Source: Omnitrophica WOR_2 bacterium RIFCSPHIGHO2_02_FULL_50_17 (GTDB taxonomy: Bacteria > Omnitrophota > Gorgyraeia > Zapsychrales > Zapsychraceae). From it: 43,906 bases of DNA. The notes beneath the pieces are model-generated. The model saw only the letters and a list, made by a program, of their open reading frames with translations, was not told the DNA's origin and did no database searches. Below, piece after piece: positions 1 through 43,906 of the stretch; the stretch's first letter is position 1, and every line of letters begins with the position of its first letter. Location: assembly GCA_001805645.1 (NCBI GenBank), contig MHGQ01000057.1, positions 1 through 43,906 of the forward strand, written 5' to 3'. The position numbers were made by a program, and so were the translations under genes.

Positions 1-716
1 TGCACAACGGCGGCCAGACGTTCCAGCCCCATGCCGGTATCGATATTCTTGTTGGGCAGAGGATCCAGCACGCCGCCTTCTTTACGGTCAAACTGCGTAA
101 AGACCAGGTTCCAGACCTCGGAGAAGCGGCCGCAGTCACAGCCAGGATCACAGGTCTTATGAGGACATTTCGGATTGGGGCCGTAATCGTAAAAAATCTC
201 CGAACAGGGGCCGCACGGGCCGTTGGGGCCTTTTTCTTTGGCTTCCGCGGGCCAAAAATTGCTGTGGTCGCCCAGGCGCACGATCCTTTTAGGATTGATC
301 TTTATCCGTTGAAGCCATATCTTCTCGGCCTCGTCATCCTCCGTATACACAGAAACCCAAAGCTTCTCGGCCGGGATTTTGAGCTCCTTGGTCAAAAATT
401 CCCACGCCCAGGAAATAGCTTCTTCTTTAAAATAATCGCCGAAGGAAAAATTCCCCAGCATCTCAAAGAACGTGTGGTGGAAGTCCGTTTTGCCGACCTT
501 GTCGAGATCGTCTGTGCGCAGGCACTTTTGTGAGGTGGCCGCGCGGGTGTAGCTATCCATGTAGCCTAAGAATTGGCGTTTAAACTGCTGCATGCCGGCG
601 GTCGTAAACAGGACCGTCGGGTCGTCTTTGGGCACCAGCGAATCGCTGGTCATAACCTTGTGGCCCTTGGAGGCAAAAAAATCCAGGAATTTCTTTCTGA
701 TTTCGTTGGTGGTCAT
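1..716 (-). CDS. alaS: Alanine--tRNA ligase, N-terminal part (runs off the window)
   Basis: Charges tRNA-Ala with alanine in the cytoplasm. About 238 N-terminal residues are present and the 3' end lies beyond the left edge. The class II catalytic core is recognisable: [48 protein letters not shown] and [12 protein letters not shown] are typical AlaRS blocks. The ATG at 716 overlaps the recX stop as ATGA (713-716), so translation is probably coupled to recX. It sits third in a recA-recX-alaS unit. A tRNA-Ala gene lies about 4.3 kb upstream. The family assignment is firm; nothing can be said about the editing and C-Ala domains, which are outside the window. Confidence 0.96.
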
Positions 717-1183
717 ATATTCTTAATGGCTTGCAGGACGGCCCGGAGGCTGAATCCCCGGCGCATTAAATAACCGTAGACCCGTTGTTGACGTTTTTCC
801 TGCGTGATATTCTTATACTTCGAGGCCTGCCGTTGGGCGAGTTGGACAGCGGCCTCTGTCTCGTGATAACCTTCCGTCGCCTTTTGAATCTCCTCCTCAA
901 TGACGGCGATGTCAACACCCTTCTCTTTCAATTCGAACCGGATGCGGCTGATCCCCCATGGTCTGGCAAGGCGTGCCGAGATCCACTTTTGGGCGAACTC
1001 CCGGTCGTTGATAAGACGGATATCGTAGAAATACTGGACAGCCCTCTCAATGACAGGCTCACTGAAGCCCTTGTGCGTCAGCTTATCCCGTATCTCACTT
1101 TCGCTGCGGGCCCTCAAATTGAGCAGACGAAATACCGTGTCCTTGGCCCCTTGCAAAGTATCTTCTTTGGCCTTTCCCCGCAT
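713..1183 (-). CDS. recX: Regulatory protein RecX
   Basis: RecX binds RecA filaments and modulates recombinase activity. The protein is about 156 residues of charged helical repeats, with motifs such as [24 protein letters not shown] and [16 protein letters not shown] that match the three-helix repeats of the family. It begins 25 bases after the recA stop. I chose the ATG at 1183; a TTG at 1225 is also in frame, but it lies inside recA and would add a non-conserved 14-residue leader. No strong Shine-Dalgarno sequence is visible at either start, which fits coupling to recA. It ends in an ATGA overlap with alaS. Confidence 0.9.
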
Positions 1184-1208
1184 CGATAGTCGTCTGATGT
1201 CTGATGAA

Positions 1209-2225
1209 TCAGCGTTTGACGCCAAGCTGGCTGATGAGTTGTTTCTCTATTTTGTCAAGGACCTTCAGATTTTCCTTCAAAAACTGCCTCGCGTTTTCTT
1301 TGCCCTGTCCGATACGCTCTTTTTCAAAGGAAAGCCAGTTTCCGGACTTTTCCACAACGTTATTGAGGACGGCCAAATCCAGGATATCCGCCGAGCGGGA
1401 AATGCCCTCATCAAAATAGATCTCGAATTCCGCCTCTTTAAACGGGGCCGCCACTTTATTCTTGACGATCTTCGCCCTGACGCGGTTGCCGATGAACTGC
1501 TCGCCCTGTTTAATGGAGTCAATGCGGCGCAGGTCAATGCGCACCGAGGCATAAAACTTCAAGGCGCGCCCGCCGGGAGTGGTCTCGGGAGAGCCAAACA
1601 TGACACCGATCTTCATACGTATCTGGTTGATGAAGATAATGCAGGTGTGGGATTTGCTGATAGCGGCAGTCAATTTGCGCAGGGCCTGGGACATGAGCCT
1701 TGCCTGCAATCCCATGTGGGCATCCCCCATTTCCCCCTCAATTTCCGCCTTAGGGGTAAGGGCGGCCACGGAATCAATGATGAGAAGATCAACGGCGTTG
1801 GAGCGCACCAGCGTCTCGGCAATCTCGAGGGCCTGCTCACCTGTATCCGGCTGCGACATCAAAAGCTCATCCAACTGGACGCCCACCTTGGTGGCATACA
1901 AGGAATCAAAAGCGTGTTCGGCGTCGATAAAGGCCGCGGTCCCCCCCATGCGCTGAATCTGCGCGATAATATTTAAGGTCAGGGTCGTTTTCCCTGAAGA
2001 CTCCGGGCCGAAGATCTCTACGACACGGCCCCTGGGGACACCTCCTACGCCCAGGGCCATATCCAGCGCCAGACAGCCCGTCGGAATCACCTCAATGTCC
2101 ATCTTGACGCTGCTGTCCAGCTTCATGACCGTGCCTTTTCCAAACTGCTTCTCGATCTGCGCCAGAGCCAATTCCAGAGCCTTCTTCCTGTTTTCCAAAT
2201 CCAGTGTTTTCTTCTGCTCGACCAT
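1209..2225 (-). CDS. recA: Recombinase RecA
   Basis: DNA-dependent ATPase that forms filaments on single-stranded DNA for homologous recombination and SOS signalling. It has 338 residues, near the usual bacterial length with a short C-terminal tail. Walker A GPESSGKT is at about residues 73-80; the loop containing [20 protein letters not shown] and the DNA-binding L2 stretch [21 protein letters not shown] are intact. The ATG at 2225 is preceded by GGGAGG at good spacing. It is the first gene of recA-recX-alaS, under the promoter at 2305-2333. No standard LexA box (CTG-N10-CAG or Gram-positive type) was found by eye. Confidence 0.98.
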
Positions 2226-2269
2226 AACAGCCTCCCTTGCCTCTATAAAAGTTATTCTCCCCTGTTTAC

Positions 2270-2286
2270 CTTAAACGATGCTTAAG
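2270..2286. promoter_or_regulatory. Palindrome CTTAA-N7-TTAAG in the recA leader
   Basis: A 5-7-5 inverted repeat lies roughly 15-30 bases downstream of the predicted recA transcription start and 45 bases before the ATG. It is a possible operator for a damage-response repressor in a lineage with a non-classical LexA site, but a five-base arm is short and could be chance. Confidence 0.3.
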
Positions 2287-2304
2287 CCGCCGTGAAGAAA
2301 CCCA

Positions 2305-2333
2305 ATTATACAGAACCCCTAAACCCTTGTCAA
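2305..2333 (-). promoter_or_regulatory. Consensus sigma-70 promoter of recA
   Basis: Read on the minus strand this is TTGACA, a 17-base spacer and TATAAT, matching the vegetative consensus in all twelve positions. The predicted start near 2298 gives a leader of about 73 bases before the recA ATG at 2225. Confidence 0.9.
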
Positions 2334-2368
2334 CACATTATGGCCGACGAGGCCACAATGCAATATCC

Positions 2369-4165
2369 TTAGGGACACTGCGCCAGCCGCTGGTGAATTT
2401 CTTTTGAAAACTGGGGTTTCAGGCGCATCAACTGGACATAATATCTCTTGGCCATGCCGCAGTTTCCCTGTCTTTGATACACCTGCGCCATTCGCAGAAG
2501 GGCATCAGGGCTTTGCGGCTGCAACTGCAGGACATGGGCGTATAAGGCAAGACTCTGTTCATCGGCGCCCATCTTCTCTTCAACAAAACCAAGGTTATAG
2601 AGGGTATCCACCTGATACGGATTAAGGCTGAGAATCTTTTGATAGTATTCCTTTGCTGAGGCAAAATCCCCGTCGATGGCAAAGGCATTGGCGAGGTTAT
2701 ACATCGCATTGGTGTCTGCCGGACGGATCCCTAAGGCCTTGGAATAACATTCCCGCGCCTTGGAGAGATCTTGTCTTTTTTCATAAACCGCCCCCGATTT
2801 GGTCCACCAATAAAAAGCCACTTCCTCGGCCGCCATCGCCTGCGGCCTGAAGGCAAATAAAAACAAGACGAAAAATCCAACCGCGAGAGACAGCCGCTTA
2901 AAATTTTTGGACCTCAACTGATCCGCCAGCCAGAAGACACAAAAAGATTCGTAAATGATAAGAATCGGAAAGATGCCTGTCCTGTGCCGATGGGTCAAAA
3001 AGAAAACGAGGGTAAAAATCAACTGGCTTAAGATCATAAAATCCAGATAAATCGTTTGTCGGCGCTTTCTCTGTGCCGCCGCCATCCCCACCAGGGCCAA
3101 AGGACACATAAGATAAAAAGGGTTGATATCCCACAGGCGTTTCCAGTCTCTTTGAAGAAGAAGGTCAATCTCGTAAGCCGCTTCCGTCTCTGTGAAAAAC
3201 AGCTTGAATTTCTTCCCAAAAAGCCGGAGATAATCCCGGGGTTGATTTTTCATAAACGACAGGGCCTGGCCATGCCAAAACCGCGAAACCCCCGCCGGCG
3301 TCAAAGGGCGTTTGGCCAGGATCTCAGCCACCATCACCTGATCCTCGTCCTGGCCCTGGTGGGTAGGCCGAATAAAACAGGGATTATCAAACAGCCCTGT
3401 TGCTTTTGGATTGCTGCCGACATAAAAACTTAAACCCTGTTGCGCGCTGATCCATATCCAATCGCCGCCGACGATTTTGTTGCGCAGCCCTGTAAAACCT
3501 AAAGGAAGCATCACGCCGATAAGGAGCGGCAGAACAATCCCGATAAAGCCCTTCCGGTAACGGTAGAAGAGGTAAATAAAGGTGAGACTCAAAAAGACCA
3601 ATATCTTCCCATCCCCTAAGGCGGTCAGACCGATCAGGAAACCCAATATAAATCGTTCCGTTCTCTTCGATATCTTATCAGAATCAACAAAAGACAGGAT
3701 AATAATGAGGCTGAGAGATATGATGAGAGTCACCGGCATCATAAGCCAGTCATAATAAATCGCCACAAAATTGACTGCCAAAAGAAGCCCGGATAAGAAC
3801 GCCACTCTTCGAGAGAATATCCTGCCGGCTACCGCGTAAGTCAAGACGCAATTGAGGGATCCCAGAAACAGATGCATCAGACGAACAAAAGCGGCATGGC
3901 CCAGACTCAAACGATCAAGGACGGCCAAAAAGTAAGGATACAAAGGCAGTCCGAAGAATGTCTTTGTCCCTAACCACCCTCCCTGAGAGATTTCCTTGGC
4001 CCACTCTTGATAATACAGCACATCACTGCTGGGATGATCGTAAAAAAAATAATGCTTCCTCATCCAGACCCAATAGGTAATCCGCAGGACAAAGGCAACA
4101 ACAAAGACGACACCCATAGCGGCGTAGTCTCTGCGAGCATCGTGGGAGGGGTGGGAATCAGACAT
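2369..4165 (-). CDS. Membrane glycosyltransferase (GT39/ArnT-like) with C-terminal TPR repeats
   Basis: A predicted 598-residue multi-pass membrane protein. The first membrane segment (AAMGVVFVVAFVLRITYWVW) is followed by a polar loop with DHPSSDVLYYQEWAKEISQGG, resembling the acidic catalytic loop of the GT-C fold (PMT/ArnT family), then about ten further hydrophobic segments. From about residue 465 to the end there are tandem tetratricopeptide repeats (YEKRQDLSKARECYSKALGIRP and following). It probably transfers a polyprenyl-linked sugar to a protein or lipid on the outer face of the inner membrane; donor and acceptor are unknown. I chose the ATG at 4165, which overlaps the rsmE stop by eight bases; a longer frame to 4270 would run inside rsmE. 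No separate promoter was seen. Confidence 0.75.
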   Translation of the reverse strand: MSDSHPSHDARRDYAAMGVVFVVAFVLRITYWVWMRKHYFFYDHPSSDVLYYQEWAKEISQGGWLGTKTFFGLPLYPYFLAVLDRLSLGHAAFVRLMHLFLGSLNCVLTYAVAGRIFSRRVAFLSGLLLAVNFVAIYYDWLMMPVTLIISLSLIIILSFVDSDKISKRTERFILGFLIGLTALGDGKILVFLSLTFIYLFYRYRKGFIGIVLPLLIGVMLPLGFTGLRNKIVGGDWIWISAQQGLSFYVGSNPKATGLFDNPCFIRPTHQGQDEDQVMVAEILAKRPLTPAGVSRFWHGQALSFMKNQPRDYLRLFGKKFKLFFTETEAAYEIDLLLQRDWKRLWDINPFYLMCPLALVGMAAAQRKRRQTIYLDFMILSQLIFTLVFFLTHRHRTGIFPILIIYESFCVFWLADQLRSKNFKRLSLAVGFFVLFLFAFRPQAMAAEEVAFYWWTKSGAVYEKRQDLSKARECYSKALGIRPADTNAMYNLANAFAIDGDFASAKEYYQKILSLNPYQVDTLYNLGFVEEKMGADEQSLALYAHVLQLQPQSPDALLRMAQVYQRQGNCGMAKRYYVQLMRLKPQFSKEIHQRLAQCP

Positions 4166-4895
4166 GACGGTAATATAAACAGGCGCAGGCAACAGACACG
4201 AGGGCGGCTGTCTCCACTTTAAGCACGGTTTCCCCCAAAGAGACAGGGACGCATTTATGATCCCGGGCAAGAGTGTATTCCTGCGGGGTAAAGTCCCCTT
4301 CAGGCCCGATTAAAAAGGCGATTTTTTGAGGTTGAGAAATCGCCTGAAACGCCTTTAAAATATTGGGGCGTTCGCCCACGAGGCTCGGCATGACAACGAC
4401 CGCCTCGCGGGATAAACGCTCAAGAACGGCCATAAAATCCCCTGCGGGATGAATGACCGGCACATCCGGCCTCTGAGACTGTTTGGCGGCATTAACAGCC
4501 ACCGTCTGATAACGGATGGACTTTTTCTTGAGCTGATCCCCTTTAAGACGCACTTCTGTCCTTTCGGTTAAAAGGGGGATAATCTCATCCGCGCCTAATT
4601 CCGCAGCCTTCTCGATGATGGATTCAAATTTGCTCCTTTTAGGAATGGCACAGGCGAGGATAATGAGCGGGAGTTGAGGTGTATAGCGCCTCACCGATTC
4701 AACGCTGACAGTGACTTGACAACGGCCGACTTTAACGACACGACCTACAGCCTCCTCTTTCTTTTCATTAAATATCTCGACAGCATCCCCTTCTCGAAGG
4801 CGCAGGACATGCCGCAAGTGATGACATTCGTCCTTGCTGTCAATTGTAACTTGAGGAGAAGTCAAATCAGCTTGAGGGCAGTAAAAACGGTGCAT
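4158..4895 (-). CDS. rsmE: 16S rRNA (uracil-1498-N3)-methyltransferase RsmE
   Basis: Methylates U1498 of 16S rRNA using S-adenosylmethionine. It has 245 residues, the normal family length, with an N-terminal PUA-like part (MHRFYCPQADLTSPQV, ECHHLRHVLRLREGDAVEIFN) and a C-terminal SPOUT knot domain (IPLLTERTEVRLKG, IAFLIGPEGDFTPQEY, VSLGETVLKVETAAL). The reading frame stays open upstream to 5069, but that extension merely translates the tRNA gene and a repeat; the ATG at 4895 is the family start. It overlaps the next gene by eight bases. Confidence 0.95.
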   Translation of the reverse strand: MHRFYCPQADLTSPQVTIDSKDECHHLRHVLRLREGDAVEIFNEKKEEAVGRVVKVGRCQVTVSVESVRRYTPQLPLIILACAIPKRSKFESIIEKAAELGADEIIPLLTERTEVRLKGDQLKKKSIRYQTVAVNAAKQSQRPDVPVIHPAGDFMAVLERLSREAVVVMPSLVGERPNILKAFQAISQPQKIAFLIGPEGDFTPQEYTLARDHKCVPVSLGETVLKVETAALVSVACACLYYRHV

Positions 4896-4939
4896 GGTTG
4901 GTTTTCTATAGTATTCTGCTTCTGGCTTGTTCTGCGAAA

Positions 4940-4976
4940 CTCGAACGTGAAGGAACGAAGTGACGAAACATTCGAG
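4940..4976. repeat. Inverted repeat between tRNA-Ala and rsmE
   Basis: CTCGAA at 4940-4945 pairs with TTCGAG at 4971-4976 across a 25-base loop. It lies in the 91-base spacer between the tRNA and rsmE and has the look of a small dispersed repeat. It may help tRNA 3' processing if tRNA and rsmE share a transcript. Confidence 0.4.
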
Positions 4977-4986
4977 CGAAGAAGAA

Positions 4987-5059
4987 TGGATCGGAGGGGA
5001 GTCGAACCCCCGGCCTCTTGATTGCGAACCAAGCGCTCTCCCAACTGAGCTACCGACCC
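4987..5059 (-). tRNA. tRNA-Ala (anticodon CGC)
   Basis: A complete 73-base cloverleaf. The acceptor GGGTCGG pairs with CCGATCC and includes the G3-U70 wobble pair that identifies alanine tRNAs; the discriminator is A73. D stem GCTC/GAGC, anticodon stem CTTGG/TCAAG with loop TTCGCAA (anticodon CGC, reads GCG), variable AGGCC, T stem GGGGG/CCCCT with loop TTCGACT. CCA is not encoded, so it must be added enzymatically. Confidence 0.95.
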
Positions 5060-5068
5060 AAGTGTTCA

Positions 5069-5097
5069 ATATTAACAGAAGCTCAACAAGATGACAA
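5069..5097 (-). promoter_or_regulatory. Promoter of tRNA-Ala
   Basis: On the minus strand: TTGTCA, a 17-base spacer and TAATAT. The predicted start is only a few bases before the tRNA 5' end at 5059. Its -35 box directly abuts the direct repeat that bounds the insert at 5098-5319. Confidence 0.65.
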
Positions 5098-5319
5098 GAC
5101 TTTTGACCGTTGCCTTTTGGTAAATGTTTAGCGGATAGAGAGAATTGGATAGGATTCCCCTCCCTTCGTGGGAGGGGTTAGGGGAGGGGGATCGACGGCA
5201 AACGTTGCTTTTCTCCCCCTCCCTTGCCCTCCCCGCAAGGGGGAGGGAATTTAATGACAAAATGTATCTCGTCGATGCTCTCGGACCGCTAAACATTATC
5301 GACTTTTGACCGTTGCCTT
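5098..5319. repeat. MITE-like element bounded by 19-bp direct repeats
   Basis: The 19-bp sequence GACTTTTGACCGTTGCCTT occurs exactly at 5098-5116 and 5301-5319. Just inside lie inverted ends, TAAATGTTTAGCGG (5121-5134) against CCGCTAAACATTA (5287-5299). The core, about 5157-5250, is made of GC-rich hairpins (CCCCTCCCTTCGTGGGAGGGG; CCCTCCCCGCAAGGGGGAGGG). There is no credible gene; an open frame through it only translates the hairpins. This is the content of the stretch between the tRNA promoter and the gene ending at 5360; the last 40 bases show nothing. Confidence 0.6.
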
Positions 5320-5359
5320 GGGACGTTCCCTGAATGGGGAAGGGCGCTCCGGAAGCGGC

Positions 5360-5959
5360 CTAACGGCCGTGGCCGGGAGGACTGATGCGCGTGGTCAAGG
5401 TATGCTCGGGGTTATTGACAGGGTGCGCCGGATTGCCGCTGTCATACCGGCTTGTCAGCGTAATCTCTATGTAGTCCAGCCGGCCGTCGCTGTCGTTGAC
5501 AATGTTAAAAAAATCGATATCAGATAGAAAACTAAATTGCCGGACATCCGTGGCCCCCGTAGTGCACTGATTATCGTTTTGTGGAGGAACGGCTGCAGGA
5601 TTATCACAGCGCTTCAAGACATCGTCGGGAGGGCCGTAACAATAACACACCCATGTGTCATCCGCATAGGAAACAGGATTATTTGTATCATGCCGGAAAC
5701 AAATACTGCGATCCTGTCCTGTACTGGAAGTCCGAATGCCCCGCGAGGAAGAATCGCCCACCGCCAGCAGGGCATCTCTGCGGATATAATTTATGGCCCC
5801 CCCCAGCCGCATCGAGAGAAGAGCCGATCTGTTGGTTGCCCCCTGAATCTGCTTGACAACAAAACTGAAGGAGGCTATCCCTATCATCACAATCCCAATC
5901 AATATGGATGCGACCAACAGCTCGGTAAAGGTAAGTCCGTTTTTGGAATTGGAACACAT
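5360..5959 (-). CDS. PilW/GspJ-like minor pseudopilin
   Basis: A 199-residue type IV pilin-like protein. A short leader MCSNSKNG precedes the prepilin peptidase site and a hydrophobic helix, LTFTELLVASILIGIVMIGI, with glutamate at mature position 5; the +1 residue is Leu rather than Phe. The C-terminal part has several cysteines and no motif I recognise. Length and position, last in a row of five pilin genes, suit a minor pseudopilin at the pilus tip. It starts 19 bases after the preceding gene. Confidence 0.8.
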   Translation of the reverse strand: MCSNSKNGLTFTELLVASILIGIVMIGIASFSFVVKQIQGATNRSALLSMRLGGAINYIRRDALLAVGDSSSRGIRTSSTGQDRSICFRHDTNNPVSYADDTWVCYCYGPPDDVLKRCDNPAAVPPQNDNQCTTGATDVRQFSFLSDIDFFNIVNDSDGRLDYIEITLTSRYDSGNPAHPVNNPEHTLTTRISPPGHGR

Positions 5960-5978
5960 TTTCTAAGAAGATAAAAAA

Positions 5979-6353
5979 TCAGTCCGGATAATACACATTC
6001 ATAAACAGCCTTCGCGGGGCGAGCCCCGGCGGGAAATCCCCTGGGACATTAACCAAATAATAATTGACTGTATAACCGCCGATGATATTGGTGTGCGTAA
6101 CTCCTGTGCCCAAAGGACCAGCATTGAGAATCCATTCTGCCGGGTCCAATTTCCCTCGCAAATCTTCCAAGACCCTCTTGCCCGCATAGGCCGCACCCAG
6201 CTTCCCGCCGGAATCCTGGACCGACCCCTGACTGGTAGCTCTCAGCATGGAAATCGTTGAAAAGATACCGATGGCGGCGATCGCAAAGAGAACGGCCGTC
6301 ACAATCACCTCCACCATAGAGGCAAAGCCTTTTTTTTTAAAAATTTTTAGCAT
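5979..6353 (-). CDS. PilV/GspI-like minor pseudopilin
   Basis: A 124-residue protein beginning MLKIFKKKG followed by a hydrophobic segment (FASMVEVIVTAVLFAIAAIG). It looks like a type IV prepilin, but counting from the expected cleavage after Gly9 the conserved glutamate falls at position 6, not 5. Either the processing site is unusual or the protein is a divergent minor pilin. It lies in the pilin row between the 145-residue pilin and the PilW-like gene and is probably co-translated with them. Confidence 0.72.
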   Translation of the reverse strand: MLKIFKKKGFASMVEVIVTAVLFAIAAIGIFSTISMLRATSQGSVQDSGGKLGAAYAGKRVLEDLRGKLDPAEWILNAGPLGTGVTHTNIIGGYTVNYYLVNVPGDFPPGLAPRRLFMNVYYPD

Positions 6354-6382
6354 TGTTCACATCATTCGATTTTCTAAACCGC

Positions 6383-6820
6383 TTAACAGCTCCCCACATT
6401 GAGACACGTTCCCCCCACACAACAGGGGTTAGGAGGTGCGCCGGCGGTATCGATGGGCGCGTCTGTCGCTAGCAGGGTATGAACACCCCATGTGGCGTAC
6501 GCGGTAAAACTTCCCCCTCCCGCTGGCCCGTTATAGAGATACGTTGTCCCGGCATTGGCAATGATGTTAATCCCCAAGGTGGTGTTAATCGTGGCCAAAT
6601 TCCCTTCATTCGCGCCTGCGGTGTCCCAATATGTCCCCATATTGGCCCGATAAATGGTATTGGCCGCATGGAGGGCCATCAACTGGATCTCCATGTCACG
6701 CTCATGGGCCTTGCGGATAGCTCTGTCATAATTGGGAATCGCAAAGGCGGCGATAATCCCAATGAGAATCACCACGATAAGCAATTCCATGATGGTAAAT
6801 CCTTGAAGATTTTTACGCAT
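6383..6820 (-). CDS. Type IV pilin-like protein
   Basis: A 145-residue prepilin: leader MRKNLQG, then FTIMELLIVVILIGIIAAFA with Phe +1 and Glu +5, a canonical class III signal. The globular part (NTIYRANMGTYWDT, GGSFTAYATWGVHTL) ends with three cysteines, NPCCVGGTCLNVGSC, perhaps a D-loop disulphide. The ATG at 6820 follows GGAGGAGACG; an in-frame extension to 6934 overlaps the upstream pilin and is rejected. It may be a major or minor pilin. Confidence 0.85.
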   Translation of the reverse strand: MRKNLQGFTIMELLIVVILIGIIAAFAIPNYDRAIRKAHERDMEIQLMALHAANTIYRANMGTYWDTAGANEGNLATINTTLGINIIANAGTTYLYNGPAGGGSFTAYATWGVHTLLATDAPIDTAGAPPNPCCVGGTCLNVGSC

Positions 6821-6836
6821 CGTCTCCTCCCTGGTA

Positions 6837-7283
6837 TTAATTGCACTCATCATTTGCCCCTCCGCCGCTGCAGCCGATTTTCGCGCAGATATTGGCAGGA
6901 CTTCCGCCGCCGCATTTAATCGTGCCGTCGGCATCGATGGTGAGGGTGTAAGAGGCCGGCGCTAAGCGCACAATCGTGGCAATGGGGTCCGCCGCAGCCA
7001 CCGTCGGCAGGGCAAAGTTAGCCGGCGCGTTAATCTCCACATCCAGAAGATCAGGGTCATTCGCATAAGTGCCGGTTTCCGTCCGGTAGGCATCCTGGGC
7101 ACTGCGCAGGGTCTCTAAAATTTGCAGGCCTTCGGCCAGCCTCATCTTCTCCATCGTATACGTATAGCGGGGTATGGCCAGAGAGGCCAGGACACCGATA
7201 ATAACAATCGCAAAAATCAACTCAATCAGCGTAAACGCCGATTGTTCTCGATAATGGGGACAGCGCCCTTTTTTATTTTCCAT
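6837..7283 (-). CDS. Type IV pilin-like protein with alanine at the -1 cleavage position
   Basis: A 148-residue prepilin. After a 16-residue leader (MENKKGRCPHYREQSA) comes FTLIELIFAIVIIGVLASLA with Phe +1 and Glu +5. The residue before the cut is Ala instead of the usual Gly. The C-terminal region ends in a cysteine-containing loop (ICAKIGCSGGGANDEC). The ATG at 7283 is preferred; the frame extends to 7367 but would cross the hairpin at 7302-7348. It lies 16 bases upstream of the next pilin gene. Confidence 0.83.
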   Translation of the reverse strand: MENKKGRCPHYREQSAFTLIELIFAIVIIGVLASLAIPRYTYTMEKMRLAEGLQILETLRSAQDAYRTETGTYANDPDLLDVEINAPANFALPTVAAADPIATIVRLAPASYTLTIDADGTIKCGGGSPANICAKIGCSGGGANDECN

Positions 7284-7301
7284 AAGTCTTTCACGCCTAA
7301 A

Positions 7302-7348
7302 ACAACAACATCGAAGTCCTGCCACAGGCAAAACTTCGATGTTGTTGT
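7302..7348 (-). terminator. Long perfect hairpin between two pilin genes
   Basis: ACAACAACATCGAAGT (7302-7317) is perfectly complementary to 7333-7348, a 16-bp stem with a 15-base loop. On the minus strand it is followed by a short T-rich run (GTTTTAGG). It may be an attenuating terminator or an mRNA-stabilising structure that raises expression of the first pilin over the others. Confidence 0.6.
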
Positions 7349-7376
7349 CAACTCTGAGATTCGGCAACTATATGAC

Positions 7377-7796
7377 CTATTTGATCCCTATAAACCGCCC
7401 TGAACCGGTTCGTGTCACACCCCCTATGGTCTGTATCAGACGAATCCAGCTTGTACCGTCACCTCCATCCACAGTAAGCCGCGTGGCTTGAATTGTATAA
7501 GCCGATACCGTCGCGCCCGAGATGGAGTAAGTGAAACGGGTCCCCGGGGCCGTGCTCGGATCATCTGTGTCAAGGTTAGCCATCGTACACCCCACATAAG
7601 TCCCCGATGAGCTGAGATAACATCTCTCCAGCGCCTGTCGAACGACACCCATGTTAGACAGGGCTTCCGAGCTCTTGGAAAACTCCACCGTTGAGAAAAA
7701 ACGCGGCAGGGCCAAACTGGCCAAAACCCCTACAATGATAATCACAATGATGACTTCAAGAAGTGTGAAACCGCTTTTGTTATTCCTGATATTCAT
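7377..7796 (-). CDS. Type IV pilin-like protein, first gene after the c-di-GMP riboswitch
   Basis: A 139-residue prepilin with leader MNIRNNKSG and helix FTLLEVIIVIIIVGVLASLA, a textbook N-methylation signal (Gly -1, Phe +1, Glu +5). Two cysteines, in LERCYLSS and YVGCTMA, lie close together. The ATG at 7796 follows AAGGAGAGGGAAA. It is the first coding region behind the riboswitch-terminator leader and is separated from later pilins by a strong hairpin, so it is the best candidate for the major pilin. The leader from 7797 to 7969 shows no other structure I can name. Confidence 0.88.
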   Translation of the reverse strand: MNIRNNKSGFTLLEVIIVIIIVGVLASLALPRFFSTVEFSKSSEALSNMGVVRQALERCYLSSSGTYVGCTMANLDTDDPSTAPGTRFTYSISGATVSAYTIQATRLTVDGGDGTSWIRLIQTIGGVTRTGSGRFIGIK

Positions 7797-7969
7797 TTTC
7801 CCTCTCCTTTTTATATTGCGCTTCCTCTGATTTCTCTTTTTAATTAACCCGCATGCCCATTTTTGGTTTTCCTCTTTCCCGAAATACCTAAGTAACAGTA
7901 TCTATCCCGCTACTCTACCTCGTATATGTCCGAATTAGCTTTCGATATTTCCCGGAAATCAGGTCCCCC

Positions 7970-8003
7970 AAAAAAAATGCCTATTCTACACCCGTAGAAT
8001 AGG
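7970..8003 (-). terminator. Intrinsic terminator of the riboswitch leader
   Basis: On the minus strand CCTATTCTAC-GGGT-GTAGAATAGG forms a perfect 10-bp stem with a 4-base loop, followed by CA and eight T residues. It lies 28 bases after the aptamer and 173 bases before the pilin ATG, as expected for a transcriptional expression platform. Confidence 0.88.
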
Positions 8004-8031
8004 CCACACATAACTTAACCGATTTATTATT

Positions 8032-8158
8032 GGCAGCTGGCTATCCTTTACAGGACCCTTCCCCGACGTTTCGCCTTTGGCGGAAGTCGGGGTCCCGACT
8101 TCCAGCTTCGCTGGAACGTCGGGATAGCTTTGTGTCCTACCCTTACGAGCAGTTTACC
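8032..8158 (-). promoter_or_regulatory. Class I cyclic-di-GMP (GEMM-I) riboswitch aptamer with enlarged P3
   Basis: On the minus strand GGTAAACTGCTCGTAAGGGTAGGACACAAAGC matches the GEMM-I core: AAAC, then helix CTGCTC/GGGTAG capped by the GNRA loop GTAA, then GACACAAAGC (consensus GACGCAAAGC). P3 is closed by GCTATCC (8128-8122) and GGATAGC (8046-8040), and the 3' side GGATAGCCAGCTGCC matches the consensus GGUAGCCGGGUUGCC. P1 pairs GGTA with TGCC. The base aligned with G20 of the Vibrio Vc2 aptamer is G, which favours c-di-GMP over cGAMP. P3 holds two extra hairpins at 8061-8123. Sequence between 8238 and 8379 shows nothing recognisable. Confidence 0.85.
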
Positions 8159-8208
8159 TTTTTCAATAACAAACTGTTATTGAAACTCAAATTGACTATT
8201 CTACGGAA

Positions 8209-8237
8209 TGTATAGCATATAAAAAGAGCGGTGTCAA
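8209..8237 (-). promoter_or_regulatory. Promoter of the riboswitch-pilin transcript
   Basis: On the minus strand: TTGACA, a 17-base spacer and TATACA, with a TG one base before the -10 hexamer (extended -10). The predicted start is near 8202. A hairpin CAATAAC-N5-GTTATTG (8164-8182) lies between the start and the aptamer. Confidence 0.8.
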
Positions 8238-8379
8238 CCCATCCGACTTAAATTCGGGTCTAATCAGGGAAACGCTTTCTTTAAAAAGATGAAAGCTTCT
8301 CCTAATTCGATATTACTTTATCTCAAAATGTCCTCTTCATAAAGACAAATTTCATGAATTTTTCATTTTACACTTTATG

Positions 8380-9633
8380 CTACTCCGCCCCGCCGCCGCC
8401 ACCCCCCAATTGCGCGATATTAAACATCGGCAGGAACATGGCAACAAGAATAACACCGATCACGCCTCCCATGAACACGAGCATAAAAGGCTCAATAAGG
8501 GTACCGAACCGCTTCATAAACGTCTCAACGCTTGTTTGATAAAACTCCGCCACATGTTTGAGCATTTTGCTCAATTCCCCCGTCTCTTCACCCACCATAA
8601 TCATTTGAATGCACATCGGCGGGAAAAAGCCGCTTCTCTCCATGGGAGCCACGAGAAGCTCCCCCTCCTTCACGGCCTCCTTGATCTGTGCAATAATCAG
8701 CGAACACGTCGTATTGTCCACAAGCCGCTCGGCGATATCGAGCGCATACAAGATAGGCACACCGCTGTCAATAAGAATCGACATCTGTGAGGTGAAGCGT
8801 TCAATCACAATGCTCTGCAAGACCTCCCCAACCGTCGGAAGACTAAATAAAAATTTCTCAAAAGCCATTTTACCATGGTAGGTGCGGACATACCTTTTAA
8901 AAAGCCAAAAAGAGGCTATAGTCCCTCCGATAATAAGAGGGAATTGCGTCCGCATAATCTTGAATATCATCAAAAGCTGGGCCGTGATCCACGGCAGTTC
9001 GGCATTCATGGACGTAAAGATATCCTCAAATTTAGGCCCGACAAAGAGGGCAAAAAAAGCAATCGCTCCCATGGCCACAAAGAATAAAATGCAAGGATAT
9101 ATCAAGCTGGAAATAATGGTCGACCGGAAAGAAGCCTGCTGTTCAAGATAAAAAGACAGCCTATTGAGAATGATGGGAATCGTCCCTGAGGCCTCCCCCA
9201 CCTCCAAGAGGCTGACCCAAAACTGGTTAAAGATCTTCGGATAGTGAGAGAGCGCTACACTCAGCGAGCTTCCCTGCTCCACATTCTTCCTGATTTTTTG
9301 AACGACCTTGAAGAATTCCTCGCTCTCGACTTGAATCTCGATAACTCCCAGGCTTCGGATGAGAGGGACACCGGCCTCCAGCATAGTCGCAAGCTGCCGG
9401 GCGAAAGACAAGAGATCCTGAAGGCTGCTTTTTTTATGAGTGAATTTTTTTAGTTGAGGAGCAGTCTTGACTTCCTTTTTCTTCGAGACAGAAAGGGTAA
9501 GCTCTTTAATGCTTACGATGAAATAATTCTCTTTCTGGAGTTTCTGGACAACGGCTTCCTGGCTTGCCGCATCCATGACGTTTCGATAAGTCTTCCCGTC
9601 TTTATTTTTAACAACATAGGAAAATTTGGGCAA
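8380..9633 (-). CDS. pilC: Pilus assembly inner-membrane platform protein PilC (GspF family)
   Basis: A polytopic inner-membrane platform that couples the PilB motor to pilin polymerisation. It has 417 residues, the usual length. Two GspF domains are visible, roughly residues 65-190 (LLSFARQLATMLEAGVPLIRSL) and 265-390 (IERFTSQMSILIDSGVPILYAL), each followed by hydrophobic segments; the protein ends in a glycine run (GGGGGGAE). I chose the TTG at 9633, six bases after AAGGAG, giving the family-like start (M)PKFSYVVKNKDGK; the TTG at 9639 abuts the ribosome site. It lies 194 bases after pilB, across a repeat block. Confidence 0.92.
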   Translation of the reverse strand: MPKFSYVVKNKDGKTYRNVMDAASQEAVVQKLQKENYFIVSIKELTLSVSKKKEVKTAPQLKKFTHKKSSLQDLLSFARQLATMLEAGVPLIRSLGVIEIQVESEEFFKVVQKIRKNVEQGSSLSVALSHYPKIFNQFWVSLLEVGEASGTIPIILNRLSFYLEQQASFRSTIISSLIYPCILFFVAMGAIAFFALFVGPKFEDIFTSMNAELPWITAQLLMIFKIMRTQFPLIIGGTIASFWLFKRYVRTYHGKMAFEKFLFSLPTVGEVLQSIVIERFTSQMSILIDSGVPILYALDIAERLVDNTTCSLIIAQIKEAVKEGELLVAPMERSGFFPPMCIQMIMVGEETGELSKMLKHVAEFYQTSVETFMKRFGTLIEPFMLVFMGGVIGVILVAMFLPMFNIAQLGGGGGGAE

Positions 9634-9651
9634 ATCCAACTCCTTTTAGGA

Positions 9652-9806
9652 AATGAAGCTTTCCAAACTCCCCGCGTCAAGACGAGGGGTATCCAGGAAA
9701 GGCTTCATTCCCGAGGATATAATCCCCGCCTCAAGAGGCGGGGTATCCGCCGAGGCAATGAAGCTTTCCAAACTCCCCGTCCGCCTTAGGCGGACGGAGG
9801 AGATGA
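9652..9806. repeat. Repeat block between pilB and pilC
   Basis: AATGAAGCTTTCCAAACTCC followed by CCG occurs exactly twice, at 9652-9674 and 9757-9779 (23 bp each). Between them are hairpins such as CCCCGCCTCAAGAGGCGGGG; after the second copy comes GTCCGCCTTAGGCGGAC. It is non-coding and looks like a dispersed palindromic repeat inserted inside the pilus operon. Confidence 0.7.
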
Positions 9807-9827
9807 GCAGAATCAAACGGGATATCA

Positions 9828-11570
9828 TCAGGCATCGACGCTTATACGGCAGATTTCGTCATAACTCGTGAATCCCTTCTCTACAAGACGAATGCCGGAT
9901 TCAAATATCGTTGACATGCCATTTTTCCGGGCACAATCTCTGATTTCGGTATGCGTGGCGCCTCTGGAGATCAGGGCGCGCATCTCGTCATCGATAAGCA
10001 TGACCTCCGCAACCACCATGCGTCCTTTGTAGCCCGAACCTTTACAGGCCTCACACCCCGCCGACTTGTAAATAAGATCGCTCTTGAAGATGACCCCCCC
10101 CTGCTGTTCGGGTACAGGCTCACAAGGCTCTTTGCATTTCTGGCAGAGGCGGCGCGCCAGGCGCTGACCCATGATCATGATTAACGAAGGCGTCAAAAGA
10201 TAATGGGGAATACCTATATCGATAAGCCGTGTAATCGCAGAGGCCGCATCATTGGTGTGCAGGGTGCTCAAGACAAAATGCCCCGTGAGGGCCGCCCGCA
10301 CACAAATCGATGCCGTCTCCAGATCGCGGATCTCGCCTACCATGATGACATCGGGATCCTGTCTTAAAAAAGCCCTCAGGGCCACCGCGAACGTCAGCCC
10401 GATTTCCGGTTTTACAGCCACTTGGTTGATTCCCTCGATCTTATACTCGACGGGGTCTTCGACGGTGATAATGTTCTTCGTAGGGTCAATCGTTTCATTC
10501 ACGGCGGCATAAAGGGTGGTGGATTTTCCGCTCCCCGTAGGTCCCGTAACAAAAAATAAACCATAAGGGGCACACAGGGCCTTGCGCAGCAATTCGACCT
10601 GTTTCGCATCGAACCCTAGATTGGATAACTCCAGAGGAACCGCTCCCTTATCCAATATACGCATGACGACCTTCTCCCCCCAGACCGTCGGGATCGTAGA
10701 AACACGCAAATCCACCGCCCGGTTCTCCAGCTTGGCAACAATGGCCCCGTCCTGAGGAAGGCGCTTCTCGGCGATATCAAGCTTGGCCAAAATTTTAATA
10801 CGCGACACGATAGGCAAATGAAGATGAGATGCCGGCGGAGGAATACTGTAAAGTTTCCCGTCAATACGATAACGCAAGGCAATCTTATTCTCAAAAGGCT
10901 CAATATGGATGTCGCTGGCCCGCTCATCAATGGCCTGACGAATAATCAAATCAACAAGTTTAATAACCGGGGCCTCCTCCGCCTTGGCAATCAATTTATC
11001 AAGGCTCAATTCCGCCGTATCTCCCTGTCCTTCTTTGGCCAGGGCAATGGCCCGGTCATCTTTCCCCTGCGTATAAGATTTTTCCACGGCCCGATCCAGC
11101 ATCGAGGAGCCTCCCTCTGCCCCTCCTTTCCTAAAATAAAAATCATTAATCGCCGCCTGGATAGCGGTCTGCGTCGCTATAACTAAGTTGATTTCACAGC
11201 CTGTGATTCTCTTGAGATTATCAAGGAGGAGAAGATCGAGGGGATCATTGACCGCGCAGGTCAATGAATTCATATGTTTGGATAAAGGCAGGACATGATT
11301 TTTCGCCGCGAAATCACTGGAAACCAATTGATCGAGATTTTGATCTAACCGCGGTCTTAATAATTCACTATTTTGGGAGGAATAGTAAGGAACGCCCATC
11401 TGCGTTCCCAGAGCCGCAATCATGTTTTCTTCCGTAATCATCCTCAACTTTATAAGAGTCTCCCCGATCCGGCCCTTGTCTTTTCTCTGAACCTCAATGG
11501 CCTCTTCAAGCTGCTTCTGTGTGATCAGCCCCTGCTTAACTAATATTTCTCCTAATTTTATATGGCCCAT
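9828..11570 (-). CDS. pilB: Pilus extension ATPase PilB with an MshEN c-di-GMP-binding domain
   Basis: A hexameric cytoplasmic ATPase that drives pilin assembly; 580 residues. Residues 5-28 (KLGEILVKQGLITQKQLEEA and on) and 34-57 (RIGETLIKLRMITEENMIAA and on) fit the 24-residue MshEN motif RLGxxLVxxGLIxxxxLxxxLxxQ, separated by exactly five residues; motif II has Arg43 in place of the glycine at motif position 10. The motor domain has Walker A GPTGSGKS (343-350), DVIMVGEIRD (about 407-416) and a zinc-binding set (CQKC and CEAC, about 476-509). The ATG at 11570 follows AGGAGA. MshEN is known to bind c-di-GMP in MshE and related ATPases; binding here is inferred. No PilT retraction ATPase is in the window. 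Confidence 0.94.
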   Translation of the reverse strand: MGHIKLGEILVKQGLITQKQLEEAIEVQRKDKGRIGETLIKLRMITEENMIAALGTQMGVPYYSSQNSELLRPRLDQNLDQLVSSDFAAKNHVLPLSKHMNSLTCAVNDPLDLLLLDNLKRITGCEINLVIATQTAIQAAINDFYFRKGGAEGGSSMLDRAVEKSYTQGKDDRAIALAKEGQGDTAELSLDKLIAKAEEAPVIKLVDLIIRQAIDERASDIHIEPFENKIALRYRIDGKLYSIPPPASHLHLPIVSRIKILAKLDIAEKRLPQDGAIVAKLENRAVDLRVSTIPTVWGEKVVMRILDKGAVPLELSNLGFDAKQVELLRKALCAPYGLFFVTGPTGSGKSTTLYAAVNETIDPTKNIITVEDPVEYKIEGINQVAVKPEIGLTFAVALRAFLRQDPDVIMVGEIRDLETASICVRAALTGHFVLSTLHTNDAASAITRLIDIGIPHYLLTPSLIMIMGQRLARRLCQKCKEPCEPVPEQQGGVIFKSDLIYKSAGCEACKGSGYKGRMVVAEVMLIDDEMRALISRGATHTEIRDCARKNGMSTIFESGIRLVEKGFTSYDEICRISVDA

Positions 11571-11652
11571 CTTCTCCTATAGGAAAACTATATCCAAAGT
11601 TACAAAAATGTTATTTATTCTATTGAAAGAACTGCTTATAAAAAAGTATAAT

Positions 11653-11676
11653 CCCTTGAGAAATTTTAAGCAAGGG
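11653..11676 (-). other. Hairpin between secretin and pilB genes
   Basis: CCCTTG and CAAGGG (11653-11658, 11671-11676) form a six-base stem; on the minus strand GATTATACTTTTTTATAAG follows. It could be a weak terminator for the secretin or partial read-through control before pilB. The TATACT there also resembles a -10 box, with only a poor -35. Confidence 0.4.
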
Positions 11677-11694
11677 GGTGTCCCGTTGTTACCG

Positions 11695-13212
11695 TTAGAA
11701 TCGCCGACGCTCAAAATGAGACAGTTCTTTATCGATCCTCTCAAGTCTCTCCACGGGGACGGACTGTTCCCGAACCATTTTCTCCCCTTCTGAGGCGGGT
11801 ATATCGAGGGCAAAGCTCTCTTTAAAAATATGAGGCGTGATAAATATGATCAATTCCCGTTGAGACTCAGCCTCATCTTTATGACGAAATGCCGCGCCGA
11901 GAATAGGAATTTTCTCCAGGACGGGGACTCGTGTTTTGGTTTCCTCCATATTCGTTCTTAATAATCCGCCGATGATAATCGTATCTCCATCTTTGATGCG
12001 CAGAATGGACTTGGTCCCCCGCTCTTCAGGGTCTTTAAAGGTCTGGCTGCTGAAGGTTTGTCCCGTGCGCGCCTGAATCACTTTAGGTTCAATAGCCATG
12101 GTGATTTCCCTGCTCTCGACATTCGCCTGAGGGGTCACCCTCAAGAAAACTCCTGTCTCCACGCGTTCGGCCTTGGCTATAGAAACGGATGTTCCTTCAG
12201 AGGCGGTTGTCACTGAGGCAATACCGATAGCCTCATCTGTTTTGATGCTGATTTCTGCCGTTTCGTTATTGAGGGTTAAAATCCGCGGACGAGCTAGATT
12301 TTTCGTATCCGAATGGGTCCTTAAGAACTGCAGGGCAATCGTGAGCCCTTGAAAAGATAACGTGCTTAGGCGATATTCCGCATCCTCAAACTCAAATCCC
12401 TGACCGCCCAATTTTACGGCATTCTCCATGGCTCTATTGCGGTTAAAGGGATAAATGCTGTCGCGCTCGGCGCCGCTGAATGTCATCGGTGTATCTCCGA
12501 ATTTGACCCCCAGAAGGTCGGCGGTGCTCTTGGAGATATCCAGCATCTCCACTTCAATAAGAATTTGAGGTGTCCGGACGTCAAGCCGAGCGATGGTTTG
12601 TTCGATAAAAGGAAATTGGCCGGGGGTGTCCGTCACAATCAGGCTGTTTGTTCTCTGATCCTCAATAATACTGCCGTCCTGTGTCAATAACGCTTTGACG
12701 GCGGCCACAATACCCGAATCGGAAGAACCGCCTCCCATACCACCCGTTCCTTTATCACCGGCGGATAAAGTCTTATGTAATTTGGAAGACGTGACAGTGG
12801 CGTATTGGAGCGGATACACCCTCGTGATTAATCGTTTGGCGGGTCTATCCGACTGCCGTACAAGAAAGATATTACTCCCCGGCTTGACCTCATAAGCGAG
12901 GTCATTGACAGAAAGAATCTGCTCGAGAGCCTCCTCAATCGGCACATTATCAAAATAAACAGTAACTGTCTTGCCGAGCACCTCTTTGGAGGCGATAAAA
13001 TTCATATTCGACTGTCTCGAAAGCAGCTTAAGGACATCATTTAACGGAGCCCCCTTGAAATCCATAGAAATAGTCTTATTCTCCTCGGGATATAGATACT
13101 CTTCGACAAAAGATTTCGTATCGGCATACCCTTTTGATGTGGAGTCCGTGACTAAAGAAAATACGACCAGTAAAAAAACAAACGCGAATTTTGCAGTTTT
13201 TTTCTCAATCAT
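11695..13212 (-). CDS. pilQ: Type IV pilus secretin (PilQ/GspD family)
   Basis: Outer-membrane ring through which the pilus exits. 505 residues with an N-terminal signal peptide (about 1-30, FAFVFLLVVFSLVTDSTSKGYA). Next comes an STN/N0-type domain (MDFKGAPLNDVLKLLSRQSNMNFI; VTVYFDNVPIEEALEQIL), an N1-like domain (TRVYPLQYATVTSSKL) and the secretin core. The C-terminal signature is clear: DGDTIIIGGLLRTNMEETKT, RVPVLEKIPILGAAFRHK and LIIFITPHIF. The ATG at 13212 overlaps the stop of the preceding pilP-like gene (ATGA). It is shorter than proteobacterial PilQ and lacks AMIN domains. Confidence 0.92.
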   Translation of the reverse strand: MIEKKTAKFAFVFLLVVFSLVTDSTSKGYADTKSFVEEYLYPEENKTISMDFKGAPLNDVLKLLSRQSNMNFIASKEVLGKTVTVYFDNVPIEEALEQILSVNDLAYEVKPGSNIFLVRQSDRPAKRLITRVYPLQYATVTSSKLHKTLSAGDKGTGGMGGGSSDSGIVAAVKALLTQDGSIIEDQRTNSLIVTDTPGQFPFIEQTIARLDVRTPQILIEVEMLDISKSTADLLGVKFGDTPMTFSGAERDSIYPFNRNRAMENAVKLGGQGFEFEDAEYRLSTLSFQGLTIALQFLRTHSDTKNLARPRILTLNNETAEISIKTDEAIGIASVTTASEGTSVSIAKAERVETGVFLRVTPQANVESREITMAIEPKVIQARTGQTFSSQTFKDPEERGTKSILRIKDGDTIIIGGLLRTNMEETKTRVPVLEKIPILGAAFRHKDEAESQRELIIFITPHIFKESFALDIPASEGEKMVREQSVPVERLERIDKELSHFERRRF

Positions 13213-13685
13213 GGCTGTAGGGTAACGGTTCTTCCCTGAAACGAAACATCAATCCCGCCCTTTCGGATATTGATAATTTTCACTCCCGCAATAATATCAC
13301 CAACATCCGCCACTTGGCCGTTGACAATGGCCTGCGGACGATCTGTATTCCATATTAAACCCGTTATGGTTAAAATCGGCATCGGCTCTTCCCTGGGCGG
13401 CGGCGGCTGTGGCGGCACAACCGGCGGCGGATTGACAATGACCGGCATCGGCGGCGGAGGCGGAGGGGGCGCAGGCACCGGCTTGGGTTCGGGCGGAACA
13501 GGTTTTACTTCTGGCCGCTGTTCTGTCTTTTTCTCCTCCTTCGGCAACTGAGACTTGAAAGGGTTCCGCGCGGTAAACGTCTCGAAATAACTGTTGTCAA
13601 TGACGAATCTTTTCTCTTTTGCCTCAATTATAGGGACAAACTGAAAGGTAATCCAGCATATTAATAAAAAAATAGTCCTCGTCAT
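13209..13685 (-). CDS. PilP/GspC-like pilus assembly protein
   Basis: 158 residues: an N-terminal hydrophobic signal or anchor (IFLLICWITFQFVPIIEA), a motif common in this family (YFETFTARNPFKSQL), a long proline-rich linker (about residues 55-100) and a C-terminal beta domain (LTITGLIWNTDRPQAIVNGQ, VGDIIAGVKIINIRKGGIDV) resembling the PilP/GspC homology region that docks on the secretin. No lipobox cysteine is seen, unlike classical PilP. It sits between pilO and the secretin and overlaps the secretin by four bases. Confidence 0.8.
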   Translation of the reverse strand: MTRTIFLLICWITFQFVPIIEAKEKRFVIDNSYFETFTARNPFKSQLPKEEKKTEQRPEVKPVPPEPKPVPAPPPPPPPMPVIVNPPPVVPPQPPPPREEPMPILTITGLIWNTDRPQAIVNGQVADVGDIIAGVKIINIRKGGIDVSFQGRTVTLQP

Positions 13686-13688
13686 TTT

Positions 13689-14321
13689 TTAATCTTTCAA
13701 TTCTATCGATCCGATCTCAATGCTCGCCCCGACGATTTCCTTAACCCCCGCTGATCCCTTCTCCCTCTTGAGCGGAATCTCCTCTTTCATCTTTCCGGCC
13801 CATTTCTCGACGCGCATCGTATAGGGGGCATCCTCAATATCTTTCATAAAGAGCACCAGATCCTTGTAATAATCGGTAATGACATCAATGCGCACCTTGG
13901 CCACTTTGATATACTCGTCGCCCCTTTCTTTTTCCGGAGAAAAAGAGATGATCTGGACACGGCGATTGGCTGCGAATTCAGAAAGTTTACTGATAAGCTG
14001 ATCCGTAAGTATCGATTGTGGAAAATCGCGCATAAAAGCATCGTATTCCTTCTGAAGCCGCTTGGATTCTCCCAGCGCATCCACCCGCTCCTTCATCTTT
14101 TTAATTTCCCAATCCAGCGTTTGGGACTTTTTACCATACCCCTTAACGGCGTTAAGAGTCACCGCGAGCGCCGCCACAATCAGCGCCGTATTGATGATGA
14201 CATCCGGCCGACGCCGAAGGACATCCTTGATCTGACTGGCGTCAATATTACGGAGCTCCTTAAAGTCGATAGCCTTAAGCCTTTCGACTATTTCCTGTAT
14301 ATCTATGTTTTTTATGTCCAT
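13689..14321 (-). CDS. pilO: Pilus alignment protein PilO
   Basis: About 210 residues. After a charged N-terminal region, one membrane helix (DVIINTALIVAALAVTLNAV) is followed by a coiled coil (SQTLDWEIKKMKERVDALGE, LQKEYDAFMRDFP) and a ferredoxin-like C-terminal part (LISKLSEFAANRRVQIISFS), the layout of PilO. It would dimerise with the PilN part of the preceding gene. The ATG at 14321 is preferred; a GTG at 14333 overlapping the upstream gene is possible. The long N-terminal cytoplasmic extension is unusual for PilO. Confidence 0.8.
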   Translation of the reverse strand: MDIKNIDIQEIVERLKAIDFKELRNIDASQIKDVLRRRPDVIINTALIVAALAVTLNAVKGYGKKSQTLDWEIKKMKERVDALGESKRLQKEYDAFMRDFPQSILTDQLISKLSEFAANRRVQIISFSPEKERGDEYIKVAKVRIDVITDYYKDLVLFMKDIEDAPYTMRVEKWAGKMKEEIPLKREKGSAGVKEIVGASIEIGSIELKD

Positions 14322-14323
14322 AA

Positions 14324-15907
14324 TTATTGACACTTTAAACGAAAAAAGGTGACTGGATAATTGTCCATTTTCCTGGCCTCTATAGTCTCGAGATCGATAT
14401 GATTGAAAAAAGCGGAAAACGCCTTATTCTCTTTAAAACTTTTTAATACTTCATTAACCTGTCTAAATTGCTCATTCGGGTTTTCCAGATAGGCATATCC
14501 CTGAATAACAAGGGTCGGTTTCGTCCCTTCCTCCTGTGCCAAGCCTTTCTTCGCGGAAACAGCCTCTTTTTTTAGCCTCTCTTGTTCCAATGGCAACGGA
14601 TCAGGATAAACAACATCGAGGGATTCTATCCATACCCCCGCCGGCAAGAGAGTCGGTATAAGCGCCAGAAAAGAGGCCACATCACTTCCTGTCCTGATTC
14701 CTTTCAAATAATCCAATTTTTTGCTTAAAGCCTCATTGTCTTCTTGGAGCCTATTCACAGAAATATCTTTGGAAGATTTTAATTGTTGGGTGAGCGTCAT
14801 GACCTGGGCTTCTTTCCTTTTTATCAGAAAACCCGATGACAATGAGATAAGAATCGTAAAAGGGATACATACGAGCGCCACCTTCGCAACAAATTTATAA
14901 TTGACCGGTTTCGAAGAGGGTATGAGCCCCAATTTAACTGTCTTCGGTTTACTTTCGGAAAGATTAAAGTCGGCCAACGACGTAACGGCATCGGTCAAAG
15001 CGACGCCGTAAGCTTTAAGAAAACTGATATCTGTGAAATTGGCATTGCGAAGAACAGACTCGACAGTTATCGGGGTCACGGGCAGCCGCAGGTCATCCCC
15101 AAGCCGTTTGACAACATCACTAGCATCTAAAGACGTCAGCAATGTTATATTCTTGACCTGAAGACGCTCTTCCTGCCGGTTGAAATAACTGAGGGAAATC
15201 CTAATCTCGTTAACCAACCGTGTCATGAGGGCATCCGTATCTATCTTTTCCTGATCCGCCAGAGGAATGCGCAATTGAAACTCCCGCACAAACTGAGGGA
15301 GCTGGTGATCCACCACAATAATATCACCGACCTCATCCCCTTTCTCGATGAGGGCAACCGTCTGATCTTTAGCCATGAAATTTTTAAATATCAGCGCCCG
15401 TATTAAACTGATCGTCGCTGGTTCGATAACACGCACAACAAGGGCAGCCTGTTCCAGGATTTTTATATAATTCTCCAGAACCATTTTTTTGATAGCAACA
15501 AAAATAACGCGGATGCGCCGGCTCGGGCCTTCCGCGAAAGGGATGGGATAAAACGAATACGACAATTCCTCAAGGGCAAAGGGAACGTATTTGCTCGCCT
15601 CAAAGTCAATGACACTCTTAATCTCGCTGGGCTGCATCCAGGGAATGGTGAAGGAGCGGAAAATAATGTCTTTGGGCGCTAATGACAGATTCACCGCCGA
15701 GCAAGATACTTTGTGTTGGCGCAAGGCATTTTGGATAAGAGAGACAATCTCCATCCCCACGGGACTTAATGCCCCCCCCTCGATAGAGCCTTTGGCCTCC
15801 TCAGTAAAGGGGACACTCAAGATACGGTTTGGGTTACCCCCCACGGTTTCAACGAAATAGAGGATATCCTTACCCCAGAAGACCCCTAATTGCCTATTTT
15901 CTGCCAT
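14324..15907 (-). CDS. PilM-PilN fusion protein
   Basis: 527 residues. The first 330 or so resemble actin-like PilM/GspL (PWMQPSEIKSVIDFEASKYV, SYSFYPIP, IFVAIKKMVLENYIKILEQA, VALIEKGDEVGDIIVVDHQL). One membrane segment follows (FVAKVALVCIPFTILISLSS, about 345-365), then a coiled coil and a PilN-like periplasmic part (LALIPTLLPAGVWIESLDVV; TLVIQGYAYLENPNEQFRQV). PilM and PilN are normally separate proteins that bind each other; here they are one chain, as in GspL. The cytoplasmic half should contact PilB and the periplasmic half PilO. It is adjacent to pilO (stop/start nearly touching). Confidence 0.82.
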   Translation of the reverse strand: MAENRQLGVFWGKDILYFVETVGGNPNRILSVPFTEEAKGSIEGGALSPVGMEIVSLIQNALRQHKVSCSAVNLSLAPKDIIFRSFTIPWMQPSEIKSVIDFEASKYVPFALEELSYSFYPIPFAEGPSRRIRVIFVAIKKMVLENYIKILEQAALVVRVIEPATISLIRALIFKNFMAKDQTVALIEKGDEVGDIIVVDHQLPQFVREFQLRIPLADQEKIDTDALMTRLVNEIRISLSYFNRQEERLQVKNITLLTSLDASDVVKRLGDDLRLPVTPITVESVLRNANFTDISFLKAYGVALTDAVTSLADFNLSESKPKTVKLGLIPSSKPVNYKFVAKVALVCIPFTILISLSSGFLIKRKEAQVMTLTQQLKSSKDISVNRLQEDNEALSKKLDYLKGIRTGSDVASFLALIPTLLPAGVWIESLDVVYPDPLPLEQERLKKEAVSAKKGLAQEEGTKPTLVIQGYAYLENPNEQFRQVNEVLKSFKENKAFSAFFNHIDLETIEARKMDNYPVTFFRLKCQ

Positions 15908-15932
15908 AATCCCCTTAAAGATAACCCGGCCA

Positions 15933-16118
15933 TCATGAAGGACGCCGGACGGCCCTGCGCGCCTGCGATCTCAGCCATTTATCAACCTCTTTTTTATCGA
16001 ACCGCCACACGCCGCCGACTTTAATCCCCGTAATCTTGCGTTGATTCAGCCAATTATAAATCGTCTGCTTCCGGAGCTTAAGGTATCGCGCCAAATCATC
16101 CACGTCTAAGAGATTCAT
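15933..16118 (-). CDS. Excisionase-like (MerR/HTH_17) DNA-binding protein
   Basis: A 61-residue single-domain winged helix protein: LLDVDDLARYLKLRKQTIYN followed by WLNQRKITGIKVGGVWRFDK matches the helix-turn-helix plus wing of the excisionase/BldC-type family. The ATG at 16118 follows TTAGGAAG. It is the first gene after the strong promoter at 16151-16179 and lies 25 bases upstream of the pilM-pilN gene, so it is probably co-expressed with the pilus apparatus and may regulate it. The DNA target is unknown. Confidence 0.85.
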   Translation of the reverse strand: MNLLDVDDLARYLKLRKQTIYNWLNQRKITGIKVGGVWRFDKKEVDKWLRSQARRAVRRPS

Positions 16119-16150
16119 CTTCCTAACATTCCCCCTATTGCATCTTTTTT

Positions 16151-16179
16151 ATTAAACTATACGGGGTTTTTCTTGTCAA
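16151..16179 (-). promoter_or_regulatory. Promoter of the HTH-pilMNOPQ-BC operon
   Basis: On the minus strand: TTGACA, a 17-base spacer and TTTAAT, eleven of twelve consensus positions. The predicted start near 16144 leaves a 26-base leader before the HTH gene. Confidence 0.85.
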
Positions 16180-16203
16180 ACCATTTGCGATATATTTCAG
16201 GAG

Positions 16204-16248
16204 TCGAGGAGTTCCCGCCCCCTGATCCCTCGTCACGTTGCTCCTCGA
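16204..16248. other. Hairpin after the PilX-like gene
   Basis: TCGAGGAG (16204-16211) pairs with CTCCTCGA (16241-16248) across a 29-base loop, starting six bases after the stop of the PilX-like gene. It is followed by no T run; it is possibly an mRNA 3' structure or a dispersed repeat. Confidence 0.4.
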
Positions 16249-16253
16249 GCCAC

Positions 16254-16589
16254 CTAATAGGTTACGGAAATATTGAGACCGCTCGTATTATACCCTGCCA
16301 GACCGGGACCGATGATATTGGCCACAACCGTGAAAGAAATCCCATCGAGGGTCTGGGTGTAGGTAATGGTATTGGAGGACGAGCTTGTCCACTGGTTGGC
16401 GTAAAAATAGGGAATGGCGCCTAAGGCGAGATACTCGGCCTGGATGCGATGAATCTCTCCGGAACTAGTAACCGTCTGTGTGACATTGAGGCTGATAATG
16501 CTGACCGTCAGAATCATCATAGTAATAATGATCATCAAAACCGTTACAAAGACAATGCCGCGATCGTCTTTCCGGAGCTGCCTTAACAT
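16254..16589 (-). CDS. PilX-like pilus assembly protein
   Basis: 111 residues. A short positive N-terminus (MLRQLRKDDRG) leads into a membrane helix (IVFVTVLMIIITMMILTVSI) and then LNVTQTVTSSGEIHRIQAEY, the arrangement of the PilX N-terminal family of minor pilus proteins, in which the helix is followed by residues entering the globular domain. The C-terminal part is small and Thr/Ser-rich. It follows the zinc-ribbon gene by 19 bases and so belongs to the TPR-ExbB-ExbD cluster rather than to the main pilin row. Confidence 0.65.
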   Translation of the reverse strand: MLRQLRKDDRGIVFVTVLMIIITMMILTVSIISLNVTQTVTSSGEIHRIQAEYLALGAIPYFYANQWTSSSSNTITYTQTLDGISFTVVANIIGPGLAGYNTSGLNISVTY

Positions 16590-16608
16590 ATTTTTTTAAC
16601 TCCTGCTG

Positions 16609-16839
16609 TTAGCGTCTTTTATCAATATAACACTGGCACTGAGGACACATCAGTACATCGTTTTTGTTGCCATGAAAAAAGACATACGTACAATAAGGGC
16701 ATTGCTGCAAGTCGCTCAAGTTATCCGAAGAGACCTGCCCCCCTTCACGGAGATTATAAAACATCCATAACACGAAAACAAGGCATATCGAAGAGCACAG
16801 ATAAAGGGATATGGCAAGGACGATATCAATCTTGATCAT
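16609..16839 (-). CDS. Membrane-anchored zinc-ribbon protein, unknown function
   Basis: 76 residues. One N-terminal membrane helix (IDIVLAISLYLCSSICLVFV) is followed by a zinc ribbon built from CPYC and CPQC spaced about 18 residues apart (QQCPYCTYVFFHGN, LMCPQCQCYIDKR). I do not recognise a named family. The ribbon is probably cytoplasmic or periplasmic next to the membrane, and the gene directly abuts the TonB-like gene (stop at 16840), so the two are likely coupled. Confidence 0.65.
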   Translation of the reverse strand: MIKIDIVLAISLYLCSSICLVFVLWMFYNLREGGQVSSDNLSDLQQCPYCTYVFFHGNKNDVLMCPQCQCYIDKRR

Positions 16840-17367
16840 CTAAGGAGATAAACGCAGCGGTTTATAGGGCACCGGTTCATGCCCTGGCATAATATCCGGC
16901 GCCTCCTCTGCCGGAGTCTCCCCTCTCTCCTGCGAGGTGAGAAAGGTCGATTGGACGGTGATTTTCTCCCGGGAATCCACATGCCCTGTGAACAAAGGTT
17001 TTTCAGCGACGCGCATTTGAAAAGGGCCCTCGGTCATCTCTTGGGATTCATAGACAAATTTTTTATCGCCATTTCCCGCCCAGAGGGATTTTCCCCTCTC
17101 CCGCTCCTCTAGAGGGATATCCCCGCGATAAGACCAGCCGGCGACATCCTGCGGATTTAAAATGGCCCCTAAAAAAACGAAATGAGGCTTAGGGGCTGCC
17201 GGATCAAGGGGAAAGGTAAACACAAAAGTCTGAAAGATAACAAGATGAACCAGGAACGACAAGGCCAGGGATCTTAAGGGAAGATATTTACCTCCCTTAA
17301 GGGCACTTAAATCCCCTCCTCCCCAACGAGGAATGAAAAAATGGATTGGTGCCGTAAGCCGGTTCAT
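16840..17367 (-). CDS. TonB-like energised anchor protein lacking a recognisable C-terminal domain
   Basis: 175 residues. After 30 cytoplasmic residues comes one membrane helix (SLALSFLVHLVIFQTFVFTF) containing S37-x3-H41, the SxxxH pattern that in TonB couples to ExbB/ExbD. The periplasmic part is proline- and glutamate-containing and ends PVPYKPLRLSP; no TonB or TolA C-terminal domain is evident. It overlaps exbD by ATGA and abuts the zinc-ribbon gene. I infer that it takes the TonB position of the motor but acts on a different partner, perhaps the pilus. It could also be an unrelated anchor with a chance SxxxH. Confidence 0.6.
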   Translation of the reverse strand: MNRLTAPIHFFIPRWGGGDLSALKGGKYLPLRSLALSFLVHLVIFQTFVFTFPLDPAAPKPHFVFLGAILNPQDVAGWSYRGDIPLEERERGKSLWAGNGDKKFVYESQEMTEGPFQMRVAEKPLFTGHVDSREKITVQSTFLTSQERGETPAEEAPDIMPGHEPVPYKPLRLSP

Positions 17368-17768
17368 TGATCCTGATTGGTCGCGATATTGATCCGTTCA
17401 ATGCCGAGGTTTCGGCAAAGATCCCAGACATCCACGACCCGCCCCACCGAGGCCCGGCGATCGGACTTGATCATCAGCGGCTGTTCCTTGTAATTAATAT
17501 CTTTAAGTTTGGACGCGAGCTCTTTCAAGGTCACAAGGTTGCTGTTGAGGTAAATGACGTCTTCGCTGGTAATGATGATAACGACATTTTCATCTTTGAT
17601 GATATCGCTGGTCACAGCCTTGGGCAGTTTCACATTGATGCCGGATTGGAATGTAAAAGAAGACGAGAGCATGAAGAAAATGAGGAGCAGGAACATAAGA
17701 TCGATAAGAGGCGCGATGTCGATTTGCCTTAAACCGTATTCCAACTTATTGTGTCTTTTAAATTTCAT
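17364..17768 (-). CDS. exbD: Biopolymer transport protein ExbD/TolR family
   Basis: 134 residues. One membrane helix (IDIAPLIDLMFLLLIFFMLS) holds the essential aspartate of the family (in APLIDLMFLLL), the proton-path residue. The periplasmic domain (INVKLPKAVTSD; LMIKSDRRASVGRVVDVWDL) is typical. Together with the upstream ExbB it forms a proton-driven inner-membrane motor. Whether it serves TonB- or Tol-like work cannot be told from sequence; the neighbours are TPR, TonB-like and PilX-like proteins. Confidence 0.9.
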   Translation of the reverse strand: MKFKRHNKLEYGLRQIDIAPLIDLMFLLLIFFMLSSSFTFQSGINVKLPKAVTSDIIKDENVVIIITSEDVIYLNSNLVTLKELASKLKDINYKEQPLMIKSDRRASVGRVVDVWDLCRNLGIERINIATNQDQ

Positions 17769-17790
17769 CGGACATCCATTCCTTTAGAAG

Positions 17791-17816
17791 CAGGGGCGAA
17801 TAATTATTCGCCCCTG
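17791..17816. repeat. Perfect 26-bp palindrome between exbB and exbD
   Basis: CAGGGGCGAATAA followed directly by its reverse complement TTATTCGCCCCTG, in the 51-base exbB-exbD gap. The T run is on the plus-strand side (TTTTT at 17817-17821), so it does not look like a minus-strand terminator; an mRNA stabilising hairpin or a dispersed palindrome is more likely. Confidence 0.65.
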
Positions 17817-17819
17817 TTT

Positions 17820-18473
17820 TTACACACCCACTTCGGTTATCTGACACATAAAATTCACCAGTTCCGTGGCCCCCCGCTCCATTTCCAGGATAAAGGAATT
17901 AACACGGCTGACGCAATAATTATAAGCGACAAAGGTCGGAATGGCCACCATGAGCCCCCCCACCGTCGTCAGAAGGGCCTCTCCGATCCCCCCGGCGAGG
18001 TCTCCCGGGGTGACGGGATTCAAGGACGCCGCCCGCACCTGGATTGTATAAAAACTGGCCGTCATACCCGTCACCGTCCCCAGAAGCCCCAGCAGGGGAC
18101 AGATATGAGCAATGGTGGCCAGGGCGCTGAGCCGGCTTTCCAGTTTAGGAATCTCAAAGAGACTCGCATCTTCCATGCTCTCCTTGATGGTCTCCCGCGA
18201 TGCGCCGAAGCGGATGAGACCGGCCCTGAAGACTTTGGCGACGGGCGAACGGCTGGCATCGCAAGCCTGGACGGCCTCTTTGATTTTATTGTTCTTAACC
18301 AAGCCGAATACCTTGACCTTGAACTGAGAGACATTCGTCTTGATAAGAGAAAAATAAATGAGTTTCTCAATGACGATCCCCAAGGCAAACAGGGAACACA
18401 AAAGAATCGGCGCCATGATCGGCCCGCCGGCCTTGATCAATTTCCAGGCATTCATTTCCCATATCCCGCCCAT
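17820..18473 (-). CDS. exbB: MotA/TolQ/ExbB proton channel family protein
   Basis: 217 residues with three membrane helices: about 18-38 (APILLCSLFALGIVIEKLIY), and a pair in the C-terminal half (LLGLLGTVTGMTASFYTI; GGIGEALLTTVGGLMVAIPT) that carry the conserved channel residues of the family. It forms the stator of the ExbB-ExbD motor. The ATG at 18473 follows AGGAGG at good spacing. It lies 62 bases downstream of the TPR gene and 51 upstream of exbD. Confidence 0.92.
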   Translation of the reverse strand: MGGIWEMNAWKLIKAGGPIMAPILLCSLFALGIVIEKLIYFSLIKTNVSQFKVKVFGLVKNNKIKEAVQACDASRSPVAKVFRAGLIRFGASRETIKESMEDASLFEIPKLESRLSALATIAHICPLLGLLGTVTGMTASFYTIQVRAASLNPVTPGDLAGGIGEALLTTVGGLMVAIPTFVAYNYCVSRVNSFILEMERGATELVNFMCQITEVGV

Positions 18474-18504
18474 TTCAACCTCCTGTTTTTAGGTTAATCC
18501 CAAG

Positions 18505-18523
18505 GGACACCCCGGAAGTGTCC
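18505..18523. repeat. Small hairpin between the TPR gene and exbB
   Basis: GGACAC-CCCGGAA-GTGTCC. It resembles the hairpin at 21112-21130 downstream of uvrA, suggesting one family of short dispersed palindromes. Confidence 0.45.
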
Positions 18524-18535
18524 TGGCTTATATCC

Positions 18536-21028
18536 TCACTGTTGATGTACAACATGCTCCTGAATCCAGTCGAGACGTTCCCGGGCAAATTTCAATTCGT
18601 CTGTCTTAAAGGGAAGAACCTTTTGATAGATGGTGGCCGCCTTATCCCACTCTTCCTCGTCTTCAAAAATACGACCCACCCGCAAATAGGCCTTGACAAC
18701 CCACGGGACATCCCGCGCATAAAGATAGGGCAGTTTCAAATATTCTTCAACCGCCTTGTCTTTCTTGTTTCCTGACTCATACGCATCGCCGATAAAAAAC
18801 TGAAGCTGGGCGTCTTGTAACCCTGCGAAATCCTCCTTCGCCTTCAAGGCATTCCTATAGGCCTCGACAGCCCTTTCGTATTCTTTATCTCCCTTATGGA
18901 CCTCTGCGATTTTCGCATAGGCGCTGCGTCTGAATTCGGGCGATGTCTCAACAATATTCTGATACGTTTCCAGCGCCAAGGCTGGATCCATTTCTTTGGA
19001 GAAGATCTCCGCGATGGCCATCCGGGCCCTGGCGTACAATTCCTTGTCGGCGGAATTGTCAACTTTCTCAAAAGCATGGACGGCCTCATCCCAATTGCCC
19101 CTGGCCTGATACGCCTGTCCCAATTCGTAATAAACCAGATTCAACTTGGGACTCCCGGGGAACTGTTCGGTAAACTGCGTATAGTACATCAGGGCGGTAT
19201 CCAGCTCCAGGGATTCCAAGAAGTGGTCCCCCAGCCAGATGAGGGCATCCTGGGCCACCACAGACTGGGGATACCTCTGGACGAGATTCTTGAATAATTT
19301 CAAGGCCTCATTCACATTCCCCATTTTATAATAACATTTGGCTATGCTCATCTCTGAGTTCTTGACCATGGCCGACTCTTGGGGGTAATCCTTGATAATC
19401 TTCTGAAAGACCTTCATGGCCTTCGGATAATCGCGCAGGCTAAAGCAGGAAAGGGCCAGGATATACTGTGCCTCCGCCATAAAGGCATCCTCCTTCGGCC
19501 GCCCCTCGATAAACTCGGTTATCTTGTCCCCGGCCGCCGCCCAGTTCCCTTTCTTGAAATAGGCCACCGCCAGATAATATTTTATATCGTTTAAATACTT
19601 GCTGGCAGGAAAATTAGCCTGAAGGCTCTGAAACGACAGGGTGGCGGCATCAATCCTCTCCATTTTCAGAAGAGCGATCCCCTGCCGGTATTGAATATAG
19701 TCGGTATAGGGGCTTTCCGGATACTCCTGCAGAATTTTATCATAAACCTCGATAGCCTTCTCCCACTGCCCGACATCCTGATAGGCATCACCGATCTGCG
19801 TCAAGGCGCTGATCTTGACGATCTTATTGGCCGTCTTGTTTTTTATGATTTCAAAATTCTTGACGGAGGCATCGATATCGCCCAATTTAAGATAAGACCA
19901 CGCCATTCCGAAATAAGCCTTCTCCAGTAATTCCTGATGCTCGGGGGCCGAAGAAAACCGCTCGACAATCTCCCGGTACGAGGGAACGGCCTTTTCATAC
20001 CGCTCCTGCAGATAATAAATATTCGCCCGTCCCAGATAAGCCTCAGCCAGCCTGGGGCTCGTCGGGAATCTCTCCAGGAGTTCCTTATAAGCCGCCAAGG
20101 CCTGCGCGTATTCCTTCATCTCCGAATAAAGACTTGCCCGCCCCAAAAGGACATCGTCCGTTAAGATCCCTTTTTGCTTGGAGAACGCATAAGCCTCGTC
20201 GAAATGCTTCTGGGCCAGGGTGAGCTTCCCCAGGCGCAGGTAACACCATCCCAGACTCACCTTCGCCATGAGAATCAACTTGCTGTCGTAGGCCATCTCC
20301 GCGGTCTTGGCATAATATGCGGCGGCCCGCAGGAAATCCTCCAGAGAATAATAACATTCTCCGATGTAAAAATACGCCTCGGCCTGCCGCGTGGACTTAG
20401 GGTAATCGTAAACATACCGATCAAAATGTCGAATCGTATTTTCATATTCTCTTAAGTGATACATCACCTCGCCGAGCTTAAAACGCACATCCTCCGTCAG
20501 CTGGTTGTCAGAGAATCTGCGGATAAATTCCTCAAACACCTTCCGAGCCTCCTGGAATTGATTCTGCTCAAAATAAACCCATCCCAGGGAATAAGACGCC
20601 TGCGGGGCATAAACGGAATCCGGATACACTTCGATCAATTGCCGATACTGCTCTTCGGCCTGTTTGTAGTCGCTCCCCTTTAAATAAGTCTCCCCCAGCC
20701 AAAAAAGGGTGGCGTCCTTAAACTCGGAATGGGAGACCAGGTCATGGAAAATGGTGTAGGCTTTAAGATACTGGCTTTTGAAGAAATAACACTGTCCCAA
20801 GAGAATGTTGGATTCAATGCGTTTGTCGGTTTCGGGGTATTCCTTCTGGAGCTGCTCGATATAGCGGATCGCCACGTCGTAAAAGCCGTCCTCCAGGGCC
20901 TTCTGGGCAACCAAAAAGAGCTCCTGTTCGTTGTTTTGGGCCAGGGCGAGGCTATCCATCCCCCCTATAAATATTCCGGCGACAATCAGGATCCCCCAAA
21001 GACCGTGACTACCCTTAATCATATTCAT
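18536..21028 (-). CDS. Large secreted tetratricopeptide-repeat protein
   Basis: About 830 residues. A signal peptide (LWGILIVAGIFIGGMDSLALA) is followed by tandem TPR units over nearly the whole length (for example KALEDGFYDVAIRYIEQLQK, GETYLKGSDYKQAEEQYRQL, AIEVYDKILQEYPESPYTDY), of the outer-membrane-lipoprotein/YbgF-like type. It is probably a periplasmic scaffold. As first gene of the cluster with ExbB, ExbD and the TonB-like protein, it may be the partner the motor acts on. No lipobox is evident. The ATG at 21028 coincides with the expected transcription start of the promoter at 21035-21062; ATG 21022 is an alternative. Confidence 0.82.
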   Translation of the reverse strand: MNMIKGSHGLWGILIVAGIFIGGMDSLALAQNNEQELFLVAQKALEDGFYDVAIRYIEQLQKEYPETDKRIESNILLGQCYFFKSQYLKAYTIFHDLVSHSEFKDATLFWLGETYLKGSDYKQAEEQYRQLIEVYPDSVYAPQASYSLGWVYFEQNQFQEARKVFEEFIRRFSDNQLTEDVRFKLGEVMYHLREYENTIRHFDRYVYDYPKSTRQAEAYFYIGECYYSLEDFLRAAAYYAKTAEMAYDSKLILMAKVSLGWCYLRLGKLTLAQKHFDEAYAFSKQKGILTDDVLLGRASLYSEMKEYAQALAAYKELLERFPTSPRLAEAYLGRANIYYLQERYEKAVPSYREIVERFSSAPEHQELLEKAYFGMAWSYLKLGDIDASVKNFEIIKNKTANKIVKISALTQIGDAYQDVGQWEKAIEVYDKILQEYPESPYTDYIQYRQGIALLKMERIDAATLSFQSLQANFPASKYLNDIKYYLAVAYFKKGNWAAAGDKITEFIEGRPKEDAFMAEAQYILALSCFSLRDYPKAMKVFQKIIKDYPQESAMVKNSEMSIAKCYYKMGNVNEALKLFKNLVQRYPQSVVAQDALIWLGDHFLESLELDTALMYYTQFTEQFPGSPKLNLVYYELGQAYQARGNWDEAVHAFEKVDNSADKELYARARMAIAEIFSKEMDPALALETYQNIVETSPEFRRSAYAKIAEVHKGDKEYERAVEAYRNALKAKEDFAGLQDAQLQFFIGDAYESGNKKDKAVEEYLKLPYLYARDVPWVVKAYLRVGRIFEDEEEWDKAATIYQKVLPFKTDELKFARERLDWIQEHVVHQQ

Positions 21029-21034
21029 AATTTT

Positions 21035-21062
21035 ATTATAGCAGGCTGCTTTTGGATGCCAA
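21035..21062 (-). promoter_or_regulatory. Promoter of the TPR-exbB-exbD cluster
   Basis: On the minus strand: TTGGCA, a 16-base spacer and TATAAT (eleven of twelve consensus positions). The -10 box ends six bases before the ATG at 21028, which would make the message leaderless or nearly so. Confidence 0.78.
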
Positions 21063-21111
21063 ATACTAATTACGATCACTCATGTCGAAATTCATTCATG
21101 GACATGGAATC

Positions 21112-21138
21112 GGACACTCCTGGAGTGCCCGAGGGCAC
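21112..21138. other. Hairpin pair after uvrA
   Basis: GGACACTCC-T-GGAGTGCCC (21112-21130, one mismatch) and the alternative GTGCCC-GA-GGGCAC (21125-21138) lie just after the uvrA stop. They may mark the transcript end; no T run follows. Confidence 0.45.
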
Positions 21139-21144
21139 CAACGC

Positions 21145-23934
21145 TCATGGCAAATACCGCTTGAGATATTTCCCTGTATACGAAATCTTATCCTGTATCA
21201 ATGCCTCCGGAGAACCGCAAAACACCACCTCTCCCCCTTTGTCGCCGCCCTCGGGCCCCAGATCAATGATATAATCAGCGTTCTTAATCACCTCCATATT
21301 ATGCTCGATGACCAAAACCGTGTTGCCCTTATCGACCAGCCGCTGCAGGACAGTTAAAAGTTTATCGACGTCGGCAAAATGCAGACCCGTGGTGGGTTCA
21401 TCCAGGATATAGAGAGTCCTCCCCGCGGACACCTTGCACAACTCGCTGGCCAGCTTAACGCGCTGGGCCTCGCCGCCGGAAAGCGTCGTGGCCGGCTGGC
21501 CGAGTTTCATATAACCTAATCCGACATCCCAGAGAGTCTGCAGGGTTCTCTTAATCGCCGGCACATTTTCGAACAGATGCATAGATTCTTCTATGGATAA
21601 GTTAAGGACATCCGCGATATTTTTCTCCTTGAATCTGACCTCCAGGGTCTGCTCGGTAAAGCGCCTGCCGTGGCAGACCTCGCATTCGACATACACATCC
21701 GGCAGAAAGTGCATTTCAATTTTAAGGATACCGTCCCCCCGGCAGGCCTCGCAGCGGCCGCCTTTGACATTAAAACTGAAGCGCCCCGGTTTGTATCCCC
21801 GCATCCGGGATTCCGGCAGGCGGCTGAACAATTCCCGGATGGGGCCGAAGACGCCGGTGTAAGTCGCCGGGTTGGAGCGCGGGGTTCTTCCGATGGGCGA
21901 CTGGTCAACGACAATCACCTGCTCAATAGGCTCGAACCCCGACATACGACGGTATCTTCCGGGCTTTTCCTTGGAGTGATACAGCCTCTGGGCCAGGGCT
22001 TTAAAGAGCACCTCGTCCACCAGGGTGGATTTGCCTGATCCCGAGACCCCGGTGATGCACACGAATCTTCGAAGCGGAATCCGCACATCGATGTCTTTGA
22101 GATTATTCTCCCGGGCCCCCTCTATCCGCAGATAAGGAATATCCTCAAGGCCGCGTCTTAGGGGAGGAAGGGGTATCTGAAAGCGTCCGCTTAAATACCG
22201 GCCCGTGAGAGATTTGGAAGAACGCAGAAGCCCTTCCCTGTCTCCGGCATAAATCACTTCCCCGCCATGCTCGCCGGCGCCGGGGCCCAAATCAATAATG
22301 TAATCAGCACAGCGGATCGTCTCTTCGTCATGCTCCACGACAATTAAAGTATTCCCCAAGTCCCTTAAGGCATGCAACGTCGAGAGAAGCCGTTCATTAT
22401 CCTTCTGATGAAGGCCGATAGAGGGCTCATCGAGGATATAGACGACACCCACCAGTCCCGAGCCCACCTGGGTGGCCAGACGGATCCGCTCGGCCTCGCC
22501 GCCGGAAAGCGTGGAGCTGCGCCTCTCCAGCGTCAGGTATTCCAGCCCCACGTCCATGCAAAAATCCAGCCGCCGCCCTATCTCTTTCAGGATAGGCCCG
22601 CTGATAACGGCTTTATCGTGAGCGAGTTTCAAAGTGCTGAAAAATTCCTTGGCCTGCTTTACCGAAAAGGCGCTCACCTCAGAGATATTCAGATCGGCGA
22701 TCTTGACGCAAAGGGATTCTTTTTTCAGCCGCGCCCCGCCGCAGGCCGCGCACGGCGCCACCGACATGTAACGGGACAATTCATCTTTTAACCAGTCGCT
22801 GTCGGTCTCTTTAAACATCCTCTCCAGATAAGGAACAACTCCCTCGTAGGGCTTCCCCCAAATGACATCCGCAGAGCCGTGGAAGAGAATTTTCTTAAAC
22901 GCCTTTGTCAACCCCCTGAACGGCTGGTAAGGGTCGATTCTGTGAATATCCGCCAGCTCCCGCATCACGGCCCTGTAATACATCAGATAATGACGCTGTC
23001 CTTTCTTGGCCGGGGCAATCGCGTTCACCCAGGGTCGGACGGGATCCGGAACAAGCATCTCCAAATCCATCTCCATTTTGGTCCCTAGACCGCTGCAAGG
23101 GGGGCATGCCCCGTAGGGTGAATTAAAGGAAAAATCGCGCGGCTCAATCTCCGATAGGCTGATGCCGCAATCCACACAGGCATACTGCTCGCTGTATGTC
23201 TTGGAGGGAAACTTTCCGCCGGAATCAACCATGAGAATGCCGCCGCCCGTGCGCAGGGCCGTCTCCACAGAATCCGTCAGACGCTTCTTCACGCCCGAGG
23301 TGATGGTCAGGCGGTCTACCACGACCTCAATATGATGCACTTGATATTTATCCAAAGAGACGGGCTCCTCAGCCTCGTAAATCCTGCCGTCGGCCCGCCA
23401 GCGTGTAAAGCCGGCCTTGGCAATCGTCCGGCCGATATGGCGGTATTCGCCTTTACGTCCACGCACCAAAGGGGCCAGGAGCATAATGGGCGTCCCCTCT
23501 TCATACCCAAAAATCTGATGGACAATCTCCTGCACGCTCTGACGCTCGATTTTTTTTCCGCATTGATAACAGTACGGCGTCCCTATGCGGGCAAAGAGAA
23601 GGCGCAGGTAATCATAAATCTCCGTCTGTGTCGCCACCGTCGAGCGCGGATTGCGGCTGATGGTTTTCTGCTCGATGGAAATGGTGGGGGAAAGTCCCTC
23701 GATGGACTCCACGTTGGGTTTTTGCAGCTGTTCCAAAAATTGCCGGGCATAAGCCGAGAGGCTCTCAACGTAACGCCTCTGACCCTCGGCATAAATCGTA
23801 TCAAAGGCCAAAGAGGACTTCCCCGAACCACTCAAGCCTGTAATGACAACAAATTGGTTGCGGGGGATCTTCAGGCTGACATTTTTCAGGTTATGCTCCC
23901 GGGCCCCCCGGATGACAATGAAATCGGATTTCAT
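21145..23934 (-). CDS. uvrA: Excinuclease ABC subunit A
   Basis: Damage-recognition ATPase of nucleotide excision repair; 929 residues, close to the usual 940. Two ABC ATPase modules are complete: Walker A GLSGSGKSSL and, in the second half, GVSGSGKSTL; two signature motifs TLSGGEAERIRLA and TLSGGEAQRVKLA; Walker B regions VYILDEPSIGLH and LYILDEPTTGLH. Zinc-binding cysteine sets are present (CYQCGKKIERQ; CVDCG with CPPCSG; CAACGGARL; CEACRGDGILKIEMHFLPDV). It lies downstream of the small basic-protein gene across a hairpin and ends before an intergenic hairpin. The start at 23934 fits the family N-terminus. Confidence 0.97.
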   Translation of the reverse strand: MKSDFIVIRGAREHNLKNVSLKIPRNQFVVITGLSGSGKSSLAFDTIYAEGQRRYVESLSAYARQFLEQLQKPNVESIEGLSPTISIEQKTISRNPRSTVATQTEIYDYLRLLFARIGTPYCYQCGKKIERQSVQEIVHQIFGYEEGTPIMLLAPLVRGRKGEYRHIGRTIAKAGFTRWRADGRIYEAEEPVSLDKYQVHHIEVVVDRLTITSGVKKRLTDSVETALRTGGGILMVDSGGKFPSKTYSEQYACVDCGISLSEIEPRDFSFNSPYGACPPCSGLGTKMEMDLEMLVPDPVRPWVNAIAPAKKGQRHYLMYYRAVMRELADIHRIDPYQPFRGLTKAFKKILFHGSADVIWGKPYEGVVPYLERMFKETDSDWLKDELSRYMSVAPCAACGGARLKKESLCVKIADLNISEVSAFSVKQAKEFFSTLKLAHDKAVISGPILKEIGRRLDFCMDVGLEYLTLERRSSTLSGGEAERIRLATQVGSGLVGVVYILDEPSIGLHQKDNERLLSTLHALRDLGNTLIVVEHDEETIRCADYIIDLGPGAGEHGGEVIYAGDREGLLRSSKSLTGRYLSGRFQIPLPPLRRGLEDIPYLRIEGARENNLKDIDVRIPLRRFVCITGVSGSGKSTLVDEVLFKALAQRLYHSKEKPGRYRRMSGFEPIEQVIVVDQSPIGRTPRSNPATYTGVFGPIRELFSRLPESRMRGYKPGRFSFNVKGGRCEACRGDGILKIEMHFLPDVYVECEVCHGRRFTEQTLEVRFKEKNIADVLNLSIEESMHLFENVPAIKRTLQTLWDVGLGYMKLGQPATTLSGGEAQRVKLASELCKVSAGRTLYILDEPTTGLHFADVDKLLTVLQRLVDKGNTVLVIEHNMEVIKNADYIIDLGPEGGDKGGEVVFCGSPEALIQDKISYTGKYLKRYLP

Positions 23935-23960
23935 GGTATCTCGAGGAAAATATGAAAGGG

Positions 23961-24012
23961 TCCCATGTCACAAGGTCACAAAAGACACGCCTTGCGGCCT
24001 CGTGACATGGGA
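23961..24012. other. Hairpin upstream of uvrA
   Basis: TCCCATGTCAC (23961-23971) is exactly complementary to GTGACATGGGA (24002-24012), 11 bp, with AGG/CCT able to extend the stem past one mismatch. It sits between the small basic-protein gene and uvrA and could terminate or stabilise the upstream message; no T run follows on the minus strand. Confidence 0.55.
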
Positions 24013-24037
24013 TGCAATGGAATGCGAGAAAACAAAG

Positions 24038-24301
24038 TTACTTTCTTTTCTTTGTCTTCCTGGATGACTTCTTTTTCTTGCCGCCGCGAACCATCGCCGC
24101 GCAAGAGATATCGCCGCTTTTATCGATGAAATAAAGAAACCCCGGCGCTTTCTTGATGCCGACCTTGGCAACTTTCTTGGGGCTCCCCCCTTTGGCGCTG
24201 CCACGGGCCATCTTGGCGCAAGAGATGTCGCCCTTCTTATCGACAAAATAAAGGCATCCTTTTTCCTTCTTGATACCTACCTTAGCCACCTTCTTAGCCA
24301 T
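24038..24301 (-). CDS. Small basic protein made of two tandem repeats, unknown function
   Basis: 87 residues. A 32-residue unit, KKVAKVGIKKxxGxLYFxDK followed by xGDISCAxMxRG, occurs twice, at about residues 3-34 and 42-73, and a lysine-rich tail follows (KKKKSSRKTKKRK). The ATG at 24301 is preceded by AAAGGAGGTGAATAC, a near-perfect match to the anti-Shine-Dalgarno sequence, implying high expression. From memory, similar VGIKR-GYLYFIDK-GD proteins occur as conserved hypotheticals in several phyla. The basic tail suggests nucleic acid binding, but this is only inference. Confidence 0.8.
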   Translation of the reverse strand: MAKKVAKVGIKKEKGCLYFVDKKGDISCAKMARGSAKGGSPKKVAKVGIKKAPGFLYFIDKSGDISCAAMVRGGKKKKSSRKTKKRK

Positions 24302-24330
24302 GTATTCACCTCCTTTCGTTTATCCGTTAT

Positions 24331-25152
24331 TCAAGTCCCGACACAAATGCCGCTAAAGAACTGTTTCAATGTCTGCATACCAGATAAAACCGCCAGATAA
24401 CTTGTCTTGGGGTTATCCGGACAGATCACATTATCGGCGCGCGTGGTGATACGCCCAAAGGGTCCCGCCGCCTCAATCTCATGAGAATTATTTTTATATT
24501 CCGGCGAGGTTATAATACACACCCTGATCTTTTTCTTGACGCCTGAGGCCAGGGCCAGGGTGGCGGCCACATTGATATTCTGGGGGAAAAGTCTCACCGC
24601 CGTATCCACATCGCCCTCAAAAAGTACAGTCTCTTTTTTTATTTTAGAGAGATCAATGTTCTTCTTCAAAAGATAACGATTGCCTGAGAAACCCCTCGGG
24701 GGCTTGCGGCTTGTTAACGTGATTTTGTCAATGCCGGCAAGGCTCGCCGCCTTGAGGGCATCAATGCCGGCGACGGCCCCCGACGGCAAAAGAAGATGAC
24801 AGTGATTCTCCTGCGCCAAACGAAAGATATCTTCCGCATTGAGGAGTTTTCCAACACTCATCACCATCATGTCTTTCCCCTCCTTGAGAACTTCCCGGAG
24901 GATGCTGCCGGTATTCTCGGCGTTCACCGCCTCAACCACGAAATCACAGGTTTGAATAAGTCCCCTTAAAGAGTCTTGGCACACCTTTTTTAACCTCAGT
25001 TCCTTCGCCAGCCTCGACGCTCTTGTATAATCAATATCATAAAAGGCCGTCAATTGACAATGATTTTTTAAATCTTTTTCGACGAAGCGGGCGATGCCCG
25101 AGCCGATGGCACCGCAGCCAACGATGCCGATTTTACGTTTCTTTGTTTTCAT
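24331..25152 (-). CDS. nadX: L-aspartate dehydrogenase family protein (NadX-like)
   Basis: 273 residues. An N-terminal Rossmann fold (KIGIVGCGAIGSGIARFVEK) is followed by VVEAVN, KEGKDMMVMSVG, LLLPSGAVAGIDALKAASLA and a C-terminal part (NINVAATLALAS, EIEAAGPFGRITTRADNVIC) typical of the aspartate dehydrogenase family. It would oxidise L-aspartate to iminoaspartate for NAD synthesis. No nadA or nadC is nearby; the neighbours are panC and folK, so the unit looks like cofactor biosynthesis. A related amino-acid dehydrogenase activity is possible. Confidence 0.85.
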   Translation of the reverse strand: MKTKKRKIGIVGCGAIGSGIARFVEKDLKNHCQLTAFYDIDYTRASRLAKELRLKKVCQDSLRGLIQTCDFVVEAVNAENTGSILREVLKEGKDMMVMSVGKLLNAEDIFRLAQENHCHLLLPSGAVAGIDALKAASLAGIDKITLTSRKPPRGFSGNRYLLKKNIDLSKIKKETVLFEGDVDTAVRLFPQNINVAATLALASGVKKKIRVCIITSPEYKNNSHEIEAAGPFGRITTRADNVICPDNPKTSYLAVLSGMQTLKQFFSGICVGT

Positions 25153-25155
25153 GGG

Positions 25156-26004
25156 TTACCGCACCTGCACCAGAATATTATCAATCAAACGTGTTGAGCC
25201 GAACCGCACCGCCAGGGCAATCAGGATTTTCCCGTCAACACAGGACAAAGGCTCCAGCGTCTGCGCATTCACGCATGCGACGTAATCGATTTTCCCCGAG
25301 GTCTCCTTGAGAATCCGCCGACGGATTCCCTGGACAACCGCCGCAAGAGAGCGTTCGCCGCTCTGTATCTTTTCTTTGGCCTCCTGCAAAGAGCGGAAAA
25401 GGACCGCGGCCTGCCGGCGCTCTTGCGGCGTCAGATAAACGTTACGCGAGCTGAGGGCCGCCCCGTCGGGGCCGCGGACAATCGGGCAGACCTTGACCGT
25501 CACGGGAAAATTCAGGTCGCGGACCATCTGTTTTAAAACCACGGCCTGCTGGGCGTCCTTCTGCCCCAGATACAGCACGTCCGGCTGGACGATGTTCAAC
25601 AGCTTCCCGACAACCGTCGCCACACCCTTAAAATGCCCCGGACGGAACTTCCCGCACAGATTCTCCGTCATCTTTTCCACTTCGATATATGTCCGATAGG
25701 GATCCGGATACATTTCTTTATCCGACGGATAAAACAGGATATCCACGCCGGCTTTCCCGGCAAGCCGTTGATCCGCCTTTACCGGGCGGGGATAAGCCTT
25801 AAAATCCTCGGTGGGGCCGAATTGGGCGGGATTGACAAAAATGCTCACAACCGTCAAGTCATTTTCCCGCCGGCAGCGGCGCATGAGCGACAAATGCCCT
25901 TCGTGCAGGGCACCCATCGTGGGGACAAATCCCACGCGCTTCCCCTGCCGCCTGGCTTGACTTACCAGACGCTGCATGGTTTTAACGGATCTTATGACGC
26001 GCAT
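25156..26004 (-). CDS. panC: Pantothenate synthetase
   Basis: ATP-dependent condensation of pantoate and beta-alanine. 282 residues. The HxGH motif is in TMGALHEGHLSLMRR, followed by SIFVNPAQFGPTEDF, the pantoate-binding LYLGQKDAQQAVVLKQMVRD and GAALSSRNVYLTPQER, all standard blocks. The ATG at 26004 gives the family-like N-terminus (MRVIRSVKTMQRLVSQARRQ) and overlaps folK by 23 bases. It ends four bases before nadX. Confidence 0.96.
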   Translation of the reverse strand: MRVIRSVKTMQRLVSQARRQGKRVGFVPTMGALHEGHLSLMRRCRRENDLTVVSIFVNPAQFGPTEDFKAYPRPVKADQRLAGKAGVDILFYPSDKEMYPDPYRTYIEVEKMTENLCGKFRPGHFKGVATVVGKLLNIVQPDVLYLGQKDAQQAVVLKQMVRDLNFPVTVKVCPIVRGPDGAALSSRNVYLTPQERRQAAVLFRSLQEAKEKIQSGERSLAAVVQGIRRRILKETSGKIDYVACVNAQTLEPLSCVDGKILIALAVRFGSTRLIDNILVQVR

Positions 26005-26422
26005 GGACGCATTCTTCCAGCAAAGCCGGCTCCATTTCCTTCAAAGGTTCCAGAACGAATGCCCGCTCGAACATGCGCGGGTGCGGGATCGTAAGCCGAG
26101 GCGTGTCAAGGACAAGGCGGTCATAAAGAAGGATATCCAGGTCGATGGTGCGCGATCCGCTGGGAACGTCGCGCACGCGGCCGAGTTCTTTTTCGATCCC
26201 CTGGCACTGATTTAATAATTCGACGGGAGATAACCGTGTTTCGATCTTGACAACGGCGTTGAGGAATTTGGGTTGCGGCGGCCCGCCGACAGGATCAGTC
26301 TCAATGATCGTAGATTGTTTGAGCACTGAAGCACCCTTTTCCTGCAACGAGGCGACAGCGCTCATAATATAGGAAACGCGGTCGCCCAGATTCGAACCCA
26401 ATGCGATGTAGGCAATGGCCAA
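25982..26422 (-). CDS. folK: 2-amino-4-hydroxy-6-hydroxymethyldihydropteridine diphosphokinase
   Basis: HPPK of folate synthesis. About 146 residues with the N-terminal IAYIALGSNLGDR, the VGGPPQPKFLNAVVKIET stretch and the ligand-binding SRTIDLDILLYDRLVLDTPR then LTIPHPRMFERAFVL, all diagnostic. I chose the TTG at 26422, six bases after GGAG, because HPPK proteins begin just before the AYIALGSN block; an ATG at 26494 would add residues translated from the repeat sequence upstream. Confidence 0.92.
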   Translation of the reverse strand: MAIAYIALGSNLGDRVSYIMSAVASLQEKGASVLKQSTIIETDPVGGPPQPKFLNAVVKIETRLSPVELLNQCQGIEKELGRVRDVPSGSRTIDLDILLYDRLVLDTPRLTIPHPRMFERAFVLEPLKEMEPALLEECVHARHKIR

Positions 26423-26575
26423 CGATGACTCCGTTATTCGTTTATCGTGGCGAAAAACGTTTAACGATATACGTTTCTCGTGGTTCGACTTCACTCACCA
26501 CCCTTCGAACCACCCTGAGCGGAGTCGAAGGGCTACGCAACCCTGCCTACCGGCAGGCAGGCGTTCAGCGATATC
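26423..26575. repeat. Repeat cluster between dapL and folK
   Basis: Two inverted repeats are clear: CCCTTCGA/TCGAAGGG (26501-26532) and CCTGCC-TACC-GGCAGG (26542-26557). The part nearest folK contains repeated ACGTTTAACGATATACGTTT-like sequence. These are typical dispersed palindromes; no gene is seen. Confidence 0.6.
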
Positions 26576-26582
26576 TCGATCT

Positions 26583-27749
26583 TTATAAAACCTTTTTAAG
26601 ACGTTCCACCGCTTCGTTCAAGCGGTCTTTAGGAACCGTCAGGGCCATGCGCACATACCCTTCTCCGGATTCCCCGAAGCCGTTGCCCGGCGTCACCACG
26701 ATATCCGCCTTCTCGAGAAACGCCTTGGCCGCTTCCACGGAGCTCGTAAACCCCTTGGGAATTTTGGCCCAGACATAGTACGCGGCCTTCGGCGGCGTGA
26801 TCTTCCAGCCGATTGCGCGCAGGCCGTTAATCAACAAATCCCTGCGTTCCTGGTAAAGGACGCGCATATCTTCGACGATCTCCGGAGGACTTTTGAGGGC
26901 CGCGATACCGGCGACCTGAATAGCCTGGAAAATTCCGGAATCGAAGTTGGTCTTGACCTTGGCGAGGGCGGCAATCAGCGTCGGATTCCCGCAGGCCCAC
27001 CCCACTCGCCAGCCTGTCATATAATAAGTCTTAGAGAAAGAATGGAATTCGATGGCGACGTCCTTCGCGCCTTCAATTTCCAGGATGCTGACGGGTTTTT
27101 CATTGTCAAAATACACTTCCGAATACGCCATATCGGAGACGATGATAAACCCCTTAGCGCGCGCCAAGTCAACCAGCCCCTGGTAAAACTCATGAGGCGC
27201 CACCGCCGCGGTCGGGTTGTTGGGATAATTAACGACAATCATTTTCAAATCATTGATCTTTTCAATCCTGACGAGATCAGGCACAAAACCGTTGCTCGCT
27301 TTAAGCGGCACATTGACAATCTTACCGCCGGCAAATTGAATCGCGGCCCGGTAGGCCGGATAGGCCGGGTCGGTCAGGGCCACCTTGTCTCTTGGGTTCA
27401 CGACACCCAGCGGCAAATGCGCCAGACCTTCTTTAGAACCGATAAGCGGATAAATCTCCGTGTCCGGGTTAAGAGAAACGTTAAACCGGTTCTGAAACCA
27501 CTTTGCGATTTCCTGGCGCAGCGCCGGCAGGCCCGCGTCGAAGGCGTAATGATGGTTGGCCCCATCCTGGACGGCTTTCACCATGGCCGCCACGATATGG
27601 CCCGGCGTCGGGTAATCCGGGTCGCCGATGCCGAGATTAATGACATCCCTTCCCTGCGCGATCGCCTCGCGTTTGGCCTTGTCAATCTCGACGAACAAAT
27701 ACGGCGGCAGTTCCTTCAACCGGTCGGCGAATTCGATGTTAACAGGCAT
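26583..27749 (-). CDS. dapL: LL-diaminopimelate aminotransferase
   Basis: PLP enzyme converting tetrahydrodipicolinate straight to LL-diaminopimelate. 388 residues with YPTPGHIVAAMVKAV, YPLIGSKEGLAHLPLGVVNP, the PNNPTAAVA block, SDMAYSEVYFD and the PLP lysine in SFSKTYYMTGWRVGWACGNP. It resembles the short DapL/aminotransferase class I subfamily. Its place at the end of a dapF-dapA-dapB-lysA run supports the DapL assignment, since no dapD, dapC or dapE is seen. The ATG at 27749 follows AGGAG; GTG 27755 is the alternative. Confidence 0.9.
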   Translation of the reverse strand: MPVNIEFADRLKELPPYLFVEIDKAKREAIAQGRDVINLGIGDPDYPTPGHIVAAMVKAVQDGANHHYAFDAGLPALRQEIAKWFQNRFNVSLNPDTEIYPLIGSKEGLAHLPLGVVNPRDKVALTDPAYPAYRAAIQFAGGKIVNVPLKASNGFVPDLVRIEKINDLKMIVVNYPNNPTAAVAPHEFYQGLVDLARAKGFIIVSDMAYSEVYFDNEKPVSILEIEGAKDVAIEFHSFSKTYYMTGWRVGWACGNPTLIAALAKVKTNFDSGIFQAIQVAGIAALKSPPEIVEDMRVLYQERRDLLINGLRAIGWKITPPKAAYYVWAKIPKGFTSSVEAAKAFLEKADIVVTPGNGFGESGEGYVRMALTVPKDRLNEAVERLKKVL

Positions 27750-27759
27750 ATCCACTCCT

Positions 27760-27933
27760 CTATTGAGCCATGCGAACTTCTTTTTTTAATAAACGGCGCA
27801 CAAGCTCTCGTAACTGCTCATGATTTCTTTGCGCCATACGCTGAAGACGATTTTGCAATTGCGTATCCAGGTAAATCGGCAGCCGCAGCATAGCTCCCTT
27901 GTGATAAAATTTTCCTCGCTGTGCTTTAGACAT
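27760..27933 (-). CDS. Ribbon-helix-helix-like small protein (possible antitoxin)
   Basis: 57 residues. A short basic N-terminus leads to MLRLPIYLDTQLQNRLQRMA followed by QRNHEQLRELVRRLLKKE: a strand with two amphipathic helices, as in Arc/CopG ribbon-helix-helix proteins. It overlaps the stop of the upstream nucleotidyltransferase gene by eight bases and its 3' end runs into the dapL ribosome site. The pair looks like a toxin-antitoxin-type or NTase/partner cassette, but no toxin can be named. Confidence 0.7.
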   Translation of the reverse strand: MSKAQRGKFYHKGAMLRLPIYLDTQLQNRLQRMAQRNHEQLRELVRRLLKKEVRMAQ

Positions 27934-28225
27934 CCAGATACTCAGCCTCTTTTAATACCATGTTTCGTAAATACTTACTTAATGAATTTTTTGTCACCAC
28001 ATCGACTTTTTTCTCTAGATATTCTTCAAGGTCTTGTTTGAGGCCAACATGGTCAAATAAATCGGCCCCCTGTTGAAATTCAACCAAAAAATCATAATCA
28101 TGGGGATAGTGGACATTTTCCGCCACCTGCGAACCGAATAACGCAATCCGTTTCACTTTGTTGCGCACGAGAATCTCTTTAAATTCTTTGCCAGAAAATA
28201 AACTTTTCAAGCGTGGTTTAATCAT
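27926..28225 (-). CDS. MNT-type nucleotidyltransferase
   Basis: 99 residues. The NTP-transferase pattern GS-x10-D-x-D is present in LFGSQVAENVHYPHDYDFLV, with a later third acidic residue (KKVDVVTK). This is the minimal nucleotidyltransferase fold of the MNT/HEPN group. The usual partner in such cassettes is a HEPN (HepT) toxin; here the adjacent gene instead encodes a ribbon-helix-helix-like protein. The ATG at 28225 follows GAGGGA. Substrate unknown; target adenylylation is inferred from the family. Confidence 0.85.
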   Translation of the reverse strand: MIKPRLKSLFSGKEFKEILVRNKVKRIALFGSQVAENVHYPHDYDFLVEFQQGADLFDHVGLKQDLEEYLEKKVDVVTKNSLSKYLRNMVLKEAEYLDV

Positions 28226-28282
28226 AACTATTTCCCTCTTTCCTGTGAGCCTTTCTAATACATCACCAAGCCCGGATAATCA

Positions 28283-29002
28283 TTAGCTCAACCCCAAGAC
28301 ATCCTGCATACTGAACAAACCATTTTTCTTTTGGGCCAGAAACTTGGCCGCGACCAGTGCCCCTTTGGCGAAGATGTCGCGGTTTTTGGCGTGGTGGGAG
28401 ATGGTGATAACGTCTTCCGCGCTTTCAAAAGTTACGGTATGGTCGCCGACGGTCTCTCCCTCACGAATCGATTTAATGTCCGCAACTTTCACACCCGAAG
28501 CTCGGTCGACGATCTCCGCCAGCGTCTTTGCGGTGCCGGAGGGCGCGTCTTTTTTGTGAATATGATGGGCCTCTTCCATTGTCACCGTATAATTCTTGGC
28601 CGTTTTCGCTGCGGCAAGTTCCGTCAGCTTAAAAAGAATATTGACCCCCACGGACATATTCGAAGAAAAAACGACAGGAATTTTCTCCGCGGCTTTTTTC
28701 ACCTGAGCGATTTGGTCCGGATTAAGCCCTGTGGTGCCGATGACCATCTTAATACCATGCTGAAGACACCTCTGGAGATGGTCGACGGTGGCCTCGGGTG
28801 TCGTGAACTCAATCAGGACATCGCAACCCTGAAGAGCAGAAGAAACCGTATGCACCTGAAGGCCGCTCACCGCCTCATGGGACTTCGGGTGGTCTTGACG
28901 CTCCAGGAGGGTCGTGACGGCAAATTCATGATCCAACAAGGCCAGCCGCGTGATGGCCTGCCCCATCCGTCCCTGACAACCGCTGATAGCCAATTTAATC
29001 AT
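28283..29002 (-). CDS. dapB: 4-hydroxy-tetrahydrodipicolinate reductase
   Basis: Reduces HTPA to tetrahydrodipicolinate in lysine/diaminopimelate synthesis. 239 residues, shorter than the usual 270. It has the cofactor fold SGCQGRMGQ, IGTTGL, SSNMSVGVN and the signature EEAHHIHKKDAPSGTAKTLA with its catalytic His/Lys. It overlaps dapA by ATGA. Confidence 0.95.
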   Translation of the reverse strand: MIKLAISGCQGRMGQAITRLALLDHEFAVTTLLERQDHPKSHEAVSGLQVHTVSSALQGCDVLIEFTTPEATVDHLQRCLQHGIKMVIGTTGLNPDQIAQVKKAAEKIPVVFSSNMSVGVNILFKLTELAAAKTAKNYTVTMEEAHHIHKKDAPSGTAKTLAEIVDRASGVKVADIKSIREGETVGDHTVTFESAEDVITISHHAKNRDIFAKGALVAAKFLAQKKNGLFSMQDVLGLS

Positions 29003-29889
29003 ACAAGCTGTCCTTTCAGTAAACCGTAATGTTGTAAGGCTGTTTTCAGTTTCTCAGCATTGGCCTCTTCCATCTCGCATAAGGGAAGCCGCAGCTCGGC
29101 CGAACACATTCCCAAAAGCCCCATCGCGTGTTTGACCGGGATGGGATTCGTCTCCAAAAACATTGCCTTGATCAACGGAATCAGCCGGTCGTTAATCTCC
29201 GAGGCCTTGTGTTTATCCCCGGCATTAAAGGCGGCAATCATGGAAACCACATCCTGCGGAACAATGTTGGCCACAACCGAAATCACCCCGACACCCCCGA
29301 GCTCCATAATCGGCAGCGTCAGGATATCGTCACCCGAGAGAATGATAAAGCGCTCGCCGCAGGCGCGCCGGACATCCTTGACCTGCTGGAGATTCCCCGA
29401 GGCCTCCTTAACACCGACGATGTTCCGGCAATCCCGGGCCAGCTTCGCCACGGTCTCTGTCTCGATATTGCGCGCGGTTCTCCCCTCGATATTGTAAAGG
29501 ATGATGGGAATCTTGACGCTGCCGGCGACCGCCTTGAAATGCAGATACAGGCCTTTCTGGGTCGGCTTGTTATAATACGGTGTCACCACCAGACACCCTT
29601 GAGCGCCGGCTTTGGCCGCGTGCTGGGTGAGTGCCACCGCCTCAGCCGTTGAGTTGGAACCGGTGCCGGCAATGACCAGAATCCTTTTCCTGGCCGCCTG
29701 GACACAAATCTCCACGACGCGGTTGTGCTCTTCGTGCGTCAAGGTCGGGGATTCACCCGTCGTGCCGCAAGGGACAATTCCCTGCGTACCGCTTCGAATC
29801 TGAAATTCAACGAGCTCCCTGATTTTGTCTTCGTCAATGCGTCCGTTTTTGAAAGGCGTTACAAGTGCGACAATGGATCCCTTAAACAT
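28999..29889 (-). CDS. dapA: 4-hydroxy-tetrahydrodipicolinate synthase
   Basis: Condenses pyruvate with aspartate semialdehyde. 296 residues, normal length. Standard blocks: GTTGESPTLTHEEHNRV, TPYYNKPTQKGLYLHFKAVA, the Tyr in LYNIEGRT and the Schiff-base lysine in VGVKEASGN. It overlaps dapF by eight bases and dapB by four, so the three are translationally coupled. Confidence 0.96.
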   Translation of the reverse strand: MFKGSIVALVTPFKNGRIDEDKIRELVEFQIRSGTQGIVPCGTTGESPTLTHEEHNRVVEICVQAARKRILVIAGTGSNSTAEAVALTQHAAKAGAQGCLVVTPYYNKPTQKGLYLHFKAVAGSVKIPIILYNIEGRTARNIETETVAKLARDCRNIVGVKEASGNLQQVKDVRRACGERFIILSGDDILTLPIMELGGVGVISVVANIVPQDVVSMIAAFNAGDKHKASEINDRLIPLIKAMFLETNPIPVKHAMGLLGMCSAELRLPLCEMEEANAEKLKTALQHYGLLKGQLV

Positions 29890-30703
29890 AATATTCCCCC
29901 TTGGCTATAAAATGAGCGCTTCCCTTTAACCAGACATGGACAACCTGTTTTTGTATGATATCAAAAAAAACTTCCAGTATCTCCCCTCCTTCGGTACGCA
30001 CCTTCATCCCGGCTGTTTTCTTCTGCGCCGGCGCCGGATCAGCCCTTAGATAAGCGGCAATCGCCGCCGCAACGCTTCCGGTGCCGCACGCTTTCGTTTC
30101 GGCCTCCACCCCGCGCTCGTAAGTGCGGACATCGACCTCATTCTCTTGGATCTGCTCTACAAAATTAACATTCGTCCCTTTAGGCTTAAAGGCGTCATGC
30201 CAGCGGATAACACGGCCGATTTCCCCGACGGCTATATTCTTCAGCCCCTCGACAAAAACAACCGCATGCGGCACGCCGGTATTGATAAAACTGACATGAA
30301 GGGGACGGCCATTGACCGTGATGGGCATATCGGCTTTATAGTCCGACGGCATGCCAAGCTCAATAGCCGCCTTCTCTCCCGCGGCTTTTGCCCGCACCAG
30401 GCCGGCCGCGGTCTCCATCGCAAACAACTTTTTCTTAGGTTTTCGATAACGCACGATGTAAGCGGCCATGCACCTCGCGCCGTTGCCGCACATCTCGGCC
30501 TCGGACCCGTCGCGGTTGATAATCCGCATCTTGTAATCGGCCTTCTTGGATTTCTCCAGAACCAGCAAACCGTCGGCACCGATGCCGCTGGTGCGGTCGC
30601 AAACCTTGACGGCCAATTCTTTGTAATCCATCCCCGGACGGGCGTCCACAATAATAAAATCATTCCCTGCTCCGGCCATTTTGGTAAAAAGGATTGTCTT
30701 CAT
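29882..30703 (-). CDS. dapF: Diaminopimelate epimerase
   Basis: Converts LL- to meso-diaminopimelate. 273 residues with both catalytic cysteines: AEMCGNGARC and ETKACGTGSVAAAIA. Other family blocks are FTKMAGAGNDFIIVDA and NTGVPHAVVFVEG. It overlaps lysA by ATGA and dapA by eight bases. Confidence 0.95.
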   Translation of the reverse strand: MKTILFTKMAGAGNDFIIVDARPGMDYKELAVKVCDRTSGIGADGLLVLEKSKKADYKMRIINRDGSEAEMCGNGARCMAAYIVRYRKPKKKLFAMETAAGLVRAKAAGEKAAIELGMPSDYKADMPITVNGRPLHVSFINTGVPHAVVFVEGLKNIAVGEIGRVIRWHDAFKPKGTNVNFVEQIQENEVDVRTYERGVEAETKACGTGSVAAAIAAYLRADPAPAQKKTAGMKVRTEGGEILEVFFDIIQKQVVHVWLKGSAHFIAKGEYYV

Positions 30704-31956
30704 TGCAAGAAGGCGGGGATCGTCTCCCCACGTATTAAGTCTTCAAAAGTTTCCCTATCTTTAGTTATCTCAAAACAGTTGCCTTTGACCATGACCTCCG
30801 GCGGACGGCCGCGCATGTTGTAGTTGCTCGCCATCACATACCCGTAAGCGCCAGCGCTCATAATGGCGACCAGATCCCCATTTTTAAGAATGGGAAACTG
30901 CCGGTCTTTGGCGAAAAAATCCCCGCTCTCGCAAATAGGCCCGACAATATCCATCTTTGTTTTACGGGCCTTTGTTTCAACGACCGGGACAATTTCATGA
31001 TAGGCATCATACAACGCCGGACGGATCAAGTCGTTCATCCCCGCGTCAACGATCAGGAATTTCTTAAAACTGTTATCCTTCAAGTACAGAACCCTCGCCA
31101 CGAGGATGCCGGCGTTACCCGCGATAAACCGTCCGGGTTCCATAATAATCTTTAATCCGGTTTTACGCAAACGCGATAAAACAGCCGCGGCAAAGTCCTG
31201 GGCCGTCTGCGGCTTTTCATCCTTATAGATGATCCCCATCCCTCCGCCGATGTCCAGATATTCCAGACGGACGCCGTCTTTTTTGAGTACGTCCAGAAAG
31301 GCAATTACCTTCGTAAGCGCTCGGATAAAGGGAGCCCGCGTCGTAATCTGCGAGCCGATGTGGATGTGCAGGCCGCTTAAGCTGACGTGAGGATAACGGT
31401 TCGCGGCCCGCAGGATTTTACGCGCCGTCTTAAGGTCAATGCCGAATTTATTCTTGAGCGTGCCCGTCGTGATCTTCACGTGCGTCAGGGCCTCGACGTC
31501 AGGGTTGATACGCAAGGCCACCCGCGGACGGGTATTGAGCGCGCCGGCCAGACGGTTGATTTCCTCCAATTCCGGCAGGGACTCCACGTTAAACAATAAA
31601 ATCCCGGAGCGGATCGCGTCAACGATCTCCTCCTCGGTCTTGCCAACGGAGGCGAAAACGATTTTGCCCGCGTCAACACCTGTGCGCAAGGCCTTTTTCA
31701 ACTCACCGCCGGAGACGATGTCAAAACCGGCCCCCAGATCTTTCAGCGTTTTGAGGACCGCTAGATTGTCGTTGGACTTCATGGCGAAACAAATAAGCGG
31801 ACTGACCGGCGCGAACGCCGTTTTGATCTTGGTGAAATGGTCCACCAGCGTGTGATGGCTGTAGAGATAAAACGGCGTCCCCGCCTTGGCGGCGGCGTCT
31901 CTGACCTTCACGTCCTCGCAATACAACTCCCCGTTTTTATATTTAAAATCGTGCAT
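30700..31956 (-). CDS. lysA: Diaminopimelate decarboxylase
   Basis: Final step to L-lysine. 418 residues. PLP lysine in CFAMKSND, then the SGGELKKAL block, GLHIHIGSQI, EYLDIGGGMGI, EPGRFIAGNAG, GPICESGDFFAKDR and SAGAYGYVMASNYN. It begins the lysA-dapF-dapA-dapB coupled run and follows the DUF5674-partner gene by six bases. Confidence 0.96.
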   Translation of the reverse strand: MHDFKYKNGELYCEDVKVRDAAAKAGTPFYLYSHHTLVDHFTKIKTAFAPVSPLICFAMKSNDNLAVLKTLKDLGAGFDIVSGGELKKALRTGVDAGKIVFASVGKTEEEIVDAIRSGILLFNVESLPELEEINRLAGALNTRPRVALRINPDVEALTHVKITTGTLKNKFGIDLKTARKILRAANRYPHVSLSGLHIHIGSQITTRAPFIRALTKVIAFLDVLKKDGVRLEYLDIGGGMGIIYKDEKPQTAQDFAAAVLSRLRKTGLKIIMEPGRFIAGNAGILVARVLYLKDNSFKKFLIVDAGMNDLIRPALYDAYHEIVPVVETKARKTKMDIVGPICESGDFFAKDRQFPILKNGDLVAIMSAGAYGYVMASNYNMRGRPPEVMVKGNCFEITKDRETFEDLIRGETIPAFLQ

Positions 31957-31962
31957 AGCTCC

Positions 31963-32295
31963 TTAATAACCCCTGCGAGCGGCATAGGTAAAACTCGCAA
32001 AGTATTTTCTCCACGATGCCTCCGTGGACTTATATTGGTTAGCTCCGATAAAGTAATCCACAAGGGCTTCTCTGACGCGGGCGATTTCCTTGAGACGGGA
32101 CGGACCATAGACAGCGTCCAGGGTCAAATCCAGCAGTTCCAGGGCGCGCTCGGCCGCCTGCCGAGAATAAGCGGCATTATCCTTTGCCCGCCAGTTCAAG
32201 GCGCGCTCCACCTCGCTACCGATATTGGCCATTTGTTCAAGAAACGACAGACGGCTCCAGCGCCCTGCCGCCAGGCCCTGATGCTGATAAATCAT
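31963..32295 (-). CDS. Conserved helical protein of unknown function, partner of the DUF5674-like gene
   Basis: 110 residues, mostly helical: WSRLSFLEQMANIGSEVERA, NWRAKDNAAYSRQAAERALE, RLKEIARVREALVDYFIGAN. I do not know a named function. From memory, similar proteins occur beside DUF5674 genes in other uncultured lineages. It overlaps that gene by ATGA, which suggests a stable pair and possibly a physical complex. Confidence 0.65.
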   Translation of the reverse strand: MIYQHQGLAAGRWSRLSFLEQMANIGSEVERALNWRAKDNAAYSRQAAERALELLDLTLDAVYGPSRLKEIARVREALVDYFIGANQYKSTEASWRKYFASFTYAARRGY

Positions 32296-32633
32296 CGGAC
32301 AATCCTCTTTGCGACAATCGCCGTGATCTTCCGGCGCGTCCCTTCCTGTTCCACGCCGCGGCTTCCGTTGCCCTGAGACGGACGAACATTGATCATGGAA
32401 TCAAATTCAATCAGCTCCTCCTCCGGCATTGCCGGATAAAGGTTGATCCCCCAGAGGTCTTTTTGTTTCGCACCCTGAGCAAGGAGCATCGCTTCCAGAT
32501 CCGAATGAAGCTCCGCGTCAATGGCGATAAGTTCTCTATCAACATCCACGACGGCTTTGACAAAATTCCCGAACATCTCGCCGGCCGTCTGGGTCAGTTC
32601 ACTCAAGGTGATCTTATCCGATATGATTCTCAT
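32292..32633 (-). CDS. DUF5674-like protein
   Basis: 113 residues with the blocks MFGNFVKAVVDVDRELIAID, ELHSDLEAMLLAQGAKQKDL, WGINLYPAMPEEELIEFDSM and INVRPSQGNGSRGVE, which I recognise from DUF5674. The function is unknown. It lies between argH and its partner gene, at the junction of the arginine and lysine blocks. Confidence 0.7.
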   Translation of the reverse strand: MRIISDKITLSELTQTAGEMFGNFVKAVVDVDRELIAIDAELHSDLEAMLLAQGAKQKDLWGINLYPAMPEEELIEFDSMINVRPSQGNGSRGVEQEGTRRKITAIVAKRIVR

Positions 32634-32664
32634 GATAGATACCCGCGGGCAAACCCGCCAGCGG

Positions 32665-34038
32665 CTAACGCAGCAGTTTTTTCCACCGTTCTATCTCCCG
32701 GCGAACGAGCGTAGGGTTCGTAGACCCCAGTGATTTCTTATTGCTAACGGAAACTTTCGGATCCAGAAGCGCCTTGACATTCACACCGAAAGAGGACGAG
32801 TAACTCTTCAGTTCCGCGAGATTCAACTCCGCAATCTTTTTCCCCTTGTCCGCGCATTCCTTGATCATGGTGCCGACGGTATCGTGCGCCTGGCGGTACG
32901 AGACTCCCTTTTTGATCAGATACTCCATGACATCGACCGAGAAAAAGGCCTCGTCATAAATACGCTCGGCAATTATTTTTTCCTTGACCTTAAGACCAAC
33001 AAAAAGCCTGGTCAAAAGCCCGAGTATGTCCTTGATTTTCTCCACCGACTCAAACAAGGGCGGCTTGTCGAGCTGCATGTCGCGGTTGTAGGTCAACGGC
33101 AGCCCCTTCATCAGAACCAGTACCTCGTTAAGATTGCCGTAAAGATTGGCCGTCGCCCCGCGGATGAGCTCCAAGATATCCGGATTCTTTTTATGCGGCA
33201 TAATAGACGACCCCGTGCACAGCGCCCAGTCAATATCCACAAAATTGAATTCGCGCGTGGCCCATAAAATGATATCTTCCGCGACCCGCGAACAGTGCAT
33301 CCCCAGGACAGCGATGTCAGAGAGCGCCTCGACGATAAAATCCCGGTCGCTGACCGAGTCCATGCTGTTGGCCGTCACCTGTTTAAACCCCAGCTGCTTG
33401 GCGACAAAATTCCGGTCAATGGGAAGCGTTGTCCCCGATAAAGCGCAGCTGCCTAAAGGCATGACAGCGGTGCGCTTGATGGTGCCATAGATCCGCGCCT
33501 TATCGCGTTCCAGCATCTCGACGTAGGCCAGCATGTGATGCGCCAGCAAGACAACCTGAGCGGATTGCAGATGCGTGTAGGCCGGGATAATCACATCCTT
33601 ATTTTTATCGGCAAACTGGACAACGGCCTTCTGCACCAGGGCAATTAAATCAATGATCTGCTTTGACTCGTCGAGGCAATACAGTTTCATGTCGAGCGCG
33701 ATCAGGTCATTGCGCGAACGGGCCGTATGCAGTTTGTCCGCGGCCGGGCCGATGAATTTTTTCAAGGCCGACTGGATATTGGTATGAACGTCTTCCGCTT
33801 TTGTATCAAATTTAAACGTGCCTTTCGCGATCTGCCCGGCAATTTTGCGCAAGCCCGAGGCAAGACGCGCGGCATCCTCTTTCGGGATAATTCCGCACTT
33901 GCCCAGCATCCGCGCATGCGCGATACTTGCCTGCACGTCGTACTTGGCCAAGCGCCAGTCGTATCCAATGCTGAAGCTGAACCCATCCGCCAACGCGTCG
34001 GTTCCTTTGTTAAAACGGCTCCCCCACAGTTTTGCCAT
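32665..34038 (-). CDS. argH: Argininosuccinate lyase
   Basis: Splits argininosuccinate to arginine and fumarate. 457 residues. Key blocks: EDVHTNIQSALKKFIGPAAD, TARSRNDLIALDMKLY, PAYTHLQSAQVVLLAHHMLA and the signature GSSIMPHKKNPD. The ATG at 34038 follows GGGAGA. Confidence 0.97.
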   Translation of the reverse strand: MAKLWGSRFNKGTDALADGFSFSIGYDWRLAKYDVQASIAHARMLGKCGIIPKEDAARLASGLRKIAGQIAKGTFKFDTKAEDVHTNIQSALKKFIGPAADKLHTARSRNDLIALDMKLYCLDESKQIIDLIALVQKAVVQFADKNKDVIIPAYTHLQSAQVVLLAHHMLAYVEMLERDKARIYGTIKRTAVMPLGSCALSGTTLPIDRNFVAKQLGFKQVTANSMDSVSDRDFIVEALSDIAVLGMHCSRVAEDIILWATREFNFVDIDWALCTGSSIMPHKKNPDILELIRGATANLYGNLNEVLVLMKGLPLTYNRDMQLDKPPLFESVEKIKDILGLLTRLFVGLKVKEKIIAERIYDEAFFSVDVMEYLIKKGVSYRQAHDTVGTMIKECADKGKKIAELNLAELKSYSSSFGVNVKALLDPKVSVSNKKSLGSTNPTLVRREIERWKKLLR

Positions 34039-34059
34039 GATTGTCTCCCGCGATAATGA

Positions 34060-34248
34060 TTAGGGACTTGCCTTAAGCATGAAAAAAGACACCACAAAAA
34101 TAAAGAAAGCGGCAATAAGCAGTTTTATATAATATCTCCTCGACTCGGGTTTGCCGCTCCACATAGGAAAAAATGCAAGTATGGAGATAAAGCCCGTCAG
34201 TGCGACGATTTCCAGCAACTGGACTATTTCTAATATGTCTTCATTCAT
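34060..34248 (-). CDS. Small two-helix membrane protein, unknown function
   Basis: 62 residues from the ATG at 34248: two hydrophobic helices (EIVALTGFISILAFFPMW and YYIKLLIAAFFIFVVSFFML) joined by a polar turn. It sits between argG and argH, with only six bases after argG. No family recognised. Confidence 0.55.
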   Translation of the reverse strand: MNEDILEIVQLLEIVALTGFISILAFFPMWSGKPESRRYYIKLLIAAFFIFVVSFFMLKASP

Positions 34249-34254
34249 GGACAA

Positions 34255-35418
34255 TTAAAACGGCATCCCCCACAGCCTGATAAACCCCTCGGCGAATTTC
34301 TGGTCAAAGACATCTTTTTCGCCGTAGGTGGCCAATTCTTCCTTGTACCGGGAATGGGGGGACTTGCGCCCCACGACCACACAACTTCCCTTATAAAGTT
34401 TCAAGCGGACCGTTCCCGTGACTTCTTTCTGGATTTCCTCGAAATACACATCCATCTGCCTCTTCAAGGGGGTCTCCCACAAGCCGTAATAAACCAACTC
34501 GCCATATTTTTGGGAAGAGGCCTCTTTATAGTGCATGGTCTCCCGGTCCAAAACCAGGCACTCCAGCTCCTGACGGGCCGCATGCAGGATAGTCGCTGCG
34601 GGATTCTCGTAAATCTCGCGGGATTTAATGCCGACGAGCCGGTTTTCCACCATATCCACCCGGCCGATGCCGTTCTGCCCGCCGATATTATTCAACTGAT
34701 GAATCAGATCCAGCGGCGCATACGATTTCCCGTCAATCTTCACAGGGATCCCCTTGAAAAATTCAATCTCAATGTAACTAGGGTCGTTGGGGGCCTTTAA
34801 GGGACTCACCGTCAGCTTGTAAATCTCTTCAGGCGGTTCCGCCCATGGGTCTTCGAGAACGCCGCATTCGATACTGCGGCCGTACAGATTGATATCAACG
34901 CTGTAGGGGCTTTTTTTCGTGACATCAACGGGAATCTTTTTCTTTTGGGCATAGTCGATCTCTTCCTCGCGCGTCTTAAATTCCCAGATTCGCACAGGGG
35001 CGATGATCTCCATCTGCGGATCGAGAATACGGGCTGTCACCTCAAAGCGCACCTGATCGTTTCCTTTGCCGGTGCATCCGTGGGCGATTGTATCCGCCTT
35101 CTCTTTGTGGGCAATCATCACCTGATGCTTGGCAATGAGCGGCCTGGAAAGGGCTGTGGCCAGAAAATACTTGTGTTCATACACTGCCCCGGCCCTCAGC
35201 GCCGGGAAGACATACTGCTCGACAAATTCCTTCTGAAGGTCAACAACATGCACCTTAGAGGCGCCGATTTCAAGGGCTCGTTTTTTGACGGCCTGAAAGT
35301 CTTCACGCTGGCCTACGTCGGCGATGAAGGCAATCACCTCATAGCCTTTTTCTTCCAGCCACTTAATAGCGCAGGAGGTGTCCAGTCCGCCCGAATATGC
35401 CAAAACAACTTTTTTCAT
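34255..35418 (-). CDS. argG: Argininosuccinate synthase
   Basis: ATP-dependent ligation of citrulline and aspartate. 387 residues, slightly short for the family. Signature blocks: LAYSGGLDTSCAIKWLEEKG (N-type ATP pyrophosphatase loop), HGCTGKGNDQVRFE, SPYSVDINLYGRSIECGVLE and IGRVDMVENRLVGIKSREIY. It overlaps argF by ATGA. Confidence 0.97.
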   Translation of the reverse strand: MKKVVLAYSGGLDTSCAIKWLEEKGYEVIAFIADVGQREDFQAVKKRALEIGASKVHVVDLQKEFVEQYVFPALRAGAVYEHKYFLATALSRPLIAKHQVMIAHKEKADTIAHGCTGKGNDQVRFEVTARILDPQMEIIAPVRIWEFKTREEEIDYAQKKKIPVDVTKKSPYSVDINLYGRSIECGVLEDPWAEPPEEIYKLTVSPLKAPNDPSYIEIEFFKGIPVKIDGKSYAPLDLIHQLNNIGGQNGIGRVDMVENRLVGIKSREIYENPAATILHAARQELECLVLDRETMHYKEASSQKYGELVYYGLWETPLKRQMDVYFEEIQKEVTGTVRLKLYKGSCVVVGRKSPHSRYKEELATYGEKDVFDQKFAEGFIRLWGMPF

Positions 35419-36377
35419 GAACCGCCCCCTCTTTCCCCTGATTGACGACTCTTCTCAATCAAAAATGTTAATACGGCCTTCTGGACATGCAGACGGTTTT
35501 CCGCCTGGTCAAAAACGATTGAATGCTCCCCGTCAATGACATCGGCCGTCACTTCCTGTCCGCGATGTGCGGGCAGACAATGCATAAAAATAAATTTGTC
35601 CTTGGCTCCCTGAACCAGCCTGCCATTGATTTGGAAGCCCTTGAAATCTTTCAACCGCTTTGGGGCCTGTTTTTCCTGGCCCATGCTGACCCACACGTCG
35701 GAATAAATCACGTCCGCCCCGGCAACGGCGTCTTTGGGCGAACGGGTCAGATGAATGAAAGCACCCGTCTCTTGAGCCAACGATTTGGCCTGCCGCACGA
35801 CTTTGGGGTCCGGCTCATATCCTTTGGGTGTGGCGATCTGTGTACTGATCCCCGTTTTGGCGCAGCCGATCATCAACGAATGGCAGACGTTGTTATTGCC
35901 GTCGCCGACATACCCCAAAACGACGCCCTGCGTTGTTCCCAGCTTCTCTTCGATGGAGAACATATCCGTCAGGGACTGGCAGGGATGATACATGTCCGAC
36001 AAACCGTTAATCACCGGAATAGTGGCGTAGCGCGCCAGATCGACAACGTCCTGATGATGAAAGGTGCGGGCGACAATCGCGTCCAGATAACGCGACAGGG
36101 TTTTTGCCACATCCGCCGTTGACTCGCGCACCCCCAGATTAATTTCTTCCGGCCCCAGATACAGGCAGTTACCGCCGAGCTGAGAAATCCCCACCTCAAA
36201 AGACACGCGGGTCCTATTCGACGGCTTCTGAAACAAAAGCCCTATGGATTTACCCCGCAGGTAATCCCGCATCTTAGTTTTGTCGCGTTTCAATTGATAC
36301 GTCCGCTTCAAAAGCGCGAGAATCTCTTCCTGTGTCAAATCCTGCAGACTTAAGAAATCGCGTTTCATAGTCTCCAT
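35415..36377 (-). CDS. argF: Ornithine carbamoyltransferase
   Basis: Forms citrulline from ornithine and carbamoyl phosphate. 320 residues, or 317 from the internal ATG at 36368. Carbamoyl-phosphate motif SNRTRVSFE, HPCQSLTDMF, and ornithine-side FMHCLPAHRGQEV are intact. The first ATG overlaps the argD stop (TGATG). Confidence 0.96.
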   Translation of the reverse strand: METMKRDFLSLQDLTQEEILALLKRTYQLKRDKTKMRDYLRGKSIGLLFQKPSNRTRVSFEVGISQLGGNCLYLGPEEINLGVRESTADVAKTLSRYLDAIVARTFHHQDVVDLARYATIPVINGLSDMYHPCQSLTDMFSIEEKLGTTQGVVLGYVGDGNNNVCHSLMIGCAKTGISTQIATPKGYEPDPKVVRQAKSLAQETGAFIHLTRSPKDAVAGADVIYSDVWVSMGQEKQAPKRLKDFKGFQINGRLVQGAKDKFIFMHCLPAHRGQEVTADVIDGEHSIVFDQAENRLHVQKAVLTFLIEKSRQSGERGGGS

Positions 36378-37561
36378 CAGCCTGAAACCGCGGCCAGGGC
36401 CATTTCCAGAATATACAACGCCTTGTCCGCCTGCTTTTTTGTGACGTTTAACGCCGGCATGATCCGCAAGACGTTGCCTTGCGTGCAGTTGATAATAAGC
36501 CCGCGATTAAAACATCCCTCGAATACGGTCTTGCCTTCCATCTTTAATTCCACGCCGAGCATAAGCCCTAAACCCCGCACCTCACGGATGCAATCCAGTT
36601 TTTCCTTCAGCGCATTGAGCCGTTCCATCAGATACGCCCCCATGACGCGCGCGTTTTTAAGCATCTTGTCGCTGAAGATCGCCTTGAACGTCCCCAGCGC
36701 CGCCTTGCAGACCAAAGGACTGCCGCCAAAGGTGGAGGCGTGCATGCCCGGCTTGAACGTGCCGGCGATTTTCTCCTTCACGACCAAGGCGCCTATGGGA
36801 AGCCCGCCCCCTAAGGCTTTCGCCAGGACCATCAAATCCGGCGTTACACCATAATGCTTAAAGGCGAACATCTCACCCGTGCGCCCCATCGCGGTCTGCA
36901 CCTCATCCAAAATGAGCAAGATATCTTTCTCGGTGCATATCTCCCGTATCTGGCGGATATATTCCTTGCCGGCAACATGGATGCCGCCTTCTCCCTGGAC
37001 CAGTTCCAGCATGATGGCAATCGTGTCATCCCCGATGGCCGCCTTTAAAGCATCCCAATCATTAAACGGCACCGTCTTGAATCCCGGCGGCAGCGGCTGA
37101 AACCCCTGCTGATATTTCGGCTGACCTGTGGCGGCCAGAGCCCCCAGCGTGCGGCCGTGAAACGAATTGACCATCGTGATAATCCCGTGGCGCTTGCCCT
37201 GACCGTAGGCGCGGGCGAATTTGATAGCGGCCTCGCAGCCCTCTGCCCCGCTGTTGCAAAAGAACACCTTGCCGGGAAAAGAACAGCGGATAATTTCCTT
37301 CGCCAACTTAGCCTGAGAGGGATGATAAAAGTTATTCGGGATATGGATCAGTTTACCGATCTGGTCGCGGACAGCCGCCATGACCTTAGGATGACAATGC
37401 CCGACGTTGTTCACGCCCCACCCTGGGAAGAAATCTAGATACTTTTTCCCCTCGATATCAATCAACGTCATCCCCTTGCCCTTAACAAAAATCGCCGGCG
37501 TGCGGAAATACGTCGAAAGGATATAGTTATCGTAAGCTTCGAAAATCTCTGTTTTTTGCAT
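36377..37561 (-). CDS. argD: Acetylornithine aminotransferase
   Basis: PLP aminotransferase of arginine synthesis; 394 residues. Blocks: LDFFPGWGVNNVGHCHPKVM, FFCNSGAEGCEAAIKFARAY, ILDEVQTAMGRTGEMFAFKH, and the PLP lysine in VLAKALGGGLPIGALV. It might also act in lysine synthesis as in E. coli, but DapL makes that unnecessary here. Confidence 0.95.
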   Translation of the reverse strand: MQKTEIFEAYDNYILSTYFRTPAIFVKGKGMTLIDIEGKKYLDFFPGWGVNNVGHCHPKVMAAVRDQIGKLIHIPNNFYHPSQAKLAKEIIRCSFPGKVFFCNSGAEGCEAAIKFARAYGQGKRHGIITMVNSFHGRTLGALAATGQPKYQQGFQPLPPGFKTVPFNDWDALKAAIGDDTIAIMLELVQGEGGIHVAGKEYIRQIREICTEKDILLILDEVQTAMGRTGEMFAFKHYGVTPDLMVLAKALGGGLPIGALVVKEKIAGTFKPGMHASTFGGSPLVCKAALGTFKAIFSDKMLKNARVMGAYLMERLNALKEKLDCIREVRGLGLMLGVELKMEGKTVFEGCFNRGLIINCTQGNVLRIMPALNVTKKQADKALYILEMALAAVSG

Positions 37562-37582
37562 ATTTTCTTGAGTAGCAAGATT

Positions 37583-37648
37583 CCAGTAACCTGTAACCAG
37601 TCCTTCGACTACGCTCAGGACTGGCCACTGGCCACTGGTTACTGGTTA
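37583..37648. repeat. Palindromic repeat between argB and argD, overlapping the argB stop
   Basis: CCAGTAACCTGTAACCAGT on the left faces ACTGGTTACTGGTTAC on the right, with TCCTTCGACTACGCTCAGGA between. The right arm includes the argB stop codon (37646-37648), so insertion of this dispersed repeat reached the end of the gene. Confidence 0.6.
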
Positions 37649-38500
37649 CTTTTTCACAATTTGCGTCCCGACACCTTTGTCCGTGAAGAACTCCAGCAAG
37701 AGCGCATGCTCGATATGGGCATCCACAATGTGCGCCTTCTTCACGCCGCCTAAAATGGCCTCGACACAGGACTTCACTTTAGGGATCATCCCGCCCTGAA
37801 TAACCCTTTGCTCAATGAACTCAGAAACCTCTTTTAGCGTCAGCGTAGAAACAAGCGACTGGGGATCATTCATATCGCGCATAACGCCCTGAACATTCGT
37901 CAATAAAACCAGTTTTTCAGCCTGCAGGGAACCGGCGATCGCGCTGGCGACCTCGTCAGCGTTGATATTGTGCGGCTGTCTCTCAACCGAAATCCCCATT
38001 GGCGAGACAACCGTGATGTGCCCCTGCTTTAAATGCATCTCCAGGGCCTCTTTTTCAATACTCATAATGGTGCCCACGAACCCTAAATCTTTGGACGCCT
38101 TTTTCTTTTCCACGTAAACGATATTGGCATCGCCCTTTAACCCCGTGACATCGCCCTTCAAATCCCTAATCTCCTGAACGATGTGTTTATTCAGTTTATC
38201 CAATTCTTCGCTGACGATTTTCAAGGTCTCCCTGCCGGTAACGCGGATACCGTCATGAAACTCTGGATTTATTCCTGCCTCTTTAAGGCGATGGCTGATG
38301 TGCGGCCCCCCGCCGTGGACAAGGATCGTGCGGATCCCTACATAACTTAAAAAAATAATATCCTGGAAAATATTCTTCCGAATCGCCGCATCCTCCAAAA
38401 TACTGCCGCCGTATTTAATGACAAAAACCTTGCGGCGGAAGGCATGGATATAGGGAATCGCCTCGACAAGGACACCAGCTTTTTTAATTATATTCTCCAT
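37646..38500 (-). CDS. argB: Acetylglutamate kinase
   Basis: Phosphorylates N-acetylglutamate; 284 residues. KYGGSILED and VHGGGPHIS are the family's ATP- and substrate-binding glycine motifs. An N-terminal helix precedes the core (ENIIKKAGVLVEAIPYIHAF), the hallmark of arginine-sensitive hexameric kinases, which fits feedback control in an acetyl-recycling pathway. It overlaps argJ by 17 bases. Confidence 0.96.
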   Translation of the reverse strand: MENIIKKAGVLVEAIPYIHAFRRKVFVIKYGGSILEDAAIRKNIFQDIIFLSYVGIRTILVHGGGPHISHRLKEAGINPEFHDGIRVTGRETLKIVSEELDKLNKHIVQEIRDLKGDVTGLKGDANIVYVEKKKASKDLGFVGTIMSIEKEALEMHLKQGHITVVSPMGISVERQPHNINADEVASAIAGSLQAEKLVLLTNVQGVMRDMNDPQSLVSTLTLKEVSEFIEQRVIQGGMIPKVKSCVEAILGGVKKAHIVDAHIEHALLLEFFTDKGVGTQIVKK

Positions 38501-39629
38501 TGATCTTCACGTAAGCGTAGGACAGATCCGACGTATAAACGACCGCCTTAGCCTTGCCGAGATTCAAATCCGCGGTTATCACGATGTCTTTCTTTGCAAA
38601 ATCGCTGAATTTAACTTTTAAATTATCTTCCGTGAGCCTCGCTATGCCTAAAGAGCCGATAGCGGCCGCCACCCGCCCCCAATTCGGGTTACTGCCAAAA
38701 GCCGCTGTCTTGACCAGATTGGAATTGGCAACGGCCAGGCCAGCCGTCCTTGCCTGATGGCCGTCTTTAGCGCCAATCACATGGATCTCTATAAACTTGG
38801 TTGCCCCCTCACCGTCCAGGACAATTTTCTTGGCTAAATCAAGACAAACATAATTAAGGGCCTCGCAAAATGCATGAAAATCCCTGCCTTTTTTTGTAAT
38901 CGTTTTATTCTGGGCAAGGCCGTTAGCCATAACAATCCCCATGTCATTGGTGCTCATGCAGCCGTCCACACTGATGCAGTTAAACGATTCATCCGCGGCC
39001 TCTTTCAAGGCCATCTTAAGCATAGAGGCCTCAATCGCCGCGTCGGTGGTTACAAAGGCGAGCATCGTGGCCATATCCGGGGCAATCATCCCTGAGCCTT
39101 TCGCGCACCCTCCTAACGTTACCTGGCGGCTCCCTAACGTTACGCGCACGGCAACGGATTTTGTCTTTAAATCCGTGGTCAAAATCGCTTGCTCGGCCTT
39201 GTGCGATCCCTGCGCGCTTAACCCCTCAACAAGCCCCTCAGCGGCCCTGCGGATTTTCTGAAACGGCAGGGGACGCCCGATGATACCCGTCGAGGAAACA
39301 ATCACATATTCTTTAGGGATATTCAACAACTCTCCTATAAGCTCGGTTGTCTGCTCGGCATAAACAAAGCCGAACTTCCCCGTAAAACAATTCGCATTCC
39401 CGCTGTTGACGATGACGGCCTGCGTCTTATTTTGGCGGATATGCCGCTCGCTCACAATCAAAGGAGCCGCCTTGACGGAATTTTTCGTAAAAACAGCCGC
39501 GCTGACCGCCGGGATATCGCTTACAATAAGCGCCAAGTCGAGTTTCCCGGAACGCTTAATCCCTGAGGCAACACCGTTAGCCCGAAATCCCTTGGGGGCT
39601 GTAACTCCGCCACTTTCTAGAATTTTCAT
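38484..39629 (-). CDS. argJ: Arginine biosynthesis bifunctional protein ArgJ
   Basis: Transfers acetyl from acetylornithine to glutamate, recycling the acetyl group. About 381 residues. The self-cleavage site region KGSGMIAPDMATMLAFVTTD is intact, with the nucleophilic Thr in ATMLAF. Other blocks: NSGNANCFTG and NPNWGRVAAAIG. The ATG at 39629 gives the family start (MKILESGGVTAPKGFRANGV); a longer frame to 39695 would run into argC. Confidence 0.95.
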   Translation of the reverse strand: MKILESGGVTAPKGFRANGVASGIKRSGKLDLALIVSDIPAVSAAVFTKNSVKAAPLIVSERHIRQNKTQAVIVNSGNANCFTGKFGFVYAEQTTELIGELLNIPKEYVIVSSTGIIGRPLPFQKIRRAAEGLVEGLSAQGSHKAEQAILTTDLKTKSVAVRVTLGSRQVTLGGCAKGSGMIAPDMATMLAFVTTDAAIEASMLKMALKEAADESFNCISVDGCMSTNDMGIVMANGLAQNKTITKKGRDFHAFCEALNYVCLDLAKKIVLDGEGATKFIEIHVIGAKDGHQARTAGLAVANSNLVKTAAFGSNPNWGRVAAAIGSLGIARLTEDNLKVKFSDFAKKDIVITADLNLGKAKAVVYTSDLSYAYVKINGEYN

Positions 39630-39663
39630 AATTATCCTGGTACTTCGTCGTTCGTACTTAATA

Positions 39664-40683
39664 CTAAACCAATCCTTCTTCTTCCTTGAAACCATACATA
39701 ATATTCATGTTCTGGACAGCCTGGCCGGAGGCGCCTTTCATCAGATTATCAATCACGCTTGTGACAACGAGCAATTTTGCATCCGGACTTGTCTGAAGGC
39801 CGATATCGCAGTAGTTCGAGCCCGTCACCTGATTTAATTCGGGCTGGTCTCCTGCTTTTCGCACACGGACAAAAGGCTCTGTCTTGTAAAAACGCTGGTA
39901 GATTTTTTGTACCTCTGCCGGTGGCAGCTTTGTCTTAAGGCGCACATAAATCGTCTCCAAAATCCCCCGGTTCAAAGGCAGTAAATGGGGGACAAAATCA
40001 ACCGTCCATTTCCTGCCGGATATTTTCGACAGATAAAGCTCCATCTCAGGCGTATGCTGATGGTTCATGACCTTATACGCCTTAAAATTCTCGTTGACCT
40101 CAGAGAAACTGAACTGCAGTTTCGCCTTACGGCCGGCGCCCGTTGTGCCGGATTTAGCATCAATAATGATAGACTCGACCAGACCTGTAGAGGTAACAAG
40201 AAGCGGCGCCAAGCCCAGCAATGCCGCGGTTGGATAACAGCCGGGATTGGCGATAAGCTTCGCCTTCTTGATGTCCTCACGATAAAATTCCGGCAATCCA
40301 TAAATAGCCCTTATCAAATTTCTCTTGTCCTTATGTGTGGCCCCATACCACTTTTTATACTGCCGGGGGCTGTGCAGGCGGTAATCCCCGCTTAAGTCAA
40401 TCACGCGCTTTTGGGCGCTAAGCAGTTGAGGCGTTATTTCCATCGAGACCGTATGCGGCACAGCCAGGAAAACCACATCGCATAATTGAATGGCTTTCTC
40501 TGCGTTAAACGGCTGGCACACCAAAGGGGTTTGGCCGGCCAATTTCGGCCAGATTTCATCAACCTTGCCTTGAGTATTATTGGCGCTCACATACGAGACC
40601 CGTACCTGAGGGTGCCTCAATAAAAGCTCAAGGGCAATCCCCCCGGAATAACCGCTGATACCGACAATCCCCGCATTCACCAT
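39664..40683 (-). CDS. argC: N-acetyl-gamma-glutamyl-phosphate reductase
   Basis: NADPH-dependent reductase; 339 residues. GIVGISGYSGGIALELLLRH, the catalytic-cysteine block ANPGCYPTAALLGLAPL, and the HQHTPEM block are present. It is the first gene of the arginine run; TAGGA lies six bases before the ATG. A short palindrome lies upstream at 40707-40719. Confidence 0.96.
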   Translation of the reverse strand: MVNAGIVGISGYSGGIALELLLRHPQVRVSYVSANNTQGKVDEIWPKLAGQTPLVCQPFNAEKAIQLCDVVFLAVPHTVSMEITPQLLSAQKRVIDLSGDYRLHSPRQYKKWYGATHKDKRNLIRAIYGLPEFYREDIKKAKLIANPGCYPTAALLGLAPLLVTSTGLVESIIIDAKSGTTGAGRKAKLQFSFSEVNENFKAYKVMNHQHTPEMELYLSKISGRKWTVDFVPHLLPLNRGILETIYVRLKTKLPPAEVQKIYQRFYKTEPFVRVRKAGDQPELNQVTGSNYCDIGLQTSPDAKLLVVTSVIDNLMKGASGQAVQNMNIMYGFKEEEGLV

Positions 40684-40706
40684 AATATTCCTATCTTTCT
40701 TTCGTA

Positions 40707-40719
40707 TCTTAAGTTAAGA
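40707..40719. promoter_or_regulatory. Palindrome TCTTAA-G-TTAAGA upstream of argC
   Basis: A 6-1-6 inverted repeat 24 bases before the argC ATG. It may be an operator for arginine control, though it does not match the ArgR box. No convincing -10/-35 pair was found; a TTGAAA at 40734-40739 has only a poor -10. Confidence 0.25.
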
Positions 40720-40751
40720 ATCTTCGTCGTGAATTTCAAGAGAATGTATAT

Positions 40752-40802
40752 TAAAATAAAAAACCTATCTCGTCAACGTTTTTATGAAGGCAAGATAGGT
40801 TT
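40752..40802 (-). terminator. Intrinsic terminator after rpsI
   Basis: On the minus strand AAACCTATCT (40802-40793) and AGATAGGTTT (40770-40761) form a 10-bp stem with a 22-base loop, followed by TTTATTTTAAT. It separates the ribosomal protein operon from the arginine genes. Confidence 0.82.
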
Positions 40803-40831
40803 CCCATCGTATCCAAATTGTCTTTAAGAGA

Positions 40832-41227
40832 TTAACGCTTAACCCACTGAAACTTCTTACGCGCCCCCTTCTGCCCCGGTTTCTTTCTCTCTTTCATTCT
40901 GGGGTCTCTGCTTAGAAAATCCGATTTCTTTAAGACCGTTTTCGTCTCCGGATCGCATAAAGACAAGGCACGGGCCAACCCTAACCGAAGGGCGCCGGCC
41001 TGGCCGGATGTCCCGCCGCCGGTGACCTTAACATCCACGTCGAACTTGCCTAATGTATTTGTCGCCTTAAGGGGCTCCAGGATAGTCAGTCTGTCCGTCT
41101 CCCTTGAGAAATACTCATCAAACGGACATTTATTCACTCTAATTGCCCCTGTCCCGGGAATAAGCTGGACACGGGCAACCGAGGTCTTTCGCCGTCCTGT
41201 AGCACTGTATTTTACGACTTCAACCAT
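40832..41227 (-). CDS. rpsI: Ribosomal protein S9
   Basis: 131 residues. YSATGRRKTSVARVQLIPGT at the start, GGGTSGQAGALRLGLARAL, and the C-terminal RDPRMKERKKPGQKGARKKF ending QWVKR are S9 signatures. The ATG at 41227 follows GGAGAAAG; a frame to 41248 would overlap rplM. Confidence 0.97.
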   Translation of the reverse strand: MVEVVKYSATGRRKTSVARVQLIPGTGAIRVNKCPFDEYFSRETDRLTILEPLKATNTLGKFDVDVKVTGGGTSGQAGALRLGLARALSLCDPETKTVLKKSDFLSRDPRMKERKKPGQKGARKKFQWVKR

Positions 41228-41244
41228 TTTAACTTTCTCCAATA

Positions 41245-41679
41245 TCAAATTTCAATAGCCACCGGTTTCTGCGCCTGATGGGGATGCTGATCCCCGGCGT
41301 AAATCTTTAATTTTCTCCTCACGCTGTACCCCAAGGGCCCCCGGGGGATCATCCGGGTAATGGCCAGACGCAATACCTGCGTGGGTGCATTTTTAAGCAT
41401 CTTCTCAAGCGTAACGGTCTTTCGCCCCGAATGATAGCCGCTGTATTTCTGATATTCCTTGCGCTGCAGTTTTCTCCCTGTCACCTTAATCTTATCGGCG
41501 TTGATAATGATAACCTGATCACCCGTATCGACATGAGGAGTATAAATCGATTTGTTCTTGCCACGCAAACAAGAGGCAACCTTTGTGGCAATCCTCCCTA
41601 GGATCTTATCTTTAGCATCGATAAGATAACACTTGCGCTGGACGTCGCCAGCCTTGGCCATATATGTCTTTTGTGCCAT
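41245..41679 (-). CDS. rplM: Ribosomal protein L13
   Basis: 144 residues, normal length. Blocks: WYLIDA-like CYLIDAKDKILGRIATKVAS, LRGKNKSIYTPHVDTGDQVI, KYSGYHSGRKTVTLEKML and MIPRGPLGYSVRRKLKIYAG. The ATG at 41679 follows AAGGGGAAGG. rplM-rpsI is the usual gene pair. Confidence 0.98.
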   Translation of the reverse strand: MAQKTYMAKAGDVQRKCYLIDAKDKILGRIATKVASCLRGKNKSIYTPHVDTGDQVIIINADKIKVTGRKLQRKEYQKYSGYHSGRKTVTLEKMLKNAPTQVLRLAITRMIPRGPLGYSVRRKLKIYAGDQHPHQAQKPVAIEI

Positions 41680-41690
41680 GGATCCTTCCC

Positions 41691-41720
41691 CTTAAGACGG
41701 CAAAAACCGCCGCCCTTAAG
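41691..41720 (-). promoter_or_regulatory. Hairpin in the rplM leader next to the ribosome site
   Basis: CTTAAG-A-CGGC (41691-41701) pairs with GCCG-CC-CTTAAG (41709-41720) around AAAAACC. It ends right at the Shine-Dalgarno sequence, the place where an L13 autoregulatory structure would sit. Confidence 0.5.
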
Positions 41721-41751
41721 AAATGTCGGAACTCCGTCTGATGGATACGGA

Positions 41752-41779
41752 AGTATAACATTTCCTTGCAAGATGTCAA
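41752..41779 (-). promoter_or_regulatory. Promoter of rplM-rpsI
   Basis: On the minus strand: TTGACA, a 16-base spacer and TATACT. Predicted start near 41745, leader about 66 bases. Confidence 0.82.
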
Positions 41780-41856
41780 CAATTTTTTCCGTCTCGGCAT
41801 TCCTAAGGAACGAAATGAGAGGACAACGCCCCGCAGGCCAGGATGGATTCTTTAAA

Positions 41857-43035
41857 TTAAAGGAAGGTAAGAACGCGGTTATTCATCTCCTTGACGTCAA
41901 TTTTAGCGCTCGGCCTGCAAAGATAATATCCTTGTCCTGCATCAACGCCGAGACCCATGACGATTTTCAAGTCTTCTTTGTTCTCAATCCCTTCAGCGAT
42001 AGACAGAATATTGTTTTCTTGGCAAAACGCCACAATAAACTTAATAATGCTTCTTTTAAAAGGATCTTTGTTCAATTCATTGACAATATGCCGGTCAATT
42101 TTGACCACCTCGGGCTTAATCTCCACAATGGACTCCAGACTCGCATATCCTCCGCCGACATCATCCACGGCAAATTTAAAGCCATGCTCGCGGAAACAGC
42201 GCAGATATTCGTAGAATACCTTAAAGTCGGAAATAGCGGAGCGTTCGGTGATCTCCAATATCACATTGCCCACATTAAAAGAACTCTTTTCAAATAAAGT
42301 CTTGATCGCGGAAAATTGGGGGCCTTCTACCAGATAGGGACTGCAATTTAAGAATAACTTTTCCTCTTTCAGAAAAGACGAGGCACATTCAACAGCCTTT
42401 TTCCAAGAGAGCATCTCTAGGTCATGATAAAACCCGTAATGGATAGCCGCCTTAAAAAGCAAATCCGGACTCGAGAGCATAGTGTTGGTTTTTGGCCGCC
42501 CCAAGGCCTCGAAACCAAACAACTTGAACGGCTTCAAGAGAAAGATGGGCTGAAAAAACGGGTCGATGAGCCCCTCATCGATAATCCTTCTGATTTCGCA
42601 GATGACCGCTTTCTCTCCATTGACGAAGAGTCTGCCGTTTCTTAAGATTGGGCCTCTGCGCATCACGGCTTCCATACGCGCCACCAATTCTTCATATTCG
42701 AAAGGTTTAGTGAGGTAATCATCGGCGCCGAGATACAAAGCCTCCACGATATCCCCTGAAAGGAGTTTGGCGCTGAGAATGATGATGGGGATTTGCTTGG
42801 TGATCTGGTCATCTTTGAGTCTGCGGCAAACTTCAAAACCGCCTTTATCAGGCAGGATAAGGTCCAATAAAATAAGATCTGTTGTATCTGTAATTTTGTC
42901 AAAGGCTTCTTTGCCCGAGCGGGCGATACGCACTTCATACCCGCGGGTCTCAAGAAGCATGGTGAGCATTTGTGTCGCGGAAGGATCATCATCGACAAGC
43001 AGGATACTCTTGCGACTGTTCACTTTTTCTATCAT
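41857..43035 (-). CDS. Response regulator with EAL c-di-GMP phosphodiesterase domain
   Basis: 392 residues from the ATG at 43035, which lies six bases after GGAAGG (ATG 43041 is too close). Receiver domain, about 9-120: acidic pocket D15-D17, phosphorylation site D58 (LILLDLILPD), S88, K110 (YLTKPF). EAL domain, about 150-392: E176 in FEALGR, N230 in LFLNCSP, E261 in EITERS, D291-D292 in AVDDVGGGYAS, K312 in KIDR, E348/E351 in AEGIEN and Q368 in GQGYYLCRP. All catalytic metal and substrate positions are present, so it should be an active phosphodiesterase. No cognate histidine kinase is in the window. Confidence 0.92.
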   Translation of the reverse strand: MIEKVNSRKSILLVDDDPSATQMLTMLLETRGYEVRIARSGKEAFDKITDTTDLILLDLILPDKGGFEVCRRLKDDQITKQIPIIILSAKLLSGDIVEALYLGADDYLTKPFEYEELVARMEAVMRRGPILRNGRLFVNGEKAVICEIRRIIDEGLIDPFFQPIFLLKPFKLFGFEALGRPKTNTMLSSPDLLFKAAIHYGFYHDLEMLSWKKAVECASSFLKEEKLFLNCSPYLVEGPQFSAIKTLFEKSSFNVGNVILEITERSAISDFKVFYEYLRCFREHGFKFAVDDVGGGYASLESIVEIKPEVVKIDRHIVNELNKDPFKRSIIKFIVAFCQENNILSIAEGIENKEDLKIVMGLGVDAGQGYYLCRPSAKIDVKEMNNRVLTFL

Positions 43036-43144
43036 TCCCATCCTTCCTAAAAAGAGACTATAGACTCAGCCGTTTCTTATTCTAAGCCAAAAACGATCCA
43101 CTTTTAGTATACCTCATAATTAAATCCATAGCGAGGAAAGGTTA

Positions 43145-43291
43145 ATGGAAAAGACAAAATTTAAGAAATTTTGTTTAATTCGAAAGGCTATTTATATCAA
43201 AGAGTTAAGCAGGCTGCACATCTTGCAGACGAAAGCGTTTTCAATTTTAAGGCCGTTGAGGCACCCGCTTAACTCATTTGCACTTTCTTAG
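43145..43291 (+). CDS. Possible small ORF of unknown function
   Basis: 48 residues, basic (MEKTKFKKFCLIRKAIYIKE then LSRLHILQTK). AGGAAAGG lies close before the ATG. It lies between the EAL gene and the insertion sequence and matches nothing I know; it may be chance. The rest of 43036-43349 shows only a short hairpin, CAAAATTT-AAG-AAATTTTG (43155-43173). Confidence 0.25.
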   Translation: MEKTKFKKFCLIRKAIYIKELSRLHILQTKAFSILRPLRHPLNSFALS

Positions 43292-43349
43292 GCAGGCAAA
43301 CGTAGTTTACCATGACTTGGGGGATTTTGCAAGGACTGGACTGGAGGAG

Positions 43350-43906
43350 TGTCATTTACGAATTAAAAGTAGACACTTTTAGACGAATTTTTGATTCAAA
43401 AGTAGACACCTTAAATGAGCCCCCAATAGGCCATACTTGGAAGAAAAAGGAGATTCCAGGATGGCCACTCAAATCCACAAAAAGTTTACCAATGAACAGG
43501 TCAAAGAGCTTTTACAGAAATACCTTAACAAAGGGATCGAACGAAAATATGTTGAACAAATCCTCGGCATCAAAAAAGCCATGTTCTTCCGGCTCCTTCA
43601 GTCTTACCGAAGCAATCCTGAGACATTCTCCGTCGAGTATAAACGGTCGGGCGCGGCAAAACGTATAGCGCCTGAGGTCAAAAATAATATCATCAAAGAA
43701 CTTACCATAGACAAAAAGGCCATCCAGAACAAAGACATTCCGCTTTACCGGTACAACTATAGTTACATCCAAAGACAGCTGGAAGAAAAACACGGACAAT
43801 CAGCCGCCGTATCAACCATCATTCAATACGCCAAAGACAATGGATTTTATTTACCCAAACGCTCTAAGCCTAAAGCCCATGACCGGGAGGTTCTAACCAC
43901 CCATGC
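43350..43906 (+). mobile_element. Left part of an insertion sequence
   Basis: The probable left end begins TGTCATTTACGAATT at 43350. The 12-mer AAAAGTAGACAC is repeated at 43365-43376 and 43398-43409, exactly 33 bp apart, as expected for transposase binding sites. A transposase gene follows. The right end lies beyond the window, so length, target duplication and family cannot be fixed. Confidence 0.7.
43461..43906 (+). CDS. Transposase, N-terminal part (runs off the window)
   Basis: 148 residues are visible. The N-terminal region (TNEQVKELLQKYLNKGIERK, YVEQILGIKKAMFFRLLQSY) looks like a helix-turn-helix DNA-binding domain, followed by YSYIQRQLEEKHGQSAAVST and GFYLPKRSKPKAHDRE, like the linker before an rve-type DDE catalytic domain, which would lie past the right edge. 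AAAGGAG precedes the ATG by eight bases. It is the only confident plus-strand gene in the window. Confidence 0.8.
   Translation, partial: MATQIHKKFTNEQVKELLQKYLNKGIERKYVEQILGIKKAMFFRLLQSYRSNPETFSVEYKRSGAAKRIAPEVKNNIIKELTIDKKAIQNKDIPLYRYNYSYIQRQLEEKHGQSAAVSTIIQYAKDNGFYLPKRSKPKAHDREVLTTH

Follow-up and report, generated by a model that had tools for sequence, protein, structure and literature searches.

In the Cd1 riboswitch of C. difficile (flgB), a class I (GEMM-I) aptamer and a terminator can coexist and compete with a ligand-free antiterminator, and the switch is OFF (PMC9262584, accessible parts). There, the exchange proceeds via strand A, which stabilizes the aptamer, and the controlled genes are flagellar, whereas in the locus analyzed here, the terminator arm targets the P2 hairpin with its loop and the downstream gene encodes a pilin. 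The same report, in its accessible parts, describes a GEMM-I RNA that precedes type IV pilus genes, at pilM of Geobacter metallireducens; this RNA likewise acts on transcription but binds cGAMP, is an ON switch and employs a strand of the aptamer itself as part of the terminator, so that the two folds are mutually exclusive. A major pilin gene, pilA1 of C. difficile, is controlled at the level of transcription read-through by the c-di-GMP riboswitch Cdi-2-4, which, however, is a class II RNA with the ON sign, opposite to the OFF sign predicted here (PMC6200980, accessible parts). Finally, strand-exchange riboswitches, as outlined in the accessible parts of PMC10907184, use an invading strand and a toehold, and the ligand blocks the exchange by stabilizing a helix; unlike in these systems generally, the toehold in the present locus is apparently the ligand pocket, and the invaded helix is a peripheral hairpin with its tetraloop.

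The GEMM-I class itself is well known, and Cd1 relies on the same logic, using a different strand. As far as searched, the P2-directed platform, its spread in this order of Omnitrophota and a second leader element appear to be new. No P2-directed GEMM-I platform was found in the accessible literature, a search that left subscription papers mostly outside and does not establish absence from print, and no paper was found that names both Omnitrophota and cyclic di-GMP.

The pilin locus and its leader

The window, that is, the whole stretch of 43,906 nucleotides that was analyzed, is a contig (C57) of an Omnitrophota MAG (1.92 Mb, 92.8% complete). On its minus strand, a promoter, a GEMM-I aptamer, a terminator and a second structured stretch follow one another ahead of a type IV pilin gene that begins 226 nt beyond the 3' end of the aptamer. 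Genes for a PilC-like and a PilB-like protein, a secretin, and PilO-like and PilM-like proteins are located upstream. The features are as follows.

11570-9828, minus strand: pilB-like assembly ATPase with an N-terminal MshEN domain (PF00437, 3.4e-135; PF05157, 6.3e-18)
9639-8380, minus strand: pilC-like platform protein (T2SSF), the upstream neighbor (PF00482, 1e-54)
8237-8209, minus strand: sigma-70-like promoter, TTGACA (8237-8232), 17-nt spacer, TATACA (8214-8209), from the sequence
8174-8022, minus strand: GEMM-I (c-di-GMP-I) aptamer, from the RF01051 match and helix pairing
8174-8164 / 8032-8022, minus strand: P1, GUUUGUUAUUG/CAAUAAUAAAU, 11 pairs
8158-8152, minus strand: core GGUAAAC, GEMM-I junction letters
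8157-8156 / 8133-8132, minus strand: P1b, aptamer helix
8152-8147 / 8142-8137, minus strand: P2, aptamer hairpin with GUAA loop (8146-8143)
8150-8136, minus strand: GCUCGUAAGGGUAGG, part of P2 targeted by the terminator arm (last bases of the 5' strand with the loop and the 3' strand), from the free fold and covariation
8136-8127, minus strand: GACACAAAGC, junction strand of the aptamer core
8128-8122 / 8046-8040, minus strand: P3, GCTATCC/GGATAGC, 7 pairs
8121-8047, minus strand: P3 insert, separating the two strands of the helix and based on a palindromic repeat
8010-8006, minus strand: UGUGU, candidate toehold for ACACA 8135-8131 (covering the A47 equivalent), from the unconstrained minimum-energy fold
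8004-7979, minus strand: intrinsic terminator hairpin GCCUAUUCUAC[GGGU]GUAGAAUAGGC, -17.7 kcal/mol
7977-7970, minus strand: U tract of the terminator (T8), from the sequence
7963-7871, minus strand: second structured leader element, a three-way junction between terminator and pilin, from folding and model R1
7796-7377, minus strand: type IV pilin gene (139 aa), presumed to be regulated (PF07963, N_methyl, 2.2e-8; PF16732, 1.9e-6)

A preliminary description of this DNA had named a class I aptamer, a TTGACA-17-TATACA promoter, an intrinsic terminator and a canonical pilin gene. All are recovered: both promoter hexamers lie where listed, the terminator hairpin and its T8 tract are found between the aptamer and the pilin start codon, although farther downstream than the interval given there, and the pilin ORF combines the N_methyl match with a KSGFTLLE motif. 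That description gave no switch direction and overlooked the expression platform and the second RNA element. A promoter similar by eye precedes most of the homologous loci. Given the usual spacing between -10 and +1, the start site is expected near 8204-8201.

The GEMM-I aptamer and its P3 insert

Judged by every sequence feature examined, the element in the window is a member of the GEMM-I class. The scan with the Rfam covariance model that had been suggested as a check gives a significant match to RF01051 (cmscan; score 42.2 bits, cut-off 35; whole-window E 4.9e-5), aligned to 8168-8098 (-). The alignment places the 3' half too early, at 8098 within the insert, because of the long insert in P3; the actual 3' strand of the aptamer is GGATAGCCAGCTGCC, at 8046-8032 (-), as already named in the earlier description. 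P1, P2 with a GNRA loop (GUAA), P3 and the junction letters GGNAAAC and GRCNCAAAGC are all present; the consensus C-G pair 22/45 is U22-A45 in the window according to the Rfam alignment. The Vc2 numbering of G20, A47 and C92 is presumed here to correspond to 8158, 8131 and about 8033, a mapping made with the Rfam consensus. By alignment, equivalents of all three are present (G8158, A8131 and about C8033); these are the names of ligand-contact residues in the accessible parts of PMC9049102. The RNA from 8209 to 7969 folds at a z-score of -6.8 compared with dinucleotide shuffles. In the minimum-energy fold, a strong hairpin at 8185-8161 (-) sequesters the 5' strand of P1; by eye, its presence in relatives is inconsistent.

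The repeat on which the P3 insert is built, CCCGACGTT...AAGTCGGGA at 8123-8093 (-), recurs in the genome in the form CCCGACGTT...GTCGGGA. A pattern search yields five matches in the genome, the one in the window included, with the others at C68:1441-1471, C61:7453-7483, C49:124349-124379 and C77:16790-16816. Two of the five, in the window and on C68 (locus L006), are inside P3 of GEMM-I aptamers. The C61 match, inspected by eye, seems to be inserted in a coding sequence. Similar P3 inserts are present in two homologous loci, L036 and L053.

Recurrence in Omnitrophota

All 20 loci in the first set of PilC relatives come from Candidatus Omnitrophota or Omnitrophica, and in 11 of them RF01051 scores over the cut-off on the PilC strand. 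In L038 and L048, the RF01051 match precedes a second pilin gene farther down. L036 and L053, with their long P3 inserts, contain the exact core by pattern though no RF01051 match exceeds the cut-off; the copies in L041 and L051 are damaged, and neither RF01051 nor the pattern reveals a recognizable aptamer at the PilC loci L037, L043, L045, L046 and L047. The distance from the core to the pilin motif is 227-486 nt in the 13 intact-core loci examined. Among 49 further PilC loci of the order, the core lies ahead of a pilin in 22 (pattern, read by eye), 12 of which are repeats of first-set loci; 19 loci are the same records as first-set loci, and each was used once. At the genome level, an RF01051 match is found in all 37 genomes (this one and 36 relatives; 2 to 14 matches each) and exceeds the cut-off in 36. 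All six matches in the genome under study are over the cut-off, and three of these (window, L003, L006) are followed by a pilin or pseudopilin gene. Comparison of these sequences shows that the order promoter, aptamer, terminator, pilin recurs at many, but not all, homologous Omnitrophota loci, which supports the link between aptamer and pilin proposed in the preliminary description.

Altogether, 28 pilin-linked loci were collected, including two further copies from the same genome, and 27 were tested; L108 was dropped because the script took a wrong hairpin as its terminator, and the degenerate copies L041 and L051 were retained.

A terminator arm antisense to P2

The 5' arm of the terminator is antisense to the aptamer's own P2 hairpin, including the tetraloop, so that, as in an attenuator, the alternative pairing (P2:arm) shares letters with the terminator. 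In free partial transcripts that start at 8203 and stop at 7990 or 7986, bases 8150-8136 of P2 are paired with the arm (8003-7990); with the 3' end at 7994, the leader still holds the arm. The complementarity covaries among loci. Across the 27 loci, the P2 x arm duplex energy is -17.63 kcal/mol for own arms compared with -14.75 (sd 0.45) for swapped ones, a value reached in 0 of 20,000 permutations (z -6.4), and the signal persists when only distinct P2 and distinct arm sequences are used (z -5.8, n=22). Control tests on the P1 and P3 regions of these 27 loci are flat (z -0.2 and +0.7). In the 20 loci that could be aligned in one register, seven pairs with the P2 strand hold in 19 or all 20 loci, and the six loop-side pairs hold in 17, 16, 18, 11, 13 and 12.

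The arm also tracks the tetraloop: GTAA loops are accompanied by the arm triplet TAC in 14 of 17 loci, GCAA loops by TGC in 3 of 4 (4 of 23 among the others) and GTGA loops by CAC in 3 of 4 (1 of 23 among the others), the matching triplet being absent in the GCAA locus L096 and the GTGA locus L102. We know of no other reason for the letters of the tetraloop to follow the terminator. The pairing is weak in L098 (-6.8 kcal/mol), L041 (-9.2) and L087 (-12.9). Immediately ahead of the arm, where the candidate toehold is located in the window, GTG is found in 16 of the 27 loci against a background of 11%. At the level of sequence, then, the terminator arm is shown to be antisense to P2 and to covary with it across the pilin loci.

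The other GEMM-I loci of the order show a weak signal as a whole (z -1.8, 751 of 20,000); this test, in which 22 of 32 loci were kept (7 yielded no core and 3 no terminator), is rough because the cores assigned to L012 and L015 seem to be incorrect. Strong P2:arm pairing is seen in L009, L010, L016 and L034, and weaker pairing in L024 and L027. Judging from ORFs read by eye, L024 and L034 are also pilin loci, whereas the genes after L009, L010 and L027 encode small proteins that appear to be secreted. Another copy in the genome under study, L002 on C52, has its aptamer (1501-1643) ahead of a gene that by eye resembles the rsmE methyltransferase; here, the sequence directly before a T run, CTTTATCGGCT, is the complement of AGCCGATAAAG in the 5' strand of the aptamer, which may mean that this copy is wired the opposite way.

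The likely ligand

An A at position 20 marks the GEMM-Ib riboswitches that respond to cGAMP, and in the GGDEF family, a Ser in the GHxxGS motif marks the cGAMP-making Hypr enzymes, with Asp marking ordinary diguanylate cyclases. Position 20 is G in the window and in 26 of the 28 pilin-linked loci overall (C in L044 and T in L041) and A in none; among the 25 loci parsable by pattern, 24 have U-A as pair 22/45. The genome encodes nine GGDEF matches, of which six have GHxxGD, with the canonical Asp, at the expected place; L075 fits only at the GGDEF-like letters, L074 and L076 do not fit at all, and the Hypr-type GHxxGS is absent from all nine. Because of the G at position 20 and the canonical Asp in place of Ser, c-di-GMP rather than cGAMP is expected to be the ligand of the window aptamer, in agreement with the earlier proposal. 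These same letters make it very improbable that the RNA senses cGAMP as a GEMM-Ib element, as in Geobacter, even though the association of GEMM-I with pilus genes is a Geobacter theme (PMC9262584, accessible parts) and A does occupy position 20 in 2 of 35 order-wide GEMM-I loci, 26 of which are readable by pattern. The two, L018 (genome G023) and L019 (genome G013), are candidate cGAMP sensors in this order.

The MshEN domain of the PilB-like ATPase was compared, by eye, with the relaxed c-di-GMP-binding pattern given in the accessible parts of PMC5013675: motif I fits, but motif II breaks the pattern at one Gly. A second c-di-GMP control point at PilB is therefore possible but doubtful.

The second leader element and other leaders

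The second element assumes the same overall shape when folded singly in the window, L036, L037, L038, L053 and L132 (z -1.9 to -7.5). In the alignment, 92.5% of the cells pair, compared with 39-48% for slid versions; covariation is modest, with three pairs changed on both sides, a level reached by 14 of 500 shuffles. Model R1 matches 7 of the 81 genomes of the order, and all six strong matches lie ahead of a pilin; the seventh (G013, E 0.005) was left out of the six because it is weak and no pilin motif was found in the stretch examined. The conserved loops are GGNNATATACG and GGANNN(NN)ATAC, and a search of Rfam at a relaxed threshold gave no match beyond chance. The most likely reading of the element is a 5' UTR domain, specific to this lineage, with a role in protecting or tuning the pilin mRNA; it is also possible that it is a second sensor.

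Of these six genomes, which include the one under study, two (at L037 and L132) keep the promoter and the second element, but no GEMM-I is recognizable between promoter and pilin. Together with the repeat-derived insert that enlarges P3, this would suit a relic, in which a genuine aptamer no longer matters and pilin expression has become independent of the ligand through the insert and a fixed attenuator. We regard such decay as improbable for the window, where the pocket letters, the closing pairs of P1, P2 and P3 and the P2:arm pairing are all intact.

Other leaders contain additional motifs between terminator and pilin. L039 (about 5560-5760) and L040 share, by eye, a tandem duplicated motif, GG-ATAC--GTGACA-ATAAC-GTAA-CA-A-C, that looks like another structured leader, and L049, L050, L054 and L055 share a motif resembling AACCC-CAACCCTGAAAGGAGTGATG.

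Proposed mechanism and probable sign of the switch

The reading that we favor, with a probability of roughly 0.6, is that the GEMM-I c-di-GMP riboswitch is a transcription attenuator of the type IV pilin gene that functions as an OFF switch via invasion of P2. In the ligand-free RNA, UGUG ahead of the terminator would pair with CACA of the binding pocket and nucleate the exchange as a toehold; the 5' arm of the terminator would then zip into P2, opening the hairpin, and the 3' arm would arrive too late. With its 5' arm held in P2 and thus unable to pair with the 3' arm, the terminator would fail and the polymerase would read into the pilin gene. Binding of c-di-GMP would close both the pocket and P2 to invasion, leaving the arm free, so that the terminator would form and transcription would stop; high c-di-GMP would therefore lower pilin transcription. 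This OFF sign is probable; we infer the sign, the order of events and the ligand alike.

In restrained folding with 7 nt of the 3' arm out, terminator occupancy rises on locking P2 in 14 of 27 loci, changes by no more than 0.1 in 13 and falls in none; since a locked P2 can have no other effect than to release the arm, this asymmetry is partly built in. Once complete, the terminator prevails whether or not the aptamer is locked, for 5' ends at 8203 or 8202 and likewise in nearly all loci, L083 excepted; the switch must therefore be kinetic. For the complete RNA with the 5' end at 8206, the aptamer combined with the leader pairing P0 (-81.3) and the aptamer combined with the terminator (-81.4) are equal in energy, so that equilibrium folding cannot decide the sign.

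An ON switch would result if the 5' end of the RNA, CCGUAGAAUAG (8206-8196), paired with the 5' arm of the terminator (8002-7992) outside a closed P1: c-di-GMP would close P1, bring leader and arm together and block termination. Leader and arm share 11 exact complementary bases, and when the bases between -10 and +1 are counted, the leader x arm energy is -9.02 compared with -7.12 for swapped combinations (z -4.5, 1 of 20,000; with slightly shorter arms, -8.41 compared with -6.18, 0 of 20,000). This signal, however, fades with the span, to z -2.8 from -2 and +0.5 from +1 (non-redundant, -0.1), so that it either does not reflect RNA pairing or requires an unusually early start site; a start about 7 nt after the -10 element would leave most of the leader strand outside the RNA. 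At least 7 contiguous pairs are present in 14 of 27 loci but also in 26% of swapped combinations. In folding of transcripts with 5' ends at 8203 or 8202 and 3' ends at 7991-7986, the leader pairing is at 0.002-0.22 in the free RNA and reaches 0.85-0.91 when the aptamer is forced, but for the same 5' ends the complete terminator displaces it. For RNA that begins at 8206 and includes the whole terminator, the leader pairing rises from 0.51 free to 0.66 with the aptamer forced, and the terminator drops from 0.48 to 0.30. With most of the leader strand upstream of the position where transcription probably starts, the ON model is the weaker one, and we consider it unlikely. The P0 leader antiterminator, which passed a swap test, was the model first preferred and was demoted when its in-RNA part alone proved to be without signal. 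The bases between -10 and +1, though probably untranscribed, match the arm of their own locus above swapped arms (z -2.3 alone).

Returning to the OFF switch via P2 invasion, a broader version, to which we give somewhat less than even odds, is that a GEMM-I platform in which the terminator is antisense to P2 and the ligand pocket doubles as the toehold is widespread in Omnitrophota and shuts off pilin transcription at high c-di-GMP. With such a toehold, the ligand would directly shield the nucleation site of the antiterminator, and this wiring would be a further route by which terminators are coupled to GEMM-I aptamers. The leader would offer a direct handle on how these cells set pilus production, and an OFF sign would assign this pilus to the state of low c-di-GMP.

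What the first reader, a model, noticed from the sequence alone, without database searches (positions are those of the whole stretch)
9828..11570. PilB carries a c-di-GMP-binding MshEN domain, giving a second control level on the same pilus
Residues 5-28 and 34-57 fit the two 24-residue MshEN motifs at the canonical five-residue spacing; the second motif has Arg where Gly is usual. With the riboswitch on the pilin gene and a catalytically complete REC-EAL phosphodiesterase at 41857-43035, c-di-GMP could control both pilin synthesis and motor activity.
Basis: partly seen in the sequence, partly recalled or inferred. Interest (0 to 1): 0.72.

Follow-up and report, generated by a model that had tools for sequence, protein, structure and literature searches.

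The report
Pilus motor with c-di-GMP sensor domain
The motor protein that builds this bacterium's type IV pilus carries an intact-looking copy of a well-known sensor domain for the signal molecule c-di-GMP, and because the neighbouring pilin gene also has a c-di-GMP riboswitch, one signal probably controls the same pilus twice; the parts are known kinds and binding has not been tested.

Summary
Confirmed. The minus-strand ORF 11570-9828 (580 aa) is a PilB extension ATPase. Residues 5-57 match NCBIfam's c-di-GMP-binding MshE-related model over its full length (62.3 bits, cut-off 38); Pfam MshEN matches residues 69-145. An AlphaFold2 model of residues 1-150 (pLDDT 94) has V. cholerae MshE with c-di-GMP (5htl) as best PDB match. 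Both motifs align to 5htl without gaps: the four key Gly/Gln contacts (G7, Q28, G36, Q57) are present, hydrophobic contacts are identical or conservative, and Lys5 belongs to the extended consensus of high-affinity binders. Arg43 replaces a helix-turn Gly that does not touch ligand; it is private to this genome (Gly in 37 of 38 order-level sequences), but the site is non-Gly in 14 of 51 PilB-like proteins from elsewhere. The pilin riboswitch is real and G20-type; its true extent is 8025-8172. It lies in the pilC-pilin gap in 22 of 32 relatives. Eight of nine GGDEF domains in the genome carry the c-di-GMP-type Asp; the ninth is degenerate. Control of one pilus at two levels by c-di-GMP is the best reading. 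Binding, direction of effect, and any role of the distant REC-EAL protein are not shown. Interest moderate.

The parts
9828..11570 (-). pilB, 580-aa type IV pilus extension ATPase with N-terminal MshEN domain
   Evidence: PF00437 450.9 bits; TIGR02538 PilB 608 bits, below its strict equivalog cut-off of 675.65; best PDB sequence matches are PilB
11124..11570 (-). MshEN domain, residues 1-149
   Evidence: AF2 model pLDDT 94.1; best PDB fold match 5htl, E=5.4e-10
11487..11558 (-). c-di-GMP motif I, residues 5-28; contacts K5, L6, G7, L21, I25, Q28
   Evidence: NF053729; alignment to 5htl
11400..11471 (-). c-di-GMP motif II, residues 34-57; contacts R34, I35, G36, M50, L54, Q57
   Evidence: NF053729; alignment to 5htl
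11442..11444 (-). Arg43 codon AGG at the motif II helix turn (MshE G47)
   Evidence: Gly in 37 of 38 order-level sequences, non-Gly in 14 of 51 from elsewhere
8380..9639 (-). pilC, inner-membrane platform protein
   Evidence: PF00482 E=1e-54
8209..8237 (-). sigma-70-like promoter TTGACA-17-TATACA ahead of the riboswitch
   Evidence: position by script; similar in most relatives by inspection; not tested for function
8025..8172 (-). c-di-GMP-I (GEMM-I) riboswitch aptamer, G20 type, with about 60 extra bases in P3
   Evidence: lineage covariance model 63.5 bits, E=1.7e-10, window not in the training set; Rfam 42.2 bits; fold z=-6.6
7970..8005 (-). intrinsic terminator of the riboswitch leader
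   Evidence: hairpin of -17.7 kcal/mol followed by a T run; terminator in all 17 loci examined
7377..7796 (-). pilin gene controlled by the riboswitch
   Evidence: N_methyl E=2.2e-8
41857..43035 (-). REC-EAL protein, probable c-di-GMP phosphodiesterase; link to the pilus not shown
   Evidence: PF00563 E=5.5e-43, PF00072 E=6.3e-26; residues of the catalytic motifs E176, N230, E261/E264, D291/D292, K312, E348, Q368 present

Best explanation
Residues 1-149 of this PilB are a functional MshEN domain that binds one c-di-GMP per subunit, one motif per guanine. Backbone amides at G7/E8 and G36/E37 contact the Hoogsteen edges, Q28 and Q57 hold ribose and phosphate, K5 and R34 stack on one face of each base, and the clusters L21/I25/I35 and L6/M50/L54 pack on the other. 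Binding reorients the domain on the hexameric motor and promotes pilin polymerisation, as in V. cholerae MshE. The same messenger also acts through the c-di-GMP-I riboswitch on the pilin gene just downstream of pilC, so c-di-GMP sets both subunit supply and assembly. Arg43 is a tolerated turn substitution. Shown by computation: domain identity, contact residues, fold, conserved riboswitch position. Inferred: binding, affinity, sign of the effect on the motor, ON or OFF sense of the riboswitch.
For: NF053729 full-length hit; ungapped alignment to MshE with all four key Gly/Gln contacts kept; G7, Q28, G36, Q57 are 38 of 38 in order-level sequences, while each of the seven other MshEN-type ATPases read in this genome has lost at least one of them; AF2 model with 5htl as top match; Lys at motif position 1 goes with KD 6-53 nM (PMC11731258); MshEN mutants that do not bind lose pilus function in V. 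cholerae (PMC5013675); G20-type riboswitch in the pilC-pilin gap of 22 of 32 relatives; eight of nine GGDEF domains have the c-di-GMP-type Asp, none Ser/Thr.
Against: No binding data. Arg43, I25, I35 and M50 depart from the strict consensus and may weaken binding. NF053729 also passes its cut-off on L004, which lacks conserved Gly residues, so the family hit alone is not proof. Fold matches include XpsE, which has lost binding. [quoted passage not shown] perfringens PilB2 (PMC11656802), so the effect on the motor may be indirect.
Confidence: 0.75

Rival explanations
1. The domain keeps the MshEN fold but in this species no longer binds c-di-GMP usefully, because Arg43 disturbs motif II; it works only as a docking module for other pilus proteins, like the N-domains of X. 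citri PilB (binds PilZ) or XpsE.
For: Arg43 is private to this genome; N-domains of X. citri PilB and XpsE have the same fold; XpsE has lost binding through changes in key residues (PMC5013675).
Against: G47 is a turn residue, not a contact; the site is non-Gly in 14 of 51 PilB-like proteins; the key Gly/Gln contacts are all kept, unlike in XpsE; the turn region of the model has high confidence (block mean 96); a myxococcal PilB has Asn at the motif I turn and M. xanthus PilB is reported to bind.
Confidence: 0.12
2. The domain binds c-di-GMP so tightly that it is nearly always occupied; c-di-GMP is then a structural cofactor of PilB, and only the riboswitch is regulated.
For: Domains with Lys at motif position 1 bind at 6-53 nM (PMC11731258); the PilF authors raise this possibility for GSPII-B.
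Against: Affinity here is unmeasured, and I25, I35, M50 and R43 may lower it; in Thermus, weakening the site reduces twitching and adhesion; in V. cholerae, function follows affinity.
Confidence: 0.1

Closest known systems
Vibrio cholerae MshE (MshEN domain, PDB 5htl)
   Same: Same domain at the same place in a pilus extension ATPase; both motifs align without gaps; all four key Gly/Gln contacts shared
   Different: K5 for R9, I25 for L29, I35 for L39, M50 for L54, R43 for the turn Gly47; a different pilus type and no linked pilin riboswitch known to me
Thermus thermophilus PilF GSPII-B and GSPII-C
   Same: T4P motor with MshEN-type domains that bind c-di-GMP; Lys at motif I position 1 as in GSPII-B
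   Different: PilF has three such domains in a row; this PilB has one
Myxococcus xanthus PilB
   Same: Single MshEN domain reported to bind c-di-GMP (PMC11656802); the myxococcal PilB in 3jc8 has Ile at motif II position 2 and a non-Gly turn (Asn, motif I)
   Different: Its substituted turn is in motif I, not motif II
Clostridioides difficile pilA1 riboswitch Cdi-2-4
   Same: c-di-GMP riboswitch with a terminator ahead of a major pilin gene (PMC6366702)
   Different: Class II aptamer; the window has class I. The RNA there is an ON switch; the sense here is not known
Geobacter metallireducens pilM riboswitch
   Same: GEMM-I riboswitch on a pilus operon (PMC9262584)
   Different: That one senses cGAMP; the window aptamer has G at position 20 and no Ser/Thr-type GGDEF was found in the genome

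Membership tests
MshEN c-di-GMP-binding domain | Two 24-residue motifs with a 5-residue spacer | tested here: met
   NF053729 1-53 of 53, 62.3 bits; ungapped alignment to 5htl
MshEN c-di-GMP-binding domain | Polar contacts G11, Q32, G40, Q61 (MshE numbering) | tested here: met
   G7, Q28, G36, Q57; 38 of 38 in order-level sequences
MshEN c-di-GMP-binding domain | Stacking residue at motif position 1 (R, or K/L in the extended consensus) | tested here: met
   K5 and R34; extended consensus from PMC11731258
MshEN c-di-GMP-binding domain | Leu clusters L25/L29/L39 and L10/L54/L58 | tested here: met
   L21/I25/I35 and L6/M50/L54: three identical, three conservative
MshEN c-di-GMP-binding domain | Turn glycines G18 and G47 | tested here: not met
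   G14 kept, G47 is R43; structural, not a contact, and commonly replaced in PilB-like proteins; not a condition for membership
MshEN c-di-GMP-binding domain | Four-helix bundle plus alpha/beta subdomain fold | tested here: met
   AF2 model and Foldseek match to 5htl
MshEN c-di-GMP-binding domain | Binds c-di-GMP | not testable with these tools
   needs ITC or DRaCALA on purified domain
c-di-GMP-I (GEMM-I) riboswitch | Aptamer sequence and structure | tested here: met
   Rfam 42.2 bits over 35; lineage model 63.5 bits at 8025-8172
c-di-GMP-I (GEMM-I) riboswitch | G at position 20 (c-di-GMP rather than cGAMP type) | tested here: met
   G at RF01051 column 11; numbering from PMC7288161; the ligand itself not tested
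EAL c-di-GMP phosphodiesterase | Catalytic residues of the EAL, N, E..E, DD, K, E and Q motifs | tested here: met
   by motif position in P0002; activity not testable here

The most novel reading that the evidence does not exclude
In this lineage (probably Omnitrophota) c-di-GMP gates one pilus at two co-inherited points with different sensitivities: an RNA switch on the pilin gene and an MshEN site on the motor encoded just upstream. pilB(MshEN)-pilC-riboswitch-pilin would be a conserved feed-forward module; a similar order appears in a MAG labelled Actinomycetes.
Probability: 0.35. Interest if true: 0.55.

Novelty: new member of a known kind. Interest (0 to 1): 0.38.

Why it matters
MshEN motors and cyclic-dinucleotide riboswitches on pilus genes are each known, mostly from separate organisms. 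A cluster where both act on one pilus, kept across an order of uncultured bacteria, would be a clean system for asking whether one messenger sets subunit supply and motor activity at different thresholds. Arg43 is also a natural test of how much the motif II turn tolerates a charged residue.

Tried and rejected
(1) I first took the pilin riboswitch for the A20 (cGAMP) type; this was an off-by-one error in position 20. Numbering from PMC7288161 and the RF01051 alignment give G20, and the GGDEF residues agree. (2) ON or OFF sense from RNA energies: free fold with terminator -97.9, forced antiterminator -93.8, P1 with terminator -91.3, P1 with antiterminator -89.6 kcal/mol; these do not decide the sign. 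(3) Riboswitches near PilB in 80 loci from other genomes: only L101 and L061 gave hits beside the window, read by ORF inspection. (6) Papers by Kellenberger and Nelson on cGAMP riboswitches were not held; points about them come from later papers.

Full report
WHAT IS THERE. The ORF at 11570-9828 is on the minus strand and encodes a 580-residue PilB. Its C-terminal part is a T2SSE ATPase (PF00437, 450.9 bits), and solved PilB proteins are its best PDB sequence matches. It sits in a pil cluster read on the minus strand: pilM/N-like, pilO-like, pilP-like, pilQ, pilB, pilC, riboswitch, pilin, further pilin-like genes (the pilP-like label is by position and a weak T2SSB hit).

THE MOTIFS. NF053729, NCBI's model of the MshE-related c-di-GMP motif, matches residues 5-57 over all 53 positions with 62.3 bits (cut-off 38, E=2.6e-17). 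Pfam's MshEN model matches residues 69-145, the C-subdomain. The first 63 residues align to V. cholerae MshE (5htl) without a gap, offset 4: R9=K5, L10=L6, G11=G7, D12=E8, G18=G14, L25=L21, L29=I25, Q32=Q28, R38=R34, L39=I35, G40=G36, D41=E37, G47=R43, L54=M50, L58=L54, Q61=Q57. According to Wang et al. (PMC5013675) the ligand is held by the two Arg side chains, backbone amides of G11/G40 and the next residue, six Leu and two Gln. Of these twelve conserved positions eight are identical here and four are conservative. Lys at position 1 is part of the extended consensus (R/K/L)LG and goes with high affinity (6 nM in PilF GSPII-B, 13.5 nM in D. geothermalis PilB2, 53 nM in C. thermophilum PilB; PMC11731258).

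ARG43. G18 and G47 of MshE are needed for the helix-helix turns and are not described as ligand contacts. Arg43 is private: of 38 order-level PilB sequences, 37 have Gly. The codon is AGG, so one G-to-A change from GGG is plausible (inference), and an assembly error in this draft genome is not excluded. In 51 PilB-like proteins from other genomes, mostly of other phyla, the site is Gly 37 times, Lys 7, Glu 2, Asn 2, and Ser, Asp and Arg once each. The myxococcal PilB of 3jc8 has Asn at the corresponding turn of motif I, and M. xanthus PilB is reported to bind c-di-GMP (PMC11656802). Arg43 is therefore probably tolerated rather than a mark of a dead motif; its cost in affinity is unknown.

FOLD. 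An AlphaFold2 model of residues 1-150, with a 52-sequence alignment, has mean pLDDT 94.1 and helices 6-12, 18-31, 35-41, 47-58 followed by the alpha/beta subdomain. Its best PDB match is MshE with c-di-GMP (5htl, E=5.4e-10, TM 0.76/0.81). Thermus PilF GSPII-B with ligand follows, but so do X. citri PilB and XpsE N-domains, and XpsE has lost binding. Fold alone does not prove binding.

SELECTION ON THE SITE. G7, Q28, G36 and Q57 are 38 of 38 in the order-level sequences. The genome holds ten MshEN-like places. Read residue by residue, each of the seven other ATPases with such a domain has lost at least one of the four (for example His for Q32 in L002, Lys for G11 in L004), while two short stand-alone MshEN ORFs (L003, L006) keep them. 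L004 still passes the NF053729 cut-off, so a family hit is not by itself evidence of binding; the residue test is the better guide.

THE RIBOSWITCH. Rfam finds c-di-GMP-I at 8168-8098 minus (42.2 bits), but its 3' half is misplaced because the P3 arm is about 60 bases longer than usual. A covariance model built from eleven other aptamers (nine from relatives' pil clusters, two from elsewhere in this genome, the window's own left out) finds 8172-8025 with 63.5 bits, E=1.7e-10. Folding recovers the closing helix and the junction (z=-6.6). Position 20 is G, the c-di-GMP type: changing A to G there turned a cGAMP riboswitch into a c-di-GMP one (PMC6456294). In 32 relatives whose downstream region was fetched, 16 have a c-di-GMP-I-type aptamer over the Rfam cut-off between pilC and the pilin gene, and 6 more match the lineage model there (weak in Rfam). 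A terminator hairpin follows the aptamer in all 17 loci examined, and a TTGACA/TATAC-type promoter precedes most of them by inspection.

MESSENGER CONTEXT. The draft genome (1.92 Mb, 92.8% complete) has 9 GGDEF matches: eight have Asp at the substrate-selectivity site, the ninth is degenerate, and none has the Ser/Thr of cGAMP synthases (PMC6456294). It has 2 EAL, 4 HD_5 (HD-GYP-type) and 15 PilZ matches, 6 c-di-GMP-I-type riboswitches and three PilT-family proteins over cut-off. So c-di-GMP is the expected signal. The REC-EAL protein at 41857-43035 has the residues of the catalytic motifs but lies about 26 kb from the pil genes, and nothing found here ties it to the pilus.

MECHANISM. Best reading (0.75): c-di-GMP binds the PilB N-domain and promotes extension, and also sets pilin transcription through the riboswitch. 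Shown by computation: domain, residues, fold, conserved gene arrangement. Inferred from homologues: binding, direction of the effect on the motor, sense of the riboswitch. RNA energies did not decide the sense.

ORGANISM. The nearest named matches to PilB are mostly MAGs labelled Omnitrophota (60%, 56% and 53% identity; one of 55% is labelled Deltaproteobacteria), so the window probably comes from that phylum.

NOVELTY. Each part is a known kind: MshEN motors (V. cholerae, Thermus, Myxococcus, C. perfringens) and a c-di-GMP riboswitch on a pilin gene (C. difficile, class II; PMC6366702). The two literature searches did not turn up a paper describing both on one pilus in this lineage, but they cover open-licence papers only and titles and abstracts were read, not every text. 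A MAG labelled Actinomycetes (L101) has a pilC-riboswitch-pilin order after an MshEN-bearing PilB, and a MAG labelled Clostridiales (L061) has a hit just ahead of pilB, so the combination is not confined to this lineage.

Noticed in passing
window 8206-8196 and 8005-7970, minus strand: CCGTAGAATAG near the predicted start of the pilin leader RNA is complementary to the 5' arm of the terminator (CTATTCTACGG), a candidate antiterminator. A related GTAGAA-like word lies at a similar place in several relatives.
   Followed up: partly
window 8185-8161, minus strand: A hairpin TTTCAATAAC/GTTATTGAAA just upstream overlaps the 5' strand of aptamer helix P1 and would compete with it.
   Followed up: partly
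window 8168-8098 (Rfam hit): Rfam's c-di-GMP-I match ends about 70 bases too early because the P3 arm is extended; a lineage-trained model gives 8172-8025.
   Followed up: yes
L021 (G000:C52:17838-17980): One of the genome's six GEMM-I-type aptamers scores over the cut-off of the variant family c-di-GMP-I-GGC, RF03167; the gene it controls was not examined.
   Followed up: no
L010 and L167 (G000:C64:14042-16144): A 723-aa open frame appears to hold a weak MshEN match, an ATPase core and a PilZ domain together, a possible motor-PilZ fusion.
   Followed up: no
L003 and L006 (G000:C41:24325-28564): Two short ORFs (154 and 171 aa) with stand-alone MshEN motifs and intact Gly/Gln contacts lie beside ATPases whose own motifs are degenerate.
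   Followed up: partly
L101:14646-14746 and L061:9750-9810: Riboswitch hits beside MshEN-bearing pilB genes in MAGs labelled Actinomycetes (between pilC-like ORF and pilin) and Clostridiales (just ahead of pilB).
   Followed up: partly
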